A stretch of 64,000 bases of DNA from Bacteroidota bacterium (GTDB lineage Bacteria > Bacteroidota > Bacteroidia > B-17B0 > Aurantibacillaceae). The translations under genes and the position numbers were made by a program. Shown in pieces: positions 1 through 64,000 of the stretch (the first letter of the stretch is position 1; each line of letters starts with the position of its first letter). The stretch covers positions 62,001 through 126,000 of the forward strand of contig JAAFIL010000002.1 in the NCBI GenBank assembly GCA_013297775.1, given 5' to 3'. The notes below the pieces were generated by a model that was given only the letters and a program-made list of their open reading frames with translations, made no database searches and was not told the DNA's origin.

Positions 1-124
1 CGCAAGCTACTTTACTATTGGCATCAAATGCTAAAAAATTATCAATTAAAGCATCCGATATTTGATCGGCTACTTTGTCTGGATGCCCTTCCGATACAGA
101 CTCAGAGGTAAATAAATACGCCAT
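1..124 (-). CDS. metK: S-adenosylmethionine synthetase, N-terminal part (cut by window edge)
   Basis: The minus strand from the ATG at 124 encodes 41 residues beginning [20 protein letters not shown], the invariant N-terminus of MetK with the GHPDK ATP/methionine-binding motif. The enzyme makes S-adenosylmethionine from methionine and ATP in the cytoplasm. Only the first domain start is present; the rest lies beyond base 1. It sits about 5 kb from the SAM-responsive methionine operon, which makes the end product of that pathway. No SAM riboswitch is visible in the short gap between metK and purS. Confidence 0.95.
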
Positions 125-198
125 TTTTTTATAAATTTATTTTATAGATTTTTTGAATAATTTGCGAATGTAAGTTTATTCTTTTGAATAACGAAAAT

Positions 199-450
199 TT
201 AAAGCACCGAAAGTTTAAATTCGTACGATTCCATAATTTGATTGCACAATAATTTTTTACAGGCTTCGTCAACTTTAGCTTTAGCCTCCTCTTCCGATGT
301 GGCTTCAATTTCGAGGGTAATGTGTTTCCCAATTCTTACATTTTCGATTTCGGGTAAGCCCAAATTTTTCATAGAACCCGTTACCGCCTTGCCTTGTGGG
401 TCTAACAATGCTTTTAAAGGCATAATATCAATATCAGCTAAAAATTTCAT
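199..450 (-). CDS. purS: Phosphoribosylformylglycinamidine synthase subunit PurS
   Basis: The 83-residue product has the small-subunit PurS signature: ALLDPQGKAV near residues 13-22, then VRIGKHITLEIEA and a C-terminal helix KAKVDEACKKLL. PurS bridges PurL and PurQ in the fourth step of purine synthesis. The frame is open up to a GTG at 543, but family members begin close to the MKFLADIDIMP segment, so the ATG at 450 is chosen; the 31 residues before it look non-coding. No purL or purQ is in the window, so the gene stands alone here, upstream of metK on the same strand. Confidence 0.85.
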   Translation of the reverse strand: MKFLADIDIMPLKALLDPQGKAVTGSMKNLGLPEIENVRIGKHITLEIEATSEEEAKAKVDEACKKLLCNQIMESYEFKLSVL

Positions 451-601
451 ATCCGTTACGTTAAGTTTTTTAAGCGACGCTAAATTAGTAAAATCAACCT
501 TTTTATTAGTAACTGTTTTGATAATAGTTACAAACAATTTCACTCAAGCAGTAAACGACTTCTAAATTATTTATTGTATTTTTAATCATTAAATCAATCG
601 C

Positions 602-2677
602 ATGAAAAATCGTTTATATCTTGCTTTAGTTGGTGTAGTTTTGACCGTTGTTTCTACTTACGCTCAAATTAATAAAACATTGCCATCTGCTCCTGTTCCA
701 GCCATACCAGCTAATTTGCCTTTATCTACCATAAGTGCTGCCATTCAACGCCAATGCGGTACCGCCGTTCCTGACGAAAAATGGAATAGTTGGTTTAACG
801 AACAAGTTGAATTATTTAAAGCCAATTTAAAAACAGGAAAATCTAAAGCTGCGTCTTACCGCATTCCTATTATTGTGCATGTTATTCATGGTGGAGAAGC
901 CATTGGTGTTTATCCCAATATATCAGCAGCACAAATTACTTCTCAAATTCGGGTATTAAATGCCGATTTTGCAGGAGCGGGTTTAAGTGTTGGTAATTAT
1001 GCTTCTACGGGGTTTAGTTCTAATGTGCCTATTGCTAATTGCGAGATCAGCTTTTGCGCAGCCACTATTGACCCTAACGGTAATACCTTGGCAGAACCAG
1101 GCATTGAACGCATCAATTATATATCTAAAGGGTGGACTGACCCCGCCTCAGGTTCATTTAATTCGTCGGCTAGTTTTCAGAATTATGTAAACACTACGAT
1201 GAAACCTGGCACTATTTGGGATCCGAACCGCTACTTAAATATTTGGATAAGTGACGTTAATTCTGTTGTTGGCTTATTAGGTTTTGCCACTTATCCAGGC
1301 AATACAGGTCTATCAGGTATTAACTCTTTTATTGGCACAACTAGTACCGATGGGGTTTGGAATTGGTCAAGAGCTTATGGAGATGTTGGAACCTTGAGTC
1401 CGCCTTATAACAGAGGACGCACAGCTACACACGAAATTGGCCATTGGCTAGGTTTACGGCATATTTGGGGAGACGGGAATTGCGTAACCGATTTTTGCAA
1501 CGATACTCCACCTGCATCGGGTCAAAATTTGAATTGCCCTATTTATCCCCATCGTGCTAACTCTTGTGGTAGTCAAAATCCGCTTGGAGATATGTTTATG
1601 AATTTTATGGATTACACCGACGATGTGTGTATGTACATGTTTACAAACGACCAAAAAGCGCGCATGCAAACCGCTATGCAATTGGGGCAGTTTAGAACAA
1701 ATTTACAAAGCAACGTTAACACGGTTTGTGGCACTTCTGGACCAGCCAGTTGCTCCACGCTAACAGCCGTTGCGCCGACGCATAGTTTAAATGCTTTTAT
1801 TGCTTCTCCTGATGTAAATGCAGCAGGTTGTTCACCCAAAGCTGGTTATATTTATGGCACCAATTGTTACGGCGATAAAGAAAAGGCAGAGTTTTTTCCT
1901 GGCTCGCTTTATGGAAATACCGCAGGGCAGTTAAAAGAAGCAACGGTACTATTTTTTCAAACCAATACCTTGGGTACTTTTGGTAACTCAGTAACACCTG
2001 TTAACATTAAAGTATATCAAGGCAATGGTAGTTCGGCACCGGGCGCGTTAATTGGCTCGGCAAGTGTTTCGATGGGTGTACTTAATACAGCACCAATATA
2101 CAGCACCAATGCCTATTGTGGCAATCCAAACATTGTGTATAGCGAAAAGATAATTTTACCTTATACCTACACCTTTTCGCCAGCATTGAGTGTGCCTGCG
2201 GGAGGCTTTTACTTATCTGTTGAAATTCCGAGCGGCAATGGCGATACGGTAGTGGTATTAAATAACACCTCCATAAGTGCAAATTCTGTTTGGGAAAAAA
2301 TGGCAAATAATACATGGATAGCGATGAGTTCATCGTGGGGTGCTTCACTAGGTAATAAAGGCATGGGGTTATTGCCAGTAGTATGCACTGGCGTTATTGG
2401 GTTAAACGAAAACATAAGTATTACCAACCAATTTATTGTTAAACCTAATCCTTCCAATGGTGTGTTTACCATTCAAGCGTTAAGCGGTAGTTATAACGCT
2501 TCCACCTCTATAAAAGTAGTTAACCTGTTGGGGCAATTGGTAGTTGAGAAACAGATGTCGTTATTAGTCGGCAGTGAAACAACGCTTGACTTACACGGTC
2601 AACCCAATGGTGTTTATTTATTAATGCTTGGTAATGGTCAATCAACATTTACTAAAAAAATTATTGTGCAGCATTAA
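602..2677 (+). CDS. Secreted M43-family zinc metalloprotease with T9SS C-terminal sorting domain
   Basis: This 691-residue protein has a signal peptide (first ~21 residues, ending STYAQ). Its catalytic domain carries the extended zinc motif HEIGHWLGLRH at about residue 277, followed by WGDGNC and the met-turn segment FMNFMDYTDD, which is typical of pappalysin-like M43 peptidases. The last ~75 residues (KPNPSNGVFTIQ ... GVYLLMLGNGQ...KKIIV) form a type A T9SS sorting domain, so the protein is probably exported and cleaved or anchored at the surface. A close paralogue lies at 45588-47909 with the same order of motifs. The substrate is unknown. The start ATG immediately precedes the signal peptide. 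Confidence 0.9.
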   Translation: MKNRLYLALVGVVLTVVSTYAQINKTLPSAPVPAIPANLPLSTISAAIQRQCGTAVPDEKWNSWFNEQVELFKANLKTGKSKAASYRIPIIVHVIHGGEAIGVYPNISAAQITSQIRVLNADFAGAGLSVGNYASTGFSSNVPIANCEISFCAATIDPNGNTLAEPGIERINYISKGWTDPASGSFNSSASFQNYVNTTMKPGTIWDPNRYLNIWISDVNSVVGLLGFATYPGNTGLSGINSFIGTTSTDGVWNWSRAYGDVGTLSPPYNRGRTATHEIGHWLGLRHIWGDGNCVTDFCNDTPPASGQNLNCPIYPHRANSCGSQNPLGDMFMNFMDYTDDVCMYMFTNDQKARMQTAMQLGQFRTNLQSNVNTVCGTSGPASCSTLTAVAPTHSLNAFIASPDVNAAGCSPKAGYIYGTNCYGDKEKAEFFPGSLYGNTAGQLKEATVLFFQTNTLGTFGNSVTPVNIKVYQGNGSSAPGALIGSASVSMGVLNTAPIYSTNAYCGNPNIVYSEKIILPYTYTFSPALSVPAGGFYLSVEIPSGNGDTVVVLNNTSISANSVWEKMANNTWIAMSSSWGASLGNKGMGLLPVVCTGVIGLNENISITNQFIVKPNPSNGVFTIQALSGSYNASTSIKVVNLLGQLVVEKQMSLLVGSETTLDLHGQPNGVYLLMLGNGQSTFTKKIIVQH

Positions 2678-2717
2678 ATTTTTATAAGGAGAAAAGAAGC
2701 GCAGGCAAGAAAAGGAA

Positions 2718-2740
2718 GCCTAATAAATAGGCAATTTTTA
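2718..2740 (+). terminator. Short intrinsic terminator after the M43 protease
   Basis: GCCTA (2718-2722) and TAGGC (2728-2732) form a 5-bp stem with an ATAAA loop, followed by AATTTTTAATT. It lies 41 bases after the stop codon at 2677. The stem is short, so termination strength is uncertain. Confidence 0.45.
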
Positions 2741-2860
2741 ATTGAGACTTGGTAATTTAAGTGGAGTGGGAAAATGTAGTGGCTTGTTTTGGTTTCAAGA
2801 AATGCGAATCATAGTGGAGGTTTATCACCTATTTTTAAGTTAATCTTACATACTAATAAA

Positions 2861-3772
2861 ATGAAGCACAGTGTACTCATTTCTATTTTAACGCTCGTTT
2901 TATTGGCTTGTGTACCTCATCGAATAAATTCAGTTGATAAACGCGGTAAACGTCATGGGCACTGGCTAAGTTATTACGATAGTGCGCAAACCAAAGTATG
3001 GACTAACATTGCATTTCGACATGGTAAAAACCGAGGCTATAGTTATTATTATTACGCATCGGGTTTAATAGAGCGTAAAGAATTTTATAAACGCAACAAG
3101 CGTTTAAACGTTTGGCTCTATTACCCCAATGGCCAATTAAAAACAAAAGGAAAAGCCATACAAGAAGAAACGAAGGAAAAAATTCACTTTTATTTTACAG
3201 GCGTTTGGCCACTATTCTCCGACTCGGGTCAATTAATGCGCATTCAGCATTACGAAAAAGGACAAATCAAAAAAATAGATTATATATCGCATCAACATAA
3301 CGATTCTTTAAAACGATTTTTGGAATTTATTGATCGTCAATTTCAAGAAACCAATCAACGTTTAACCGATAGCATTAATAAAGCCAACAACCCTATTCAA
3401 AAAAAATATTTTCGTCAACTCAAAAAAGAAGCCGATAGTTTGATTTTTTCACTTGTATTAAACCACATCCTTTACAATGGTTATCCCAGTAAAAAGGAAG
3501 TAGATGAAGCCGCTAATATTCCCTTTTTTATTTTAAGTTTTGCACCTGTTATTTACCGCCATGTGGCTTTACCTATTTTTGAAGAAGCCGCTCGTAAAAA
3601 AGATATCGAATTAAAAAGTTTAGCTTTTTTTATAGACAAACTCCGCATGGCTAACCAACAAAAACAATTATACGGTACACAATATTATTTAGAAGGCGAC
3701 TCTATAAAATATTACCCCGTTGAAAAACCCAATGAATTGTTAGAGCGGCGGCGAAACATGGGTTTAGAGTAA
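2861..3772 (+). CDS. Lipoprotein with YwqK/MORN-like repeats, function unknown
   Basis: From the ATG at 2861 the product has 303 residues and starts with a lipoprotein signal (MKHSVLISILTLVLLAC, lipobox LLAC at about residue 17). The following ~110 residues contain repeats of the type KRHGHWLSYYDSAQTK, SGLIERKEFY and YPNGQLKTKG, which resemble the YwqK/MORN-like repeats common in Bacteroidota surface proteins. The C-terminal half is basic and partly helical (DSINKANNPIQKKYFRQL) with no recognised motif. The frame extends upstream to 2789, but that stretch lacks a signal peptide and looks non-coding. The protein is probably anchored in the periplasm or outer membrane. The function is not known. 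Confidence 0.7.
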   Translation: MKHSVLISILTLVLLACVPHRINSVDKRGKRHGHWLSYYDSAQTKVWTNIAFRHGKNRGYSYYYYASGLIERKEFYKRNKRLNVWLYYPNGQLKTKGKAIQEETKEKIHFYFTGVWPLFSDSGQLMRIQHYEKGQIKKIDYISHQHNDSLKRFLEFIDRQFQETNQRLTDSINKANNPIQKKYFRQLKKEADSLIFSLVLNHILYNGYPSKKEVDEAANIPFFILSFAPVIYRHVALPIFEEAARKKDIELKSLAFFIDKLRMANQQKQLYGTQYYLEGDSIKYYPVEKPNELLERRRNMGLE

Positions 3773-3880
3773 TCAAAAAAATAGTCTATACAACTTAGCT
3801 TATCCCCATCTTAGTTGATAAATATTAAGGTTTACTTTAAATCTCTTTCCTTAAAACTTATACCAACAATTCATCTATTT

Positions 3881-4214
3881 CATTCTTTGCGTCCTTTGCG
3901 CCTTTGCTTGCCACGCTTACTTATAAAAACAAATCAACGTATTATTTATAACTTTTATTAGAAACGATTCCTACAGATTTCATCCTTTGCGTCCTTTGCG
4001 CCTTTGCGTGCCACGCTTACTTATAAAAACAAATCAACGTATTATTTATAACTTTTATTAGAAACGATTCCTACAGATTTCATCCTTTGCGTCCTTTGCG
4101 CCTTTGCTTGCCACGCTTACTTATAAAAACAAATCAACCTATAATTTATAACTCTTATTTGGAAACGACTTATCTAAATATAGCTCTTTGCGTTCTTTGC
4201 GTGCCACACTTACT
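3881..4214. repeat. 100-bp tandem repeat (about 3.3 copies) built around a CCTTTGCG core
   Basis: Units start at 3881, 3981 and 4081 and are almost identical over exactly 100 bases; a fourth partial unit runs from about 4181. Each unit holds a 30-base block reading CCTTTGCGTCCTTTGCG, then CCTTTG and a GCCACGC segment, followed by a 70-base AT-rich spacer. In minus-strand orientation the block reads GGCACGC-AAAGG-CGCAAAGG and lies just downstream of the glycosyltransferase stop at 4240. Related blocks occur at 31690-31926 and 63681-63938. There is no coding potential and no CRISPR-like variable spacer. Confidence 0.9.
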
Positions 4215-4239
4215 TTCAAGACCACAAATCAGATTAAAA

Positions 4240-4947
4240 TTATTTTGAAAAGCGCATTTTTAAAACCCCTAAAAACGCTTCCTTAAAAATTTTGGTACTC
4301 ATTTTACTTGTTCCTTCCACGCGATCTACAAATAAGATAGGTACTTCTTTAATTTTAAAACCTGCTTTATAAGTTTTGTATTTCATTTCAATTTGAAACG
4401 CGTAGCCTACATATTGAATAGCATCTAGCTGAATAGTTTCGAGAACTTTTCGGCGGTAACATTTAAAACCTGCCGTTGTATCTTTAACGGGCAACCACAA
4501 TACCATACGGGCATATACCGAACCAAAGTAACTTATCAAAATACGACTAAAGGGCCAATTTTTTACACTTCCACCTTTTACATAACGCGAGCCTATTGCC
4601 AAGTCGGCACCAGTTTCGCAGGTTTTATAAAGCCGTTCTAAATCATTTGGGTTATGCGAAAAATCACAATCCATTTCATAAATGTAGCTATACCCTTTTT
4701 GAAGCGCCCATTTAAACCCATGTATATAGGCTGTTCCTAAACCCAATTTACCTTTGCGTTCCTCTAAAAATAAACGATCTAAAAATTCAACTTGTAATTG
4801 CTTAACCTTGTTAGCAGTGCCATCGGGCGAGCCATCATCTACAATTAATAAATGAAACGGTTCGGTTAAAGCAAACACTTTACGAATCATTTTTTCAATG
4901 TTTTCGATTTCGTTAAAGGTTGGAATAATAACAATATGCTTTAACAT
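4240..4947 (-). CDS. Polyprenol monophosphomannose synthase-like family 2 glycosyltransferase
   Basis: The 235-residue protein has a GT-A fold: an N-terminal IIPTFNEIENIE motif, VDDGSPDGTA near residue 40 and the DCDFSHNP metal-binding segment near residue 92. GSRYVKGG and the AGFKCYRR region match dolichyl/polyprenyl-phosphate mannosyltransferases of the DPM1 type. It has no clear C-terminal membrane segments, so it probably works at the inner face of the cytoplasmic membrane, moving a sugar from GDP-mannose or a similar donor onto polyprenyl phosphate. The donor cannot be told from sequence. It appears monocistronic. Confidence 0.85.
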   Translation of the reverse strand: MLKHIVIIPTFNEIENIEKMIRKVFALTEPFHLLIVDDGSPDGTANKVKQLQVEFLDRLFLEERKGKLGLGTAYIHGFKWALQKGYSYIYEMDCDFSHNPNDLERLYKTCETGADLAIGSRYVKGGSVKNWPFSRILISYFGSVYARMVLWLPVKDTTAGFKCYRRKVLETIQLDAIQYVGYAFQIEMKYKTYKAGFKIKEVPILFVDRVEGTSKMSTKIFKEAFLGVLKMRFSK

Positions 4948-5323
4948 AGGAACGTCGAATATACGAATAAACTGTGGTTAGCGATAACTATTTCATATAA
5001 GTCGTTTCTTTTATTTTTTTAACAAGCGTTCGTAAAATTGAAGAGTTGGTTAACGAACTTAATGATTAAAAATAATTCTTTTGCTAACTTCTAGCAGCAG
5101 TTATTTTGTTATCAAACATAAAATTTTACTATTTTGAAAAAGGAGTGATTGCTTTAAATTCATCTCTAAATTAACGCTGAAAAATCAAATAAAAACTTAG
5201 TGAAATGTTACAACATATCGTGTTAGTTATCGAAAGCTATAAAAACTAAATCCTTTTTTTAAATGATAATACACCGCTGTAAGCCCAGTAAAATTAGGGA
5301 AAAGTAAAATAAATAAAAATAAA
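4948..5323. other. Intergenic region, no gene seen
   Basis: AT-rich sequence between the divergent glycosyltransferase and methionine operon. I see no open frame with coding character, no repeat shared with other gaps and no clear hairpin. It should hold the promoter of the glycosyltransferase on the minus strand, but no good TAnnTTTG box is visible there. Confidence 0.5.
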
Positions 5324-5356
5324 TTTGGAAAATCAAAAATCAATAGTTTAACTTTG
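5324..5356 (+). promoter_or_regulatory. Bacteroidota-type promoter of the methionine operon
   Basis: TTTG at 5324-5327 and TAACTTTG at 5349-5356 match the -33 (TTTG) and -7 (TAnnTTTG) elements of Bacteroidota housekeeping promoters, with a 21-base spacer. Transcription would begin near 5363, about 24 bases before the riboswitch P1 stem. Confidence 0.75.
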
Positions 5357-5386
5357 TATCAAATTAATTACCTCTAATGTGTGTAG

Positions 5387-5521
5387 TTAATTTATCAAGA
5401 TGCGGCGAGAGAATAGGCTCATTGACCCGCGGCAACCAACTAAAAGTTGAAGCTTAGGCCGAAATTGGAAAACAGGTGCCAAATCCTACCTCTGATGAGA
5501 GTAAGAGGAAAGATAAATTAA
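5387..5521 (+). promoter_or_regulatory. SAM-I (S-box) riboswitch
   Basis: The aptamer is closed by a perfect 10-bp P1 stem: TTAATTTATC (5387-5396) pairs with GATAAATTAA (5512-5521). Inside are the conserved AGA-GCGG-GAGA-GGCTC block, the GACCC-GCGGCAACC segment of the P2/J2-3 core, the GGTGCCAAATCC segment of P3 and the GATGAGAG/GAGGAAAGA segment of P4/J4-1. These are the hallmark positions of the S-box family. SAM binding would stabilise P1. No terminator follows at once; the next element is the start codon of a short ORF 11 bases later, so control may act through that ORF. Confidence 0.92.
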
Positions 5522-5532
5522 AAATTAAAAAA

Positions 5533-5649
5533 ATGAAACAGGCACACGATTTTCTTAAAAAAAGTAATTCAAAAAAAACTCCTTCCATTTTGCATTGGGC
5601 GCACATCTGTTGGTGTATGTGTTGCTGTTGTTGTTGCATGTTGAGCTAA
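5533..5649 (+). CDS. Cysteine-rich leader peptide (38 residues) downstream of the SAM riboswitch
   Basis: The ATG at 5533 lies 11 bases after the riboswitch P1 stem and opens a 38-codon frame ending at TAA 5647-5649. The N-terminal half is basic and polar (MKQAHDFLKKSNSKK). The C-terminal end reads C-W-C-M followed by six cysteine codons in a row, then M-L-S-stop, giving eight Cys and two Met in the last 13 codons. Clustered regulatory codons next to the stop are the layout of amino acid attenuator leaders; cysteine-run leaders are known upstream of sulfur genes in mycobacteria. It heads an operon that assimilates sulfide into homocysteine. I infer a regulatory role; a short metal-binding peptide is the alternative. 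Confidence 0.75.
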   Translation: MKQAHDFLKKSNSKKTPSILHWAHICWCMCCCCCCMLS

Positions 5650-5652
5650 TCC

Positions 5653-5717
5653 AAAAGGTATTTATAATACTTTTTAGTTGAAGAAGCTAACATCGCTTCT
5701 CGGAAATCTCTATTTCC
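5653..5717 (+). promoter_or_regulatory. Hairpin series after the Cys-rich leader (candidate attenuator)
   Basis: Just 3 bases after the leader stop, AAAAGGTATT (5653-5662) pairs with AATACTTTTT (5666-5675), a weak terminator-like hairpin whose 3' arm ends in T5. Two further stems follow: AGAAGC/GCTTCT (5682-5687 with 5695-5700) and GGAAAT/ATTTCC (5702-5707 with 5712-5717). A ribosome stalled on the cysteine run would cover the first arm. A possible -7 box, TACGTTTG, lies at 5744-5751, so an internal promoter cannot be excluded. Confidence 0.4.
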
Positions 5718-5784
5718 AAAACTCAATTCAATCAATCATTTATTACGTTTGGGTAAACACCCGAGCAAATTAAAATAAAATAAA

Positions 5785-6012
5785 ATGGAAACTTTTAATA
5801 CCACTTCTTTAAACGCCCTTAATTTACTAAACGATAAACAATTTAATTCTTTCATTCAATTCCAAGCCAATTATGGCACTAGCATAACAGGTGGACATTT
5901 ACCTAATTACTTTTCGGATAAACAACGCCAACGTTTAATAACCGAAGTGAATTTGCTAACGGAACCAGAATTGCGTGGATTAGTGCAAACCGTTTATCAA
6001 TCGAAAAATTAA
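5785..6012 (+). CDS. Small protein of unknown function in the methionine operon (75 residues)
   Basis: This acidic-neutral, Asn/Gln/Leu-rich 75-residue protein has no cysteine, no signal peptide and no membrane segment. It looks helical, with segments such as LNALNLLNDKQFNSFIQFQ and DKQRQRLITEVNLLTEPELRGLVQ. Codon use matches the neighbouring genes. It lies between the riboswitch/leader and metY, 179 bases before metY, so it is probably co-transcribed and SAM-controlled. I do not recognise the family. Its place at the head of the operon suggests a partner or regulator of sulfur amino acid synthesis, but nothing in the sequence shows this directly. Confidence 0.6.
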   Translation: METFNTTSLNALNLLNDKQFNSFIQFQANYGTSITGGHLPNYFSDKQRQRLITEVNLLTEPELRGLVQTVYQSKN

Positions 6013-6155
6013 CGCTTAACGCAAAAATATTGACCTTAAAGTTTGATCACCTTTACGTCCGTCAATTCAATAAACCAGAACCCTTTACGTGCTATAAGAA
6101 CTTAAAGGAAAAAATAAAATAAATAAATCTTAAACCAATCGAAACGGACTTATAG

Positions 6156-7541
<1,386 letters not shown>

Positions 7542-7554
7542 AAATACCAAATAA

Positions 7555-7590
7555 AGCCGAGGGCTTAAAAACTCCTCGGCTATTTTAAAA
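7555..7590 (+). terminator. Intercistronic hairpin between metY and metX
   Basis: AGCCGAGG (7555-7562) and CCTCGGCT (7574-7581) form a perfect 8-bp GC-rich stem with an 11-base loop, followed by ATTTTAAAAT. It lies 13 bases after the metY stop and 15 bases before metX. It could terminate some transcripts or act as an mRNA processing or stability element that lowers metX relative to metY. Confidence 0.55.
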
Positions 7591-7596
7591 TCAATT

Positions 7597-8643
7597 ATGA
7601 AAAAAATCCTTCACCATCGCCAAGCATTTGTGTTAGAGAACGGACGTGTTTTACCCGAACTTCAAATTGCCTATCACACCTACGGGGTATTAAATGCCGA
7701 TGCCAGTAATGTGGTGTGGGTGTGCCACGCTTTAACAGCCAACAGCGATGTGTTCGACTGGTGGTCGGGGTTGTTTGGTGCCAACGATTTATTCAACCCA
7801 AACGATTACTTTATTGTGTGTGCCAATAATTTAGGTTCGTGTTATGGCACTACTGGCCCCATTGTCAACAACACAGGTAATTCGTTGTATGCGGGTTTTC
7901 CTTTAGTTACCATTCGCGATATGGTAGAGGTACATAAACTTTTAAAAGCACATTTAGGCATTCAAAAAATTAATGTACTCATTGGTGGCTCGCAAGGTGG
8001 TCAACAGGCTTTAGAGTGGGCTATATCCGAAAACGAACACATCGAACACTTGGTATTAGTTGCTTGTAATGCCAGGCATTCGGCTTGGGGTATTGCGTTT
8101 AACGAAAGCCAACGTTTAGCCATTAAAGCCGACCGCACGTATTATGGTAATACCCCTGATGGCGGGCAAAAAGGATTAGCCGCAGCACGAAGTATGGCTT
8201 TATTAAGTTACCGTAATTACGAGCCTTATAACGCTACACAAACCGATGCAGAAGACGATAAACTAAACGACTACAAAGCGGCGGCCTATCAACGTTACCA
8301 AGGCGAAAAATTAGTGAAGCGTTTTAATGCGTATGCCTATGTAACTCTGGCCAATGCTATGGATACGCACCATGTGGGGCGTAAGCGCGGCAGCATAGTG
8401 GCTGCACTACAATTAGTGAAAGCGAAAACTTTAGTAATAGGTATCACGAGCGATGTTTTATTTCCTCACAACGAGCAACAATTGTTAGCGCAACATATTT
8501 CAGATGCTAAGTTAATTACCATTACTTCGCCTTATGGACACGATGGATTTTTAATTGAAACCAAACAATTAAGTCAGCAAATTCAAAAATTTTTAATAAA
8601 AACAAAAACACAAGTAGAAGCTACTGTAAGCTATCCACTTTAA
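7597..8643 (+). CDS. metX: Homoserine O-acetyltransferase
   Basis: This 348-residue alpha/beta hydrolase-fold acyltransferase has the MetX pattern: ELQIAYHTYG near the N-terminus, VWVCHALTANSDVFDWW, the nucleophile serine in GGSQGGQQALEW near residue 131, the late aspartate region TSDVLFPHNEQQ and the catalytic histidine in YGHDGFLIE. It transfers acetyl from acetyl-CoA to homoserine, supplying MetY. It sits between metY and homoserine dehydrogenase, with an 11-base gap to the latter, so the three form one route from aspartate semialdehyde to homocysteine. The family also includes succinyl-specific members, but the MetY partner fits acetyl. Confidence 0.92.
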   Translation: MKKILHHRQAFVLENGRVLPELQIAYHTYGVLNADASNVVWVCHALTANSDVFDWWSGLFGANDLFNPNDYFIVCANNLGSCYGTTGPIVNNTGNSLYAGFPLVTIRDMVEVHKLLKAHLGIQKINVLIGGSQGGQQALEWAISENEHIEHLVLVACNARHSAWGIAFNESQRLAIKADRTYYGNTPDGGQKGLAAARSMALLSYRNYEPYNATQTDAEDDKLNDYKAAAYQRYQGEKLVKRFNAYAYVTLANAMDTHHVGRKRGSIVAALQLVKAKTLVIGITSDVLFPHNEQQLLAQHISDAKLITITSPYGHDGFLIETKQLSQQIQKFLIKTKTQVEATVSYPL

Positions 8644-8654
8644 AAACGTAAATT

Positions 8655-9899
8655 ATGTCTCATTCAACTTTAACAATAGGCTTATTTGGCTTTGGCTGCG
8701 TAGGGCAGGGCTTATACCATGTTTTACAAAATAGCAAAGGCTTTAAAGCTGGAATAAAAAAAATAGCCGTCAAAGATCCTCATAAAAAAAGAAGTTTATC
8801 GGCTAATGTTTTTACATTTAATAAGCACGAGCTATTAGAAGATCCGGAAATTAACTTAATTGTTGAGTTAATTGACGATGCCGATGAAGCCTTTCAAATT
8901 GTAAAGGCGGCGTTGCAAAATAAAAAACACGTAGTAACAGCTAATAAAAAAATGTTGGCCAATCATTTAGAAGAACTCTTACACTTAAAAGAAGCCAATG
9001 GTGTTTCGCTGCTTTACGAAGCCTCTTGTTGCGGCAGTATTCCCATCATACGCACATTAGAAGAGTACTATGACAATGAGCAAATTCACCATGTATCGGG
9101 CATTTTTAATGGAACAACCAATTATATTTTAACCAAAACACTCACCGAAAAATTGAGTTATGCCGAGGCTTTGAAACAGGCACAAGAAAAAGGTTTTGCC
9201 GAAAGCGATCCTACTAACGATGTAGAAGGATTTGACCCTAAGTTTAAGGCTGTTATTATTGCCTTACATGCGTTTGGTATTATAGCCAAGCCCAATTCCA
9301 TTTTAAATTTAGGAATTACAACCTTATCTGACTACGATAGCCACTATGCCAAAGAAAAGAACTATAAAATTAAATTAGTACCTACCATTCAACGATTTAA
9401 AAATGGAGCGGTGAGTTTATTTGTGTTGCCTAAGTTCATTAATGCCGACCATGCTTTGTATGCTGTTGACAATGAGTTTAATGGTGTGTTAGTAGATGGC
9501 GATTTTAGTGGCGAGCAGTTTTTAAAAGGACGAGGCGCAGGCGGAAACCCAACAGGGGCGGCTGTTTTATCAGATATATCGGCTTTATCATTTGGCTATC
9601 ACTACGAATTTAAAAAACGCCAGCAGTTAGAAAAAAATACACTTACGCAAGCTGTTAGTTTGAAAGTATATATTCGGTATGCAACACTTTTAGATTTAGA
9701 GCAGTTAAAAATAAGTACTATCTACGAGCAATACACCAGCGAATATTATAACTACGTGATAGCGCAAGTAGATTTACGCGAACTTATCCAATCGCGCTCA
9801 TACATTCTACAACACCAATTATTTATAGCACTTGTAGGCGATACCATTGCTTTAAGCGAAGCGTTTATAAATGTTGAACAAATGGTGCAGTTAAACTAG
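8655..9899 (+). CDS. Homoserine dehydrogenase
   Basis: The 414-residue protein has an N-terminal NAD(P)-binding Rossmann motif (GLFGFGCVGQGLYHVLQ), TANKKMLANH near residue 97, the FNGTTNYILTK segment near residue 150 and the catalytic DPTNDVEGFDPKFKAVI region near residue 180, all typical of homoserine dehydrogenase. It reduces aspartate semialdehyde to homoserine, feeding MetX. The C-terminal ~90 residues may be a small regulatory domain, although a clean ACT motif is not evident. There is no fused aspartokinase, unlike ThrA. As third enzyme of the operon it is probably under SAM control through the upstream riboswitch. Confidence 0.9.
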   Translation: MSHSTLTIGLFGFGCVGQGLYHVLQNSKGFKAGIKKIAVKDPHKKRSLSANVFTFNKHELLEDPEINLIVELIDDADEAFQIVKAALQNKKHVVTANKKMLANHLEELLHLKEANGVSLLYEASCCGSIPIIRTLEEYYDNEQIHHVSGIFNGTTNYILTKTLTEKLSYAEALKQAQEKGFAESDPTNDVEGFDPKFKAVIIALHAFGIIAKPNSILNLGITTLSDYDSHYAKEKNYKIKLVPTIQRFKNGAVSLFVLPKFINADHALYAVDNEFNGVLVDGDFSGEQFLKGRGAGGNPTGAAVLSDISALSFGYHYEFKKRQQLEKNTLTQAVSLKVYIRYATLLDLEQLKISTIYEQYTSEYYNYVIAQVDLRELIQSRSYILQHQLFIALVGDTIALSEAFINVEQMVQLN

Positions 9900-9937
9900 A
9901 AACGTATCCGTATTTTTAAAGCCTAAAATTAGTTGAT

Positions 9938-11470
9938 ATGTTATTTTTTAAAAAGATGTTTCCTTTAATGGTATTGGTAAGTACCTCGGTTTTTGCTCAG
10001 GTTAATTTTATTAAAGATAGTTTAGACACTTATTTAGAGCGTGAGTTAAAGCGTTGGAATGTGCCGGGCTTAGCCATTGCCATTGTTAAAAATGGAAAAG
10101 TGATTCATCAAAAAGGATATGGTTACACCAGCACCGATAAAAAAATACCAGTAACCGAAAATACGGTATTTCAAATTGCTTCGGTAAGTAAAGCGTTTAC
10201 AGGAACTTCTATAGCCTTGTTAGAGCAGTATGGGAAGTTAAAATTAAACGATAAAGTGGTACGTTATTTACCTTATTTTAAAATGCACGAAGAATGGAAA
10301 ACAAAAGAAGTTACCATTGCCGATTTATTAAGCCACCGCATTGGTTATAGTACATTTCAATCTGATTTATTAAATTGGGCTAGCAATTGTACCCGCCGCG
10401 CTTTAATCGAAAACATGGTTAACGTAGTGCCTAGTCAAGGTTTTCGCACACGTTATGGCTATTGCAATGTGGGGTTTTTAACTGCCGGAGAAATTATTCC
10501 TGCGGTTTGTGACACTTCTTGGGACGATTATTTAACCTACCATTATTTTAAACCTTTGGGCATGACCAACACTAGCACACGCTTTGCCGATTTCAAACAA
10601 TCGAAATTAGCCTCAAAAGGTTATACTTTGTTTGATGGACAGTTGACTGAAATAATTCCGGCTAATATTGATAACATTGGCCCAGCGGGTAGCATTAGTT
10701 CGAGCGTTAACGATTTAAGTAAATGGATACGCATGCAATTAGAAAACGGCGTGTACGAAGGGAAAGAGATTGTACCTGCCAAAGCGATTGCGCGCACTCG
10801 GCAATCGTTTATGATTGTTAACCCAACTAGTTTTAAAGGAATGAATTTTTATACTTATGGGTTGGGTTGGTTTTTGCACGATGCCGAAGGTAAAAAAGTA
10901 GTAACTCACGATGGTGGAGCTACTGGTTTTTTAAGTAAAGTAATGCTAGTACCTGAAGAAAATTTTGGCATTGTTATTTTAAGTAATTTGGATGAACAAG
11001 CCTTGTATGAGGCTTTAGGTATGCAGTTACTAAACGATTTGTTAAAGCAACCTTATACCAATTTGAGTTTAAGTTATCACACTTCATTTTTAGAAGATCA
11101 AAACGAGAAGCGTACCGCGTTAGCCGCATTGCGTCAAAAAGCACAAAATTATAAAGTTGTTTCGGGGGCCTATACACCATTTGCGGGTACCTATACAAAC
11201 GCTGTTTATGGTAAAATAAGCATTGAGGCTAAAAGTTCGTATGCCGAAATTTTGTTTCAACATCACCCGCAATACACGGGTAAATTGGTGTTTACATCGG
11301 CCACCACATTTATGTTAAGTTATAACGACCCCAGTTTAGGGGTTAAAGAAGTGCAGGGGCAAATAGAACAGGGTAAAGTTACGATTGAGATAAAAGTAAA
11401 CGAAAATTTAGATGGCGATGCTTATACATTTACCCGTATTGGCGCGTTTGAAAAATTTAGCAAAAATTAA
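9938..11470 (+). CDS. Exported serine hydrolase of the beta-lactamase/class C PBP family
   Basis: The 510-residue protein has a signal peptide (about 20 residues, ending SVFAQ) and a class C beta-lactamase-like domain. The SxxK motif is SVSK at about residue 80, the YxN motif is YCN at about residue 170 and the HDGGATGF segment near residue 325 replaces KTG. The C-terminal ~110 residues form an extra lipocalin-like beta domain often seen in these peptidases. Likely roles are esterase, D-aminopeptidase or peptidoglycan-related hydrolysis in the periplasm; no specific substrate can be assigned. It follows homoserine dehydrogenase by 38 bases but is functionally unrelated. Confidence 0.85.
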   Translation: MLFFKKMFPLMVLVSTSVFAQVNFIKDSLDTYLERELKRWNVPGLAIAIVKNGKVIHQKGYGYTSTDKKIPVTENTVFQIASVSKAFTGTSIALLEQYGKLKLNDKVVRYLPYFKMHEEWKTKEVTIADLLSHRIGYSTFQSDLLNWASNCTRRALIENMVNVVPSQGFRTRYGYCNVGFLTAGEIIPAVCDTSWDDYLTYHYFKPLGMTNTSTRFADFKQSKLASKGYTLFDGQLTEIIPANIDNIGPAGSISSSVNDLSKWIRMQLENGVYEGKEIVPAKAIARTRQSFMIVNPTSFKGMNFYTYGLGWFLHDAEGKKVVTHDGGATGFLSKVMLVPEENFGIVILSNLDEQALYEALGMQLLNDLLKQPYTNLSLSYHTSFLEDQNEKRTALAALRQKAQNYKVVSGAYTPFAGTYTNAVYGKISIEAKSSYAEILFQHHPQYTGKLVFTSATTFMLSYNDPSLGVKEVQGQIEQGKVTIEIKVNENLDGDAYTFTRIGAFEKFSKN

Positions 11471-11494
11471 ACCCGCTAGTCCATTAAAAAAATG

Positions 11495-11502
11495 TACTTT
11501 TG
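11495..11502 (+). promoter_or_regulatory. Probable -7 box of ssrA
   Basis: TACTTTTG matches the TAnnTTTG -7 element and lies 20 bases before the mature tmRNA 5' end, which fits a short leader removed by RNase P. A -33 TTG at the usual distance is not evident. Confidence 0.5.
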
Positions 11503-11521
11503 GAACAGTTCTTTAATTTAT

Positions 11522-11892
11522 GGGTCCGACTGGTTTTGACAGTAGATAGGATAGTATGTAAGCAGGTAGAGCGTTGTGGGTATTGCTCTTTAAACTGAAC
11601 TTTCAAAATTTTATCTGGCGAAGAGAATTCTTACGCTATGGCTGCCTAATTAACTCAGTTAATTCAGCCTTTGCAAACCCTATAGCTTTTTTGCTTGGCG
11701 ATAGGCTGTTTGCATCATAAATAAGCAAGTTGTTTTGGTAAGGTTGCGCGCCAAAAACAATATAAGTAACTAAGTGGTTATTTGGTTTGGCAAAACGCCT
11801 GGTAACTACCGACAATTAAGTTTCGCCTAAACTTGTAGAAAGCTTACCATTCGTTTATTTGGACGAGGGTTCGAATCCCTCCGGATCCACCA
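11522..11892 (+). ncRNA. ssrA: Transfer-messenger RNA (tmRNA)
   Basis: The 5' end GGGTCCG pairs with CGGATCC (11882-11888) to form the tRNA-like acceptor stem, followed by A and an encoded CCA (11890-11892). The T arm GAGGGTTCGAATCCCTC is present just before it. The tag frame begins at GGC 11617 and encodes GEENSYAMAA before TAA at 11647-11649, preceded by the non-coded alanine. The tag ends in the AA protease signal and resembles the usual Bacteroidota tag GENNYALAA. The RNA rescues stalled ribosomes and marks the products for proteolysis. Size is 371 nt, normal for a one-piece tmRNA. Confidence 0.97.
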
Positions 11893-11934
11893 AAGCGGAA
11901 TATCCTAAATTTAAAATAGGTATTCCGCTTTTTG
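11893..11934 (+). terminator. Strong intrinsic terminator of ssrA
   Basis: Directly after the CCA end, AAGCGGAATA pairs with TATTCCGCTT (left arm from 11893, right arm ending at 11930). An inner CCTA/TAGG stem extends the hairpin and the right arm runs into TTTTGTTTT. This is a classical rho-independent terminator. Confidence 0.85.
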
Positions 11935-12024
11935 TTTTGGTTAAAGTCTGCGGGGGTCAAGCCCCTAAAGAAAAGAGACAGGTTGAATTTATAGTTCGAA
12001 CCGAGGTGTTTTTTTGGCTTTCTA

Positions 12025-12249
12025 TTATTTATTTTTTTTGACACTCAATGCCCCAGATGGACATTTAGTAACGGTTGCAATAATCTGTTCCGTTGTTGCA
12101 TTTTCCATGTTTATCCAAGGGTGCTGTTGCGGCTGAAATACAGATGATAAATGTTTTACGCAATTAGCAGAATGAATACATTTTGAAGACTGCCATACAA
12201 TGGTTATTTCTCCATTGGTATATTCTTTGTTGATGTTTGTTTTATCCAT
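12025..12249 (-). CDS. Divergent 4Fe-4S mono-cluster protein (YjdI family)
   Basis: The 74-residue protein carries a cysteine pattern for one iron-sulfur cluster: SSKCIHSANCVKHL at about residues 21-34 and TKCPSGALSV near the C-terminus. The ITIVWQSSKCIHSANC and PWINMENAT segments match the small YjdI family. In Escherichia coli yjdI is beside the GNAT gene yjdJ; here a GNAT gene also sits directly upstream, 11 bases away. It is the last gene of the MarR-headed cluster. Its role is unknown; a redox or electron-carrier function is inferred from the cluster. Confidence 0.8.
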   Translation of the reverse strand: MDKTNINKEYTNGEITIVWQSSKCIHSANCVKHLSSVFQPQQHPWINMENATTEQIIATVTKCPSGALSVKKNK

Positions 12250-12260
12250 AATAATTTAAT

Positions 12261-12539
12261 TTATAGTACATCTTTAATTTCAATCGTTTTATCAAATACA
12301 CTTTTTGCAAATGGACATAAAGGTAATATTTTTACGCCTTTTAAGCGGGCAAATTCAACTGCTTTTAGTACTAATAATTTACCAGCTCCTTTGCCCTTTA
12401 GTGAAGGACTTACCTCTGTGTGGTCAATAATAATTCTGTCATTACCAATCCAAACATAAGTCATTTCGGCTACAATACTATTAGTTTGTTTAATAAAAAA
12501 TAATCCTTTTTGTCCGTTGTCTTTTTGTAATACTTCCAT
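12261..12539 (-). CDS. Small GNAT-family N-acetyltransferase (YjdJ-like)
   Basis: This 92-residue minimal GNAT domain has an acetyl-CoA binding loop in SLKGKGAGKLLVLKAVEFA (R/QxxGxG/A type) near residue 50 and the C-terminal LCPFAKSVFDK segment, where the cysteine-proline motif is typical of the YjdJ/COG2388 group. These small acetyltransferases usually pair with YjdI, as here. The acceptor is unknown. It lies 3 bases downstream of the OsmC gene and is probably translated from the same message. Confidence 0.8.
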   Translation of the reverse strand: MEVLQKDNGQKGLFFIKQTNSIVAEMTYVWIGNDRIIIDHTEVSPSLKGKGAGKLLVLKAVEFARLKGVKILPLCPFAKSVFDKTIEIKDVL

Positions 12540-12542
12540 ATT

Positions 12543-12956
12543 TTATGCTGTTGTATTTATCTTTACTTTATTTTCTAAAATTTTTGAAACTGGGCATTTG
12601 CCAGCTATGAATAATAAACGTTCTTTTTGTTCGCTACTAATATTTTGAGGAAAAGTTATGTTTCGTTTAATAATAGTAGTCAATTCAGTTTCCATTTCTT
12701 GATACATATTTAACTGAACTCCTATTTCAGGAATATCCCAACCTTTTCTATCTATATACATTCTTAACGTTGAAAGGGTGCAGCCTGCTAAAGATGCCAA
12801 TAGTGTCGAGTAGGGGTCAGGCCCTAAATCTTTACCTGCAATGCTTTCAGGTTCATCCATTATGAAAGTGCCGTTTCTCCAACTAATTTTGCAAAGGTAT
12901 TTTTCTTTACCAATGCTGCCTATAATGTCGTTTTCTAAAATATTTGTTTCAATCAT
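12543..12956 (-). CDS. OsmC/Ohr-family peroxiredoxin-like protein
   Basis: The 137-residue protein has the OsmC fold signature: PDPYSTLLASLAGCTLSTLRMYIDRKGW, holding the first redox cysteine (about residue 57), and a second conserved cysteine in AGKCPVSKILENKVKI near residue 119. OsmC/YhfA-type proteins reduce organic hydroperoxides or bind thiol-reactive compounds. This fits the electrophile-defence cluster. The start overlaps the end of the upstream gene by 4 bases (ATGA type), which shows translational coupling. Confidence 0.85.
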   Translation of the reverse strand: MIETNILENDIIGSIGKEKYLCKISWRNGTFIMDEPESIAGKDLGPDPYSTLLASLAGCTLSTLRMYIDRKGWDIPEIGVQLNMYQEMETELTTIIKRNITFPQNISSEQKERLLFIAGKCPVSKILENKVKINTTA

Positions 12957-13303
12957 CGTTTTAAATTCAATTTTATACTTATATCTAAATTTATAGCATT
13001 TGTTTCATAAGGGTACTGCACACCAGGTTCACTAATCTTTGTGTAAGGTAAATTTTCTGCTACAAATTTTCTGATGCGTATGCGTTGTTCATCAGAGTAT
13101 CTACCACCAATAATTACTAAATCTACTTTTGATAAGGTAGTGATTTTTTTCATTCCCTCTTCCTCGCTCAATGTGCCATATATCGTCAAATCGCCGAGTT
13201 GTTTTAATTGATTGATTACTTCGTCTCTTCGGAGAGGATTGCCTCCAAAAAGCAAAAGCACAGGAGCTGTATTGTTTACCGAAATATGTTCTGATAATAG
13301 CAT
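12953..13303 (-). CDS. Unknown 116-residue protein in the MarR cluster
   Basis: I do not recognise a family. The sequence alternates strands and helices (APVLLLFGGNPLRRDEVINQL, LVIIGGRYSDEQRIRIRKFV), suggesting a small Rossmann-like or receiver-like alpha/beta fold. It has no cysteine, no signal peptide and no transmembrane segment. It overlaps osmC by 4 bases and lies 5 bases after the pirin gene, so it is clearly part of the operon. An adaptor or sensor role in stress defence is possible, but nothing proves it. Confidence 0.65.
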   Translation of the reverse strand: MLLSEHISVNNTAPVLLLFGGNPLRRDEVINQLKQLGDLTIYGTLSEEEGMKKITTLSKVDLVIIGGRYSDEQRIRIRKFVAENLPYTKISEPGVQYPYETNAINLDISIKLNLKR

Positions 13304-13308
13304 GTTAC

Positions 13309-14016
13309 TTAAATTTTAACGCCTCTTTTCATGGGTACTTCCACAAAAATAAGTTCTGCATCGTTTACGGATGTTACGGTAACTTTATCTGTTTCATAAA
13401 CACCTAAAGCATCGCCTTCATTTAAAGTAAAGTTGTCTATGCTAATAGTTCCACTCACACAATGAATGTAAACACCATTACCACTTAAATTCATTTTGTA
13501 ATCTACCGCCACTTCTTTTTCAATATGACTGACACTAAAAAAAGCATCTTGATTAATAAGGGCTGTATTATTTCTTTTATCGGGCGATAGCGTTAATAAA
13601 ATTTTATTTTTTTTGTCATCGGGGGTGTATAAAAATTTTTCATGGCGGGGCCTTACGTCCATTGTTTTTGGATATACCCATATTTGATAACTGTGAAACG
13701 GCTCTGTTTTTGAAGCATTAAATTCGCTGTGAACAATACCTACACCTGCACTCATTGTTTGCACGCTATTTTCATTAATAATACCTTCGCTACCCGTATT
13801 GTCTTTATGAGCCTGAGAACCTGCCACTACAATGGTGCTAATTTCCATGTTTTGATGCGGGTGCATACCAAATCCTTCGCCGCCATTTACAATATCATCA
13901 GCAAAGCCACACAGTTCGCCAAAATGAGTTTGATAAGGTACAAAAGCGTAAGCACTGGTTTTCCATGCATCTTGTTTGTGCATGCGTTCTTGATTTGGTC
14001 TGTTTAGAAATTTCAT
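13309..14016 (-). CDS. Pirin family protein (235 residues)
   Basis: Its bicupin fold contains GGEGFGMHPHQNMEISTIVVAG and the HSEFNA segment; the metal ligands in HPHQNME and the later HSE are the pirin metal site. Many bacterial pirins of this YhhW type have quercetinase activity; others are regulatory. It is the second pirin of this operon, the other being 16247-17086, and the two differ in length and motif detail. The shorter form here resembles YhhW. It is cytoplasmic, with no signal peptide. Confidence 0.85.
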   Translation of the reverse strand: MKFLNRPNQERMHKQDAWKTSAYAFVPYQTHFGELCGFADDIVNGGEGFGMHPHQNMEISTIVVAGSQAHKDNTGSEGIINENSVQTMSAGVGIVHSEFNASKTEPFHSYQIWVYPKTMDVRPRHEKFLYTPDDKKNKILLTLSPDKRNNTALINQDAFFSVSHIEKEVAVDYKMNLSGNGVYIHCVSGTISIDNFTLNEGDALGVYETDKVTVTSVNDAELIFVEVPMKRGVKI

Positions 14017-14043
14017 AACAAGTTGGTTTAATTGTAGAGCAAA

Positions 14044-14448
14044 TTATTTCTTAGCTCTTTTAAGAAAGTATAATAATGATAAGGCTACTACAACGTGCAT
14101 TACATCAAGCACAATGCCATAAGCAATTGTAATTCCTGGGATTCCCATAAATGGATTTACAAAAGACAAGACCATTAATGTAAGTGCTATAATGCTAAAA
14201 ATTTTGAAACCATTTTTTGAGTACTTTTCAAAAAGAAAGAATATACAAGCTCCAACCAATGAAGGCATAATACTTGAAATTAGTATAGGTACAATAGTTA
14301 GAGGTTGGTTGGGTTGGATAAAAATATCATCTGCAATTACACCTACTGCTTTAAAAATAAAAAATAGGATTGCATTGATAACAAGAGATACTCCAGCGGC
14401 TATTGCGCCTGCTGTAATAATTTGTTTGAAGTTTAATTTTGTGTTCAT
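14044..14448 (-). CDS. Small four-helix membrane protein (DUF6069-like)
   Basis: The 134-residue protein has four hydrophobic segments: GAIAAGVSLVINAILFFIF, the region around PILISSIMPSLVGACIFFLF, IFSIIALTLMVLSFV and a last helix with HVVVALSLLYFLKRAKK. The pattern fits the DUF6069 group of small membrane proteins, often found beside oxidoreductases in Bacteroidota. The transport or sensing role is unknown. It lies between the pirin and nitroreductase genes, with 27- and 35-base gaps, on the same strand. Confidence 0.65.
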   Translation of the reverse strand: MNTKLNFKQIITAGAIAAGVSLVINAILFFIFKAVGVIADDIFIQPNQPLTIVPILISSIMPSLVGACIFFLFEKYSKNGFKIFSIIALTLMVLSFVNPFMGIPGITIAYGIVLDVMHVVVALSLLYFLKRAKK

Positions 14449-14483
14449 GGTTTCTAGGGTTTAAATATTAATGAATTTTTTTA

Positions 14484-15119
14484 TTAAATTTTAGTGAATA
14501 ATTTTTCAGCAGACCAACGGTGCTTTGGAGCCTTTTGATACATATCGTTTTCTAAATCTCTATAACCCAATGCTAATATTACCACACTACCTAAGTTCTT
14601 TTCTTTCAATCCTAATAATTCATCTACTTGTGCAGGTATAAAGCCCTCCATAGGCGTAGCATCAATTTGTAAACTTGCAGCTGCAATTAAACCTGTTCCC
14701 AATGCTATGTAAGCTTGTTTAGCAGCCCAACTAAATTGTTGCTGTGGAGACAAACTCACTATGGCTTGCATCATTCTATCTTTTAAACCAAATGCTATTA
14801 ATTTTTCAACTGGCATTCCAGATGTGTCTGAATACGCCTGTAAATACTCGTCAATTTTTGATTCGTTTACATTACTCCAAGCAGTAAAAACTAATACATG
14901 TGAACTTTCAACAATTTGTGCCTGCCCATAAGCCATTGATTGTAATTGCTTTTTTACAGCCTCGTCTTCAATAATGATAACATGGTAAGGCTGCAAGCCA
15001 TAGCTTGATGCCGATAACCTTATGGCATCTAAAATAGTTTGTAAATCTTTTGCAGGTAGTTTTTTTCCTGTCATTCTTTTTGTTGCGTAACGCCAATTAA
15101 GGCTTTCGATAATGTTCAT
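14484..15119 (-). CDS. Nitroreductase family NAD(P)H-dependent oxidoreductase
   Basis: The 211-residue protein starts NWRYATKRMTGK with the FMN-binding arginine/lysine residues, has SASSYGLQPYHVIII (the flavin loop, about residues 36-50) and the conserved C-terminal GYRDLEND region, matching NfsB-like nitroreductases. With bound FMN it reduces nitroaromatics, quinones or other electrophiles. Its neighbours (Old Yellow Enzyme, pirins, OsmC, MarR) point to detoxification of reactive compounds. It is cytoplasmic. Confidence 0.88.
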   Translation of the reverse strand: MNIIESLNWRYATKRMTGKKLPAKDLQTILDAIRLSASSYGLQPYHVIIIEDEAVKKQLQSMAYGQAQIVESSHVLVFTAWSNVNESKIDEYLQAYSDTSGMPVEKLIAFGLKDRMMQAIVSLSPQQQFSWAAKQAYIALGTGLIAAASLQIDATPMEGFIPAQVDELLGLKEKNLGSVVILALGYRDLENDMYQKAPKHRWSAEKLFTKI

Positions 15120-15146
15120 TTTATTTAATTTTAAGTTTATTGATTA

Positions 15147-16223
15147 TTAATTTAAAGTTGGGTAATCGGTGTAACCTTTTTCTCCACCACCATACATGGT
15201 TGCACGGTCGGGATGATTAAGCTCTGCTTGTGTTTCAAAGCGTTTTGGTAAATCAGGGTTTGCTAAAAATAAAGCACCGTAAGAAATGAGTTTGGCAATC
15301 CCTTTTTCTAATTCGTGTTCGCCCGTTTCGCTGGTATAACCACCATTTGCCATTACTAGATTTTTACTTAGTTTTCCAAATACACCCATCACATCTCTTG
15401 GGTATTGTGGTAAGTTATCAGTTGGAAATAACGCATTCATTAATTGTACATAAAGCAAAGGCAAGTTATTAAGTTCATTTATCAAATAAGAAAATAAATC
15501 TGTTGGGTTGCTATCAATCATGCTATTGAAAGGAATGCTTGGCGAAAGTTTTATAGCTACTTTATTTTCACCTATTGCTTCTACCATAGCCTGCATCACT
15601 TCTAATACAAAACGACTTCTGTTTTCAATGCTCCCACCATATTCATCGGTGCGTTGATTAGCACTTTCTACCAAAAATTGATTGGGCAAATATCCAAAAG
15701 CCGCATGCAATTCTACGCCATCAAAGCCAGCATCAATGGCATTTAATGCAGCTTGTTTATAGTCTTGTATAATTTGTTTTACTTCGTTTGTTTCTAAAGC
15801 TCTTGGTGTTTCATAATCTTTAGGTCCTTGTGAGGTAAAGTGTTGTTGTCCTGCAATAGCAATAGCCGATGGAGCAACTGGTAAAATACCACCTCTGTCA
15901 ACAGAATGACCAACACGACCTGTATGCCACAACTGAGCAATAATTTTTCCACCTTTTTCGTGTACTGCTTTGGTTACTTTTTGCCAAGCATCTATTTGTG
16001 CTTTAGTATAAATGCCCGGTGTAGATGGGCTTCCCTTAGCTTGTTCTGAAATATTTATTGCTTCGGTAATTAATAAACCTGCGCTGGCTCTTTGAGTATA
16101 GTATAATACCGTTAAATCACTGACTAAACCCTGTTCACTAGCGCGACTGCGTGTCATAGGTGCCATTGCCATTTTGTTTTGCAATGCTAAATTTCCAATT
16201 ATTGTTTTTTCTAAAAGTTTCAT
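15147..16223 (-). CDS. Alkene reductase of the Old Yellow Enzyme family
   Basis: This 358-residue TIM-barrel flavoprotein has KMAMAPMTRSRA (FMN-binding), IIAQLWHTGRVGH, the FDGVELHAAFGYLPNQFLVESANQRTD segment with active-site His/Asn and the EYGGSIENRSRF signature. These mark the NemA/OYE group, which reduces the C=C bond of enones, N-ethylmaleimide or nitrate esters with NAD(P)H. In E. coli nemA is also controlled by an electrophile-responsive repressor, which parallels the MarR gene here. The gene follows the long pirin by 23 bases. Confidence 0.92.
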   Translation of the reverse strand: MKLLEKTIIGNLALQNKMAMAPMTRSRASEQGLVSDLTVLYYTQRASAGLLITEAINISEQAKGSPSTPGIYTKAQIDAWQKVTKAVHEKGGKIIAQLWHTGRVGHSVDRGGILPVAPSAIAIAGQQHFTSQGPKDYETPRALETNEVKQIIQDYKQAALNAIDAGFDGVELHAAFGYLPNQFLVESANQRTDEYGGSIENRSRFVLEVMQAMVEAIGENKVAIKLSPSIPFNSMIDSNPTDLFSYLINELNNLPLLYVQLMNALFPTDNLPQYPRDVMGVFGKLSKNLVMANGGYTSETGEHELEKGIAKLISYGALFLANPDLPKRFETQAELNHPDRATMYGGGEKGYTDYPTLN

Positions 16224-16246
16224 ATTACTTGTTTTTTAAGTATTAA

Positions 16247-17086
16247 TTATATTTTTACAATTCCCATTTTTCCCATTTGGTAATCCATCATTACTTGGTG
16301 TATTTGCTCCTCATCATTCATCACATAAGAAGCATACCCAACTATAGGCTCGTTTAATGGTGTGCCACCTAATACTATAAAATGACTGTCTTCCTTTGCC
16401 TTTACAACTAATAAATCTCCTGTATCATCCAATCGTGTAATTGAGGTTGGTAATAATTCTTTAGTATCAGATAACACAGAACCACTCACCATATACAAAC
16501 CACAAGAATCTCCTAACTGTATTGGTAATTCTAAAGTTTGATTGGCTAATAGTTTTATTTCATAAATGTAAGCGGGCGACAAGCTTTTTACAGGACTTTG
16601 GTAATTAAGCAAATTTCCTGCAATTACTTTTATAGTGGTTGTTTCAATTGTAAAGCTTGGCAAATCTTTAGAAGCATAATGATAAAAATTAGGTTCTATA
16701 AATTTATCTTTTGCTGGTAACGAAATCCATAATTGTAAACCATGCACTGTTTCTGCCTGCGTCTTATTTTCATTCCTTCCTTCGGCGTGTACAATGCCTT
16801 TGCCTGCTTGCATCCAAGCTAAATCACCCGCATGAATTACTGCATCGTGTCCGTAACTATCTTGATGACGATTACTTCCTTCGAAAAGGTAAGTAATGGT
16901 TGCAATACCTGCATGTGGATGCGGAGGAACACCCTGGCTTTCTGGCTGTTTAACAACTGGCCCAAAATGATCTAGAAAAACAAATGGGTCAAAATCCCCA
17001 AGTGCACTTGGTATCACTTGTCTTACATGTGGTCCCATACTTCTACTGGCATGGGCTTTTTGCGAATTGATGATTGTCTTATTCAT
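16247..17086 (-). CDS. Pirin family protein (279 residues)
   Basis: This full-length pirin has GVPPHPHAGIATITYLFEGSNRHQDS with the HPHAG and HxD metal site near residues 56-70 and GIVHAEGRNE near residue 98, followed by the second cupin domain. It resembles eukaryotic pirin and the bacterial PA2418/YhaK group rather than the shorter paralogue in the same operon. Likely iron-binding and cytoplasmic, with quercetinase or regulatory function. It is the first gene after marR and is preceded by a copy of the putative MarR operator. Confidence 0.88.
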   Translation of the reverse strand: MNKTIINSQKAHASRSMGPHVRQVIPSALGDFDPFVFLDHFGPVVKQPESQGVPPHPHAGIATITYLFEGSNRHQDSYGHDAVIHAGDLAWMQAGKGIVHAEGRNENKTQAETVHGLQLWISLPAKDKFIEPNFYHYASKDLPSFTIETTTIKVIAGNLLNYQSPVKSLSPAYIYEIKLLANQTLELPIQLGDSCGLYMVSGSVLSDTKELLPTSITRLDDTGDLLVVKAKEDSHFIVLGGTPLNEPIVGYASYVMNDEEQIHQVMMDYQMGKMGIVKI

Positions 17087-17100
17087 TCTATCTATTAGTT

Positions 17101-17118
17101 TAGTTATACATACAACTA
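17101..17118 (-). promoter_or_regulatory. Putative MarR operator in front of the pirin/OYE genes
   Basis: TAGTTATACATACAACTA is an imperfect palindrome in the 46-base gap between marR and the pirin gene. It differs by one base from the copy at 17621-17638. Two nearly identical 18-mers, each upstream of a gene of this cluster, are the expected layout for the encoded MarR repressor. Confidence 0.65.
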
Positions 17119-17132
17119 TTATTGTAAATTTT

Positions 17133-17588
17133 TTATTCTTCTCTGAGTTTATCTAATAGGGCATTTAAGTGAAAAGCTTCCGATGCATTTAATCCGTTCA
17201 TTGGTTTTTTATTTTGTTTGAATCCTTTATCGATTTCTTCCAATAGGCTTAACCCATTGTTTGTAATGGTTATTTGGTATTCGCGTTTATCCGTTTCTGA
17301 TTGATTTACTTTGATTAATTTTTTTATGATTAATTTTTTTATGATAAGCGTAACATTTGAGTTTGGGGCTATCATTCGAGATAAAATATCTTTTTGACAT
17401 AAGTGTTTTGGATGGCTTCCTTTTAAGATTCTTAACACATTAAATTGTTCGTGAGTTAAGTTAAATGGTTTTAAGTTAGCCGATATTTTATTATATAACC
17501 AGTTAGCTGTAAATAGCACATTTATGTTTGCTTTAATGTGTTCGTTTTGAAACTTTGATTGTTTTATCTCTTGTTCTAGCGTACCCAT
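17133..17588 (-). CDS. MarR-family transcriptional regulator
   Basis: The 151-residue winged-helix protein has the recognition region CQKDILSRMIAPNSNVTLIIKKL followed by a wing containing NQSETDKREYQITITNNG, the DxRxxxxxLT pattern of MarR (here DKREYQITIT). No obvious redox cysteine pair is present; the only cysteine lies before the recognition helix. As first gene of the minus-strand cluster it probably represses itself and the downstream detoxification genes, released by an electrophilic or phenolic ligand. It has its own promoter, overlapped by the operator motif. Confidence 0.88.
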   Translation of the reverse strand: MGTLEQEIKQSKFQNEHIKANINVLFTANWLYNKISANLKPFNLTHEQFNVLRILKGSHPKHLCQKDILSRMIAPNSNVTLIIKKLIIKKLIKVNQSETDKREYQITITNNGLSLLEEIDKGFKQNKKPMNGLNASEAFHLNALLDKLREE

Positions 17589-17605
17589 ATTAATTTATCA
17601 CAGTA

Positions 17606-17638
17606 CAAATATAACTAAAATAGTTATATATACAACTA
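17606..17638 (-). promoter_or_regulatory. marR promoter with overlapping operator
   Basis: On the minus strand a -7 box TATATTTG (plus 17606-17613) is preceded, after a 19-base spacer, by the TTG of TAGTTGTATATATAACTA (plus 17621-17638). The 18-base operator thus covers the -33 element. A second palindrome, ATAACTA-AAA-TAGTTAT (17611-17627), covers the spacer. Bound repressor would block the promoter, so autoregulation is likely. Confidence 0.7.
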
Positions 17639-18188
17639 TTTTACAAAAATATTTTTAACTCTTTTACAACAACCTGTCACGTTTTGTCGTTATAAGAAGC
17701 TAGAGATTTCTAATCATAGGACCTTTTGCTGATAAAGGACTCGATAGGAAGTATATATCTTAATTGATCCTTATAACAGCCAGTTTGTTTAAGTGCTTTT
17801 CTGGGCTGTACTTGTTTGGCTGAAATTTTAATGATCTTGCCAGTAATATTAAGTCAAAATGCGAATGGAAACATAAATTAAAAAATAAGAATTTTTAAGT
17901 AAAGTTATTTTAATCAAAAAAATTGGATACATCTTTTAAAATTCAGATTAATACTTTTCTCACCAATTCTACTTTTATTACAAAAGCGTAACCCATAAAT
18001 TTTTATACTTATTAGCTTTTTACGGTTACCTAAGCCAAAGAATTTACTCCTTCGCTAGTGAAAAGGGTAGAATGAACATCACTAGAATTAGAAGGAGATA
18101 GGAGAGGATAAATAGATTAAGTTTCCTGTCTTAAAAGGTGTAACTGAAATATAGATGGGCGTTTAAGTAGGATTTAACCTCAAATTAT
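17639..18188. other. 550-base intergenic region, nothing recognised
   Basis: AT-rich sequence between marR, which is transcribed away from it, and the universal stress protein gene, which ends at its right edge. I found no open frame with coding character, no strong hairpin and no copy of the repeats seen elsewhere in the window. Confidence 0.5.
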
Positions 18189-19016
18189 TTATCTTATCGC
18201 CAAGCAAAGTAATGGTAAGTTACTGTGAAACGCTAATTTTTTCGTATTGCTTTGGTGATACCATTCGTAAAAGAAATGGTGTTGAGTAGGTGAGGTAATG
18301 AGCATATCTATTGCATGTTCTTTTCCTAACTGGATGATGCCTTGTGCAACATCTTTATTGGAACTATAAATAATAGATGGATTTATTTTTTCTAAACTAT
18401 CTTGTACATGTAGTTCGTGATTAATCACATCAATGGTAAATTGCGTATCTGAATTTACTATATTAAATAACAACAACTCTGCACCAAAAGCTTTTGCAAA
18501 ATATTTTAAGTATATTAACACATTACTCTTTTTAAAATCGTTGTTATAATCGCAGGCATAAGCTATCTTTTTAATTTTATGAAATAAAGTATAGTTTGGT
18601 ATAATGAGCGTAGGCACTTTTGAATCTCGGGCAATGGCGGTTGAAGTGCTGCCGATAAAATATTCGTATAATGAACTCACTATATTATCAATACCTAAAA
18701 CCAATAAATCGTATTTACCTGTGCTTAATTCTTCATCAATGCTAGTCTCGCCCTCGCCTAACTTGGTCAAAATAGTAATATCTATTTGCGGAACTTTTTC
18801 GTGCAATGTTTCTTTAATTTTGATGAGGCTATCGGCGGCTTCTTTTTCGTATTCATCAACCGAAAAAACAACGCCTGCTTCTGGATAAGGCATGGGTATT
18901 GTAAACGCATTAAACAACACAACTTGAGCCGAAAAATAAGAGGCTAATTTTACCGCATAATGTGCGGCGTTAATAGATGATTCTGAAAAATCTATACCAA
19001 CTAATATTTTTTCCAT
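18189..19016 (-). CDS. Tandem-domain universal stress protein
   Basis: The 275-residue protein has two Usp domains. The first (residues ~1-145) starts ILVGIDFSESSINAAHYAVKLA and contains LLVLGIDNIVSSLYEYFIGSTSTAIARDSKVPTLII, close to the GxxG-9-GS ATP-binding pattern; the second is more divergent (KKIAYACDYNNDFKKS onward). Two-domain UspA proteins are common in Bacteroidota and act in stress survival in the cytoplasm. The gene is monocistronic. A possible -7 box TACGTTTG lies on the minus strand at plus 19061-19068. Confidence 0.85.
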   Translation of the reverse strand: MEKILVGIDFSESSINAAHYAVKLASYFSAQVVLFNAFTIPMPYPEAGVVFSVDEYEKEAADSLIKIKETLHEKVPQIDITILTKLGEGETSIDEELSTGKYDLLVLGIDNIVSSLYEYFIGSTSTAIARDSKVPTLIIPNYTLFHKIKKIAYACDYNNDFKKSNVLIYLKYFAKAFGAELLLFNIVNSDTQFTIDVINHELHVQDSLEKINPSIIYSSNKDVAQGIIQLGKEHAIDMLITSPTQHHFFYEWYHQSNTKKLAFHSNLPLLCLAIR

Positions 19017-19376
19017 ACTTTTATTTTTTTAGAGGGTTAATGACTATTTTTTTCGACGTTCAAACGTAAGGTGCCATTTTCGTGGTTACTATCTCTATAT
19101 TACGATAGGTTTAGAATTGGTATAATTTATAACATTGAACATTTGCCTTCTTTATTAAAAATTACAAGACAAAATTACTAGGTACTTAAATCAAAAGATA
19201 TGATTTAAGTTGTAGATTAAAATGATGTTAGTCATTACTCTGTAAAATAGGGTTGCTCAGGTTATGGAACTCTAATAGTAAATTTTAACCGTCAATAGGG
19301 TGTCCTTAGCTGAATAAAAGTTGTTGAATTATGAGAGAGGTTATTGTTTAGTTGGCAAACACGTATTGAATAATTA

Positions 19377-19408
19377 AAAATCGTCAGTATAAAATTACTG
19401 ACGATTTT
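19377..19408. terminator. Bidirectional hairpin terminator in the recA-usp gap
   Basis: AAAATCGTCAGTA (19377-19389) pairs perfectly with TACTGACGATTTT (19396-19408), a 13-bp stem with a 6-base loop and A/T tracts on both sides. It lies about 250 bases downstream of the recA stop and could end recA transcripts, or an unannotated plus-strand transcript from the 19.0-19.4 kb region. The rest of that 360-base stretch shows no ORF. Confidence 0.7.
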
Positions 19409-19486
19409 ATTTTATAACGATTGAACTTGAAAGGTAAACTGAGCAGGTATCAAACCCAAATGCGCTTAGATGTACCATTATTGCGC

Positions 19487-19619
19487 ATAAGATAGTCCAA
19501 TCTTCGAGAGATTTTTTTAATTCTACTTCATTAGAAATATTCGACCTAGCAAAAGCTATGCCTGTATTTTCTACCTCGTATGATTAAAAAATTTCTTACA
19601 AATTTTTGGACTATCTTAT
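19487..19619. repeat. 133-bp palindromic element (hairpin family)
   Basis: ATAAGATAGTCCAA (19487-19500) is exactly inverted at 19606-19619 (TTGGACTATCTTAT). The interior is AT-rich with a central block CCTAGC-AAAAG-CTATGCC. The TTGGACTA end resembles the end region of the element at 52437-52597, and the centre resembles the reverse complement of the GTAGGC-TTGCTA core of other copies. It lies 39 bases after recA's stop codon, so it would form a large hairpin in the recA transcript 3' end. No ORF. Confidence 0.75.
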
Positions 19620-19658
19620 ATGTATAATTGGTGTTATAAGTTTATTGAGGTGTTGGTG

Positions 19659-20714
19659 TTAGGATGCGGCGGCTTCTGCTGTTAAAACCGCTTTGATTTT
19701 GGCTTCAATTTCATCGGCTAAATCAGGATTTTCGTGGAAGAGTTGTTTAACACTATCTCGCCCTTGCCCTAGTTTGGTATCTTCGTAACTAAACCACGAA
19801 CCGGCTTTTTTGACAATACCTTTTTCAACACCAATGTCAATAATTTCGCCTACTTTACTAATGCCTTCTCCAAAAATAATATCAAATTCGGCTTGGCGAA
19901 AAGGAGGCGCCACTTTGTTTTTAATCACTTTTACGCGTGCACGATTTCCACTAACAGTTTCTCCATCTTTAATTTGACTAATGCGACGAATATCTAACCG
20001 AACCGAAGCGTAAAATTTCAGCGCATTACCTCCTGTTGTTGTTTCTGGGTTTCCAAACATGACACCTATTTTTTCACGTAATTGGTTAATGAAAATGCAG
20101 CAGCATCCTGTTTTGTTAATGGTGCCTGTTAATTTGCGTAAGGCTTGACTCATTAAGCGCGCTTGTAAACCCATTCTACTATCGCCCATTTCGCCTTCAA
20201 TTTCAGCTTTTGGGGTTAGGGCTGCAACAGAATCTATAACCACTAAATCTACGGCACCGCTTCGGATTAAATTATCTGCAATTTCGAGTGCTTGCTCACC
20301 ATTATCGGGTTGAGAAATTAAAAGACTTTGGGTATCTACGCCCAATTTTTCGGCATAAAATCGGTCAAAGGCGTGTTCTGCATCTATTATAGCGGCAATG
20401 CCTCCACTTTTTTGAACATTGGCAATGGCATGAATGGCTAAGGTAGTTTTACCCGAACTTTCTGGGCCATAAATTTCGACCACACGTCCTTTTGGTAAAC
20501 CACCAATGCCCAAGGCAATGTCTAAACCTAGAGAACCAGTAGATATAGATTCTATTTGCTCTACTTGGCTATCACCTAGTTTCATGATGGTTCCTTTTCC
20601 ATAAGTTTTTTCAAGCTTATCCAATGTTAATTGAAGTGCTTTTAGTTTTTCTAAGTTTACTGATTTTTTAGAGTCTGTTACTTCAATAACTTCTTCTCCA
20701 TTTTTCTTTGCCAT
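19659..20714 (-). CDS. recA: Recombinase RecA
   Basis: The 351-residue protein is full length. Walker A is GPESSGKTT near residue 83, followed by IDAEHAFD, the Walker B region [24 protein letters not shown], the L2 loop [24 protein letters not shown] and a C-terminal acidic segment. RecA catalyses strand exchange and activates LexA-type autocleavage. The N-terminal ~20 residues are charged and variable. It stands alone; no recX or LexA box is evident nearby. Confidence 0.97.
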
Positions 20715-21218
20715 ATTTATTTATTTTTATTTTTTATACTTTAAATAAAGTTATGGCATTAGATGTGTTTTATTCGGTTCTTTTATGCACTTCTTATACA
20801 CGAATCTATTAATCTTACTTACTAATTCATTTAGCAGTTAGTTTTAGTCAGAAATTAAAGTTTACCACAACTTGATGTCAAAGGTATTTGGTTTTATAGC
20901 AATTGATTGCTACTAATTGTAGTATTTTGAAAAAATGTTTTAGGCTACAATAAAAAGTAGAAATCATTAGTGAAAAATAAAATTTATAAGGCATTTTATA
21001 TCTGTGTCGCAACGTTTGATAAGCTATACAAAAGTTAAACCGAGGTCTCAAGAAATAGGGTACTTTAGAATAAAATAGCTAACGTTGTAGAACGCTTAAA
21101 AATATTTTAGTTACTGAGGAGACCCTAGTTAGGGTTAAAGAAATAATTCATTCATTCCTCATAAAACCAATTCGATTTATTCCCTTATTCTAAAGTAAAG
21201 TTTTCTTCAGATTAGAGA
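20715..21218. other. 504-base intergenic region holding a palindromic repeat
   Basis: The recA promoter should lie at the left end; TAACTTTA close to the gene on the minus strand is a weak -7 candidate. At the right, TACTTTAGAATAA (21061-21073) is inverted at 21185-21197 (TTATTCTAAAGTA), enclosing an element of about 137 bp. Its left part, TTTAGAATAAAATAGCTAAC, recurs near 45342, 51961 and 52330. No ORF is visible. Confidence 0.6.
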
Positions 21219-22133
21219 TCACTCTTTTTCTTCGCTGGTTAGTTGCTTAAACACATCTTCTAATTTTTGTTCGACTCTATTTAAGGTAAGTACACTTAAA
21301 TTATTTTGAACTGCAAAATCGAAAATGGTTTTACGGGCATCGTCGGGCGAGGCAATGGTTAGTTGCCAAGTGGTGTCGTTGATGGCTTTGGCATTGGTAA
21401 CCATTGGTATTTTGCGCAATTGTGAGGCTGAACTGGCTTTGTCGAACTCTACCGTTATAACTTGGCGTTCGTTACTTTTTTGCAAATCTTTGGTTTCGGC
21501 GTTGGCTACAATTTCGCCTTTGTTAATGATTATAACACGGTTGCAAAGGGCTTCTACCTCTTGCATAATGTGTGTACTTAGCATCACTGTTTTTTGGCCA
21601 CCCAACTGTTTAATTAAACCTCTAATTTCGTGTAATTGATTGGGATCTAAACCCGTGGTGGGTTCATCCATAATTAATACTTTGGGGTCATGTATCATGG
21701 CTTGAGCCAAACCTACCCGCTGGCGATACCCTTTACTAAGTGCCCCTATTTTTTTATGTTGCTCACGTTCTAAACCAGTTAGGGCAATCATTTCTTTAAC
21801 ACGAGCACTCATGTGTTTAACCTTGTATAAACCTGCGGCAAAGGCTAAAAATTCTTTAACATACATGTCTAAATAAAGTGGATTGTGCTCGGGCAAATAC
21901 CCAATTTGCTGACGCACGTGAATACTTTCTTCGGCTACATTAAACCCACAAACGGTAACGGTGCCTTGGCTTGGCGGAATATAGCCCGTAATGATTTTCA
22001 TCATGGTACTTTTTCCGGCGCCATTAGGACCTAAAAATCCAACAATTTCTTTTTCGCCAACGTTAAAAGATACATCGTTTAAGGCCTTTTGCGTACCAAA
22101 TAGCTTAGTAATATGTGTAACTTGTATTGACAT
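21219..22133 (-). CDS. gldA: ABC transporter ATP-binding protein, GldA type
   Basis: The 304-residue ATPase has Walker A GPNGAGKST near residue 34, a Q-loop in YLPEHNPLY, the signature LSKGYRQRVGLAQAM, Walker B VLIMDEPTTGLD and the H-loop STHIM. The YLPEHNPLYLDMYVKEFL segment and the C-terminal ~80-residue extension (EQKLEDVFKQLTSEE) match GldA, the ATPase of the GldAFG transporter needed for gliding in Flavobacterium. The permease genes gldF and gldG are not in the window, so a general export ATPase is the alternative. It is the last gene of a three-gene minus-strand unit, 5 bases after the M1 peptidase. Confidence 0.75.
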   Translation of the reverse strand: MSIQVTHITKLFGTQKALNDVSFNVGEKEIVGFLGPNGAGKSTMMKIITGYIPPSQGTVTVCGFNVAEESIHVRQQIGYLPEHNPLYLDMYVKEFLAFAAGLYKVKHMSARVKEMIALTGLEREQHKKIGALSKGYRQRVGLAQAMIHDPKVLIMDEPTTGLDPNQLHEIRGLIKQLGGQKTVMLSTHIMQEVEALCNRVIIINKGEIVANAETKDLQKSNERQVITVEFDKASSASQLRKIPMVTNAKAINDTTWQLTIASPDDARKTIFDFAVQNNLSVLTLNRVEQKLEDVFKQLTSEEKE

Positions 22134-22138
22134 GGTAT

Positions 22139-24487
22139 TTATTTTGCTTTTGCTTTTTGCATCGGATTAGTTCCACCTGAACTTTGCCCGCGCACCGCAC
22201 CCGCCTTGGTTTTAAACGCATCAAATTTAGTAGGTTCATTTTTAATATTCCACACATTATTTTTGACGCTAATGTCGCCCGTTTCTAAATAAGGATCTAT
22301 TAAAACGGCAATTACTTTTTTCGATTTCATGTAGGCTTTGGTAACTTCCTTTTCGTTTTTGCGCCATATATAGGCATTGATGCGCTCTATTTCTTTGCTA
22401 CCATCGGCGTAGGTCCATTCCAAAATAATAGGGCTTACACAGCCGCCTTTATTGGTAAATTTTAGTTCATAAAAATAATGGCTACTGTATTTATTAAACA
22501 AACTATCAGGAAGGCTTTCGTAATTACTATATTTATCGCGGGTTTCTTTAGTGGTGGTTGTTTCGCCTTTATAGGTATAATAAAAATCTTGAAGGCTGGT
22601 ATCTTGTTGCACCAATCCTTTTAAGCCACTTTGGCGGTTACGAATTTGTGTGATGTACTCAAATTCTTTCGATTTAGGGTAACTAACAACGGTATCTATT
22701 TTTACTGGAACTTTTTTGTTATCGCTGATTTGAAATACTTTCACTGTGTCTAAACTTACATCAACGGGTTCGGTATCAAAAAACCAAGCTCGCCAAAACC
22801 AGTCTAAGTCAACGCCACTTGCGTCTTCTAGGGTTCTAAAAAAGTCGGCGGGTTCAGGATGTTTAAATGCCCAGCGGTTACAATAGACTTTAAACGCATA
22901 ATCGAACAACTCGCGCCCCATAACGGTTTCGCGCAAAATGGTGAGGGCAGTAGCGGGCTTGCCATACGCGTTAGCCCCAAAATTATTAATGTTTTCGCTA
23001 TTAATCATAATGGGTTCTAATTGATTTTTGGGTAAGCGAAAATAATCTACCATTTTGTGAGCTGGCCCGCGGTTAGAAGGGTAATTGGAATCCCACTCTT
23101 GCTCGGTAATAAATTGCATAAAGGTATTTAAGCCTTCATCCATCCAACTCCATTGGCGTTCGTCGCTGTTAATAATCATTGGGAAAAAGTTATGGCCAAC
23201 TTCGTGTATAATTACCATAATCATCCCATTTTTAGTGCCTTCGGTGTAGGTACCATCTTTTTCGGTGCGCCCGAAGTTAAAACAAATCATAGGGTATTCC
23301 ATGCCGTTGGCTGCTTCGATACTTTGTGCAACAGGGTAGGGGTAAGCAATGGTATATTTAGAATACGTTTTAATGGTGTGGGCTACAACTTTGGTAGAGT
23401 AGCGGCGGTATAAGTTATAGGCTTCTTTGGGATAAAAACTCATACACATTACTCGCTTTTTTTCGCAAGTAACCGGCATGGCATCCCAAATGTATTTACG
23501 AGAACTGCCCCAAGCAAAATCGCGCACGCTATCGGCTTTAAAAATCCAAGTTTTGGTAGCACCACTAGGGTTTTTAGTAAGCTCGGCTTTTTTGGCATCG
23601 TCTAACAACCCAATTTCAACGGGCTCTTTAGCCGTTTGTGCCTTTTGCCAACGCGCCAGTTGAGCTGCACTTAACACCTGTGCATAGTTTTGACATTCGC
23701 CGGTGCTGCAAACCAAATGGTCGGCAGGTACCGTCATTTTCACTTTAAAATTTCCAAAAGCCAAGGCAAACTCTCCGCGCCCTAAATACTGTTTATTTTG
23801 CCAACCTTGAAAATCGCTATACACACACATGCGCGGGTACCATTGCGTGAGGGTAAATAAGTAGTTTCCGTCGTCGGCAAAATATTCGTAACCCCCACGG
23901 CCGCCTACATCCATGCGATTGGGCATTTTATAATGCCATCTAATTTTAAATTTTACTTTTCCTTTTGAGGGTAAACTATTGGGTAAATCTATCCGCATCA
24001 TGGTTTGGTTAATTGTAAACTTTAGGGGTTTACCAAGTTCGTCGGTTACTTCATCAATTTTATCGCCAAGACCTGTTAAACGTTCTTTCAATTGAAATCC
24101 TTTAATACTTTGGTCGGTTAGGGTATTGGGTAACGACGACTCGTCCATGTTATTTCCATCTACCAATGGGTCGTGTTGATTTTCATCGAGTTGTAACCAT
24201 AAATAACTCAACTTATCGGGCGAGTTATTATAATACGTTACCCATTCGCTCCCAATAATTGATGTATTTTTTTCATCGAGTGTAACATCAATATCATAAT
24301 CGGCACGTTGTTGCCAGTAGCTATGGCCGGGTGCACCACTAGCCGCCCTGTAATTATTGGGCGTTGGTAATATTGTTCCCAATTGCTCGAACTTGTTGCC
24401 ATGGTTAGAGCCAGGGTTATTCATAATGTTTTGCGCCGAGAGAAAAGAAAAGGCAGCAGCACTTAAGGATAAAAAAAAGTGTTTCAT
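22139..24487 (-). CDS. Exported M1-family metallopeptidase
   Basis: The 782-residue protein has a signal peptide of ~19 residues (ending LSAQ) and a gluzincin catalytic domain with HEVGHNFFP near residue 430 and the downstream zinc-ligand glutamate in SWMDEGLNTFMQF. The upstream NGMEYPM segment corresponds to the GAMEN exopeptidase motif (as GMEY). The C-terminal ~170 residues are an extra beta-rich region. Such enzymes act as aminopeptidases in the periplasm or at the surface. Its start overlaps the end of hupE by 4 bases, and gldA follows it. Confidence 0.88.
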   Translation of the reverse strand: MKHFFLSLSAAAFSFLSAQNIMNNPGSNHGNKFEQLGTILPTPNNYRAASGAPGHSYWQQRADYDIDVTLDEKNTSIIGSEWVTYYNNSPDKLSYLWLQLDENQHDPLVDGNNMDESSLPNTLTDQSIKGFQLKERLTGLGDKIDEVTDELGKPLKFTINQTMMRIDLPNSLPSKGKVKFKIRWHYKMPNRMDVGGRGGYEYFADDGNYLFTLTQWYPRMCVYSDFQGWQNKQYLGRGEFALAFGNFKVKMTVPADHLVCSTGECQNYAQVLSAAQLARWQKAQTAKEPVEIGLLDDAKKAELTKNPSGATKTWIFKADSVRDFAWGSSRKYIWDAMPVTCEKKRVMCMSFYPKEAYNLYRRYSTKVVAHTIKTYSKYTIAYPYPVAQSIEAANGMEYPMICFNFGRTEKDGTYTEGTKNGMIMVIIHEVGHNFFPMIINSDERQWSWMDEGLNTFMQFITEQEWDSNYPSNRGPAHKMVDYFRLPKNQLEPIMINSENINNFGANAYGKPATALTILRETVMGRELFDYAFKVYCNRWAFKHPEPADFFRTLEDASGVDLDWFWRAWFFDTEPVDVSLDTVKVFQISDNKKVPVKIDTVVSYPKSKEFEYITQIRNRQSGLKGLVQQDTSLQDFYYTYKGETTTTKETRDKYSNYESLPDSLFNKYSSHYFYELKFTNKGGCVSPIILEWTYADGSKEIERINAYIWRKNEKEVTKAYMKSKKVIAVLIDPYLETGDISVKNNVWNIKNEPTKFDAFKTKAGAVRGQSSGGTNPMQKAKAK

Positions 24488-25071
24488 AATAAGTTTATCA
24501 AACGTTGAATGCTCATTTCTAAAGCAACCAATCCAATTATTAAAACCAATCCAAGTTTGTAATAAGGGAAAGGAATTTTAAAAACAAAAGCTAAAATTAA
24601 AGAAAATATTAATACCCCTACTATGATTAAGATTTGCCCTACTTCAATTCCTAAGTTGAAATACAGTAAAGGCAAAACGATACTTTTTTCGGTTCCTAAC
24701 ATCCCGTTTAAAAGAAACGAAAACCCCATGCCATGAATAAATCCAAATATTAGAACTGAGATGTAAATAAAAATAGCCCGTTCGTTTTTTGCTTTTTTAA
24801 AATGAACTAAATGATAAATGGCAACTGCTAAAATACTAAAGGCAATTAATAACTCGATTAAATTTTGAGGTGGTTGAATGAGGTGAAGGCTGCTTAAAGC
24901 CAAGGAAAAAGAATGTCCAATTGTAAAAGCCGTTATTAAACCTAGCAAACGCCCCCAATGGTGAAATGGATACGTTAAAACCAATAAACTAACAAAGAGA
25001 AGGTGGTCGTATCCATTCAAATCGGTGATGTGTTCGAGTCCAGTTACGAACCAAAGTTTAAATGCATCCAT
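24484..25071 (-). CDS. HupE/UreJ family membrane protein
   Basis: The 195-residue protein has about six hydrophobic segments. The first carries the HupE signature GLEHITDLNGYDHLLFV (HxxxxxDH metal motif), with TAFTIGHSFSLALSSL next and FGFIHGMGFSFLL near the middle. HupE/UreJ proteins are thought to move nickel or cobalt; in Bacteroidota they are often beside DUF6702 proteins and M1 peptidases, as here. Metal specificity cannot be told. The gene is divergent from 25091-25609 with a gap of only 19 bases. Confidence 0.8.
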   Translation of the reverse strand: MDAFKLWFVTGLEHITDLNGYDHLLFVSLLVLTYPFHHWGRLLGLITAFTIGHSFSLALSSLHLIQPPQNLIELLIAFSILAVAIYHLVHFKKAKNERAIFIYISVLIFGFIHGMGFSFLLNGMLGTEKSIVLPLLYFNLGIEVGQILIIVGVLIFSLILAFVFKIPFPYYKLGLVLIIGLVALEMSIQRLINLL

Positions 25072-25076
25072 TTTAG

Positions 25077-25084
25077 TACTTTTG
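25077..25084 (+). promoter_or_regulatory. Probable -7 box of the DUF6702/PPIase operon
   Basis: TACTTTTG fits TAnnTTTG and ends 6 bases before the ATG at 25091, so transcription would start at or very near the start codon, giving a leaderless message. No clear -33 box is present. Confidence 0.4.
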
Positions 25085-25090
25085 CAAGAT

Positions 25091-25609
25091 ATGTTTAAAC
25101 GCTTTTTTCATAAACGGTATTTAAAACTATTTTGTTTGGTGGTGTTCACCAGTTTTTTTATTTCTGCGCGGCATCCTTTTTTTATTTCGGTTACCACATT
25201 AAGCCACAATGTTAAGGATAAATCGTTAAATATTACTTGTAAGTTATTTACAAATGATATAGAAGATGCTCTGCGAAAATTGAATACCAAAAAAATAGAT
25301 TTGATAAACGGCAGTAACAAAGCAGAGTTAAACACCTTGCTACACAATTATATTAAATCCCGTTTGTTAATAACAATAAATGGAAAAGCAAGTTGGCTAA
25401 ATTGGATAGGCTTTGAGCAAGAGGCAGAAGCCATTTGGTGCTATTTAGAAATAAAAAATGTGAACGCCTGTCAACAAATCAATATCGAAAACACGTTGCT
25501 ATACGATTTTATTAAAGAACAAACGAATATTTGTCAAATAGAAATAAATGGTAAAACGAAAAGTGCTAAGGTGAGTTATCCCGATAAGCAATTGATTTTT
25601 CAGTTTTAG
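25091..25609 (+). CDS. DUF6702-like exported protein
   Basis: From the ATG at 25091 the product has 172 residues with an N-terminal hydrophobic segment (YLKLFCLVVFTSFFISA) followed by HPFFISVTTLSHNVKDKSLNITCKLFTNDIEDALRK, the typical start of the DUF6702 family. The conserved DDFE-like portion is here NDIEDALRK. The frame is open 22 codons further upstream into the divergent hupE gene, but that part lacks a signal sequence and is rejected. Function is unknown; the neighbouring HupE gene suggests a shared envelope or metal role. The PPIase genes follow on the same strand 46 bases later. Confidence 0.75.
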   Translation: MFKRFFHKRYLKLFCLVVFTSFFISARHPFFISVTTLSHNVKDKSLNITCKLFTNDIEDALRKLNTKKIDLINGSNKAELNTLLHNYIKSRLLITINGKASWLNWIGFEQEAEAIWCYLEIKNVNACQQINIENTLLYDFIKEQTNICQIEINGKTKSAKVSYPDKQLIFQF

Positions 25610-25655
25610 AGCCGTTGATTATTTTAATGAGTTAGGTTAATGTATTAGTCAACAA

Positions 25656-26546
25656 ATGTTTAGTTTTGAACCTCTGAAAACGCTAAGGTATAGTTTGTGG
25701 TTGCTTGCAGGATTTGTTTTGCTTTATTGCAAGCCCAACACCCCTGTTTATTTAGAAGGCTTTAGCCAGCACAACGAGGGGTATTATTTCAAATTAATTG
25801 AAATTGGCGAAAACACAAAGCCTAAATTAGAAGAGTGTTTTTATTGGCTAGATGTAAAATTTAAAACCTTAAACGACTCTGTTTTTTGGGACAGTCAGCA
25901 CGAAGGGGCTAACAAAGTATTTATTCGTGCGAAAACACAAGCCGCTAATTATTTAATGCAGTATGTGCAACAACTTAACACCGGCGATAGTGCGCAACTT
26001 TATATAAAACCACCGATTTTTTTTAAGCAGCAATTTGGCAGCCAACGCATTCCTTACTTTTGCCAAGCCGATAGTTTTGTAAAAATAGAACTGAAGGTAA
26101 AACAGGTTTTAACAGCTACGGATTGGTTAGATTTGAAGGTCGCCTATTCTAATACCGAAGCCTCTGCTATTAAAGCCTATCTGAAACAATCCTCACCATT
26201 GGCATTTACCGATTCGTTAGGGGTTACTTGGTTCAATACAAGCCACTTACCCAATATGCAACTAACAGGTGGTGAGGTGGTTACTTTTTCGTTTCGAGGT
26301 CAATTTTTAGACGGTCGTTTTTTAGATGCCACCCCACAAACCTTAACCTATAAGGTAGGAACCCCCGACCAAGTGCTAAGAGGTATAAATTATGTTATAA
26401 AACACTTAAAAAAAGATGAAAATGCTAAAATTATATTACCTTCGCAACTTGCTTTTGGCGAATTAGGTAGCAGCAACGGTAGCGTGCCACCATTTACGCC
26501 TCTAGTTTATACACTCACTTTAATAGATGTTAAACAAAATGATTAA
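25656..26546 (+). CDS. FKBP-type peptidyl-prolyl isomerase, membrane-anchored (296 residues)
   Basis: The N-terminus has a hydrophobic segment (YSLWLLAGFVLLYC) whose cysteine at about residue 25 could be a lipidation site, although Tyr at -1 is unusual. Residues ~190-296 form an FKBP domain: FSFRGQFLDGRFLDAT, then PDQVLRGINYVIKHLKKDENAKIILPSQLAFGE and TPLVYTLTLIDV. The first ~180 residues resemble a second, degenerate FKBP-like half. GldI, a gliding lipoprotein, belongs to this family, but identity is not proven. The stop overlaps the next gene by 8 bases. Confidence 0.75.
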   Translation: MFSFEPLKTLRYSLWLLAGFVLLYCKPNTPVYLEGFSQHNEGYYFKLIEIGENTKPKLEECFYWLDVKFKTLNDSVFWDSQHEGANKVFIRAKTQAANYLMQYVQQLNTGDSAQLYIKPPIFFKQQFGSQRIPYFCQADSFVKIELKVKQVLTATDWLDLKVAYSNTEASAIKAYLKQSSPLAFTDSLGVTWFNTSHLPNMQLTGGEVVTFSFRGQFLDGRFLDATPQTLTYKVGTPDQVLRGINYVIKHLKKDENAKIILPSQLAFGELGSSNGSVPPFTPLVYTLTLIDVKQND

Positions 26547-27492
26547 AAAAACTTTATTATTAGCTGGTGCTGGGGCATTAGCAATGGTATCTTGCAAAAA
26601 TGATTCGCAATTTGATGGATATACCCGTTCTGAAAACGGTATTCATTACAAATTTTTTAAACAAGACGAGAAGGCTGTAAAACCTACCGAAGGTTCAGGA
26701 TTTTCTATTCGTTACACCATTAAAAAACAATCGAACGATTCGTTGTTGGTTAGTTCTAAAGATGTGGTGCAAGATGGAAGCGGTATTTTACGTCAGGTTA
26801 TGACCAAATCATCGTGCAAAGGCTGTATCGAAGATGGGATTATGCTTTTGGGCAAAGGCGATAGTGCAGCGTTTATTATAAGTGCCGATTCGTTTTTCTT
26901 GAAAACAATGCGTGGTAACGAGTTGCCTACATTTATTAAAAAAGGTGAGTTTTTGCTAGTTAACATGAAAATGGAAGACGTAAAAACTAAGCAAGAAATG
27001 GATGAAAACAATAAAAAACAAATGGCAGAACAAGAAGCCATGGTTAATGCGTTGAAAGAAAAAGAACAACCTTCTATAGATACTTACATTGCTACTAATA
27101 AATTAAACGTTAAACTAAATGCTGATAGTATTTATTTTATTTCAGATAGTCCGGGTAGTGGCGCAGTCGCTCAAAACGGAGATTCGGTAACGGTAGCTTA
27201 TACAGGGATGTTTTTAGATGGCCGCATATTTGATACCTCTAATTTTGAAGAAGCGCAACAAGGTGGTTTAAATAAACCTAAAGAAAACTGTATGCCTTAT
27301 ACATTACTTTTAGGCGGTAACAGAGTTGTTGCAGGTTGGGAAAAAGCACTTCGCCTTATGAAAAAAGGGTCTAAAGCGCGCATTATTTTACCTTCTGCTT
27401 CTGGGTATGGTCCAACAGGTTACGGCTCAATTCCACCTTATACGCCAATGGTCTTTAAACTCGAATTGGTTAATATAAAAAAGAATAAATAA
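26539..27492 (+). CDS. FKBP-type peptidyl-prolyl isomerase lipoprotein (317 residues)
   Basis: Starting at the ATG at 26539, the signal peptide MIKKTLLLAGAGALAMVSC ends in a good lipobox (MVSC). Two FKBP-like halves follow: a degenerate one (residues ~30-150) with CKGCIEDGIMLLGKGDSAAFIIS, and a full domain (residues ~200-317) with VTVAYTGMFLDGRIFDTS, GWEKALRLMKKGSKARIILPS and GYGSIPPYTPMVFKLELV. The layout mirrors the preceding gene, so the pair probably arose by duplication. Likely role is folding of exported proteins. A start 12 bases earlier is possible but gives a worse signal peptide. Confidence 0.82.
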   Translation: MIKKTLLLAGAGALAMVSCKNDSQFDGYTRSENGIHYKFFKQDEKAVKPTEGSGFSIRYTIKKQSNDSLLVSSKDVVQDGSGILRQVMTKSSCKGCIEDGIMLLGKGDSAAFIISADSFFLKTMRGNELPTFIKKGEFLLVNMKMEDVKTKQEMDENNKKQMAEQEAMVNALKEKEQPSIDTYIATNKLNVKLNADSIYFISDSPGSGAVAQNGDSVTVAYTGMFLDGRIFDTSNFEEAQQGGLNKPKENCMPYTLLLGGNRVVAGWEKALRLMKKGSKARIILPSASGYGPTGYGSIPPYTPMVFKLELVNIKKNK

Positions 27493-27541
27493 GAAAAGTT
27501 TGGCAAGGATTTTGTATTAGTTCTGTAAACAAATTCAAATC

Positions 27542-28630
27542 ATGAAAAAAATAGTAACAATATTAGCGGCAATAGGCTTATTCAATGCGAGCATTGCTCA
27601 AAACAAAAAAAATAATAACAAGATGGACAAAGAATTTTTAGAAAAACAAGCTGATGGTGTTTATGCAAAAATTGAAACCAACAGAGGAACAATTTACGCA
27701 TTCTTAGATCACAAACAAGCACCTATTACAGTTGCTAACTTTGTTGGATTAGCCGAAGGTAAAATTAAAAATAATAAGAAAGCTGAAAACGTACCTTATT
27801 ACAACGGACTTAAATTTCACCGTGTTATTCCTGGGTTTATGATTCAAGGTGGATGCCCAATTGGAAATGGAACGGGCGATCCAGGGTATAAATTTCAAGA
27901 CGAGTTAGACCCTAATAACGACATTGGAAAAAGAGGGTATTTACGTGGAGTTTTAGCTATGGCTAATTCAGGTCCCAACACCAACGGTAGTCAGTTCTTT
28001 ATCATGCATAAAGATTATCCTTTACCGTTAAGTTATAATATTTTTGGAAACGTTGTAATGGGCATTGAAGCCGTTGACTCTATTGCTAGTGCACCGCGTG
28101 GCAGTAACGATTTACCAAATCAAGACCAAACCATTACCAGCATTACCATTTTACGCAAAGGAAAAGAAGCCGAAGCCTTTGATGGTGCCAAACTTTTTGA
28201 AGAAGAGAAAACAAACGCTGTAGCTAAACGCGAAGCAAAATTAAAAGCTGAAAAAGAAGCTGTTGAAAAAATTCTTGCCGAAAAGTATGGTAAAACGCAA
28301 GTAACTGCTAGTGGTTTACGCTACATTGTCGAAAAAGAAGGAACAGGCGAATCTCCTAAAGCCAATAGTAATGTTACCGTTCATTATCACGGTACATTTT
28401 TAGATGGAAAAGTTTTTAACAGCAGCATCGAGAGTGGCGAGCCAGCCACATTTGATTTAACAAGGGTTATCCCAGGATGGGTAGAAGGCATACAGCTATT
28501 AAAACCAGGTGGAAAAAATAAATTTATAGTTCCTCCAGCTTTAGGGTACGGAGAAAACGGATACCCTGGTGCTATTCCTCCTAATACTTGGTTAGTTTTC
28601 GATTTAGAACTTATCAAGATAAACCGGTAA
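27542..28630 (+). CDS. Cyclophilin-FKBP fusion peptidyl-prolyl isomerase
   Basis: The 362-residue exported protein has a signal peptide (MKKIVTILAAIGLFNASIAQ), a cyclophilin domain at residues ~35-200 (FHRVIPGFMIQGGCPIGNGTGDPGYKF, GVLAMANSGPNTNGSQFFI), a charged helical linker (EEEKTNAVAKREAKLKAEKEA) and an FKBP domain at ~250-362 (VTVHYHGTFLDGKVFNSS, PGWVEGIQLLKPGGKNKFIVPPALGYGE). Both catalytic folds look intact. It follows two FKBP lipoproteins in one operon, so three isomerases with four or more PPIase domains are made together for periplasmic folding. Confidence 0.9.
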   Translation: MKKIVTILAAIGLFNASIAQNKKNNNKMDKEFLEKQADGVYAKIETNRGTIYAFLDHKQAPITVANFVGLAEGKIKNNKKAENVPYYNGLKFHRVIPGFMIQGGCPIGNGTGDPGYKFQDELDPNNDIGKRGYLRGVLAMANSGPNTNGSQFFIMHKDYPLPLSYNIFGNVVMGIEAVDSIASAPRGSNDLPNQDQTITSITILRKGKEAEAFDGAKLFEEEKTNAVAKREAKLKAEKEAVEKILAEKYGKTQVTASGLRYIVEKEGTGESPKANSNVTVHYHGTFLDGKVFNSSIESGEPATFDLTRVIPGWVEGIQLLKPGGKNKFIVPPALGYGENGYPGAIPPNTWLVFDLELIKINR

Positions 28631-28662
28631 ACGCAGGCAACGATTTATTCGCTTTCACAATT

Positions 28663-28722
28663 AAAAAACACCTTTTTTAAAGTTAATATCCAATTAAGGA
28701 ACTTTATAAAAGGTGTTTTTTT
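28663..28722 (+). terminator. Terminator of the PPIase operon
   Basis: AAAAAACACCTTTT (28663-28676) pairs with AAAAGGTGTTTTTT (28708-28721) and runs into TTG. It lies 33 bases after the last PPIase stop codon and is near symmetrical, so it could work in both directions. Confidence 0.8.
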
Positions 28723-28983
28723 GTTCCTAAACAGACCATTGAAATAGTAGTGAGAGATAAAACTGCAATAATATATGAAAGTTCAGGCTTGAGGGGTTTA
28801 ACCGTAAACAGCCAGTTGAAGCTAATTTGAACCGTATCAAATTCAAAATTTATGCCAAATCCCCACGATATGGGATTGTTCCATTAATTCTTTTGGAAAC
28901 TTTGTCTGCCCTTATTTTATGCACTAAATCTCTTTGGGGTTAATTTTCTTTTTAAAAATTTCCCTTTTTTGAAGTGGATGGAT

Positions 28984-31485
28984 TTAACGAATAACCGTAA
29001 TAGTGCCGTTATAATTGTACTCTTTGCCAAATTCATCTTGTAGTTTGGCTTTCCAAATAAAAACATCGGGTTTTACCAAAGTTCCCTTGTAAGAACCATC
29101 CCAGCCTTGGGCAACGTCGTTGGTTTTAAATACCGAAAAGCCCCAACGGCTAAATATTTCGAGTGAATAGGCGTTTTTATTCCAACCAGTTCCTTTAGGT
29201 ATAAATACTTCGTTTAAGTCATCGTCATTTGGGCTAAAATGATCGGGTATATAAAAATTAAAGCCATCACTTACACAAATATTTCGAGTTAAAGAATCGC
29301 TGCAACCTTTATCGTTAATAGCAATAAGAGTAAAGTTATAACACTTGGTATCGTTAAATACATAGTTTAAATCTTTTTGATTAGAAATTAATTTTTTATC
29401 GAGCCACCATTCATAAGCTAGAGCAAAATCAGTTGTGTTGCTGAAGAATACTTCGGGTTCATAAAAGGTAGGATTAGGATTACTAAGCGAAAAACCAATT
29501 GCAGGTTTTTTTAAAACAGTAATGTAATTTTTTTTGGTAAAATCTTGCTTGCAACCATTAGAGTCTGTTAAGCTTAAATTAACATCAAAGCTCCCGTTGG
29601 TTTTATAACAATACGATGCGTTGCTGCCTGTTTGTTGATTGGGGCCATCGCCAAACGTCCAAATTTCATTACTACTTTTAGGAGTGTTATTATCAAATTG
29701 CGTACAAAAAGGTTCGCATCCCGTTTGCCAAACCGATTCAAAATTGACTTTTGTTTTGGGGAATATGGTTAACGTTATTACCCTCACGGCGGCAGGTGAG
29801 TTGCAACCATCTCTTACCACTAGAGTGAAATTAGGGACATTTAAGTTTTTTAAATTGATACTCGATGTGGTAACGCCCAGCGGTAACCATTGATAGGTAT
29901 AATTACCATCGCCACCAGCTACCACGGGATTAATGGTTAACTCGGCACCTAAACACAAACCCGTGTTGTTAACAGGCACCGATGCAGTTAATGCTGGTCG
30001 TACTTGTAACGTGTTACTAGCGCGGGTTATGCAACCATTGTTATCAGTAATGTTTACCGAATAGCTTGTTGTTACGCTTGGCGTTACACTGATAACGCTT
30101 TGGATGGCAGCAGCAGGTATCCAAGCATAAGTAAAAGGAGGCGTGCCACCATTTATAGAAGCCGTTAAAGTTACAGGATTACTAACACAAGTGATGGTAT
30201 TGCCCAATACACCTGCCCCAATAGCTGGCGGATTGGCTAAATTGATTTGTTGATAAGTGGTACAGCCCGTATTGTCGGTAATGCCAATGGTATAATTGCC
30301 TGCACATAAATTAGTTATGCTCGAAAGGGTAGAGGAGATAGGTCCTTGCCATTGATAAGTGAAAGGAGGAATACCTCCTGTCTCTTGCGCACTTATGCTG
30401 CCATTACACGCGCCGAAGCACGAAATTAGCTTGGTAGAATTAATAACAACTCCAAATCCGTTTAACAAGGTCAGATTAGTTGTAAATGTAAAATTACAGT
30501 TGTTGGCATCTTTTACTTGTAGGCTGTAATTGCCAGCACCAATGTTGTTGAGGGTTGCACTGTTTTGCGCTGGTGTAACGCTCCACGAATAGGTGTAGGC
30601 TGGGGTTCCTCCGCTTACATTGGCTATTATACCTCCGTTTTTATTGCCATCGCAAGTTTCGGGTGTTTTTACATAAGTAGCTAAAAAGAGAGGAGGTTGA
30701 ACAATGGTATTGGTAACGGTAAGTAAACAGGCATTGGCATCGCGTATTTGTGTAGTATAAATACCAGCACTCAACGAAGCTAAATTAACCGCAGTTAGAT
30801 TACCAGGCGTGGTGGTTTGTGTGTATGGTGCTGTGCCACCATTTAAAACAATAGTAGCAGTAGTTTTACCATTAGGGCAAGCAATGGTTGGGCTATTAAA
30901 TGCTGCTGTAAGACTTGAAGGTTGTGTAATAGAAACAGTATTTGAAAACGGACAACCCGAATTATCGGTGGCTTGCAAGGTGTAAACGCCCGGAGCTAAA
31001 TTGGTTAACGAAGTAGTGTTGATGCCAAGCCCCGTCCATGTGTAAGTGTATGGTGCTACGCCATTAAACGCATTGGCAACAAGCGATCCATTGGCCGCTC
31101 CAAAGCATTGCACATCGGTTACGGCGAAAGTAATGGTTGGACTACTGGCACTCACTATAACCAATTGCGTGCTAGCTACACAGCCATTAAAATCGGTAAC
31201 ACTAATGTTGTAAACCCCAGGGCCAAGTCCGTTAGCCGTTGAACCCGTTGAAACGGCGGGCGACCAAGTGTAAGTATAAGGCGGTGTACCTAAAGAACCA
31301 TTTAGAGGGGTTACTGTAGCCGAAGTAGAAGAGCCAATGCAGAAAAGTGGATCGTTGGTAACATTTACAAAAAAGTTGCATTGTGCCGAAAGTTTACCGA
31401 AAGTTAAAAAAAGTAGTAAGACCCCAATACATTTAGGAAATAGATACCTTATTCGACTCATACTTAAATTTATAAAAAACGACAT
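28984..31485 (-). CDS. SprB-repeat surface adhesin with gliding-associated C-terminal domain
   Basis: The 833-residue secreted protein has a long signal region (hydrophobic segment near residues 16-32, ending LSAQ) and at least five SprB-type repeats of ~75 residues (pattern GVAPYTYTWTG...L.NLAPGVYTLQATD..GC) to about residue 500. A PKD-like domain follows near 630 (TPKSSNEIWTFGDGPNQQTGS) and a C-terminal type B T9SS domain (FNFYIPDHFSPNDDDLNEVF ... WDGSYKGTLVKPDVFIWKA). Such proteins leave through the T9SS and sit on the surface in adhesion or gliding. It is monocistronic; the PPIase terminator lies in the gap between the convergent genes. Confidence 0.88.
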   Translation of the reverse strand: MSFFINLSMSRIRYLFPKCIGVLLLFLTFGKLSAQCNFFVNVTNDPLFCIGSSTSATVTPLNGSLGTPPYTYTWSPAVSTGSTANGLGPGVYNISVTDFNGCVASTQLVIVSASSPTITFAVTDVQCFGAANGSLVANAFNGVAPYTYTWTGLGINTTSLTNLAPGVYTLQATDNSGCPFSNTVSITQPSSLTAAFNSPTIACPNGKTTATIVLNGGTAPYTQTTTPGNLTAVNLASLSAGIYTTQIRDANACLLTVTNTIVQPPLFLATYVKTPETCDGNKNGGIIANVSGGTPAYTYSWSVTPAQNSATLNNIGAGNYSLQVKDANNCNFTFTTNLTLLNGFGVVINSTKLISCFGACNGSISAQETGGIPPFTYQWQGPISSTLSSITNLCAGNYTIGITDNTGCTTYQQINLANPPAIGAGVLGNTITCVSNPVTLTASINGGTPPFTYAWIPAAAIQSVISVTPSVTTSYSVNITDNNGCITRASNTLQVRPALTASVPVNNTGLCLGAELTINPVVAGGDGNYTYQWLPLGVTTSSINLKNLNVPNFTLVVRDGCNSPAAVRVITLTIFPKTKVNFESVWQTGCEPFCTQFDNNTPKSSNEIWTFGDGPNQQTGSNASYCYKTNGSFDVNLSLTDSNGCKQDFTKKNYITVLKKPAIGFSLSNPNPTFYEPEVFFSNTTDFALAYEWWLDKKLISNQKDLNYVFNDTKCYNFTLIAINDKGCSDSLTRNICVSDGFNFYIPDHFSPNDDDLNEVFIPKGTGWNKNAYSLEIFSRWGFSVFKTNDVAQGWDGSYKGTLVKPDVFIWKAKLQDEFGKEYNYNGTITVIR

Positions 31486-31964
31486 GATAAATGCGTAACA
31501 ATTTAATAAGTGGCCACTTTTATTTAATAAGTGGTTAATCCATTAAAAAGTTTGTAAAGATACAATTTTATGCCAAGAACAGAGGCTTGGTTTAGATGAG
31601 TTTTAACCAGTTATACCTAAATTCTATTTACGGTTTAACTGTTAACGAAGCTATTTATCCTCAATCCAGCATCAATGGTTCATACATTTCCTCCTTTGCG
31701 AACTTTGCGCCTTTACGTGTCATCATAAATGGTTAACAAATACCAATAGACTTAATTCCTCCTTTGCGTCCTTTGCTCCTTTGCGTGCCTCAAAAAATTT
31801 AGCAACAACAAGCCAATCCCTTTCCACCTCTGCGAACTTTGCGCCTTTGCGTGTCATCATAAATGGTTAACAAATACCAATAGACTTAATACCTTCCTTT
31901 GCGTACTTTGCACCTTTGCGTGCCAAACTAAAAGAAGCCTTTAATCCATTCCCCGAAATCAATC
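31486..31964. other. 479-base intergenic region with CTTTGCG repeat blocks
   Basis: The left third should hold the adhesin promoter; ATTTAATAAGTGG is repeated twice near 31500-31535. The right part (31690-31926) holds the CTTTGCG repeat listed separately. No ORF is visible. Confidence 0.6.
31690..31926. repeat. Four CTTTGCG repeat blocks downstream of the rhomboid gene
   Basis: Four blocks of about 30 bases (near 31691, 31757, 31825 and 31894) read CCTTTGCG-(A/T)nCTTTGCGCCTTTGCGTG with small changes. Two are separated by an identical spacer containing CATCATAAATGGTTAACAAA. On the minus strand they read as GGCACGCAAAGG units and begin 39 bases after the rhomboid stop at 31965. They share the core with 3881-4214 and 63681-63938. 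Confidence 0.85.
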
Positions 31965-32675
31965 TTAAAACAAATCAAGGCGATTCGGAAAGCCCGTATT
32001 TGTATTAGGAGCATTAGGATCTTGATTCCAGTAGGCTTCATTTGGATTGGCATCGTCCTCATCTTCCTCTTCCCAAACGTATTGCCGTTTTTGAGGTCCT
32101 TCTTTTCGATAATTGTAAGCTACCAAAAGGCCAGCTAAAGCCCCCGATAAATGCCCTTCCCAACTCATTTCTTGTTTAAGCGGTAACACGCCCCACATAA
32201 TGCTGCCGTACAAAAAAACAACTAACGCCGATACAATCATTAACCTCAAGTTTTTTCGAAATACGCCGCTAAAAAATAAAAAAGTAGCAAGTCCATAAAT
32301 TAAAATACTGGCACCTGCGTGTAAAGTTGGACTATCTTGGCTATTACGACCACCTATCCACAACCAAAGGCCACTAATTAGCCAAATCCAAACAATAGCT
32401 GGCTTGGCTATTTTTTTATAGAAGTAAAAAAAGAGCGAGCCTAAAACTAAAATAGGTAAGGTATTCGATAAAATATGCTCTAAATTAGCATGAAGCAAAG
32501 GCGAAAAAAGAATACCTCTTAACCCAATAACAGTGCGAGGTAAAATACCAAACGTAAAAAGTTGTAACGAAAAAATTTGGTCAAAAATGAAAATCAACCA
32601 ACACAAGCCCATAAAAATTAAAGGATAAAATGCGGTGGCTAGTATTTGTTTTTTTAGATAATTTTTTAATGCCAT
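31965..32675 (-). CDS. Rhomboid-family intramembrane serine protease
   Basis: The 236-residue protein has about six transmembrane segments. HANLEHILSNTLP (near residue 65) is the conserved HxxxxHxxxN oxyanion segment, HAGASILIYG carries the candidate nucleophile serine (GAS in place of GxSG) and the catalytic histidine lies in SWEGHLSGALAG near residue 178. The C-terminal tail is acidic and Asn/Pro-rich (WEEEDEDDANPNEA). Rhomboids cut single-pass membrane proteins within the bilayer; the substrate is unknown. Confidence 0.82.
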   Translation of the reverse strand: MALKNYLKKQILATAFYPLIFMGLCWLIFIFDQIFSLQLFTFGILPRTVIGLRGILFSPLLHANLEHILSNTLPILVLGSLFFYFYKKIAKPAIVWIWLISGLWLWIGGRNSQDSPTLHAGASILIYGLATFLFFSGVFRKNLRLMIVSALVVFLYGSIMWGVLPLKQEMSWEGHLSGALAGLLVAYNYRKEGPQKRQYVWEEEDEDDANPNEAYWNQDPNAPNTNTGFPNRLDLF

Positions 32676-32753
32676 AACGAAATGGTTACAAAAAAAGGGA
32701 AGCCTAAGCCACCCTTCTTTTTTTAAAGCAATTTAGTAAGCCCTCCAAAATGT

Positions 32754-33356
32754 TTAATTGGTTTCATACATTTTATTAAACTCTTGAATGGCTTTCACCA
32801 CAACTGGTAAATCAAAATTGAATTTATCAAAATCAGTCCATAGCATGGGTTGATCTTTCATAAACGGTTTCAAATCTTTTTTATAAAAATTTTGACTGAT
32901 TTTTGTCAATTCGCGTAAAGCTTTGTCTTCCTCGCCAGCTTTAGTATCTTGTACATAATACATACTCTTGATGAGTTCTTGTCCGGCTTCGGTAACGGCA
33001 TATTTATACTCGAAAAAGTTTAAACGCCCTTTGGTGAGGTATCTCAAATAAACATTCGTTTGTTGATCGAACGGCACTAATAAAAAATGCTTGTCATCGA
33101 AACCATACGCTTTAGCTTTCTTATCGCTTATCTCAGCTAATTTTCCAGCACCTTTAGGTTTAAACATTAACTTTTGATAAAAGAAAATTTCTTCTGCGGG
33201 ATTGGTTTGCACTTCGCCACGAATGGTGTCTCCTTTTAAGTTAACATAATAACCTGCACTAAGCATGGGTGCCATTTTTGGGGTTTTACCCTTAGGGCCT
33301 TGTGCCAATAAACTTCCGGCTGCACCTATCCATAAAATTGTTAAAAGCGATTTCAT
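32754..33356 (-). CDS. Secreted protein of unknown function (200 residues)
   Basis: An N-terminal signal peptide (LLTILWIGAAGSLLAQ) is followed by a soluble domain with MLSAGYYVNLKGDTIRGEVQTNP and DKHFLLVPFDQQTNVYLRYL. The GYYV.LKGDTI.GEV pattern is common in uncharacterised Bacteroidota envelope proteins, where it precedes beta-strand-rich domains. It has no metal-binding or catalytic motif. It is probably periplasmic or associated with the outer membrane. It lies alone between the rhomboid gene and paaZ on the same strand. Confidence 0.7.
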   Translation of the reverse strand: MKSLLTILWIGAAGSLLAQGPKGKTPKMAPMLSAGYYVNLKGDTIRGEVQTNPAEEIFFYQKLMFKPKGAGKLAEISDKKAKAYGFDDKHFLLVPFDQQTNVYLRYLTKGRLNFFEYKYAVTEAGQELIKSMYYVQDTKAGEEDKALRELTKISQNFYKKDLKPFMKDQPMLWTDFDKFNFDLPVVVKAIQEFNKMYETN

Positions 33357-33504
33357 AATTAAATAATGTGTAAATATAGATTTGAGAAAGTTAAAAACAA
33401 AATTTATGCCAATTCTAATAGCTTGGGTTAATAAAGGTTAATTTACCAATACCCTAAAGTTCTTCATTTGGTCTTCACTATCCTTTTCACCAAAATACTT
33501 GGGT

Positions 33505-35607
33505 TTAACCTTGTTCTTTTTTCTTCACCATAGTTAAAATAGTAGCAATGCCAACGGTTTGCCCAGCTTGATCTTGCGCACCATATTGTGCCAACACGTC
33601 GGGCGAACTGGCATCATAAATATCAACCACCCATTTAACAATGCCTACTTTTGTTTCTGTTCCATTAGCGGCTAATAAAGGTTTATCGTTTTCAATTTTT
33701 TCTTTGCACGTAAATTTAACACCAATGGTCATTCCTGGGTAAATAGGACGTGTAAAACGGCATTCATCAATGCCATAATTCAGTAACACAGGTCCCTTAG
33801 GCGGATCTACAAATAAACCAGCTGCTTTCGATAAAATAAAATACCCATGCGCTACGGTGCGTTTAAAAATGGTTCCATCTAAAGCCTCGGGCTGCAAATG
33901 GGCATAAAATTTATCGCCGCTAATGTTAGCAAAATTGACAATGTCTTCTTCACTAACGGTATGCGTTGGTGTAATAGTGGTTTCACCAATTTCTAAATCC
34001 TCAAAGTATTGTCGAAACGGATGCACCTCTTTAATAAGTTGTTTAGCACCTACTTGATAATTATTTAGAATCGCCGTAATCATACTGGGGCTACCTTGTA
34101 TGGCGGTACGTTGCAAATAATGAAACACCCCACGTTTACCACCCATTTCTTCGCCACCGCCCGCTCTTCCGGGGCCTCCGTGCACAAGCATAGGCATGGG
34201 CGAACCATGACCTGTACTTTCTTTGGCACATTCGTTATTTAAAACCAAAATACGTCCGTGCATACAAGCCGCACCAATGGTGTATTGACGAGCAATGCGT
34301 TCGCTGTTTGTTATAATAGAACTCACTAAACTGCCTTTCCCCATTTTACTAAGTTCAATGGCCTCTTCAATAGTTTTGTAAGGCATAATGGTACTCACAG
34401 GGCCAAAGGCTTCTACATGGTGGCAATCGGTGTTGGTAAAAGGTTGTTCGTTTAAGAAAATAATAGGAGGCATAAAGCAGCCTTTGGTTTTATCAGCACC
34501 TTTAACTTCAAAGTTTTCAAAGTCGCCAATAATTATTTTTTGTGTTTTAGAAAGCAGTTCTACTTTTTCTTTTACTTCAATTAATTGCGACTTGCCAGCC
34601 AACGATCCCATGCGCACGCCTTCTATGTTGGGGTCGCCAATGATGTTAGATGCCAAGCGTTTGCCCAAAGCAAGGTGAACATCTTCTATTAAATTTTCGG
34701 GAACAATGATGCGACGCACAGCCGTGCATTTTTGTCCGGCTTTGGTTGTAATTTCGCGCACTACTTCCTTAATAAAAATATCAAATTCAGGTTGGTCGGG
34801 GCTTACATCGCTACCCAATACGCAGCAGTTTAACGAGTCGGCTTCCATATTAAAATGTACACTTTCTTCGAGCAAACGTGGATGCGATTTTAGCATTTTA
34901 CCCGTTGAAGCCGATCCTGTAAACGTAATCACATCTTGGCTTTGCGCATAATCTAAAATACCATTGGCACTGCCGCAAATTAATTGCAAAGCACCTTCAG
35001 GAATAATGCCACTCGCAATAATTTCTTTAACAACCGCCTCGGTTAAAAAACTGGTAAGTGTGGCAGGTTTAACAATAGCTGGTACTCCAGCAAAAAAGTT
35101 AACGGCAATTTTTTCGAGCATGCCCCACACCGGAAAGTTAAACGCATTAATGTGAAGGGCTACACCTTCTTTGGGTACGCAAATGTGATGGCCAATAAAC
35201 GTGTTGTTTTTAGAAAGCCTCGCCACATCGCCGTCGTAACAAAAAGTTTCGTTCGGAAATTGACGGCGCAAACTGGCGTAAGTAAATAAATTGCCAATGC
35301 CGCCTTCTATGTCCACCCAGCTATCAGCGCGGGTAGCACCTGTGGCCCAACTTATTTTATAAAACAATTCTTTTTTACTTAATAAATGCGTGGCCAATGC
35401 TTTTAACATCATTCCCCTTTGGTGAAAGGTAAGTTGGCGCAATTTAGGCCCTCCTACACGGCGCGCATAATCCATCATTTGTCCAAAGTCTAATCCTTTG
35501 CTACTGGCATTTGCCACTAAATCGCCTGTTATGGCATTAAACAATTGCGTGCCACTATCGGCACCACTTACCCATTGCCCGCAGGCATAATTTTGTAAAG
35601 TCGTCAT
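33505..35607 (-). CDS. paaZ: Bifunctional aldehyde dehydrogenase/enoyl-CoA hydratase PaaZ
   Basis: This 700-residue fusion has an N-terminal aldehyde dehydrogenase (residues ~1-520) with FTGSASTGKMLK, the catalytic cysteine in KAGQKCTAVRRI near residue 290 and the HGSPMPMLVHGGPGRAGGGEEMGG segment specific to PaaZ. A C-terminal MaoC-like hot-dog domain (residues ~540-690) has VSEEDIVNFANISGDKFYAHL and TVAHGYFILSKAAG. In phenylacetate breakdown it opens the oxepin-CoA ring and oxidises the resulting aldehyde. No other paa genes are in the window, so it may serve a pathway encoded elsewhere or a related one. Confidence 0.92.
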   Translation of the reverse strand: MTTLQNYACGQWVSGADSGTQLFNAITGDLVANASSKGLDFGQMMDYARRVGGPKLRQLTFHQRGMMLKALATHLLSKKELFYKISWATGATRADSWVDIEGGIGNLFTYASLRRQFPNETFCYDGDVARLSKNNTFIGHHICVPKEGVALHINAFNFPVWGMLEKIAVNFFAGVPAIVKPATLTSFLTEAVVKEIIASGIIPEGALQLICGSANGILDYAQSQDVITFTGSASTGKMLKSHPRLLEESVHFNMEADSLNCCVLGSDVSPDQPEFDIFIKEVVREITTKAGQKCTAVRRIIVPENLIEDVHLALGKRLASNIIGDPNIEGVRMGSLAGKSQLIEVKEKVELLSKTQKIIIGDFENFEVKGADKTKGCFMPPIIFLNEQPFTNTDCHHVEAFGPVSTIMPYKTIEEAIELSKMGKGSLVSSIITNSERIARQYTIGAACMHGRILVLNNECAKESTGHGSPMPMLVHGGPGRAGGGEEMGGKRGVFHYLQRTAIQGSPSMITAILNNYQVGAKQLIKEVHPFRQYFEDLEIGETTITPTHTVSEEDIVNFANISGDKFYAHLQPEALDGTIFKRTVAHGYFILSKAAGLFVDPPKGPVLLNYGIDECRFTRPIYPGMTIGVKFTCKEKIENDKPLLAANGTETKVGIVKWVVDIYDASSPDVLAQYGAQDQAGQTVGIATILTMVKKKEQG

Positions 35608-35890
35608 ACATTTTTAAACACGGTTAAAGATACCAAAGGAAATTCAAACTACAACACGGTAAAATGAGTTGCGTTACTCTAAATTTGAATCAACTTACTT
35701 TAAATAAATCGTCTAATGGATTTCTGAACGGCTAATAAAAAGAAATGGAGAATAAATGATAGGGTTGCAAACAACTTCTAATGCCAACTACTAATTATTT
35801 TTTGGACGTGACCCCTTATCTACTTTTAGTGTTTGTATTTAATCTGTAGTTGTTTGTGTAATTAAAAAGTATATCATTAAAATTTTAAAT

Positions 35891-36038
35891 CGGGGTCGGG
35901 CTATCGGCTTCCGCGCACGCTGGCTCAAAAGTCCACCAGACTTTTGCCCCCCTCCTCATTCACACAAAACCACGCTAACGCCTGCATTGGGCTATCGCCG
36001 AATTTATATTGAGCGAAGTCGAAATTGTCCCTCACGCA
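35891..36038 (-). repeat. Inverted copy of the GTGAGGG/GACCCC interspersed repeat
   Basis: Read on the minus strand it runs from GCGTGAGGGACAATTTCGAC with CTTCGCTCAATATAAA to a GCCCGACCCC end. The same boundaries occur at 52039-52230 and 58881-59086. This copy is shorter (148 bases). It is GC-richer than its surroundings and has no ORF. Confidence 0.7.
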
Positions 36039-36095
36039 AAAAGAGTTTACATTAATAAAAGTGTTCACACTTACAGCTATTGAGTTTACCCCTAT

Positions 36096-36229
36096 CTCGT
36101 CCTTGTTTAGCGAAGCGTAACGAGGACGTTTGGGAACTGCGTTTGTAACGCAGATAAAGTGATGGTATGGGCGTTACAAACGCCTGTTTAGCACGTCCTC
36201 GTTTCCGCTAACGCTCAAAAAAGGACGAG
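36096..36229. repeat. Nested palindrome with three inverted arms
   Basis: Outer arms CTCGTCCTT (36096-36104) and AAGGACGAG (36221-36229), middle arms ACGAGGACG and CGTCCTCGT, and inner arms GCGTTTGTAACGC and GCGTTACAAACGC (with one extra base) enclose a loop of about 20 bases. The whole 134 bases could fold into one cruciform-like hairpin. No ORF. Confidence 0.75.
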
Positions 36230-36694
36230 GGGGGTGCTTTACAATTTACCACTTTTGAGGATGCTAAAAACACACCATACATTTAATAAACCTCTTTCAT
36301 TCTGAGGACAAATTCGCAAGATAGCTAGCAATTGTATCTTTAATTTCAGTGCCATTCTTGTCCTTTAAGTAACTTTAAGAGGAAACGGTTGGGGTTTCCC
36401 TCAAGTAAAAGAAAAGTAAATACCTAATATTAAAAAAGACTTGCTTCGAATTAAAACTACAGGTTGTTTACAAACATAGAGCAACACGAAAAAACCCTCA
36501 ACCTATCTAAAACTAAAGTTTAAAAGCTGGAAGTGAAAATCTAAAGTTTCAAGAAACTACCAGTTGAATTAAACGCATTAAAAGTTACTAAGGACGTGTT
36601 GTAAATAATTTATTAATAGAAATAGATGGTTGGCTCTGTTTTGCTTTGTAAATTTATCAGAACTATCTAAGTGAATTATATTTAAAAATTAAAC

Positions 36695-37924
36695 ATTAAA
36701 CGTTTACTCATATTAACGCAATATTTTCCGCCCGAAGTAGGTGCACCTCAAAATCGTTTATACGAATTGGCGTTGCGACTAAAAGCTTTGGGTATAGAAA
36801 TAACGGTGCTTACCGCCATGCCCAATTATCCACAGTACGAAATTTACGAAGCCTACAAAGGTAAACGGTATGTTGTGGAAGACATGAACGGATTAACCCT
36901 ACACCGCAGTTCCATTTACGTTTCTAAAAATAAATCCATTATTAACCGATTGCGTAATTATTTTTCGTTTGTTATATCAAGTGCTCGGCAAGGTCGGCGG
37001 CATTTAGGCACATTCGATTTTTTGCTCTGTGAATCGCCACCCCTATTTTTAGGATACAGTGCCATGTACTTAGCCAAACGTACGCAAGCTCAATTAATTT
37101 TTAATGTAAGCGACTTATGGCCCGAAAGTGCCGAAAAATTGGGGGTTGTTAACAACGCTTTTTTATTACGTCTAGCCTATAGGCTCGAAGCCAAATTATA
37201 CCAACGTGCAATTCTTGTAACTGGGCAAACACAAGGTATTTGTAAAAGTATAAACCAACGTTTCCCAAAAGTAAAAACCTATTGGCTACCCAATGGGGTA
37301 GATTTAAGTTATTATCATCCCGATAGTGTTGTTACCTCCAATTGGCGCAATCAACAAGGCTTTCAACAAAACGATTTCATTTTATTATACGCCGGCATTA
37401 TTGGCATAGCCCAAGGTTTAGAAATTATTTTAAATGCTGCGGAACACTTTAAAACAACTACAAACATTAAATTTGTTTTACTAGGAAGTGGTCCCGAAAA
37501 AGAACGCTTACAAATTTTAAAAACCGAAAAGCAATTAAACAATGTATTTTTTTTAGAAGCCATCACCAAAACACAAATGCCCTCGGTTTTAAAATCGGTA
37601 AACGCTGCCATTATTCCTTTACGAAAATTAGATTTATTTTTAGGAGCTATTCCCTCTAAACTATTTGAAACCCTAAGCATGGAAGTGCCTGTTTTATTAG
37701 GGGTAGATGGAGAAGCTAAAGATTTGTTTATTACCAAAGGGCAATGCGGCTTATTTTTTGAGCCCGAAAATGTTTTAGCTTTGGTAGAAACCATTCATTA
37801 CCTCGTCAACAATCCAGAAAAAGCCAGTAAAATGGGGCAAAACGGACGACGCTTTGTGCAACAACATTTTAACCGCGATACAATTGCCCAATTGTTTTTT
37901 AATCAATTAAAAACATTAACATGA
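36695..37924 (+). CDS. Family 4 glycosyltransferase (WbuB-like) with apparent ATT start
   Basis: The conserved GT4 N-terminus IKRLLILTQYFPPEVGAPQN, followed by RLYELALRLKALG, is encoded from 36695, but no ATG, GTG or TTG lies between the upstream in-frame TAA at 36683 and this motif. The first TTG (36767) would cut off the motif. I therefore choose ATT at 36695 as the start (409 residues), with moderate confidence. The C-terminal domain has LLYAGIIGIAQGLEIILNAAE, LGSGPEKERLQ and the donor-site EVPVLLGVDGEAKD segment. It heads a polysaccharide operon; the stop overlaps the methyltransferase ATG by 4 bases (ATGA). Donor and acceptor sugars are unknown. Confidence 0.8.
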   Translation: MKRLLILTQYFPPEVGAPQNRLYELALRLKALGIEITVLTAMPNYPQYEIYEAYKGKRYVVEDMNGLTLHRSSIYVSKNKSIINRLRNYFSFVISSARQGRRHLGTFDFLLCESPPLFLGYSAMYLAKRTQAQLIFNVSDLWPESAEKLGVVNNAFLLRLAYRLEAKLYQRAILVTGQTQGICKSINQRFPKVKTYWLPNGVDLSYYHPDSVVTSNWRNQQGFQQNDFILLYAGIIGIAQGLEIILNAAEHFKTTTNIKFVLLGSGPEKERLQILKTEKQLNNVFFLEAITKTQMPSVLKSVNAAIIPLRKLDLFLGAIPSKLFETLSMEVPVLLGVDGEAKDLFITKGQCGLFFEPENVLALVETIHYLVNNPEKASKMGQNGRRFVQQHFNRDTIAQLFFNQLKTLT

Positions 37925-38592
37925 GCAACGCAGCCGAAGATATTAAAAAACAATACGAACGACGCTATCAACAAGCCTTGCATCGCCAAAGCAAAAGCGG
38001 CTATTACGAACAATTTGTGGACCAAGAGCGCGAGCATAAAACACGTGAACTGTTAGCCCATTATTTTACCAGTTTTGAAAACGTACACTTCTTAGAAGTT
38101 GGCGCAGGGCAAGGCGGTAACCTTCCATTTTTTAACCACTTAGGTATTCCGTGGGCCAACCTCAATGCTAACGAATTATTACCCGAGCGTATTTTAGCAC
38201 TCGAAACATATTTCCCCAATTGCAAGTGTTTACCCGGCAATGTTTTCGATTTAACGCTTTCCGCTCAGTTCGATATAATTTATCAATCCACAGTATTCAC
38301 CTCTATTTTAAACACAAACGATCGTATTCAATTAGCAAAAAAAATGTGGCAATGGTTAAAGCCAAATGGTATTATTTTATGGTACGATTTTGCATATAAC
38401 AATCCCAATAACCCAGATGTTCGAAAAGTAAATCGCACCGAGTTAGAAAGCTTATTTCCGTTGGCAAAAAATAAGCACATCAAAAAATTAACCTTGGCAC
38501 CACCCATTGGGCGTAGGGTAGGGCGGTTATATCCTTTTTTAAATTGGCCTATTTTACAAACGCATTTAATAGGTGTTTTTCAAAAAGCATGA
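37921..38592 (+). CDS. Class I SAM-dependent methyltransferase
   Basis: The 223-residue protein has motif I VHFLEVGAGQGGNLPFF near residue 57, an acidic end of strand 2 (NANELLPERILALE) and motif IV-like FDIIYQSTVFTSIL. There is no signal peptide. ATGA overlaps at both ends couple its translation to the upstream glycosyltransferase and the downstream ligase-like gene, so it probably methylates a sugar or lipid intermediate of the surface polysaccharide. The target atom cannot be told. Confidence 0.82.
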   Translation: MSNAAEDIKKQYERRYQQALHRQSKSGYYEQFVDQEREHKTRELLAHYFTSFENVHFLEVGAGQGGNLPFFNHLGIPWANLNANELLPERILALETYFPNCKCLPGNVFDLTLSAQFDIIYQSTVFTSILNTNDRIQLAKKMWQWLKPNGIILWYDFAYNNPNNPDVRKVNRTELESLFPLAKNKHIKKLTLAPPIGRRVGRLYPFLNWPILQTHLIGVFQKA

Positions 38593-39806
38593 AAAAAAAT
38601 TGGCACCATAGTTCGTTTCATCACTGGCCCATCCTGTTTGCATTTTTACTGCCCTTTGGCGGCGTTGTCCTATCGTGGGTTATAGCTCTTTGGGCCTTGC
38701 ATTCATTTACATTAATTAAATCCAACTTCTACCCAACCGCTTGGCGTAAACCAGCGTTTTTATTTCCTGTTTTATTTTTTGTAGCCACCGTTATTAGCGC
38801 ATTAGGCTCGGCCAACGCAAAAGAAGCACACACCGCTATTGAAGTTAAATTATCGTTTTTACTTTTACCCTACTTATTATTTTTATTTCATTACCGCTTT
38901 GGCACGTTTTATAAAACAATAGGTTGGTACTTAGCAGGCTTGGTTGTTAGTTTACTTTTATTACTAGCTAACGGATTAATTAGCTATTTAAAAAGTGGAA
39001 CGTTTCCTTATTACATGAGCTTTTCGGCCTTTTTACATCCAAGTTATTTTAGTATGTATTTAAGTTTAGGAATTGTTTTTTTAATGGTACTTCCACACAA
39101 AACACTAATGCCAGTGTTGCAAAATAAATTGGTGTTTTTAGCAGTACTTATTTTTTTGTGCATGGGTGTTATTTTAGCGGCTTCTAAAATTGGAATGGTT
39201 ATTTTGGCTCTGGTACTGCCCTTGGCGGGTATCTATAAATTTCGTTCGTACTTTAGTTTGAAAAAATCACTTTTACTTATTTTAGGATTTATAGTTTTAG
39301 GATTTTTATTTACCCGTTTATTTCCCGAGTCATTAAACCGATTATCGAGCATTCAACACATCCACTACCAACAACTCAACAAAGCCAGCACCGAAAGCAC
39401 AGAGGTACGTTTATTAATATGGCAACAATGTATGGATGTATTACCTAAAGCAGGTTTTTTTGGGTTTGGTGTAGGCGATGTAAACGATGTGCTTTATCAA
39501 CACTATTTTGAAAACGACTTATCGGGGGCTTACGAACATCGGCTCAATGCTCACAATCAATATTTCCAAACGCTTTTAGGCATGGGCTATTTAGGCGGTT
39601 TAATTCTACTAACCTTAACCATTGGTTTAAGTACCTGGGGTTTACTAAAACGAAATGTATTAATGGTGTTAGCAGGTCTTATTTTCACGCTTAATTTTTG
39701 TGTAGAAAGTATGCTTCAAACTTCGGCAGGCAATTTGGGTTTTGTATTTATTTTGGTGTTATTAACCGCATTTTATGATAAGAAAGAAAAACGTTATTCT
39801 GTTTAA
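38589..39806 (+). CDS. O-antigen ligase/polymerase-like membrane protein
   Basis: From the ATG at 38589 (overlapping the methyltransferase stop) the product has 405 residues and about ten hydrophobic segments. The large periplasmic loop with STEVRLLIWQQCMDVLPKAGFFGFGVGDVND and ENDLSGAYEHRLNAHNQYFQTLLGMGYLGGL is typical of the WaaL/Wzy O-antigen ligase superfamily, where the HNxYL-type histidine is catalytic (here AHNQYFQTL). It joins or polymerises lipid-linked glycans at the periplasmic face. The next gene begins inside its last 32 bases. Confidence 0.85.
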   Translation: MKKNWHHSSFHHWPILFAFLLPFGGVVLSWVIALWALHSFTLIKSNFYPTAWRKPAFLFPVLFFVATVISALGSANAKEAHTAIEVKLSFLLLPYLLFLFHYRFGTFYKTIGWYLAGLVVSLLLLLANGLISYLKSGTFPYYMSFSAFLHPSYFSMYLSLGIVFLMVLPHKTLMPVLQNKLVFLAVLIFLCMGVILAASKIGMVILALVLPLAGIYKFRSYFSLKKSLLLILGFIVLGFLFTRLFPESLNRLSSIQHIHYQQLNKASTESTEVRLLIWQQCMDVLPKAGFFGFGVGDVNDVLYQHYFENDLSGAYEHRLNAHNQYFQTLLGMGYLGGLILLTLTIGLSTWGLLKRNVLMVLAGLIFTLNFCVESMLQTSAGNLGFVFILVLLTAFYDKKEKRYSV

Positions 39807-41466
39807 TATAACTCTTGTTTGTTGGTTGGTTGTGCAAGCCAGCCTGGCTCAAAAGTTACCTGCATTTGCTTCGGGCTATTTTGTATATCCAATCGATTCT
39901 ACTTTAAGCATTACAGGAAATTACGGCGAGTTGCGACCTAATCATTTTCATGCAGGAATAGATTTTTCAACGAATAATAAACAAAATTTACCTGTTTATG
40001 CAGTGGCCGAAGGGTATGTATCGCGCATCAAGGTGAGTAGCACAGGCTATGGCCGTTCTATTTACATTACACACCCCAATGGCATGGTTAGCGTGTATGC
40101 ACATTTGAATAGTTTTTTAGAAGCCGTTCAAAAGCGGGTTAAGCAAACCCAATTAAGTAAACAAAGTTTTGAGGTAGAATTGTTTTTAAAACCCGGAGAA
40201 ATTTCGGTGCTTCAAAAACAAGTGATTGGTTTAAGCGGCAATTCGGGTAACTCAACGGGAGCGCATTTACATTTCGAGGTTAGAGATGCCATCACCGAAA
40301 CACCTTACAATCCCTTGTACTTTTACAGCTTTTACGATTCGCAAAAACCACGCATCAAAGCATTGGGCTTTTTTGATTTACAAGATACCTTAATGCCAAA
40401 ATTTTTAAACACAATAGGCGTGCGTTTGGTAAAAGATAGTTTGGTTGTGGACAACGACTCGCTTACGTTTAACAGTAATTTATTGGGCTTGGCTTTTGAA
40501 GGCAGCGATAAAATGAAAGCCAATGGAAGCGAAAATAATATCCACATGATAGACTGGTATTTAGATGGGCGGCTAAGGTATAACCATGTGTTTAAAGCCA
40601 TTGATTTTAAAGATCACCGTTACGTGAACGAATATAGCATCACCAAAAATAAATTACGTTTACAAAAATGTTTTTTACCTCAAGTTTATCCCGCTCGTTT
40701 TTACGACAAATCGGCTGCTAAAGGACGTATTATATTGAGCGATACCAATTATCACCAGTTACGTTTGGTTGCAACCGACGAAAATGGTAACCAAAGCGAA
40801 GCGGTGGTTTACATCCGTTCTAATAAATTACAGTATTGGAAATCGAATTTTATTACCAACGATTGCAAGGTTAATTGCTTAGAAGATTTTATCTATCGGA
40901 AAAACGATCTAACCATTTTTATTCCCGCTAAAACGTTGTACAACTCCACCAATTTAATTTTAGAAAATACCATTTCAACCACGGGCAAGTTAATTATTTT
41001 ACCAACCGAAGCTAACCTCAATTCGACCGCCATTATTGGGTTTAAAGCCCCCGCTAAGTATTTAAACGATTTACCGCATGTAATTATGCAAAGTAATAAT
41101 TTGGTGTTTCCGCCCATTGTTTCGGGCGACTCGTTGTTTTACTCGGTTAAAAATTTTGGTTGGTTTACCTTAGGGAAAGATACCGTAGCACCAACTATTA
41201 CTTGCGAAGTACCTAACAACAAACTATTGAAACAAAAAAAATGGAATAGTATTTCGTTTCTTATCGAAGATAAATTAACTGGAGTTGATACTTATGCGTT
41301 TTATATAAATGACGTTTGGCAATTAGCAACGTTCGATTTAAAAACCAACCGTTTAACTTACACGTTCGACGCTGAAAGTGCGAAAGGAAATTTAAACCTA
41401 AAAGTAGTGGTTAGCGACCGTTGTAAAAACAATAGAACTTTGTTGTTAAACATTAAACGCGACTAA
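39775..41466 (+). CDS. Exported M23-family metallopeptidase
   Basis: The 563-residue protein has a signal peptide of ~25 residues (ending ASLAQ) and an N-terminal LytM/M23 domain: LRPNHFHAGIDFST holds the first HxxxxD zinc ligands near residue 60 and GAHLHFEVRD the HxH near residue 163. The remaining ~370 residues are beta-rich and unassigned. M23 enzymes cut peptidoglycan cross-bridges or act as envelope activators. The start lies inside the ligase gene, so it is translationally coupled to the polysaccharide operon. It ends 3 bases from the convergent gene at 41470 with no terminator between. Confidence 0.88.
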   Translation: MIRKKNVILFNITLVCWLVVQASLAQKLPAFASGYFVYPIDSTLSITGNYGELRPNHFHAGIDFSTNNKQNLPVYAVAEGYVSRIKVSSTGYGRSIYITHPNGMVSVYAHLNSFLEAVQKRVKQTQLSKQSFEVELFLKPGEISVLQKQVIGLSGNSGNSTGAHLHFEVRDAITETPYNPLYFYSFYDSQKPRIKALGFFDLQDTLMPKFLNTIGVRLVKDSLVVDNDSLTFNSNLLGLAFEGSDKMKANGSENNIHMIDWYLDGRLRYNHVFKAIDFKDHRYVNEYSITKNKLRLQKCFLPQVYPARFYDKSAAKGRIILSDTNYHQLRLVATDENGNQSEAVVYIRSNKLQYWKSNFITNDCKVNCLEDFIYRKNDLTIFIPAKTLYNSTNLILENTISTTGKLIILPTEANLNSTAIIGFKAPAKYLNDLPHVIMQSNNLVFPPIVSGDSLFYSVKNFGWFTLGKDTVAPTITCEVPNNKLLKQKKWNSISFLIEDKLTGVDTYAFYINDVWQLATFDLKTNRLTYTFDAESAKGNLNLKVVVSDRCKNNRTLLLNIKRD

Positions 41467-41469
41467 CAG

Positions 41470-42012
41470 TTACGATTTGATAGCTGTTTTTAATTCGTTT
41501 AAAACTGCACGCGCCTCTTCATCATTAAGCTGCATGCCAAACAAAATAGTTTTGGCTTGTACTTTAAATTGTAAACGCTCGCCACCTTTCACCCAAAAAC
41601 TTTGATTGATACTATCGCTCCAACTGCTACGGCTCAGTTCAATCAGTTTTAAATCGTTTATTAATTCTAAATCAAAATCTTTTATTTTACCTTTTTTACT
41701 GATTTCGCGTTGGTAGTTTAAAAAGCCACCTTTAATCCAAATTTTTTCTTTCCCAAATCGTTTCCATAAAAAGGTGCGTAAAATTTGAAACTCGAAATAC
41801 GCCCAAAAAGAAAGGTAAATGATGATGAACAATTTTGAATCTTGATTTTGGATTTTGAAATAATTAAAAAAAACAATCAAGCCACAAATGGTCCAAGCCA
41901 TGAGCCACAAAAACAAGAACCCGAGTTTCTTTTTATCGGTAGTTGGTAAAATAACAATACTTAATAAATCTTCTTTTTTTAAAATGCTTATTCTATTCCC
42001 AATTACTTTCAT
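41470..42012 (-). CDS. Membrane protein of unknown function (180 residues)
   Basis: Two adjacent hydrophobic segments near residues 28-75 (FLFLWLMAWTICGLIVFFNYF and KLFIIIYLSFWAYFEFQIL) are followed by a soluble basic domain with SIN-QSFWVKGGERLQFKVQAKT. The layout resembles small PH-like/YcxB-type membrane proteins of Bacteroidota. A -7 candidate TAAATTTG lies on the minus strand at plus 42029-42036. Function is unknown. Confidence 0.65.
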   Translation of the reverse strand: MKVIGNRISILKKEDLLSIVILPTTDKKKLGFLFLWLMAWTICGLIVFFNYFKIQNQDSKLFIIIYLSFWAYFEFQILRTFLWKRFGKEKIWIKGGFLNYQREISKKGKIKDFDLELINDLKLIELSRSSWSDSINQSFWVKGGERLQFKVQAKTILFGMQLNDEEARAVLNELKTAIKS

Positions 42013-42053
42013 ACTTATTAATGAACTGCAAATTTACTTATATTAGCGATTAG

Positions 42054-43496
42054 ATGAATGAAAAAACACGAACACTTGGGTTATTAGATACTACTTTTTT
42101 AGTAGCAGGGAGTATGATAGGCAGCGGCATTTTTATTGTGAGTGCCGATATGATGCGAGAATTAATGAGTCCGTTTTGGGTGTTACTTTGTTGGTTATTA
42201 AGTGGCGTACTCACCTTGTTTGCGGCATTGAGTTATAGCGAGTTGGCGGGAATGATGCCGCAAGCGGGCGGGCAATTTATTTATTTACAAAAGGCTTTTG
42301 GCAATAGAACAGCTTTTGTTTACGGGTGGACGGTTTTTATGGTCATCCAAACGGGCGTAATTGCCGCTGTGGGGGTTGCCTTTGCAAAGTTTTGCGCCAT
42401 CTTTTTTCCTTTTTTTGAAGCCAGTCATGTATGCCTTTCCATTGGGTTCTTCCGCGTTACGTGGACTCAGGTTTTAGGAATGGCTTCTATTTTATTTTTA
42501 ACGTGGGTTAATACCCGAGGCATCGAAAACGGTAAATGGATTCAACGTTTGTTTACCAGTGCTAAACTATTAGCCTTGTTCGGCATCATTGTATTAAGTC
42601 TTTTAGCCTTGGGAGGGTCTAATTATTTGGCTAGTAATTTTACAAATCCATTAGCGGCGGCAACCTATAACCCAAAAAATGGAACAACGAGTCCATTAAC
42701 GGGAATAGCCATTTTTTGCGCCATGGGCACAGCCATGATAGGTGCGCTTTTTAGCAGCGATGCGTGGAATAATGTAACGTTTATTGCGGGCGAAATCAAA
42801 AATCCGAAACGTAATATTCCTTTAGGCTTATTAATTGGCGTTGCTTTAGTAACCATTTTATACTGTTTAGCCAATGTAGCTTACTTTATTGTGTTACCAG
42901 CCATGGGCGAGCCTAACGCCACCGACCAAACCTTACGAAATGGCATTTATTTAGCAAGCAACGATCGGGTAGGAACCGCGGCATTACACGCTTTAATGGG
43001 GCAAGGTGCGGTTTATGTGATGGCCATTTTAATTATTATATCAACCTTTGGCTGCAACAATGGTCTTATTTTAGCCGGCTCGCGTCTGTTTGAAAGCATG
43101 GCCAACCAAGGTTTATTTTTTAAACAAGCCGCTCAACTTAATCGGTATAATGTGCCCGCCAAAGCCTTGTGGGTACAAGGTATTTGGGCGTGCTTATTGT
43201 GTTTAAGCGGTTCCTATGGCGATTTATTAAATTACGCCACGTTCTCTTCTCTCATTTTTTATTGTGTAACCATTGCCGCTTTATTTTGGTTACGAAAAAA
43301 AGAACCTACTTTAGAACGCCCTTACAAAGCCTTTGGTTATCCGGTTGTTCCAGCTTTATATATTTTAGTAACCGCGGTTATTTGTATTAACTTAATACTA
43401 GCCAAACCATTTAATACAAGTATGGGATTGGTTATAATTGCCATAGGTATTCCGATTTATTATTTATTTAAACGAAGTTTTCAAGAAAGAAAGTGA
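42054..43496 (+). CDS. APC-family amino acid permease
   Basis: The 480-residue protein has about twelve membrane segments and the APC signature VAGSMIGSGIFIVSADMMRE at the N-terminus, followed by GMMPQAGGQFIYLQKAFG (TM3) and the SSDAWNNVTFIAGEIKNPKRNIPLGL segment of the LAT/APC group. It probably exchanges or symports amino acids across the inner membrane. Substrate is not evident. The neighbouring glutamate-synthase-like gene follows 37 bases later, which may hint at nitrogen metabolism. Confidence 0.88.
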   Translation: MNEKTRTLGLLDTTFLVAGSMIGSGIFIVSADMMRELMSPFWVLLCWLLSGVLTLFAALSYSELAGMMPQAGGQFIYLQKAFGNRTAFVYGWTVFMVIQTGVIAAVGVAFAKFCAIFFPFFEASHVCLSIGFFRVTWTQVLGMASILFLTWVNTRGIENGKWIQRLFTSAKLLALFGIIVLSLLALGGSNYLASNFTNPLAAATYNPKNGTTSPLTGIAIFCAMGTAMIGALFSSDAWNNVTFIAGEIKNPKRNIPLGLLIGVALVTILYCLANVAYFIVLPAMGEPNATDQTLRNGIYLASNDRVGTAALHALMGQGAVYVMAILIIISTFGCNNGLILAGSRLFESMANQGLFFKQAAQLNRYNVPAKALWVQGIWACLLCLSGSYGDLLNYATFSSLIFYCVTIAALFWLRKKEPTLERPYKAFGYPVVPALYILVTAVICINLILAKPFNTSMGLVIIAIGIPIYYLFKRSFQERK

Positions 43497-43533
43497 TTTC
43501 GTTTTATTAAATTTAATTTTTTATTATTTAGTT

Positions 43534-45135
43534 ATGAAAGCGAAATTTATTAGTACCTCATTGTTAGTTGTCCTACTTCTGGGTTGGGGAGGTTTTTATT
43601 ACCCGTGGTTATGGCCTTTACTTGTTTTAGCTTTACTTATTATTTATTTGGGTCTAAGCGATTTGTATCAAACGCAGCATAGCTTACGGCGCAATTTTCC
43701 GATAGTTGGGCGCATGCGTTGGTTGGCCGAGTGGCTGCGCCCAAAGGTGTTGCAGTACTTTGTTGAAAGCGATACCAGCGGCACACCCTACAACCGTTTA
43801 AGTCGAAATGTTATTTATCAACGGGCTAAAAAAGTAAATGATACAACGCCTTTTGGCACACAACTTAATGTTTACGATGTGGGCTACGAATGGTTAAATC
43901 ATTCCATTGCCCCTTTGCCACCTCATAAAATAGATCATCATCCACGGGTTAAGGTAGGCGGGCCAGATTGTAAACAACCTTACTCGGCAAGTATTTTTAA
44001 TGTGAGTGCCATGAGTTATGGTAGCCTTAGTAAAAATGCCATCTTAGCTTTAAATGCTGGGGCTAAACGGGGTGGATTTGCGCATAACACGGGCGAGGGC
44101 GGTTTAAGTCCTTACCACCTCGAACCTGGGGGCGATGTGATTTGGCAAATAGGTACTGGGTATTTTAGTTGTCGCCATGCCGATGGAACCTTTAGCTACG
44201 AAGCCTTTGCCGAACGGGCGCAACACCCCAACGTTAAAATGATTGAGGTAAAACTCAGTCAGGGTGCAAAACCCGGACATGGTGGCATTTTACCAGCTTC
44301 AAAAGTAACCGACGAAATTGCTAAAATTCGTTTGGTCGAAAAAGGAAAAGATGTACTCTCTCCACCTTACCACACCGCTTTTTCTACCCCCGAAGAGTTA
44401 GTAAATTTTATAAAAAAATTGCGAGAGTTAAGCGGTGGTAAACCCATTGGTTTTAAATTATGTATTGGTCAAAAAAGTCAGTTTTTAAGTATTTGTAAGG
44501 CCATGTTAAAACACAACTGCTTTGCCGATTTCATTACCGTAGATGGCGGCGAAGGCGGAACAGGCGCGGCTCCACTAGAGTTTAGCAATTCGGTGGGCAT
44601 GCCTTTGCGCGATGCCTTGGCGTTTGTATCGGATGCTTTAAACGGATTTGGTATTAAAAAACACATCAAAATAATTGCATCTGGAAAAGTACACACTGGA
44701 TTTGATTTAGTTAAAAACTTTGCGTTAGGAGCCGATATGTGTAACGGCGCGCGCGCCATGATGTTGGCCTTGGGCTGCATACAGGCATTAGAGTGTAATA
44801 CCAACAAATGCCCAACTGGTGTAGCCACGCAAGATCCCAAACTTTATAGTGGCTTAGATGTTAGCGATAAACACGTGCGCGTGGCTAATTACCAATCCGA
44901 AACCATTAAAGCGGCGGTCGAATTGATGGCTGCCGCAGGTATTGATCATCCCGATCATTTGCACCGCTCGCATATTTACCGTCGGGTGAGTGCCAATCAA
45001 ATTCAAACCTATGCCGAAATGTACCCGCATGTTTTAAAAAGTAGTTTATTAGAAGCACCCTATCCAAAAGATTGGGAACTATTGGTAATGGAGGCACAAG
45101 CCGAAAGTTTTGATACAGCCATTAAATATGCGTAA
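43534..45135 (+). CDS. FMN-binding glutamate synthase-related protein, membrane-anchored
   Basis: The first ~45 residues are two hydrophobic segments; the rest is a glutamate synthase FMN/ferredoxin domain: SIFNVSAMSYGSLSKNAILALNAGAKRGGFAHNTGEGGL, KLSQGAKPGHGGILPASKV, ITVDGGEGGTGAAPLEFSNSVG and the cysteine cluster near NTNKCPTGVATQDP. It lacks the glutaminase domain of GltB. Members of this stand-alone group are of unknown reaction; ammonia-dependent glutamate synthesis has been suggested. Length 533 fits the family. Confidence 0.85.
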   Translation: MKAKFISTSLLVVLLLGWGGFYYPWLWPLLVLALLIIYLGLSDLYQTQHSLRRNFPIVGRMRWLAEWLRPKVLQYFVESDTSGTPYNRLSRNVIYQRAKKVNDTTPFGTQLNVYDVGYEWLNHSIAPLPPHKIDHHPRVKVGGPDCKQPYSASIFNVSAMSYGSLSKNAILALNAGAKRGGFAHNTGEGGLSPYHLEPGGDVIWQIGTGYFSCRHADGTFSYEAFAERAQHPNVKMIEVKLSQGAKPGHGGILPASKVTDEIAKIRLVEKGKDVLSPPYHTAFSTPEELVNFIKKLRELSGGKPIGFKLCIGQKSQFLSICKAMLKHNCFADFITVDGGEGGTGAAPLEFSNSVGMPLRDALAFVSDALNGFGIKKHIKIIASGKVHTGFDLVKNFALGADMCNGARAMMLALGCIQALECNTNKCPTGVATQDPKLYSGLDVSDKHVRVANYQSETIKAAVELMAAAGIDHPDHLHRSHIYRRVSANQIQTYAEMYPHVLKSSLLEAPYPKDWELLVMEAQAESFDTAIKYA

Positions 45136-45587
45136 TAAAAAGACGAGTCATTTGTGTTTTTTGAAAGCCAGTAACGTTTATTTCATTCTAAATATTTTTA
45201 CTGTAATACCGTTTTTTGCCTTGCTCCTATAAAGTTTGTTGGTAGCTTAGTGTATAATTGAAACTATCTATTTTAGCTAATGTACAGTTCTATTAAGGCG
45301 GTCGGGCTATCAACTTTAGCCGCCATTTCAAGAAAGAAGTTCTTTAGAATAAAATATCTAACTCTGTAAAACGCTTAAAATCAATATTTAAAAAATGAGT
45401 TAGATTGTATTAGACAGTAGAAGCCAAATTTTTTGGCGAACCATCTGTCTTAGTGCGGTTAATGATTCCGTTTCATCTAAAATTTTATTTGTTTTTAGTT
45501 AAGTGTTAAATCGTCGTTGTTGTTTGTAATTTTTTTCTAAAACCATTTTAAAATATGTATTTTAGCATTGCATAAGATATTACTACC
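45136..45587. other. 452-base intergenic region with repeat fragments
   Basis: At 45299-45323 GGCGG and CCGCC flank a GTCGGGCTATC segment that also occurs at the end of the repeat at 35891. From 45342 the block TTTAGAATAAAATATCTAAC continues to an inverted GAGTTAGA near 45396; related blocks lie at 21061, 51961 and 52330. The rest is AT-rich and holds no ORF. Confidence 0.55.
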
Positions 45588-47909
45588 ATGATAAAACATT
45601 TACGTCAAATTGTATTAGGGTTCTCGGTAATGGCAGCATCTGCGCTTACCGCTCAAATTAATATTGAAAAAGGAGTTCCTAATCGTACCTGCGCTACCCC
45701 TATACCTGGTGCCGAGTGGGATGCTTGGTTTAACCAGCAAGTAGAGGCTTACAAGGCTTCGCACATTAATGGGAAAACGGCCATGCCTTCTTACGTTATT
45801 CCCGTTGTGTTTCACGTTATACATGGGGGCCAGGCTGTGGGAACACATCCTAATTTAAGTATTGCGCAAATTACTACGCAAGTTACCGTTTTAAACAACG
45901 ATTTTGCGGGAACGGGTCAAAACGTGGCCAATTGTCCTGCGGCATTTCAACCTGTTATAGCTTCTAGTGGCATTTCGTTTTGCTTGGCGGTAAAAGACCC
46001 GACCAATGGCATTATGCCGGACCCAGGTATTCATCGGGTTAATTTTAATACTTTTACTTTATCGGGTACATTTACCAATAAAGACCCGGCTGGCAATGCT
46101 GCAGGGTTTACCAATTTTATTAATCAAATTGTAAAACCACAAACAATATGGGATCCTACCAAGTATTGTAACATTTGGGTAACCGATCAACCGCCTAATG
46201 GTGGCTTATTAGGTTTTGCCACGTTTCCTGCTGGTACAACGCTTCCGGGTGTAACTGGTGGTGGTGGCGCAACAACCGATGGTTGTTGGCTTTGGACAAA
46301 AGCTACGGGAAGCGTTGGTACATTGGATCCAACGTATAACTTAGGTCGAACGGCTACTCACGAAATTGGGCATTGGCTGGGCTTGCGCCACGTTTGGGGC
46401 GATGGTAATTGTGTTAACGATTTTTGCAACGATATTCCACCTGCCGAAGCTGCACATTATGGCTGCCCTTCCGCTCCTCATCATGTTAATCAATGCGGTG
46501 CTGGCCAAAGCCCCAATGGCGAGCAAACTATGAATTTTATGGATTATACGGATGATGCGTGTATGTACATGTTTAGTAACGATCAAAAAACAAGGATGTT
46601 GACGGCCATGAGCCAAGGTACTTATCGTAATTTATTAGGTACCCATGGTTTGTGTACAGCAGGTCCTCCGCCAGTTCCGGGTCCTGCAGTAGCTTCTTTC
46701 TCGTTCTTATCTGAGCCTTGTAGTGGTCGCCCCATTAATATTAGTAACAATTCGAGTGGCGGTCCTCCTCCCACGTTTTCGTGGAGTGTTACACCAGCAA
46801 CAACGGCTAGTTTTTCGCCTAACAGCATTGTGGCCTCGCCAGCTGTTACCTTTTCGGTGCCTGGTACTTACACGGTTACTTTAGTAGCTACCAATTCGGT
46901 TGCTGCCTCAACGTTTAGCACGGTGGTAACTGTTACACCTTGTCCCAAAGACCCCGTTTGTTTAGACACCTTACGGGCGATTAGAAAGTTAGATACGTTA
47001 ACCACCTACAAAGCACCTATTAATGCTGGAGTTGGTGGTTGTGGCGCAAGTGATAACCGAGGTTGGTTAACAGGAACAAATTGTTATAAAGACCGAGAAA
47101 AAGCACAATATTTTTCGGCAGCTACTTATAGTGATACACCGGTTCCGCAAATTAATTCGTTAATTGTGTTGTTTGATACAGTTGGAACTAAAGGAAATGC
47201 AGGCACACAAATTACCTCAAAAATTTGGGGTTATTCAGCAATTTCAGGTGCGCCAACTAACTCTTTAATTGCCAGTAAAGCCGATAGTTTAGGACGCATT
47301 ACGGGTAGTTTAACTGTAAGCACCAATTCTATTAGTTATGTAGGTGTACAACCTTACACCTTGCCTAGTAAGCGATTAAAAATTCATAAGTTTAATTTTA
47401 GTCCACCTAAATTGTTACCATCCAATGGTTTCTTTGCATCGGTCGAAATGCCAATTTTTAATACGACCGATTCATTATTGATTTTTTCGAATACTTATGC
47501 AAACACGGGCACCGACTCTAGCGCGTGGGTAATGGAGTTTATCAATAACAATTGGAAACGCATCAAAACAAAATATGGAGTATCGGTTAAAATGGGTATT
47601 ATACCTATTATTACTTGCCAACCTAAAGCAATTGGTGTAAGCGAAAATACGATGCTGGCTTCTAATATTAGTGTGATGCCAAACCCATCGGAAGGTGTTT
47701 TCAATATTGTTACTAGCTTTGAACAAAGCCGTGATATTAATATTGAAATCTACAATTACCTTGGTCAGATGATAGATCGGGTAGAATACAATTCGGTAAG
47801 CACCAATGTATTTACAACCGATTTAAGTTCGCGTGCTAATGGCATTTATTTTTTAACCGTTACAAGTGAAGGTCAAAAGGTAACTAAGAAATTAATTGTA
47901 GCTAAATAA
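45588..47909 (+). CDS. Secreted M43-family zinc metalloprotease with PKD domain and T9SS sorting domain
   Basis: The 773-residue protein has a signal peptide (first ~22 residues, ending ALTAQ), an M43 catalytic domain with HEIGHWLGLRHVWGDGNC near residue 257 and the met-turn MNFMDYTDDACMYMF, a PKD domain near residues 365-455 (PGTYTVTLVATNSV), a Cys-rich central region and a C-terminal type A T9SS domain (MPNPSEGVFNIV ... GIYFLTVTSEGQKVTKKLIV). It is paralogous to 602-2677, which lacks the PKD domain. Likely a secreted protease. A strong terminator follows. Confidence 0.92.
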   Translation: MIKHLRQIVLGFSVMAASALTAQINIEKGVPNRTCATPIPGAEWDAWFNQQVEAYKASHINGKTAMPSYVIPVVFHVIHGGQAVGTHPNLSIAQITTQVTVLNNDFAGTGQNVANCPAAFQPVIASSGISFCLAVKDPTNGIMPDPGIHRVNFNTFTLSGTFTNKDPAGNAAGFTNFINQIVKPQTIWDPTKYCNIWVTDQPPNGGLLGFATFPAGTTLPGVTGGGGATTDGCWLWTKATGSVGTLDPTYNLGRTATHEIGHWLGLRHVWGDGNCVNDFCNDIPPAEAAHYGCPSAPHHVNQCGAGQSPNGEQTMNFMDYTDDACMYMFSNDQKTRMLTAMSQGTYRNLLGTHGLCTAGPPPVPGPAVASFSFLSEPCSGRPINISNNSSGGPPPTFSWSVTPATTASFSPNSIVASPAVTFSVPGTYTVTLVATNSVAASTFSTVVTVTPCPKDPVCLDTLRAIRKLDTLTTYKAPINAGVGGCGASDNRGWLTGTNCYKDREKAQYFSAATYSDTPVPQINSLIVLFDTVGTKGNAGTQITSKIWGYSAISGAPTNSLIASKADSLGRITGSLTVSTNSISYVGVQPYTLPSKRLKIHKFNFSPPKLLPSNGFFASVEMPIFNTTDSLLIFSNTYANTGTDSSAWVMEFINNNWKRIKTKYGVSVKMGIIPIITCQPKAIGVSENTMLASNISVMPNPSEGVFNIVTSFEQSRDINIEIYNYLGQMIDRVEYNSVSTNVFTTDLSSRANGIYFLTVTSEGQKVTKKLIVAK

Positions 47910-47927
47910 AAATTGAGTTCATTTTTC

Positions 47928-47968
47928 TTTAAAAACCCTTTGGTTAATTTGACCAAAGGGTTTTTAAA
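47928..47968 (+). terminator. Terminator after the second M43 protease
   Basis: TTTAAAAACCCTTTGGT (47928-47944) pairs perfectly over 17 bp with ACCAAAGGGTTTTTAAA (47952-47968), with a 7-base loop. It starts 19 bases after the stop codon and has A/T tracts on both sides, so it is likely bidirectional. Confidence 0.88.
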
Positions 47969-48220
47969 TTAGGTACAGCTCAAAAATTAAAAAATCAATA
48001 TTATCAAGCATCCTAGAAGTAAAAATGAAAAATATCTGCAAGGTAAAAATACTTGAAGATCAACAAAGCTAGAAAAAACCTTGCATACATTTCATAGTGG
48101 AGAATTATCAAACTAAAAATAATTATGTTTTGTTTAGAATCGGCAAGCGAACCAATCAAAACATCAAAAAATACAGCTAAATTGGCTATTTTGAAGATAA
48201 CTGAAAAAGGGCTGAGTTTA

Positions 48221-48384
48221 ATACCAACATCATTTCTAAAAGATACGTTGATCCAGTTTCTTTTTTTCTCTTATACTTCCTCAAAAATTATACCCGTAGG
48301 CCTTGCTACGCCTATAATTTTTTCGTCGCCTAAAGGAAAAATAATTCTGGTTCAACTTGTATCTTTTAGAACCGATATTGGTAT
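48221..48384. repeat. 164-bp palindromic element with ATACCAA ends
   Basis: The left end ATACCAACATCATTTCTAAA and following GATAC are inverted at the right end (GTATCTTTTAGAACCGATAT then TGGTAT) with a few mismatches. The central block CCGTAGGCCTTGCTACGCC is flanked by AAAAATTAT and ATAATTTTTTCG. A 162-bp copy with about 95% identity lies at 58541-58702 and a worn copy at 55664-55824. The open frame that crosses it is only a by-product of the repeat. Confidence 0.85.
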
Positions 48385-48435
48385 TATAAAGCAATAGCAT
48401 TATAACGTCAATATTTGTTCATAGTTTAGCTAATG

Positions 48436-49131
48436 TTACCAGATAAAATCAATATCCGCAAATGTTTCGCTTGGTTTAAAGTCCTTGTTAGTTCCAAAAT
48501 AAATTTCGCTTTCGTGATAAAACAACAAAGCCCAGTTTAAACTTTGGTCAATTACAGTTAAGTCGTCAGAAGAACCGTAATAAAAGCTATCGAAGTATTT
48601 TACTAATAATTTCCAAGGAACAATCATTGCGTCTGTAGGTTGCCAAGAAAGAAAAATAGGTTTATCAAACGGAAGACCTCTCTGATAGAGCCATTTTTTG
48701 ATTTCCTTTTCGTTGCTGTCTAAAACTCTAGCCTTGTCAATTGTCCGAAAGAAGTCCTTTTTAAACCTAGATTATGCAATAGGAATCGTAGTGAGAGGTG
48801 AAAGCCCAATAAAACAGGCACTTTTTCGACTGAGGCATAGTGTTGCTATGGTGAAGAAGAAAAAGTGACTGTTTTGAAGGGATTTCGACTCGTAATAGAT
48901 TCCTATTGCATAATCTAGGTTAAATGGTATGTCGTTGTGCAAATTTGTCTTGGCAATATAGTCCCACAAAAACTTTGCAGCTTCTTTGTCCAATGGTTTT
49001 AATTGGTCAAGGTGTTGCTTGGGCAATAGATCATATTTCTCTTTCGTAAAACGCCATTTTAGTCGGAAGTCATCCATTGGAATTACGTGTTGAAATAGGT
49101 TGTCAAAGTCTATGTTCATTTGTCGTAGCAT
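48436..49131 (-). pseudogene. Gene interrupted by a palindromic element (178-codon ancestral frame)
   Basis: Reading from the ATG at 49131, the frame MLRQMNIDFDNLFQHV ... NLHNDIPFN runs into the element at 48766-48919 and stops inside it at 48772. Beyond the element the same frame resumes with FKKDFFRTIDKARVLDSNEKE and continues to the stop at 48436. Removing the element plus one 5-bp duplication (159 bases, 53 codons) restores an uninterrupted 178-codon ORF. The product has no signal peptide or membrane segment; aromatic-rich segments such as VPWKLLVKYFDSFYYGSSDD recall DUF2947-like proteins, but this is weak. The N-terminal fragment of 119 codons may still be translated. Confidence 0.8.
48766..48919. 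mobile_element. 154-bp palindromic mobile element (MITE-like) with TTAAA target duplication
   Basis: The ends CCTAGATTATGCAATAGGAATC and GATTCCTATTGCATAATCTA-GG are exact inverted repeats of 22 bases. Each side is flanked by TTAAA (48761-48765 and 48920-48924), a 5-bp target duplication. The inner arms also pair (CACTTTTTC with GAAAAAGTG) around a loop containing GGCATAG-TG-TTGCTATG. It holds no transposase gene, so it would need an enzyme supplied elsewhere. It disrupts a gene read on the minus strand. Confidence 0.85.
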
Positions 49132-49176
49132 TGTTTGTTACGATTACAGCTAACCAACAAATACCCAAAGATAGCA

Positions 49177-51789
49177 TTAACGTGTACTTGTTTTTACTTT
49201 AACGTATTGGTGTTTTTCGTATTTAGCTTTACGCTTTCGGAAATCACTTTTAAATTTAGGACCATTAACGTTATAGGTATATTTTATTTTTAAATTGGCT
49301 AAGTTGCCACCTTTTGCTTCTAAGGCTGCTTTTATCTTTTCGCGGGTAGCGCGGGCGCGGGCGCGGGCCAAGTCTTTGTTATTACGGAAGGCTCGAGTAG
49401 GCACATAAGAAGCACTCGATTTAATGGAAACGTTTACTACTTTTTCTTTAGTTAATTCTGCTAATTTAGCAATGTAATTCGTCCAAGTGGCTTCGGTTTC
49501 ATCTATTTTGGTGCGGTTATATTTAAAGTAAAACTCGTATTCGGTATTAGGCAAATTACTTTGACTTAGTCCGCTATTATCTGGAGTGCCTGTTTCTGCA
49601 CCTTCTAAATACACCGTTTTTTTAATGGTTTTTCCTCCTTTTACATTAGCGGTCGATAGCATTATTTTATCGGAGGTTTTATCACCTTTGGTTACTACTA
49701 ATTCATAATTGGTGTTTTCATCTAAATCTAAGTTTTTCACACGCCCTTGTTCATCGGTAACGGCTTCGCGTTTATTGCCATCGCCGTCGGTTAACACAAC
49801 GTTGGCGTTGGCTACAGGCTTTTTACTTTTGCGATCGGCATAAACAACCAAGTCTAATAAAGCATCATTATCCGATTTAGGGCGGCTTCCATCAAGGTAT
49901 AAAATTTGATTTATAATTTTGCCCGTTTTAATATCTTTAGTGCTAATGGTTTGTGGTTTCGATTTTTTACCATTGCTTTCGGCTGTTAAATTATAACTGG
50001 TTTTGGGTTTAAGGGAGATACCTTCGTAACGCCCATTAGCATTACTGGTAAAGGTTTGTTGCATTCCTTTCTCATCTTGTAGTAGGATGGTTGCGCCTTC
50101 AACTGGTTTTTTATTTTTAGGGTTATTTAAAACAATGGTGTTTAACAGTAAGGCGTTGCTTTTGGCTTGCACTTTGCCCACCAGTTTAACGGGTTCTAAA
50201 TTTACTTCGCGTTTAATTTCTTGATAGGTAAGTTCGTTGGTTACGAAAATATCTTCGTTATAAAATTCTTCTCGGTCTTTAGTTTGGTAAGAGAAGTTGT
50301 ATTCGCGACCCGGAGGCAAAATGGTAGAGAAGGTACCGTTCACCATTTTAGGACGGTAATTGCCAACTATTTCTCCAGTGTTTTTATCGGTTACAATAAT
50401 AATCAAATCTTCGGGTAAGGGTTCGCCATCAGCTGGAATAATTTGACCTTTAAATAATGCCAATGCTTTTTCTTTGGCATCGGGTATGGATATAAGGTAA
50501 ATGTCTTTTTCGCCAAGTCCTCCTTCTTTTACAGATGAGAAATAAGCGCGTTTGCCATCGGGGGAGGTAACGTAAAATATATCATCGCCAGGTGTATTGA
50601 TGGGATGCCCCATATTGGTGATGTCAATAAATTTATTTTCATCTTCCATGGTGGCAAACATGATATCGTAGCCTCCCATGGTTTTATGACCTGTGGAAGC
50701 AAAGAAAAAGGTTTTACCATCGGGATGAATAAACGCCCCATCTTCGTCGTAAGGCGTGTTAATGGTTTTGCCCAAGTTTAATGCTTTGCTCCATTTTCCG
50801 TTTGGTAATTTAATACAACGGTAAATATCTTTGCCACCATAACCACCAGGGCGGTCGCTGGCAAAGTAAAGGGCATTGCCATCGGCACTTAGGCAGGCGT
50901 GCGATTCCCAAAATTTACTGTTTACATCGGAGCCAAATTCTTGCAAGCTGCTCCAATTGCTGCCATCCCAAGTCGAATAATAAATGTTTCCATCCTTTTC
51001 GGATATGCCTTTGTAGAGAATGAGTGTTTGCCCGTCAATAGACAAGTTAATAGAGGCTTCCATGCCTCGTGTATTAATGTAAGGCGAGAGGTTAACGGGT
51101 TTACTCCATTTACCTTGGTCGTCTTTATAACTTACCACAACATCTTCGTTGTATAAACCTGTTACATCTTTTTCGCCGCCTGTGGTGTTGGGGCGACGCG
51201 TGGTGTATATCATCATGCGTTCATCGGCACTTAAAACTGGGCTATATTCGGGGTAGGGGCTGTTAATGCTATCGCCCATGCTAGTAATTTGAACGTTAAG
51301 TGGCGAACTTACAATTTCTTTAGCAAACATGCAGGTGGCTTTATCGTAGGCTAATTCTTTTTTCCATTCGGTATCCTCGGCTTTCATTCCCTTTTCAAAT
51401 AAATTAAATTGCTCTAACGCTTCATCGAATTTATAGTTTAAGTGAAGTGCGCGGGCGTAATAATACCTTGCTAAAGTTGGAGCACTTTTTTCGTTGGCAT
51501 CGTCTTCTTTATAATTTACTGAAATATTTTTAACGGCTTTTTCGAGGTAATACTCGGCTATGTTGCGTTGGTTGCTCGATTGTAAGTAACAAAACCCAAG
51601 GTTGTAATTGATATTAGCACTAGATGAATCTATTTTATAGGCTTTTATAAAATTAGCTAAAGCTGAGTCGTAGTTTTCTTCTATTAATAAAAAGGAGCCT
51701 TCTTTAAAATAGTCTTTATAGGTGGCTGTTATTTGAGCCTTAGAAACAAGGCTTATAACCAAAAGAGATAGAAGTAATATTTTTTTCAT
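49177..51789 (-). CDS. PorE-like envelope protein: TPR, PD40 propeller, CRD and OmpA-like domains
   Basis: The 870-residue protein has a signal peptide (MKKILLLSLLVISLVSKAQ) and TPR repeats at residues ~22-135 (FLLIEENYDSALANFIKAYK). A WD40/PD40 beta-propeller spans ~170-430 (LYFASDRPGGYGGKDIYRC, AYFSSVKEGGLGEKDIYLIS), followed by two or three carboxypeptidase-regulatory-like domains ~450-740 and an OmpA-like C-terminal domain ~750-870. This order matches PorE of the Porphyromonas T9SS, which binds peptidoglycan. The OmpA part is divergent: the usual NxxLSxxRA motif appears as NKDLARARARATREKIK. It could be PorE itself or a paralogue. It is monocistronic, 45 bases from the interrupted gene. 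Confidence 0.82.
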   Translation of the reverse strand: MKKILLLSLLVISLVSKAQITATYKDYFKEGSFLLIEENYDSALANFIKAYKIDSSSANINYNLGFCYLQSSNQRNIAEYYLEKAVKNISVNYKEDDANEKSAPTLARYYYARALHLNYKFDEALEQFNLFEKGMKAEDTEWKKELAYDKATCMFAKEIVSSPLNVQITSMGDSINSPYPEYSPVLSADERMMIYTTRRPNTTGGEKDVTGLYNEDVVVSYKDDQGKWSKPVNLSPYINTRGMEASINLSIDGQTLILYKGISEKDGNIYYSTWDGSNWSSLQEFGSDVNSKFWESHACLSADGNALYFASDRPGGYGGKDIYRCIKLPNGKWSKALNLGKTINTPYDEDGAFIHPDGKTFFFASTGHKTMGGYDIMFATMEDENKFIDITNMGHPINTPGDDIFYVTSPDGKRAYFSSVKEGGLGEKDIYLISIPDAKEKALALFKGQIIPADGEPLPEDLIIIVTDKNTGEIVGNYRPKMVNGTFSTILPPGREYNFSYQTKDREEFYNEDIFVTNELTYQEIKREVNLEPVKLVGKVQAKSNALLLNTIVLNNPKNKKPVEGATILLQDEKGMQQTFTSNANGRYEGISLKPKTSYNLTAESNGKKSKPQTISTKDIKTGKIINQILYLDGSRPKSDNDALLDLVVYADRKSKKPVANANVVLTDGDGNKREAVTDEQGRVKNLDLDENTNYELVVTKGDKTSDKIMLSTANVKGGKTIKKTVYLEGAETGTPDNSGLSQSNLPNTEYEFYFKYNRTKIDETEATWTNYIAKLAELTKEKVVNVSIKSSASYVPTRAFRNNKDLARARARATREKIKAALEAKGGNLANLKIKYTYNVNGPKFKSDFRKRKAKYEKHQYVKVKTSTR

Positions 51790-52038
51790 GTGATATTTGA
51801 AGCAATCAACAAATATAAATTTTATTAGGGTTGTTTAGTGCAAGTTTGGGCTTTAAAAATCGAATTTTATAAACAAACTTATTAAGAGGTATAGGTAGTA
51901 AAAACACAAGAATTACAACGGGATAAATGTTGTGCTTATCAGTAATTCCGAATAAGAGGGACTTTAGAATAAAATAGCTAACTCTGTAAAAATACTTAAA
52001 AGCACATTATGCAACATAAATTTATGGAGAACCCAACT

Positions 52039-52230
52039 GCGTGAGGGGTATTTCGACTTCGCTCAATATAAAACAAGCGGCAGCCCCCGAAGGGCGTTTG
52101 CTAATTTTGCCAGAGCGAGGCGGCTGAGGCACGAAGACCCCGCAGCGACTTGGGCAGGCTCAGCGTGGCAGCAGCAAAATAGCAAAACACCCGAGGGGCT
52201 AAAGCGGATGACCCGACCCCAAAGTAGAAC
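52039..52230 (+). repeat. GTGAGGG/GACCCC interspersed repeat, best-preserved copy
   Basis: Starts with GCGTGAGGGGTATTTCGACT and ends with GACCCGACCCCAAAGTAGAA. Inside, TTTGCTAATTTTGC pairs with GCAAAATAGCAAA and AGCCCCCGAAGGG pairs with ACCCGAGGGGCT, so most of the unit can fold into one long hairpin. GC content is clearly above the surroundings. Other copies: 58881-59086 and the inverted 35891-36038. Confidence 0.75.
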
Positions 52231-52436
52231 CTGCGTTACCTTAAAACTGATAGTGTAATTATTACACTAAGCTAAGTAAAACTTGATAGGGGACACGCCC
52301 AAAAATTTTTAATAAACCGTCATTTCAAGAAATCGGATGATTTAGAATAAAACGTTTAACTCTGTAAAACATTTAAAATCAAAACTTAAAAATGAGTTAG
52401 ATGGAATTATGCCTTTGTTTCGAGAAATGAATAGTT

Positions 52437-52597
52437 ATACCAAGTGAACTTATATTTTAGTCCAATCTACTCGTTCTTTTTCATCATTACTTTTTTAAAA
52501 ATTTGTTCCGTAGGCTATGCTATGCAACAAATTTTTTCATCGTACTGATAAAAAATAACTTCGCATCTTTGGACTAAAATATAAGTTCATTTGGTAT
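52437..52597. repeat. 161-bp palindromic element with ATACCAA ends, second subtype
   Basis: The left end ATACCAAGTGAACTTATATT then TTAGTCCAA is inverted at the right end (TTGGACTAAAATATAAGTTC then ATTTGGTAT). The outermost ATACCAA and the core CCGTAGGCTATGCTATGC flanked by AAAAATT and AATTTTTTC match the 48221 and 58541 copies, while the arms differ. No ORF. Confidence 0.85.
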
Positions 52598-52656
52598 TAC
52601 AGTTTTACAAACGTATCCAACACCATTTTATAAATGCAAATGATGCAACCAAAGTG

Positions 52657-54054
52657 TTATAGAGATTTTAAGAAGGCTATGACATTATCACGTTCTTTTT
52701 TTGAAAGTGCTTTGAATGCATTTTTTGAATTGGCGGCCTCACCGTCGTGCCACATAATTGCTTCTACAATAGTTCTTGCTCTTCCGTCGTGTAATAAATA
52801 AGAATGCCCATTTACTGTTTGGATTAATCCTAATCCCCATAAAGGTTGAGTGCGCCATTCTGCGCCACTTGCTAAGTAATCGGGTCTATTATCTGCCAAG
52901 GCAGTTCCCATATCGTGTAATAAAAAATCAGAGTATGGTCTTATTTCTACATTGTTTAAAGCGTTAATGGCAGCATTCGTTCCAGTTATCAATTTAGCTT
53001 TATGACAACTTTCGCATCCTAGGTTTTTAAATATCATTTTTCCCATTAAGACATTGGCATCCTTGTAGTTTCTTCTTATTGGAACGCCCAATGTTCTGGT
53101 ATATAAAACTGTGAAATTTAAGTTGGTGCTATCTATTTCAGGAGTTCCTCCATTAATAGCGGTTTGGCAGGTATTTTGAATAGAGGTACAATTTTCATTT
53201 TTAAAAAGCCAAGTAGTAATTCCCAAATCGCCCAAAAAGGCACCTGCTGTTTGATGATACAGGTTGGCTACATTGGCTTTCCATCCAAACTTACCAAGTT
53301 TTTGATTTTTAGATACCGCATCGTAAACGTAATTAGCTTTTCCACTTACACCATCGCCGTTAATATCATTTTCATCGGCATTAGCTAAAATGCTATTATC
53401 AGATAATGCTTCCACTAAACCTAAGCCAATCATTTGCTGGCCAACGCGCGGTGAAAACAGGATGCCTGAGTTCATTGCGCCATAATTTAACCCTGTAAAT
53501 GTATAGAGTGGTGTTCGCAACGAATAGGTTTCGCCATCACTAAACGCACCGCTTTGTTCGCTGTAAAAAATAGTAAAAGCACCTTCTTTGTTTACCCCTT
53601 GAATGGCGTTATCGCTTAATTGTCCCCCGTAATTAATATCTGCATTTGGTTCTCCATTTGTTCCAACACCCGGAATGCTTAATCTAAATAATAATCCTTT
53701 ATTGGCAAGGGGTTCTCCTCTACCATCTCTGAAATGACAGCTTGCGCACGAGCGGGCATTAAACATAGGCCCCAGGCCGTCGCGTGCCGTTGTAGATGAA
53801 GGAGCTTCGACCCAGTTTTGATTAAAGAATGAATTGCCCACAAAAAAATTTAATTTCTCTTGTGGATTTAAGCCCGATAGTTGATAACTAAACGCCAAGT
53901 TCGATTGATCGTTCACAGTTCTGATGCCAGCAGAAAGTTCTTCTCCCTCTTCGTAGCCCACTAGGTCTTGTGTTGCGGGCGATTCTGTTATGGTATCTTT
54001 TTTACAGGAAGCTAACCAAAAAATAATAACTAAAAGAAAGTAATTGGGTTTCAC
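52657..54054 (-). CDS. Di-haem oxidoreductase-like c-type cytochrome lipoprotein
   Basis: The 465-residue protein has a lipoprotein signal (FLLVIIFWLASC) and two CxxCH haem sites: ARSCASCHFRDG near residue 105 and LGCESCHKAKL near residue 350. The YGGQLSDNAIQGVNKEGAF and LFNARSCASCH context matches the DUF1111 di-haem oxidoreductase group related to MauG-type peroxidases. It lies 12 bases after the imelysin gene and is probably co-transcribed. These two families often occur together in iron-related periplasmic systems. The haem count makes it dependent on cytochrome c maturation. Confidence 0.87.
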   Translation of the reverse strand: MKPNYFLLVIIFWLASCKKDTITESPATQDLVGYEEGEELSAGIRTVNDQSNLAFSYQLSGLNPQEKLNFFVGNSFFNQNWVEAPSSTTARDGLGPMFNARSCASCHFRDGRGEPLANKGLLFRLSIPGVGTNGEPNADINYGGQLSDNAIQGVNKEGAFTIFYSEQSGAFSDGETYSLRTPLYTFTGLNYGAMNSGILFSPRVGQQMIGLGLVEALSDNSILANADENDINGDGVSGKANYVYDAVSKNQKLGKFGWKANVANLYHQTAGAFLGDLGITTWLFKNENCTSIQNTCQTAINGGTPEIDSTNLNFTVLYTRTLGVPIRRNYKDANVLMGKMIFKNLGCESCHKAKLITGTNAAINALNNVEIRPYSDFLLHDMGTALADNRPDYLASGAEWRTQPLWGLGLIQTVNGHSYLLHDGRARTIVEAIMWHDGEAANSKNAFKALSKKERDNVIAFLKSL

Positions 54055-54066
54055 AATGAGGAGAAG

Positions 54067-55254
54067 TTAAAAGGTTATTCCTAATGTAGCTGCGGCGGCA
54101 ATTAGTTTTGTTTCGAGCGTTTGTAATTCGTTAACAGCCGCTAAAACTTTTGGTCTTTCGGCTGCTAAAATAATGGCTTGGTCAAAAGGAATATACATTA
54201 AATTAATTTTGGTAATAGAGCTTGCTAAATAATCTACAACTTCGGTATTTTTTGGAACATCGTAAAGTGCTATTAAATCTTTTAAGGCGTAACCCGAAAC
54301 AACGGATGAATTGGTTCTGGTGTAAGTGCCTAAATATAAATTTTGCATGCCTTTAGCGTTTAAGAATATATCGCGGTGGGTGTTATCTGAAAAACAACTA
54401 TGTTCGTCTTCTTGATTCATGTTGGTGTAAGCGGTAAACATGCGCTCGCCCGCTAATTCAAAGCCGCTTAAAACTTTTAAACTGTTGAACATTTTGCGCA
54501 ACGCAATTCCGTTTTCTAATGCTAAAAATTCGTTGTAGTAATTATTTGATCCTGCGGGATCCCACTCATCGCGAACTTGTTTTAATCCGGCAAGAAGAAT
54601 ATCAACAGTAGTGTTAAGGTAAAGACCTCTTCGGGCTTGGTTAGCAGCGGTTCCGCCCGAAGTTACATAATCGGTATAAGGACGCATGCCTGCGCTGGAA
54701 GCTGATACATCTTGACCCCACAATAAAAATTCGATGGCATGAAAACCGAGTGATATATTTTCTTCTCCGCCATTTTCGTTGGCACTTAAAAGTGCAGCTT
54801 GGTCTATTGTAGGATAGGTTGCTGTGTTGTTTATGATACCCGATGTGGGGCTTCCTACCACGTAATCCACGTAAGCCTCATCCATTGGCCAAGCGTTTAT
54901 AAAACCTTCGGGACCATTTGCCTCGTTATCTATTGGGCCATCGGCAAAGCGAAAGGTTTCTGTTAATCCATAAATTTCTCTTACATCTAACCATTTTTGT
55001 TTACAGGCCTTAAAGCCCGTTGATGTTGGGTTAGCAACAAATAAATTGATTGCCGTTTTTAGAGCAATGGCACCTTGATAGGCATCATCGTAAACGGCAA
55101 AGGCAATGTTGGCATACGTTTGTTTAACTTGTTGTTTTTGTGAAGTATTTGGGTCAACCGATGTTGTGTTAGGAATTGGATCTGTTTTTTTATCTTTTTT
55201 ACAAGCAATAACTACTGTTGCAACAACTAAGGCTAAAAGGAAAACTTTTTTCAT
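54067..55254 (-). CDS. Imelysin-family lipoprotein (IrpA-like)
   Basis: The 395-residue protein has a lipoprotein signal (LLALVVATVVIAC, C at residue 18) and the imelysin GxHxxE motif in SLGFHAIEFLLWGQD near residue 165, the signature of the imelysin/EfeO/algP7 family. The CKQKWLDVREIYGLTETFRF and PEGFINAWPMDEAYVDYVVG segments are typical of the IrpA branch. These periplasmic or outer-membrane proteins bind iron. Together with the following di-haem oxidoreductase it probably takes part in iron uptake or oxidation. No TonB receptor is in the window. Confidence 0.88.
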   Translation of the reverse strand: MKKVFLLALVVATVVIACKKDKKTDPIPNTTSVDPNTSQKQQVKQTYANIAFAVYDDAYQGAIALKTAINLFVANPTSTGFKACKQKWLDVREIYGLTETFRFADGPIDNEANGPEGFINAWPMDEAYVDYVVGSPTSGIINNTATYPTIDQAALLSANENGGEENISLGFHAIEFLLWGQDVSASSAGMRPYTDYVTSGGTAANQARRGLYLNTTVDILLAGLKQVRDEWDPAGSNNYYNEFLALENGIALRKMFNSLKVLSGFELAGERMFTAYTNMNQEDEHSCFSDNTHRDIFLNAKGMQNLYLGTYTRTNSSVVSGYALKDLIALYDVPKNTEVVDYLASSITKINLMYIPFDQAIILAAERPKVLAAVNELQTLETKLIAAAATLGITF

Positions 55255-55308
55255 AAACTGTTTATTGAATTATTATTAAATTAATATTTTACTGTATTCT
55301 TCTAAAAA

Positions 55309-55515
55309 TTATTTTTCGCACCTAACTTCTTTAAAACCTTTGCTTTCAATTTCTTTTTTGTAAGCCTCTGCATCATCTTCTTTGCAGTTTTCATATTTAA
55401 AAGTATATTCTTTTTGAAGTATCTTTTGATTTGCACGTGTATGTTTTTCACAGGTGCTTCAATAGGTTACTACACAAGTGCAAACAATTAATTTGATGTA
55501 AAGGAAAATCTCATT
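55309..55515 (-). pseudogene. Remnant of a small Cys-containing exported protein, with in-frame TGA
   Basis: Reading the minus strand, one frame from 55515 encodes IFLYIKLIVCTCVVTY, then TGA (55459-55461), then STCEKHTRANQKILQKEYTF and KYENCKEDDAEAYKKEIESK before a stop at 55309. The part after TGA has coding character (charged helices, spaced cysteines), and the part before looks like a lipoprotein signal. There is no ATG, GTG or TTG upstream in frame. The simplest view is a decayed gene. The TGA begins a UxxC pattern and is followed by a small hairpin, so selenocysteine is a remote alternative. Confidence 0.4.
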
Positions 55516-55663
55516 TTAAATAAATTCGATTGTAAAAATAATTGATCGTTAAACGTTGCACAATACCACAATCGAGGTATTTATAGGGCAACAGTATTTT
55601 AGCTAAGAATATTGATAAGCGGTTCGTATTATCATTATTACGATAAGTGTTTAATGGGTGTTT

Positions 55664-55824
55664 ATGGCCAACATGATTTCTAAGGGATACGTTGCTCTAG
55701 TTTCTTTTGCTCTTCTGCGTTCTCAAAAATGATCCCCGTTGCTATGGCTACACCAATAATTTTTTATTGCCTAAGCAAAAGATAATTTGGGTTCAACTTG
55801 TATCTTTTAGAGCCGATGTTAGTT
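55664..55824. repeat. Degenerate copy of the ATACCAA-type palindromic element
   Basis: GGCCAACATGATTTCTAAGG at the left, a central CCCCGTTGCTATGGCTACACC block and TTCAACTTGTATCTTTTAGA near the right end align with the elements at 48221 and 58541, with many substitutions. The terminal ATACCAA is lost. It lies in the 668-base gap between imelysin and the COG0523 gene, which holds no intact gene. Confidence 0.7.
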
Positions 55825-55922
55825 TAACTATGCAATGCGCCGCGTGTTGAGCGGGTCAATCTATACTTGAACAAAGAAGTATTCAAAAAATAATAAGTAC
55901 ATAGAATTAAAATCTATAGGTT

Positions 55923-57119
55923 TTAGTTAATGGGCCATTCATCGGTTTCCAATTTTCCTATCCACATTTCTTTTATTTCTTCTGGATTGCAAAGACAGGT
56001 TTCGAGATCACGGCGTATCTCATTTTCATCTAAGTCTTGACCAATGAAGACCAACTCGTTTTGTCTATCGCCAAATTCTTTATCCCATCTTGACTCGATG
56101 TTTTTTTGATTTTCGTTGAAAGAAGCGTAGTTAATGCGTTCGCTAAACGGCATACTTGACCACCATACACCAGCGCTATCTGCTCTTAGCGAACCTCCAG
56201 CTTGCCCCCAATTGAGGGCTTGTTTTGGACGCGATGAAATCCAAAATAAACCTTTGCTTCTTAAAATAGTTGCAGGAAAATGATCGTTAATGTATTTCCA
56301 GAAGCGTTGGTGGTGAAATGGGCGTTTGTCTCTAAAAACAAAAGAGGAGATGCCGTACTCTTCCGTTTCGGGAGTGTGTGTTCCGCCTTCGAGTTCTTTT
56401 TTCCAACCTGCTGAACCTTCGGCTTCTTCTAAGTTAAATAGACTTGTATTTAAAATTAATTTGGAGTCTATTTTACCGAACGAACTTTTTATAAGTGTTG
56501 CGCTTGGATTTAATTTTTTGAGGATGGCTTCTAATAGACCAACTGTTGCTGCATCCACCAAATCTATTTTGTTTAAAATAATCACATTGGCAAATTCGAT
56601 TTGATCGGTTAAGAGGTTTACAATCGTTCTATAGTCGTTCTCTATGTTGGTAAGGTCTCTATCCATTAAGGTTTCGTTTGTGCCAAAATCTTTAGCGAAG
56701 TTGAAAGCATCTACAACAGTTACCATGCAGTCTATGTAGCTAAATTTAGAAAGATCAATGCCCTTTTCTTCGTCTATAAAAGAGAAAGTTTGTGCAACAG
56801 GAACGGGTTCTGAAATACCTGTACTTTCGATGAGTAAATAGTCGAACTTATCTTGAAGTGCTAGTTTTTCAACTTCAATCATTAGGTCTTCTCTTAGCGT
56901 GCAACAAATGCAGCCGTTACTCATTTCTACTAATTTTTCTTCTGTTCTTGAAAGGGTATTTTCTCTTTCAATAAGTTGAGCATCTACGTTGACTTCGCTC
57001 ATGTCGTTTACAATAACGGCTACTTTCAATCCCTCGCGGTTGTGAAGAATGTTGTTGAGCAAGCTGGTTTTACCTGCCCCTAAAAAACCGCTTAATACGG
57101 TTACGGGTAATTTTTTCAT
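55923..57119 (-). CDS. COG0523/CobW-family metal chaperone GTPase
   Basis: The 398-residue GTPase has Walker A SGFLGAGKTSLLNN near residue 10, the CxCC metal site in NGCICCTLREDL near residue 69, the IESTGISEP segment and the NKIDLVDAA base-recognition motif. The C-terminal CobW_C domain spans ~260-390 (FVFRDKRPFHHQRFWKYIND). Members deliver zinc or other metals to client enzymes; ZigA/ZNG1-type proteins have this layout. A possible -7 box TACATTTG lies on the minus strand at plus 57192-57199. The neighbouring Cys/His-rich secreted protein supports a zinc role by inference. Confidence 0.9.
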   Translation of the reverse strand: MKKLPVTVLSGFLGAGKTSLLNNILHNREGLKVAVIVNDMSEVNVDAQLIERENTLSRTEEKLVEMSNGCICCTLREDLMIEVEKLALQDKFDYLLIESTGISEPVPVAQTFSFIDEEKGIDLSKFSYIDCMVTVVDAFNFAKDFGTNETLMDRDLTNIENDYRTIVNLLTDQIEFANVIILNKIDLVDAATVGLLEAILKKLNPSATLIKSSFGKIDSKLILNTSLFNLEEAEGSAGWKKELEGGTHTPETEEYGISSFVFRDKRPFHHQRFWKYINDHFPATILRSKGLFWISSRPKQALNWGQAGGSLRADSAGVWWSSMPFSERINYASFNENQKNIESRWDKEFGDRQNELVFIGQDLDENEIRRDLETCLCNPEEIKEMWIGKLETDEWPIN

Positions 57120-57259
57120 GTTTAAATTGCTGATTGGTGAAAGTTAATGGACGGTTACAGTACTGATGACTTATCCTTAAATTTTGCTGTACAAATGTAA
57201 GTTGGGGTGTTCCTCAACTAGAATACTATTAAATTAAGAATGCAGTCTATTCAAAAAAA

Positions 57260-57574
57260 TCAACAAGCGGGCGGTCCTCTGAGCGTTAGCGAATGTTTTG
57301 GAGACGTTGTGGTGTTAGAGACAAGTACTGATGTATAATAATGGATAGAATATAAAATACCATTAAACGAGGTGTTATTTTTTGTTGCTGTTGTGGATGT
57401 TGAAAAAATATAATCGCACCCACCACATTTAAGATCCAATTCGCAAAAATGGGGTTCTTTAATGTTGCAATGCGTTTCATTCAAATGTTTAAATTCGTGC
57501 AAAGCTTTCTGTACCATAGGAAATAGCACGAGTGTAAGCATTACAATTGAAATAAATGATTTGAATTTTTTCAT
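57260..57574 (-). CDS. Small secreted Cys/His-containing protein (104 residues)
   Basis: An N-terminal hydrophobic segment (SFISIVMLTLVLFPM) is followed by HEFKHLNETHCNIKEPHFCELDLKCGGCDYIFS, a cluster of His and Cys that could bind a metal, and the C-terminus SLTLRGPPAC. The H-x-H-x-C plus C-x-C-x-x-C layout with an LRGPP ending is common in Bacteroidota, typically beside zinc or TonB-linked genes. I know no function. It lies 140 bases upstream of the COG0523 GTPase on the same strand. Confidence 0.7.
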   Translation of the reverse strand: MKKFKSFISIVMLTLVLFPMVQKALHEFKHLNETHCNIKEPHFCELDLKCGGCDYIFSTSTTATKNNTSFNGILYSIHYYTSVLVSNTTTSPKHSLTLRGPPAC

Positions 57575-57746
57575 TTTACTATTGGTTTCAAATTTAGAAA
57601 TATATTGTGGTAACTTGAAATTTTTTAGGTTAAAAAAGTTCCTCTCATTTATTCATTTTTGGTATAATACAAATTTCTGGAAGGGATTTTATGGACTGCA
57701 TGATTAAGCGCAGTGATTTTAGTTTGCCATTGGCACAAGCTCCATT

Positions 57747-58376
57747 TTAAATTCCAAGTTTTTCTTTTGCCTCGTTACTTATGGTAACGCCATTGCGATA
57801 CAGCCATTCGCGCATCACGTTTAAAAATTGCGTACCGTTTTCTATTTCTTCTATTTTGAAGCTAAATGTGGTTTTGTTTTTTTTTACTAAGTATAAAATA
57901 TGGTGGCGGTATTCAATCCTTTCAATTTCTGAGGCAAATACTTTACTTTGGCGCGTTTGCGAAACAAAGACATAATTAGCATATACACTCACAAAGCATA
58001 ATCTTTTTTTATAGCGTAATGCCATAATAACCAATTCGGTTAACGCAATAATTATACAAATAGGGTAGAGGTATTGGATGCGGCTACCTGCGCGCCACAA
58101 CACACCTGCACACAATAAGTACGCGCCAATTTTTAAAACACTAAATACAAAAAAGCGGTAAGGATAGTAGGCGTATCTTTGCATAGGCACATTGGCCATG
58201 TAACTGGCGTTGAGGTATTCGTAACAACTTAAAAAAACATAAACTAAACCCACCAATATTTGAATGGAAAGTAAATCGTGGAAACTAAACCAACCATAGA
58301 AGAAGTTAAAAACCGATACAATAACTAAGGCAATTAAAAGAAGGTTTTTTCCAAGTGAAGCAAAGGCACTATTCAT
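57747..58376 (-). CDS. Membrane protein of unknown function (209 residues)
   Basis: Four hydrophobic segments in the first ~125 residues (NLLLIALVIVSVFNFFYGW, ILVGLVYVFLSCYEYL, FFVFSVLKIGAYLLCAGVLW and PICIIIALTELVIMAL) are followed by a soluble C-terminal domain of ~85 residues with VFASEIERIEYRHHILYLVKK, resembling a PH-like or YcxB-like tail. No catalytic motif. The gene stands alone between repeats. Function is unknown. Confidence 0.65.
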   Translation of the reverse strand: MNSAFASLGKNLLLIALVIVSVFNFFYGWFSFHDLLSIQILVGLVYVFLSCYEYLNASYMANVPMQRYAYYPYRFFVFSVLKIGAYLLCAGVLWRAGSRIQYLYPICIIIALTELVIMALRYKKRLCFVSVYANYVFVSQTRQSKVFASEIERIEYRHHILYLVKKNKTTFSFKIEEIENGTQFLNVMREWLYRNGVTISNEAKEKLGI

Positions 58377-58540
58377 CGTGATTAAGAAACCCTAAAGGTA
58401 ACGATTTGTTTCCGAAAATAGGAATAATAATAAATAAATGAAATTTTGGTTAGATGTATAAAAACCAATAGACTTTTGGGGGTTCTTGTACCAAGTTGAT
58501 TTGTAATTAAGCACGGCCTTTAATAACAAGGTACTATTTC

Positions 58541-58702
58541 ATACCAACATCATTTCTAAAAGAGACGTTGACCCAGTTTCTTTTTCTCCTATACTTCCTC
58601 AAAAATTATACCTGTAGGCCTTGCTACGCCTATAATTTTTTCGTCGCCTAAAAGAAAAATAATTCTGGTTCAACTTGTATCTTTTAGAACCGATATTGGT
58701 AT
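58541..58702. repeat. 162-bp palindromic element with ATACCAA ends
   Basis: Nearly identical to 48221-48384 in ends, arms and the CGTAGGCCTTGCTACGCC centre; differences are a few substitutions and a 2-base length change. High similarity between two copies 10 kb apart suggests recent spread or gene conversion. Confidence 0.88.
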
Positions 58703-58880
58703 CAGTTTATTAAAACTACTTGCCGTAAACTTTGCTAGGCGCGCAATCGAGTACCCTCTTGCTCAAAGAGCTAAAGGCTAATTGGCCAAATATTTTAGAG
58801 TTATAGGTATCGAACGTTTGGAAACCAGTTAACTTATTTTATTTTGAGCAAGGTGTTCTTAAATTTTGTATGCACTTTTT

Positions 58881-59086
58881 ACGTGAGGGATTATTTCGAC
58901 TTCACTTAGTATAAATTCAGCAATAGCCCAATGAAGACCTTGGCGAGTTTTTGTATGAGTGCGGGGGCAAAAGTACTGTGAACTTTTGAGCCAATTTACT
59001 GGCTTAGATGCGAAAGCCCTACAGCCATTGCAAAAGCCGCAAAAGACAAATAGGCTAAAGCAAACAGCCCGACCCCTAAGTAGAAC
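58881..59086 (+). repeat. GTGAGGG/GACCCC interspersed repeat, third copy
   Basis: Begins with ACGTGAGGGATTATTTCGAC, continues with a degenerate form of the ATATAAA segment, and ends with GCCCGACCCCTAAGTAGAAC. Its ends match 52039-52230; the interior is more diverged and the hairpin arms are partly lost. Confidence 0.7.
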
Positions 59087-59236
59087 ATTATGTATCAAAA
59101 AACTATTTTGTTTTGATAAATGCGGAAGGGGGGCACAGCATTGACTTGTTTTAACATGTTTGCTTTCTCAAGATGTGGGGTTAAAATAAATAGCATCTCA
59201 AAAAACTAAAGTATATTTACACATCGAAAAGCAACA

Positions 59237-60082
59237 ATGAAACTTTACAGTATTAATACGGGTCATTTTAAATTAGATGGAGGTGCCATGTTTGGCGTTG
59301 TACCCAAAAGTATTTGGCAAAAAACAAATCCAGCCGACGAAAACAACATGTGTTCGTGGGCCTTGCGTTGTTTACTTATCGAAAGTGGAAAACGTTTAAT
59401 TTTGATAGATACGGGCATGGGTAATAAACAAAGCGAAACGTTTTTTGGGTATTACTATTTACATGGCAACGATAGTCTTGATGGGTCTTTAAAAAAGTAT
59501 GGGTTTCATCGAGATGATGTAACAGACGTATTGCTAACCCATTTACATTTCGACCATTGCGGAGGCAGCATTATTTATAACACCGATCGCACTCAATTGC
59601 AACCTGCCTTTAAAAATGCGCAGTATTGGTGTCATCCGCAACATTGGAACTGGGCTATAAATCCCAATCCACGCGAAAAAGCAAGTTTCCTTAAAGAAAA
59701 TATTTTACCCATTCAAGAAAGCGGTCAGTTAAATTGGTTAAACGATACCACCTCTATCATTCCCGAATTAAAAACGATTGTGGTTAATGGGCACACTGAA
59801 AGCATGGTGTTGCCGCTTATTCAATATCAACACCACCAAATTTTGTATTTAGCCGATTTAATACCAAGTGTAGGGCATTTGCCTATTCCTTATGTGATGG
59901 GTTACGATGTGCGTCCTTTAGAAACATTGAACGAAAAAACAAATTTATTGAACCAAGCCCTGGCCGAAAATTGGTTATTGTTTTTTGAGCACGACCCAAG
60001 TGTAGAACTCATTTCTTTAAAATTAACCGAGCGTGGCGCGCGCGCTAATGAATACCTTACTATTCACCAACTTAATTCGTAA
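59237..60082 (+). CDS. Metallo-beta-lactamase-fold hydrolase
   Basis: The 281-residue protein has the HxHxDH zinc motif in LLTHLHFDHCGGS near residue 98, LILIDTGMGNK upstream, a histidine in VVNGHTESM near residue 195 and a late Asp/His pair in LYLADLIPSVGHLP. It resembles the lactonase/hydrolase branch of the fold rather than true beta-lactamases. It is cytoplasmic, with no signal peptide. Quorum-signal lactonase activity is one option but is not shown. The next gene starts 4 bases after its stop. Confidence 0.87.
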   Translation: MKLYSINTGHFKLDGGAMFGVVPKSIWQKTNPADENNMCSWALRCLLIESGKRLILIDTGMGNKQSETFFGYYYLHGNDSLDGSLKKYGFHRDDVTDVLLTHLHFDHCGGSIIYNTDRTQLQPAFKNAQYWCHPQHWNWAINPNPREKASFLKENILPIQESGQLNWLNDTTSIIPELKTIVVNGHTESMVLPLIQYQHHQILYLADLIPSVGHLPIPYVMGYDVRPLETLNEKTNLLNQALAENWLLFFEHDPSVELISLKLTERGARANEYLTIHQLNS

Positions 60083-60086
60083 ACAC

Positions 60087-61127
60087 ATGAAGGCACTAAG
60101 ATTATTGGCATTTTGCATCTTGATAAGTTTTTTTTCAACTATAAAGGCGCAAAAAATAGCGGAAGTTAACCTAACGTTGTTAGATGGTAACGTAATTAGA
60201 GGCATGACCTTGTTTAACGATATAGAGTTGCAAACGGCTTACGGGCGTTTAACCATTCCTATCGCAAATGTTAATAGTTTGGTCATTGGTATTGGAAAAG
60301 ATAATGCTTCCATTTCAACGGTTTTGCCTTTACTAAAACTCTTAAACACTTCGGCTAACGAGGAGGCGCGTAAATCGGCGTATAACGATTTGGTAAAAAT
60401 GGGGCCAAAGGTATTGTTTACTATAGACCAATTTTTGGGCGATCCTAAAAACGCATCTACTGGTGATTACACGGGCGAATATACATTAGACAATGCCATT
60501 AACGACATTCGATCGCAGGCTAACTTAACGGCCGATGTTCCTTATTTAGATGTTATAACCATTGATAACCTTTACACCATGGGTGGCACTTATACGTTTA
60601 CAAAATTGGAAGTAAAAACAGAATACGGTATTTTATCTATTCCGAAAGAAAAAATTAGAAGTATGGATGTTTCGGTGGTTAATCCTGTGGCTAACGGCGA
60701 TTTTCCGTTTCGTTTGCTGGCTAATAAACACATTAGTGGTAATCAAACCGGAGGCTGGTTAAAAACAGGCATTATGCTTAAAACGGGGCAAACGTTTCAA
60801 ATAACAGCCAGTGGCGAAGTTGTTTTGGCTAGTTTAAGTAACGGAAAATATAAACCCGATGGCAGTTACCGAACCGTTAACGGAACCGATGGTGCGAATG
60901 GCGCTAGCGAAGATGCTGATTATGGCGGAAACACAGGAGCTTATCCTACCTACGGGCAAGTGGTGTATCGCATTGGCGAAGGGCAAAACGATATGACGAA
61001 GGCAGGCAAAAAATTAAATGCCACGGCTAAACAAAGTGGGATGTTGTATTTAGCTATTTACGAAACGGTGTTTAACTCGGCTAATACTGGATTTTACACG
61101 GTAAAAGTTCAAACGGGTGCTAAATAG
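60087..61127 (+). CDS. Exported protein with C-terminal LecA-like lectin domain
   Basis: From the ATG at 60087 the product has 346 residues and a signal peptide (LLAFCILISFFSTIKAQ). Two related beta segments follow, LLDGNVIRGMTLFNDIELQTAYGRLTIPI and YTFTKLEVKTEYGILSIPKEKI, separated by a short helical HEAT-like stretch. The C-terminal ~115 residues (GWLKTGIMLKTGQTFQITAS ... SGMLYLAIYETVFNSANTGFYTVKV) resemble the PA-IL/LecA galactose-lectin fold. An earlier in-frame ATG (60033) lies inside the hydrolase gene and is rejected. It may bind glycans in the envelope. Its link to the hydrolase is only genomic. Confidence 0.72.
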   Translation: MKALRLLAFCILISFFSTIKAQKIAEVNLTLLDGNVIRGMTLFNDIELQTAYGRLTIPIANVNSLVIGIGKDNASISTVLPLLKLLNTSANEEARKSAYNDLVKMGPKVLFTIDQFLGDPKNASTGDYTGEYTLDNAINDIRSQANLTADVPYLDVITIDNLYTMGGTYTFTKLEVKTEYGILSIPKEKIRSMDVSVVNPVANGDFPFRLLANKHISGNQTGGWLKTGIMLKTGQTFQITASGEVVLASLSNGKYKPDGSYRTVNGTDGANGASEDADYGGNTGAYPTYGQVVYRIGEGQNDMTKAGKKLNATAKQSGMLYLAIYETVFNSANTGFYTVKVQTGAK

Positions 61128-61251
61128 TTCTAAGATTTATAAATCCACTATGTTCTGAGGACTATTCAAAATGTAACGGTACTTTTTTGGTCAACTTTAC
61201 TCTCTGTTGGTCTCGGTAATGCGCGAATACCACTCGGGAAACGCATTTTTA

Positions 61252-61282
61252 TTGAAAGTAAAACCAAAATTTAGTAACTTTG
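61252..61282 (+). promoter_or_regulatory. Promoter of clpS
   Basis: TTG (61252-61254) and TAACTTTG (61275-61282) are separated by 20 bases, matching the Bacteroidota -33/-7 pattern. The start codon lies 20 bases after the -7 box, leaving a short leader. Confidence 0.75.
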
Positions 61283-61301
61283 AAGTCTAAATTTGTGTAC
61301 C

Positions 61302-61586
61302 ATGTCTCCAGATACTGAAATTTTAGAAGAAGTTAACGTTGAACTCATTGAAAACGTTGAGCCTTCAAAGGCACTTATTCTTTATAACGATGATGTAAAC
61401 ACTTTCGATTTTGTAATTGAGTCGTTAATAAAAGTTTGTAAACACGATTTATTACAAGCCGAGCAATGTACTTATTTGGTGCATTATAAAGGGAAATGTT
61501 TAGTTAAGAATGGCAGCTTTGCCAAATTAAAGCCTATGTATGATGGGCTTTTAGACAGAGGCTTATCGGCCAAAATAGAAGAGTAA
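61302..61586 (+). CDS. clpS: ATP-dependent Clp protease adaptor ClpS
   Basis: The 94-residue protein has the ClpS fold: LILYNDDVNTFDFVIESLI with the DDxxxT N-degron pocket residues near 31-36, then CTYLVHYKGKCLVKNGSF and KLKPMYDGLLDRGLSAKIE. It brings proteins with N-terminal degrons to ClpA/ClpC-ClpP. The N-terminal tail of ~22 residues is acidic. ATG 61302 is chosen over a TTG 9 bases earlier. A separate good promoter precedes it. The M48 gene starts 4 bases after its stop, so they are probably co-transcribed. Confidence 0.9.
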   Translation: MSPDTEILEEVNVELIENVEPSKALILYNDDVNTFDFVIESLIKVCKHDLLQAEQCTYLVHYKGKCLVKNGSFAKLKPMYDGLLDRGLSAKIEE

Positions 61587-61590
61587 TTTT

Positions 61591-62397
61591 ATGAAAAAAC
61601 AAATAATGGCACTAGCAATTTTTGCTAGTTTAGGATTAATATTTTGGGCTTGTCATAAAAATGCAATCACCGGAACTAGAGGCTTAACTCTTATTCCCGA
61701 AAGCGAAATGATGACCATGAGTTATTCGCAATACGACCAGTTTTTAACTGAAAATAAGCCTTTGCCCGACTCGGACGAACGGGTAAAACTGGTGAAACAA
61801 TGCGGCTTACGCATTCAAAAAGCAGTTGAAACGTATTATGCGGAGCGCGGACTTAGTAAACAATTAGATGGGTTTCAATGGACTTTTAATGTGGTGGACG
61901 AAAACACGGTAAACGCTTGGTGTATGCCCGGTGGAAAGGTTGTTGTTTACACGGGTTTGCTGCCTGTTACACAAGATGAACAAAGTTTGGCAGTGGTGAT
62001 GGGGCACGAAATTGCACACGCTATTGCGCGCCATGGCAACCAACGCATGAGCCAAGGTATGTTAATGCAATTTGGTGGTATGGCTTTATCGGTGGCTCTT
62101 TCTCAAAAACCACAAATTACGCAACAGTTATTTATGCAATCGTTTGGTATAGGCTCGCAGCTAGGTATGTTAAGCTACAGTCGTAAACACGAAACGGAAG
62201 CCGATAAAATGGGATTGGTATTTGCTGCTATGGGTGGATACAATCCGGAGGCGGCTGTAGGGTTTTGGCAGCGCATGTCGGCAGGAGGTGGTCAAAAGCC
62301 CCCCGAGTTGTTAAGCACGCATCCGAGCGATGAACGTCGTATTCGCGATTTACAAGCCTTTATGCCCGAGGCCAAAAAATATTATAAGCCGCAGTAA
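61591..62397 (+). CDS. M48-family zinc metallopeptidase lipoprotein
   Basis: The 268-residue protein has a lipoprotein-like signal (ALAIFASLGLIFWAC) and the HExxH zinc site in VVMGHEIAHAIARHGNQR near residue 137, followed by the third ligand in HETEADKMGLVFAA near residue 205. The GGKVVVYTGLLPV and STHPSDERRIRDL segments fit the LoiP/YcaL/BepA group of M48 peptidases that look after outer-membrane proteins. It is likely periplasmic and lipid-anchored. A terminator overlaps its stop codon. Confidence 0.9.
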   Translation: MKKQIMALAIFASLGLIFWACHKNAITGTRGLTLIPESEMMTMSYSQYDQFLTENKPLPDSDERVKLVKQCGLRIQKAVETYYAERGLSKQLDGFQWTFNVVDENTVNAWCMPGGKVVVYTGLLPVTQDEQSLAVVMGHEIAHAIARHGNQRMSQGMLMQFGGMALSVALSQKPQITQQLFMQSFGIGSQLGMLSYSRKHETEADKMGLVFAAMGGYNPEAAVGFWQRMSAGGGQKPPELLSTHPSDERRIRDLQAFMPEAKKYYKPQ

Positions 62398-62410
62398 TGC
62401 GGTTTTTTTG
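62389..62410 (+). terminator. Terminator overlapping the M48 stop codon
   Basis: CCGCA (62389-62393) pairs with TGCGG (62398-62402) around GTAA, which includes the stop codon TAA (62395-62397), and T7 follows. The hairpin is short but GC-rich with a good U tract. It would end the clpS-M48 message with almost no 3' untranslated region. Confidence 0.7.
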
Positions 62411-62457
62411 TAAAAGAATAAGGCATTATCTTTTAATAAATCCTTAATTTTAATCCC

Positions 62458-63678
62458 ATGAATTTGGAATTTGATGTAATTATTGTTGGTGGCGGTATAA
62501 CAGGTTTAGCAACAGCTTACAAGTTAACCTTGATGCACCCTAACAAAACTATTTTAGTACTCGAAAAGGAAAAGGAAGTAGCTATGCACCAAACCGCCCG
62601 CAACAGCGGGGTTATACACAGTGGCATTTATTATAAACCAGATTCTTATAAAGCACGAAATTGTGTAGCGGGTAGGCGAGAGTTGGTTGCGTTTGCAAAA
62701 GAATATAATATTCCTCACGATATTTGCGGTAAAATTATTGTAGCTACCGACCCAAGTGAGTTACCGCACATGAATAAAGTATTTAATAATGGCGTAGCTA
62801 ATGGGGTTGAGGGTTTAGAGTTAATAGATGCCAATCGTATTAAAGAAATTGAACCGCATTGCCAAGGTATTGCAGGTATATGGGTAGCTTGCACGGGCAT
62901 TATTGATTACGCCGATGTAGCGCGCAAATATGCCGAATTGATTGAAGCTAAGAGTGGAGGAAAAAATAAAGTACTTGTTAACCAAGAAGTGATTGCTTTT
63001 GAAAAAAATGCCTATAGCACTTTGGTCATTACCAAAACCAATCGGTTTGTTGGCAAAAAAATTATAACATCGAGTGGGTTGCAAGCCGACCGTTTGGCCA
63101 AAAAGGAAGGGCAAAAAAGTGATGCTGCTATTGTTGGATTTAGAGGCGATTATTACGATTTAACCGAGAAGGGGCGAAGTAAAGTAAAAAACTTAATTTA
63201 CCCAGTACCCAATCCAGAATTTCCATTTTTAGGGGTGCATTTTACACGCATGATAAAAGGTGGGGTAGAGTGTGGGCCTAATGCGGTGTTTGTGTTTGAC
63301 CGCGAGGGCTACTCTCGAACGGCTTTTAGTTTTAAAGATACGACCGAGGCTTTTGGTTTTGGTGGCACTTGGAAATTTTTTGGTAAGCATTGGCGTTTTG
63401 GTTTAGATGAATACCGAGGCGCTTTTAGTAAAAGATTCTTTTTAAAACGTTTAAATAAATTACTACCCGATTTGCAAATGGATGATATCGTCGCATCGCG
63501 TTGTGGTATTCGGGCCATGGCATTAAGTCCGCAGGGCGATATGTATGATGATTTTAAAATTGAAAAAAATGGGAATGCCCTTCATGTTATTAACTCGCCC
63601 AGCCCAGCGGCTACAGCTAGTTTAGCTTATGGAAATGAAATTGCATTGATGGCTACTGAGTTTTTTAATTGGAAATAG
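62458..63678 (+). CDS. lhgO: L-2-hydroxyglutarate dehydrogenase/oxidase
   Basis: The 406-residue FAD protein starts DVIIVGGGITGLATAYKL (dinucleotide-binding GxGxxG) and has HQTARNSGVIHSGIYY near residue 43, which is diagnostic of LhgO/L2HGDH, then FLGVHFTRMIKGGVECGPNAVF and SRCGIRAMALSPQGDMYDDF. It oxidises L-2-hydroxyglutarate to 2-oxoglutarate, a metabolite-repair step that passes electrons to the quinone pool. Length fits the family (about 400-425). It follows the M48 terminator and probably has its own promoter. Confidence 0.93.
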   Translation: MNLEFDVIIVGGGITGLATAYKLTLMHPNKTILVLEKEKEVAMHQTARNSGVIHSGIYYKPDSYKARNCVAGRRELVAFAKEYNIPHDICGKIIVATDPSELPHMNKVFNNGVANGVEGLELIDANRIKEIEPHCQGIAGIWVACTGIIDYADVARKYAELIEAKSGGKNKVLVNQEVIAFEKNAYSTLVITKTNRFVGKKIITSSGLQADRLAKKEGQKSDAAIVGFRGDYYDLTEKGRSKVKNLIYPVPNPEFPFLGVHFTRMIKGGVECGPNAVFVFDREGYSRTAFSFKDTTEAFGFGGTWKFFGKHWRFGLDEYRGAFSKRFFLKRLNKLLPDLQMDDIVASRCGIRAMALSPQGDMYDDFKIEKNGNALHVINSPSPAATASLAYGNEIALMATEFFNWK

Positions 63679-63680
63679 TT

Positions 63681-63938
63681 GTGGCACGCCAAGGCGCAAA
63701 GGACGCAAAGGGAATGGTGTGTTAGTTAGTTTAATAAGAGCCATTGAGAAGAGAAGCAATACCTCGCTTAAAATTTTGTTTGTAGAATAAGTGTGGCACG
63801 CAGAGGACGCAAAGTTCGCAAAGGGAATGGCGTGTTAGTTAGTTTTAATAAGAGCTATTGAGAAGAGAAGCGATACCTTGCTTAAAATTTTGTTTGTAAA
63901 ATAAGTGTGTCACGCAAAGACGCAGAGGACGCAAAGGG
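63681..63938 (+). repeat. Three GGCACGCAAAGG repeat units after lhgO
   Basis: Units begin at about 63681, 63793 and 63907 with GTGGCACGC or GTGTCACGC, then runs of CAAAGG/CGCAAAG, and share a spacer with GGAATGG and GTTAGTTAG followed by AATTTTGTTTGTA. The first starts 3 bases after the lhgO stop. The core is the reverse complement of the blocks at 3881 and 31690, so relative to the upstream gene all three sites have the same orientation. Confidence 0.87.
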
Positions 63939-64000
63939 AATGGTGGACGTTTGGCTAGTCTTTATATTAAAGAACAATTTAGAATAAATCCTAATCTTTA

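Follow-up and report, generated by a model that had tools for sequence, protein, structure and literature searches.

A SAM-I riboswitch in series with a cysteine-codon leader ORF as a probable two-input RNA leader for sulfur assimilation in Bacteroidota

The S-box and the leader ORF upstream of metY

The window, a stretch of 64,000 nucleotides of Bacteroidota DNA, contains a SAM-I riboswitch (S-box) followed by a short ORF that ends in a cluster of Cys and Met codons, and then by metY, metX and a homoserine dehydrogenase gene. The features are as follows.

5325..5356, + strand: putative Bacteroidota-type promoter (TTG, 21 nt, TAACTTTG), assigned by sequence; the motif is conserved upstream of S-boxes
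5387..5521, + strand: SAM-I (S-box) riboswitch, from Rfam RF00162 and the fold
5533..5649, + strand: leader ORF, 38 codons, MKQAHDFLKKSNSKKTPSILHWAHICWCMCCCCCCMLS, from the ORF list; its position and C-terminal Cys/Met cluster are conserved
5608..5640, + strand: Cys/Met codon cluster C-W-C-M-C6-M, read from the sequence
5653..5675, + strand: AU-rich hairpin H1, -5.3 kcal/mol
5682..5700, + strand: hairpin H2, from the fold
5702..5717, + strand: hairpin H3, from the fold
5785..6012, + strand: conserved 75-aa ORF, the first gene after the leader, aligned with 17 homologues that are 28-51% identical to it
6192..7541, + strand: metY, Pfam Cys_Met_Meta_PP, 1.9e-130
7597..8643, + strand: metX, Pfam Abhydrolase_1, 2.7e-19, alpha/beta hydrolase fold
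8655..9899, + strand: homoserine dehydrogenase (hom), Pfam Homoserine_dh, 1.2e-52

Rfam matched positions 5389-5519 to RF00162 with 62.1 bits. The gathering score is 44.4, and by sequence and structure the element is thus a SAM-I riboswitch. The fold gave a P1 of 10 bp, 5387-5396 with 5512-5521, as in the original prediction, which had named an S-box with a perfect 10-bp P1. The core letters of the aptamer are kept among 27 S-boxes, which are predicted to bind SAM. An intrinsic-terminator expression platform is the common form of SAM-I riboswitches and is no requirement for membership. None was found between P1 and the leader ORF.

The leader ORF starts 11 bases past P1 with an ATG at 5533-5535 and stops with TAA at 5647-5649. 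Its C-terminal end is CWCMCCCCCCMLS, with the six-Cys run encoded at 5620-5637, so the predicted 38-codon ORF with six Cys was recovered with its spacing. The leader peptide belongs to no NCBIfam family, and its Pfam matches were at chance level only (E 0.06 and 0.48, under the cut-off).

The original prediction had placed a metY-metX-homoserine dehydrogenase operon downstream. These genes are present; the 75-aa ORF at 5785-6012, which the prediction did not include, precedes them. We take metY to belong to the O-acetylhomoserine sulfhydrylase family, and 7597..8643 to be metX, homoserine O-acetyltransferase, a name given from sequence and context. Alignment of 18 members of the 75-aa family showed invariant L, GG, P, R, N, E and N residues. 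The protein has no Pfam family and no fold match in PDB (best E 3.9), and its AlphaFold model is weak and helical (pLDDT 65.7, pTM 0.38). Loci with the 75-aa ORF include L002, L017 and L018, and an additional family member is visible in L057.

The leader ORF within the genus

S-box listings for the genome of the window and for 36 genomes of the genus yielded 61 elements, which were sorted by next gene. An S-box was scored as having a leader if an ORF started ≤25 nt from the S-box end and encoded ≥3 Cys in its last 12 residues. The leader ORF was present at 20/20 S-boxes before metX/metY. It was found at 0/41 of the other S-boxes, namely 0/37 before metH, 0/3 before metB and 0/1 orphan. The 20 metX/metY S-boxes consist of 19 sorted by motif plus L020, which the metX motif missed and which was assigned to metX by other evidence. 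A MetX match with E ≤1e-30 was found in 21/40 genus genomes, and all 21, including G215, have the S-box and leader.

Runs of five Cys codons are rare in the window's 4.35-Mb genome, where 8 matches fall at 6 places. Given this rarity and the ORF at 20/20 S-boxes of this type, the association is more than chance. The original prediction had proposed looking for a Cys-run ORF at this place in relatives; it is there, and the third base of its Cys codons varies between T and C.

The metH S-boxes have a different arrangement. A terminator of -10 kcal/mol or better was found at 24/24 metH S-boxes tested, a hand-picked part of the 37, and at 0 in shuffles.

Two further observations concern the other S-boxes of the genus. 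The orphan, an S-box of leader type (L042, G027:C34), lies before an ORF that is presumably chitinase-like, and no Cys-run ORF follows it. In L046, L049, L050, L060 and L076, and also in L062 and L070, an extra gene separates the S-box from metH; we take it to be methyltransferase-like or AlbA-like.

Leaders across Bacteroidota

Genome contigs were scanned with a pattern consisting of an S-box core and then four Cys codons, which produced at least 118 stretches. A covariance model built from the 27 S-boxes identified an S-box in 95/118 listed pattern loci, and the 23/118 without one were excluded. A leader ORF was present in 95/95. Since the pattern required Cys codons, these loci measure breadth, never frequency. 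The start codon, which was ATG in 78, GTG in 16 and TTG in 1 of the listed loci, lies 2-18 nt past P1, and in 79/95 it lies at 6-10 nt. Titles obtained for 66/95 loci include Mucilaginibacter, Hymenobacter, Saprospiraceae, Cyclobacteriaceae, Pontibacter, Fulvivirga and Crocinitomicaceae, and one is simply 'bacterium'; the named taxa are, we assume, all Bacteroidota.

The next gene in the 95 listed loci was sorted by prefix matching. It was metY in 53, metX in 5, ferredoxin in 4 and metY-like in 2, while 2 loci had no long ORF and 29 fell outside the prefix rule. Ten of the 95 next genes were compared with NCBIfam. Four were PAPS/APS reductases and the others were sulfite/nitrite-reductase-like, O-succinylhomoserine-sulfhydrylase-like, ferredoxin, thioredoxin-reductase-like, amino-acid permease and OsmC-like. 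A curated NCBIfam cut-off was passed by the ferredoxin and the four PAPS/APS reductases alone. Six of these ten genes appear to serve sulfur assimilation.

In Hymenobacter-type loci (L085, L097, L106, L131, L144, L147 and similar ones) the Cys-run ORF has no ATG and was read from GTG. In several of these the next long ORF starts like that of L085, which is amino-acid-permease-like by NCBIfam.

A group of 21 loci lying outside the DNA pattern was chosen for ≥4 Cys in the last 12 residues. It comprises 19 loci of the genus and 2 from other families. L057, with 3 Cys in the last 12 residues, is absent from this group and is counted among the genus 20.

The promoter motif TAnnTTTG occurs 5′ of the S-box in 98/116 loci, compared with 8.7 expected from shuffles. 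An internal promoter at 5744, a start that would bypass the leader and that the original prediction had listed as evidence against itself, was considered and rejected. Between the leader and the next gene TAnnTTTG occurs in 1/21 loci, the window itself, and 1.5 were expected. The motif at 5744 is therefore unconserved, and gives no reason to assume that the leader is bypassed.

Codon-level constraint in the leaders

Cys and Met are concentrated at the ends of the leaders. Across the 116 leaders, Cys makes up 51% and Met 11% of the last 12 residues, as against 0.9% and 1.0%, respectively, of the remainder; the leaders are mutually related and are hence not independent samples. At least one Met occurs in the last 12 residues of 96/116 leaders. 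Cys is the final residue in 93/116, and in 116/116 only 0-4 residues follow the last Cys. The open frame spans 27-47 codons in the 116 leaders, with start and stop similarly placed. Its Cys codons are not fixed as RNA letters. Among 140 Cys codons from the 21 loci the third base was T in 82 and C in 58, and 112 runs of ≥4 Cys had 48 different codings. Judged from these alignments, the constraint is on the codons of the leader, beyond the RNA alone.

The leaders thus share two traits with described regulators: a conserved short ORF in which codons for the regulated amino acid are grouped, as in leader-peptide attenuators, and a C-terminal Cys run beside the stop, as in the polycysteine attenuators of mycobacteria.

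The same data bear on whether the ORF is translated at all. A conserved GU-rich RNA element could contain the Cys-run ORF as an untranslated accident, and in one group part of the Cys run can indeed pair with the post-stop region. We find this hardly credible given the frame of 27-47 codons with similarly placed start and stop, the T or C in third position with its 48 codings, and a leader body that gives no folding signal (mean z +0.24).

They also bear on what the cluster might sense. In place of tRNA charging, the thiols of the nascent Cys/Met-rich peptide could themselves report on redox state, sulfide or a metal. A cluster of such residues is a possible ligand for soft metals, and Cys is the final residue in most of the leaders. 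From leader to leader, however, the cluster differs in how many residues it has, in their order and in its share of Met, and the Cys spacing is not fixed. At the extreme C-terminus it would still be within the ribosome. The genes downstream serve the synthesis of sulfur amino acids, and S-box-less relatives (below) add attenuator-like terminators. We regard a peptide sensor as very improbable.

Structures 3′ of the leader stop

In the window, positions 5651-5725 fold at -16.3 kcal/mol (z -3.97). The original prediction took the hairpin at 5653-5675, here H1, for a terminator-like structure that would act in classical attenuation. The hairpin exists and starts 3 nt after the leader stop, as such an attenuator would have it. 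It is AU-rich and weak at -5.3 kcal/mol, 15/200 shuffles fold equally well, and a terminator scan reported no intrinsic terminator in 4800-6200 (0.7 expected).

Two sets of S-box-type loci were used to look for terminators more widely. One set of 93 loci comprised 72 listed pattern loci, in which the next ORF was ≥90 aa and 60-260 nt on, plus the 21. The other set of 101 comprised 80/83 listed pattern loci (three were judged false and dropped) plus the 21. All 80 and all 72 are S-box positive. With a looser U-tract rule, 37/101 loci had a terminator-like hairpin at -6 kcal/mol or better compared with 16% of shuffles, and 9/101 at -12 compared with 1.8%. With a stricter U-tract rule, the count at -6 was 24/93 compared with 20% in shuffles, a small excess, and at -10 kcal/mol or better it was 9/93 compared with 5.2%. 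As the stricter of the two rules shows little excess, an intrinsic terminator was rejected as the output of the S-box type, most loci of which have no strong intrinsic terminator after the leader. Some loci do carry terminator-like hairpins under the looser rule, but the stricter rule and the weakness of the window's hairpin make classical attenuation by the 5653-5675 hairpin quite improbable.

The region 3′ of the stop nevertheless folds more strongly than shuffled sequence. The mean z over 93 loci was -1.71 for the 72 nt after the stop, as against the +0.24 of the leader body and 0.06 for the 60 nt before the gene. The distance from the leader stop to the next ORF has a median of 126 nt in these loci (64-253 by selection).

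H1 and H2 were examined in an alignment of 26 related leaders, which are 26 of 27 prepared references (L165 was excluded; L104 and L178 had been excluded earlier). Their positions were paired in 88.4% of cells, with 15 cells altered on both sides, and 0/500 shuffles did equally well. Changes on both sides affected 5 pairs, a count that 78/500 shuffles also reached, and the alignment had itself supplied the structure under test. The first hairpin in these leaders pairs the segment directly 3′ of the stop. This same segment, the 5′ arm of H1, can also pair with the Cys run in 94.8% of cells, without covariation, so a switch between both pairings is only suggested.

When 19 post-leader regions from the genus were folded jointly, almost no consensus structure emerged (-0.12 kcal/mol). 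The idea that the leader sequesters the start of the next gene was rejected as well. Compared with shuffled leaders, predicted start pairing was higher in the 21 loci and lower in the 72, with no consistent direction.

metY leaders with and without an S-box

A class-wide search identified close MetY homologues (E ≤1e-190) in 40/217 genomes, and the loci were sorted by eye. An S-box with a Cys-run leader preceded 21/40 metY genes. Two (G061, G109) had an S-box with a weak Cys/Met leader, and two (G132, G167) an S-box with an ORF without Cys. Met/Cys leaders without an S-box were found at 8/40. The remaining 7/40 had neither element; they include G380 (L356), which has an ambiguous ORF containing Cys and Met. 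In the 15 census loci classed as S-box-less, neither the covariance model nor Rfam at the gathering score found an S-box.

Seven of the eight S-box-less leader loci contain two Met/Cys ORFs in tandem upstream of metY (L322, L324, L338, L340, L341, L342, L343), for example HMMCMCCCMAPP in L338. In the S-box-less group an intrinsic terminator of -12 kcal/mol or better follows 11/15 leader segments, compared with 1.3% in shuffles. Both ORFs are followed by a terminator in 5/7 tandem loci; it is missing at L340, at L346 and after the first ORF of L322. These tandem leaders look like attenuators of the textbook type.

They suggest that the inputs a cell uses before MetY synthesis are Met (or SAM) and Cys. 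On sequence evidence, SAM sensing and Met/Cys-codon sensing appear to stand in for one another before metY. The swap between S-box and Met/Cys-codon attenuator, seen in front of orthologous metY genes, offers a natural experiment in which one RNA regulator replaces another.

A two-input reading of the leader

The conserved arrangement of S-box and Cys-run leader in series, before genes that use sulfide, is best read as a two-input switch. On comparative evidence, we assign a probability of about 0.72 to the leader being a cis-acting, two-input RNA regulator of sulfur assimilation. The original prediction had proposed such a switch; the in-series pairing proved to be conserved, and the intrinsic-terminator output did not hold up.

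P1 and the ORF lie too close together to leave much space for an expression platform. Most simply, a P1 stabilized by SAM would block the leader start, a step deduced from the spacing and the absence of another platform. With SAM bound, P1 would close just upstream of the leader start codon and initiation would be blocked. With little SAM, P1 would open and the leader ORF could be translated. Leader positions -12 and -13 correspond to 5521 and 5520, the final two bases of P1, and passages of PMC6847099 report that adenines at -12 and -13 promote initiation in F. johnsoniae. When Cys-tRNA (or Met-tRNA) is scarce, the ribosome would stall at the Cys/Met cluster before the stop, which is the presumed sensing step. 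Whether the ribosome is absent, stalled or at the stop would determine which of the post-stop hairpins form, and thereby the expression of the next gene. Attenuators in general, and the S-box-less relatives with their terminators, lead one to expect that Cys shortage would raise expression and high SAM would shut it off. Candidate OFF devices are Rho-dependent termination, translational control and RNA decay.

In its most specific form, translation of the attenuator peptide would be the riboswitch's only output: SAM would decide whether a ribosome is admitted, charging of Cys and Met tRNA would decide where it stops, and across Bacteroidota some lineages would use tandem Met/Cys-codon attenuators instead. 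We consider the odds of this version evenly balanced.

Alternatively, the S-box and a plain Cys attenuator could act independently, the S-box for example through a distant alternative fold, and their spacing would be functionally meaningless. The elements do occur apart, as metH and metB S-boxes without a leader and as Met/Cys leaders without an S-box. The start codon, however, lies 6-10 nt past P1 in most of the 95 listed loci, and no terminator platform separates P1 from the ORF, in contrast to the metH S-boxes tested. For these reasons we felt that independence was unlikely.

If the two-input reading is right, two classical RNA controls are joined in one conserved leader, metabolite sensing and the sensing of tRNA charge can be combined, and sulfur regulation in a large environmental phylum acquires a testable model. 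Many Bacteroidota would then probably consult a pair of sulfur signals within a single RNA before they produce enzymes of sulfur assimilation. A regulatory role is likewise suggested for some Cys-run ORFs of Bacteroidota that have no annotation.

Relation to known systems

No description of an S-box paired with a Cys-run leader was found among the matches listed in the main text of open-licence PubMed Central full texts. The ingredients are each known, and the combination of S-box and Cys leader, together with the swap, appears to be new.

Polycysteine attenuators encoded by leaderless sORFs of mycobacteria were reportedly described by Canestrari in 2020. They are leaderless by title, while the present ORF comes after an S-box, which in turn has the promoter motif on its upstream side. 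From the position of that motif, transcription would start ahead of the S-box, and the leader ORF is accordingly predicted not to be leaderless.

Mycobacterial polycysteine sORFs are mentioned as translation attenuation in a passage of PMC13236596. Those attenuators, and the Cys leaders of Actinobacteria in excerpts of PMC1262725, resemble the present leaders in having a short ORF with a Cys run near its stop before sulfur genes. They belong to another phylum and, in those excerpts, have no riboswitch in front, whereas here the ORF follows an S-box. The same excerpts report no conserved terminator hairpins for the Actinobacteria leaders, and Rho is suggested. The pairing of S-box and Cys leader is not described in passages of PMC13236596, PMC2211319 and PMC7366714.

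Riboswitch control of an upstream ORF has a parallel in M. tuberculosis ppe2. According to parts of PMC11260477, a riboswitch there controls a uORF whose translation the downstream gene needs. By the same parts of that source, the ppe2 ligand is B12 and stop and start overlap tightly, while here the next ORF lies well past the leader stop; unlike the ppe2 uORF as presented there, the leader here carries clustered codons of one kind. The SAM-I riboswitch of Xanthomonas campestris, in sections of PMC7270179, is similar in having a second input that reports Met charging. In that case uncharged initiator tRNA binds the expression platform directly, and those sections describe no leader ORF.

Two further attenuators are comparable. 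The uORFC-8-2 before cysS in Rhodobacterales, as given in portions of PMC8632094, is a uORF with tandem Cys codons and a presumed attenuator. It differs in having two Cys codons and an intrinsic terminator and in belonging to another phylum, and those portions mention no riboswitch. In the same phylum as the window, leader-peptide attenuation is reported before amino-acid operons of Flavobacterium psychrophilum in passages of PMC9723704, which name no Cys leader and make no link to a SAM riboswitch.

Other S-boxes and Cys-run frames

In L239 and L252 the S-box precedes an ORF whose start, in our estimation, resembles a TonB-linked outer-membrane receptor, perhaps a Met uptake system. The S-box in L277 precedes an ORF that we assume to be similar to cysteine desulfurase. 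A further Cys-run frame, SMFSCCCCCCFGCLGSCCCC, lies in the window's genome at G000:C38:696-713 (L203).
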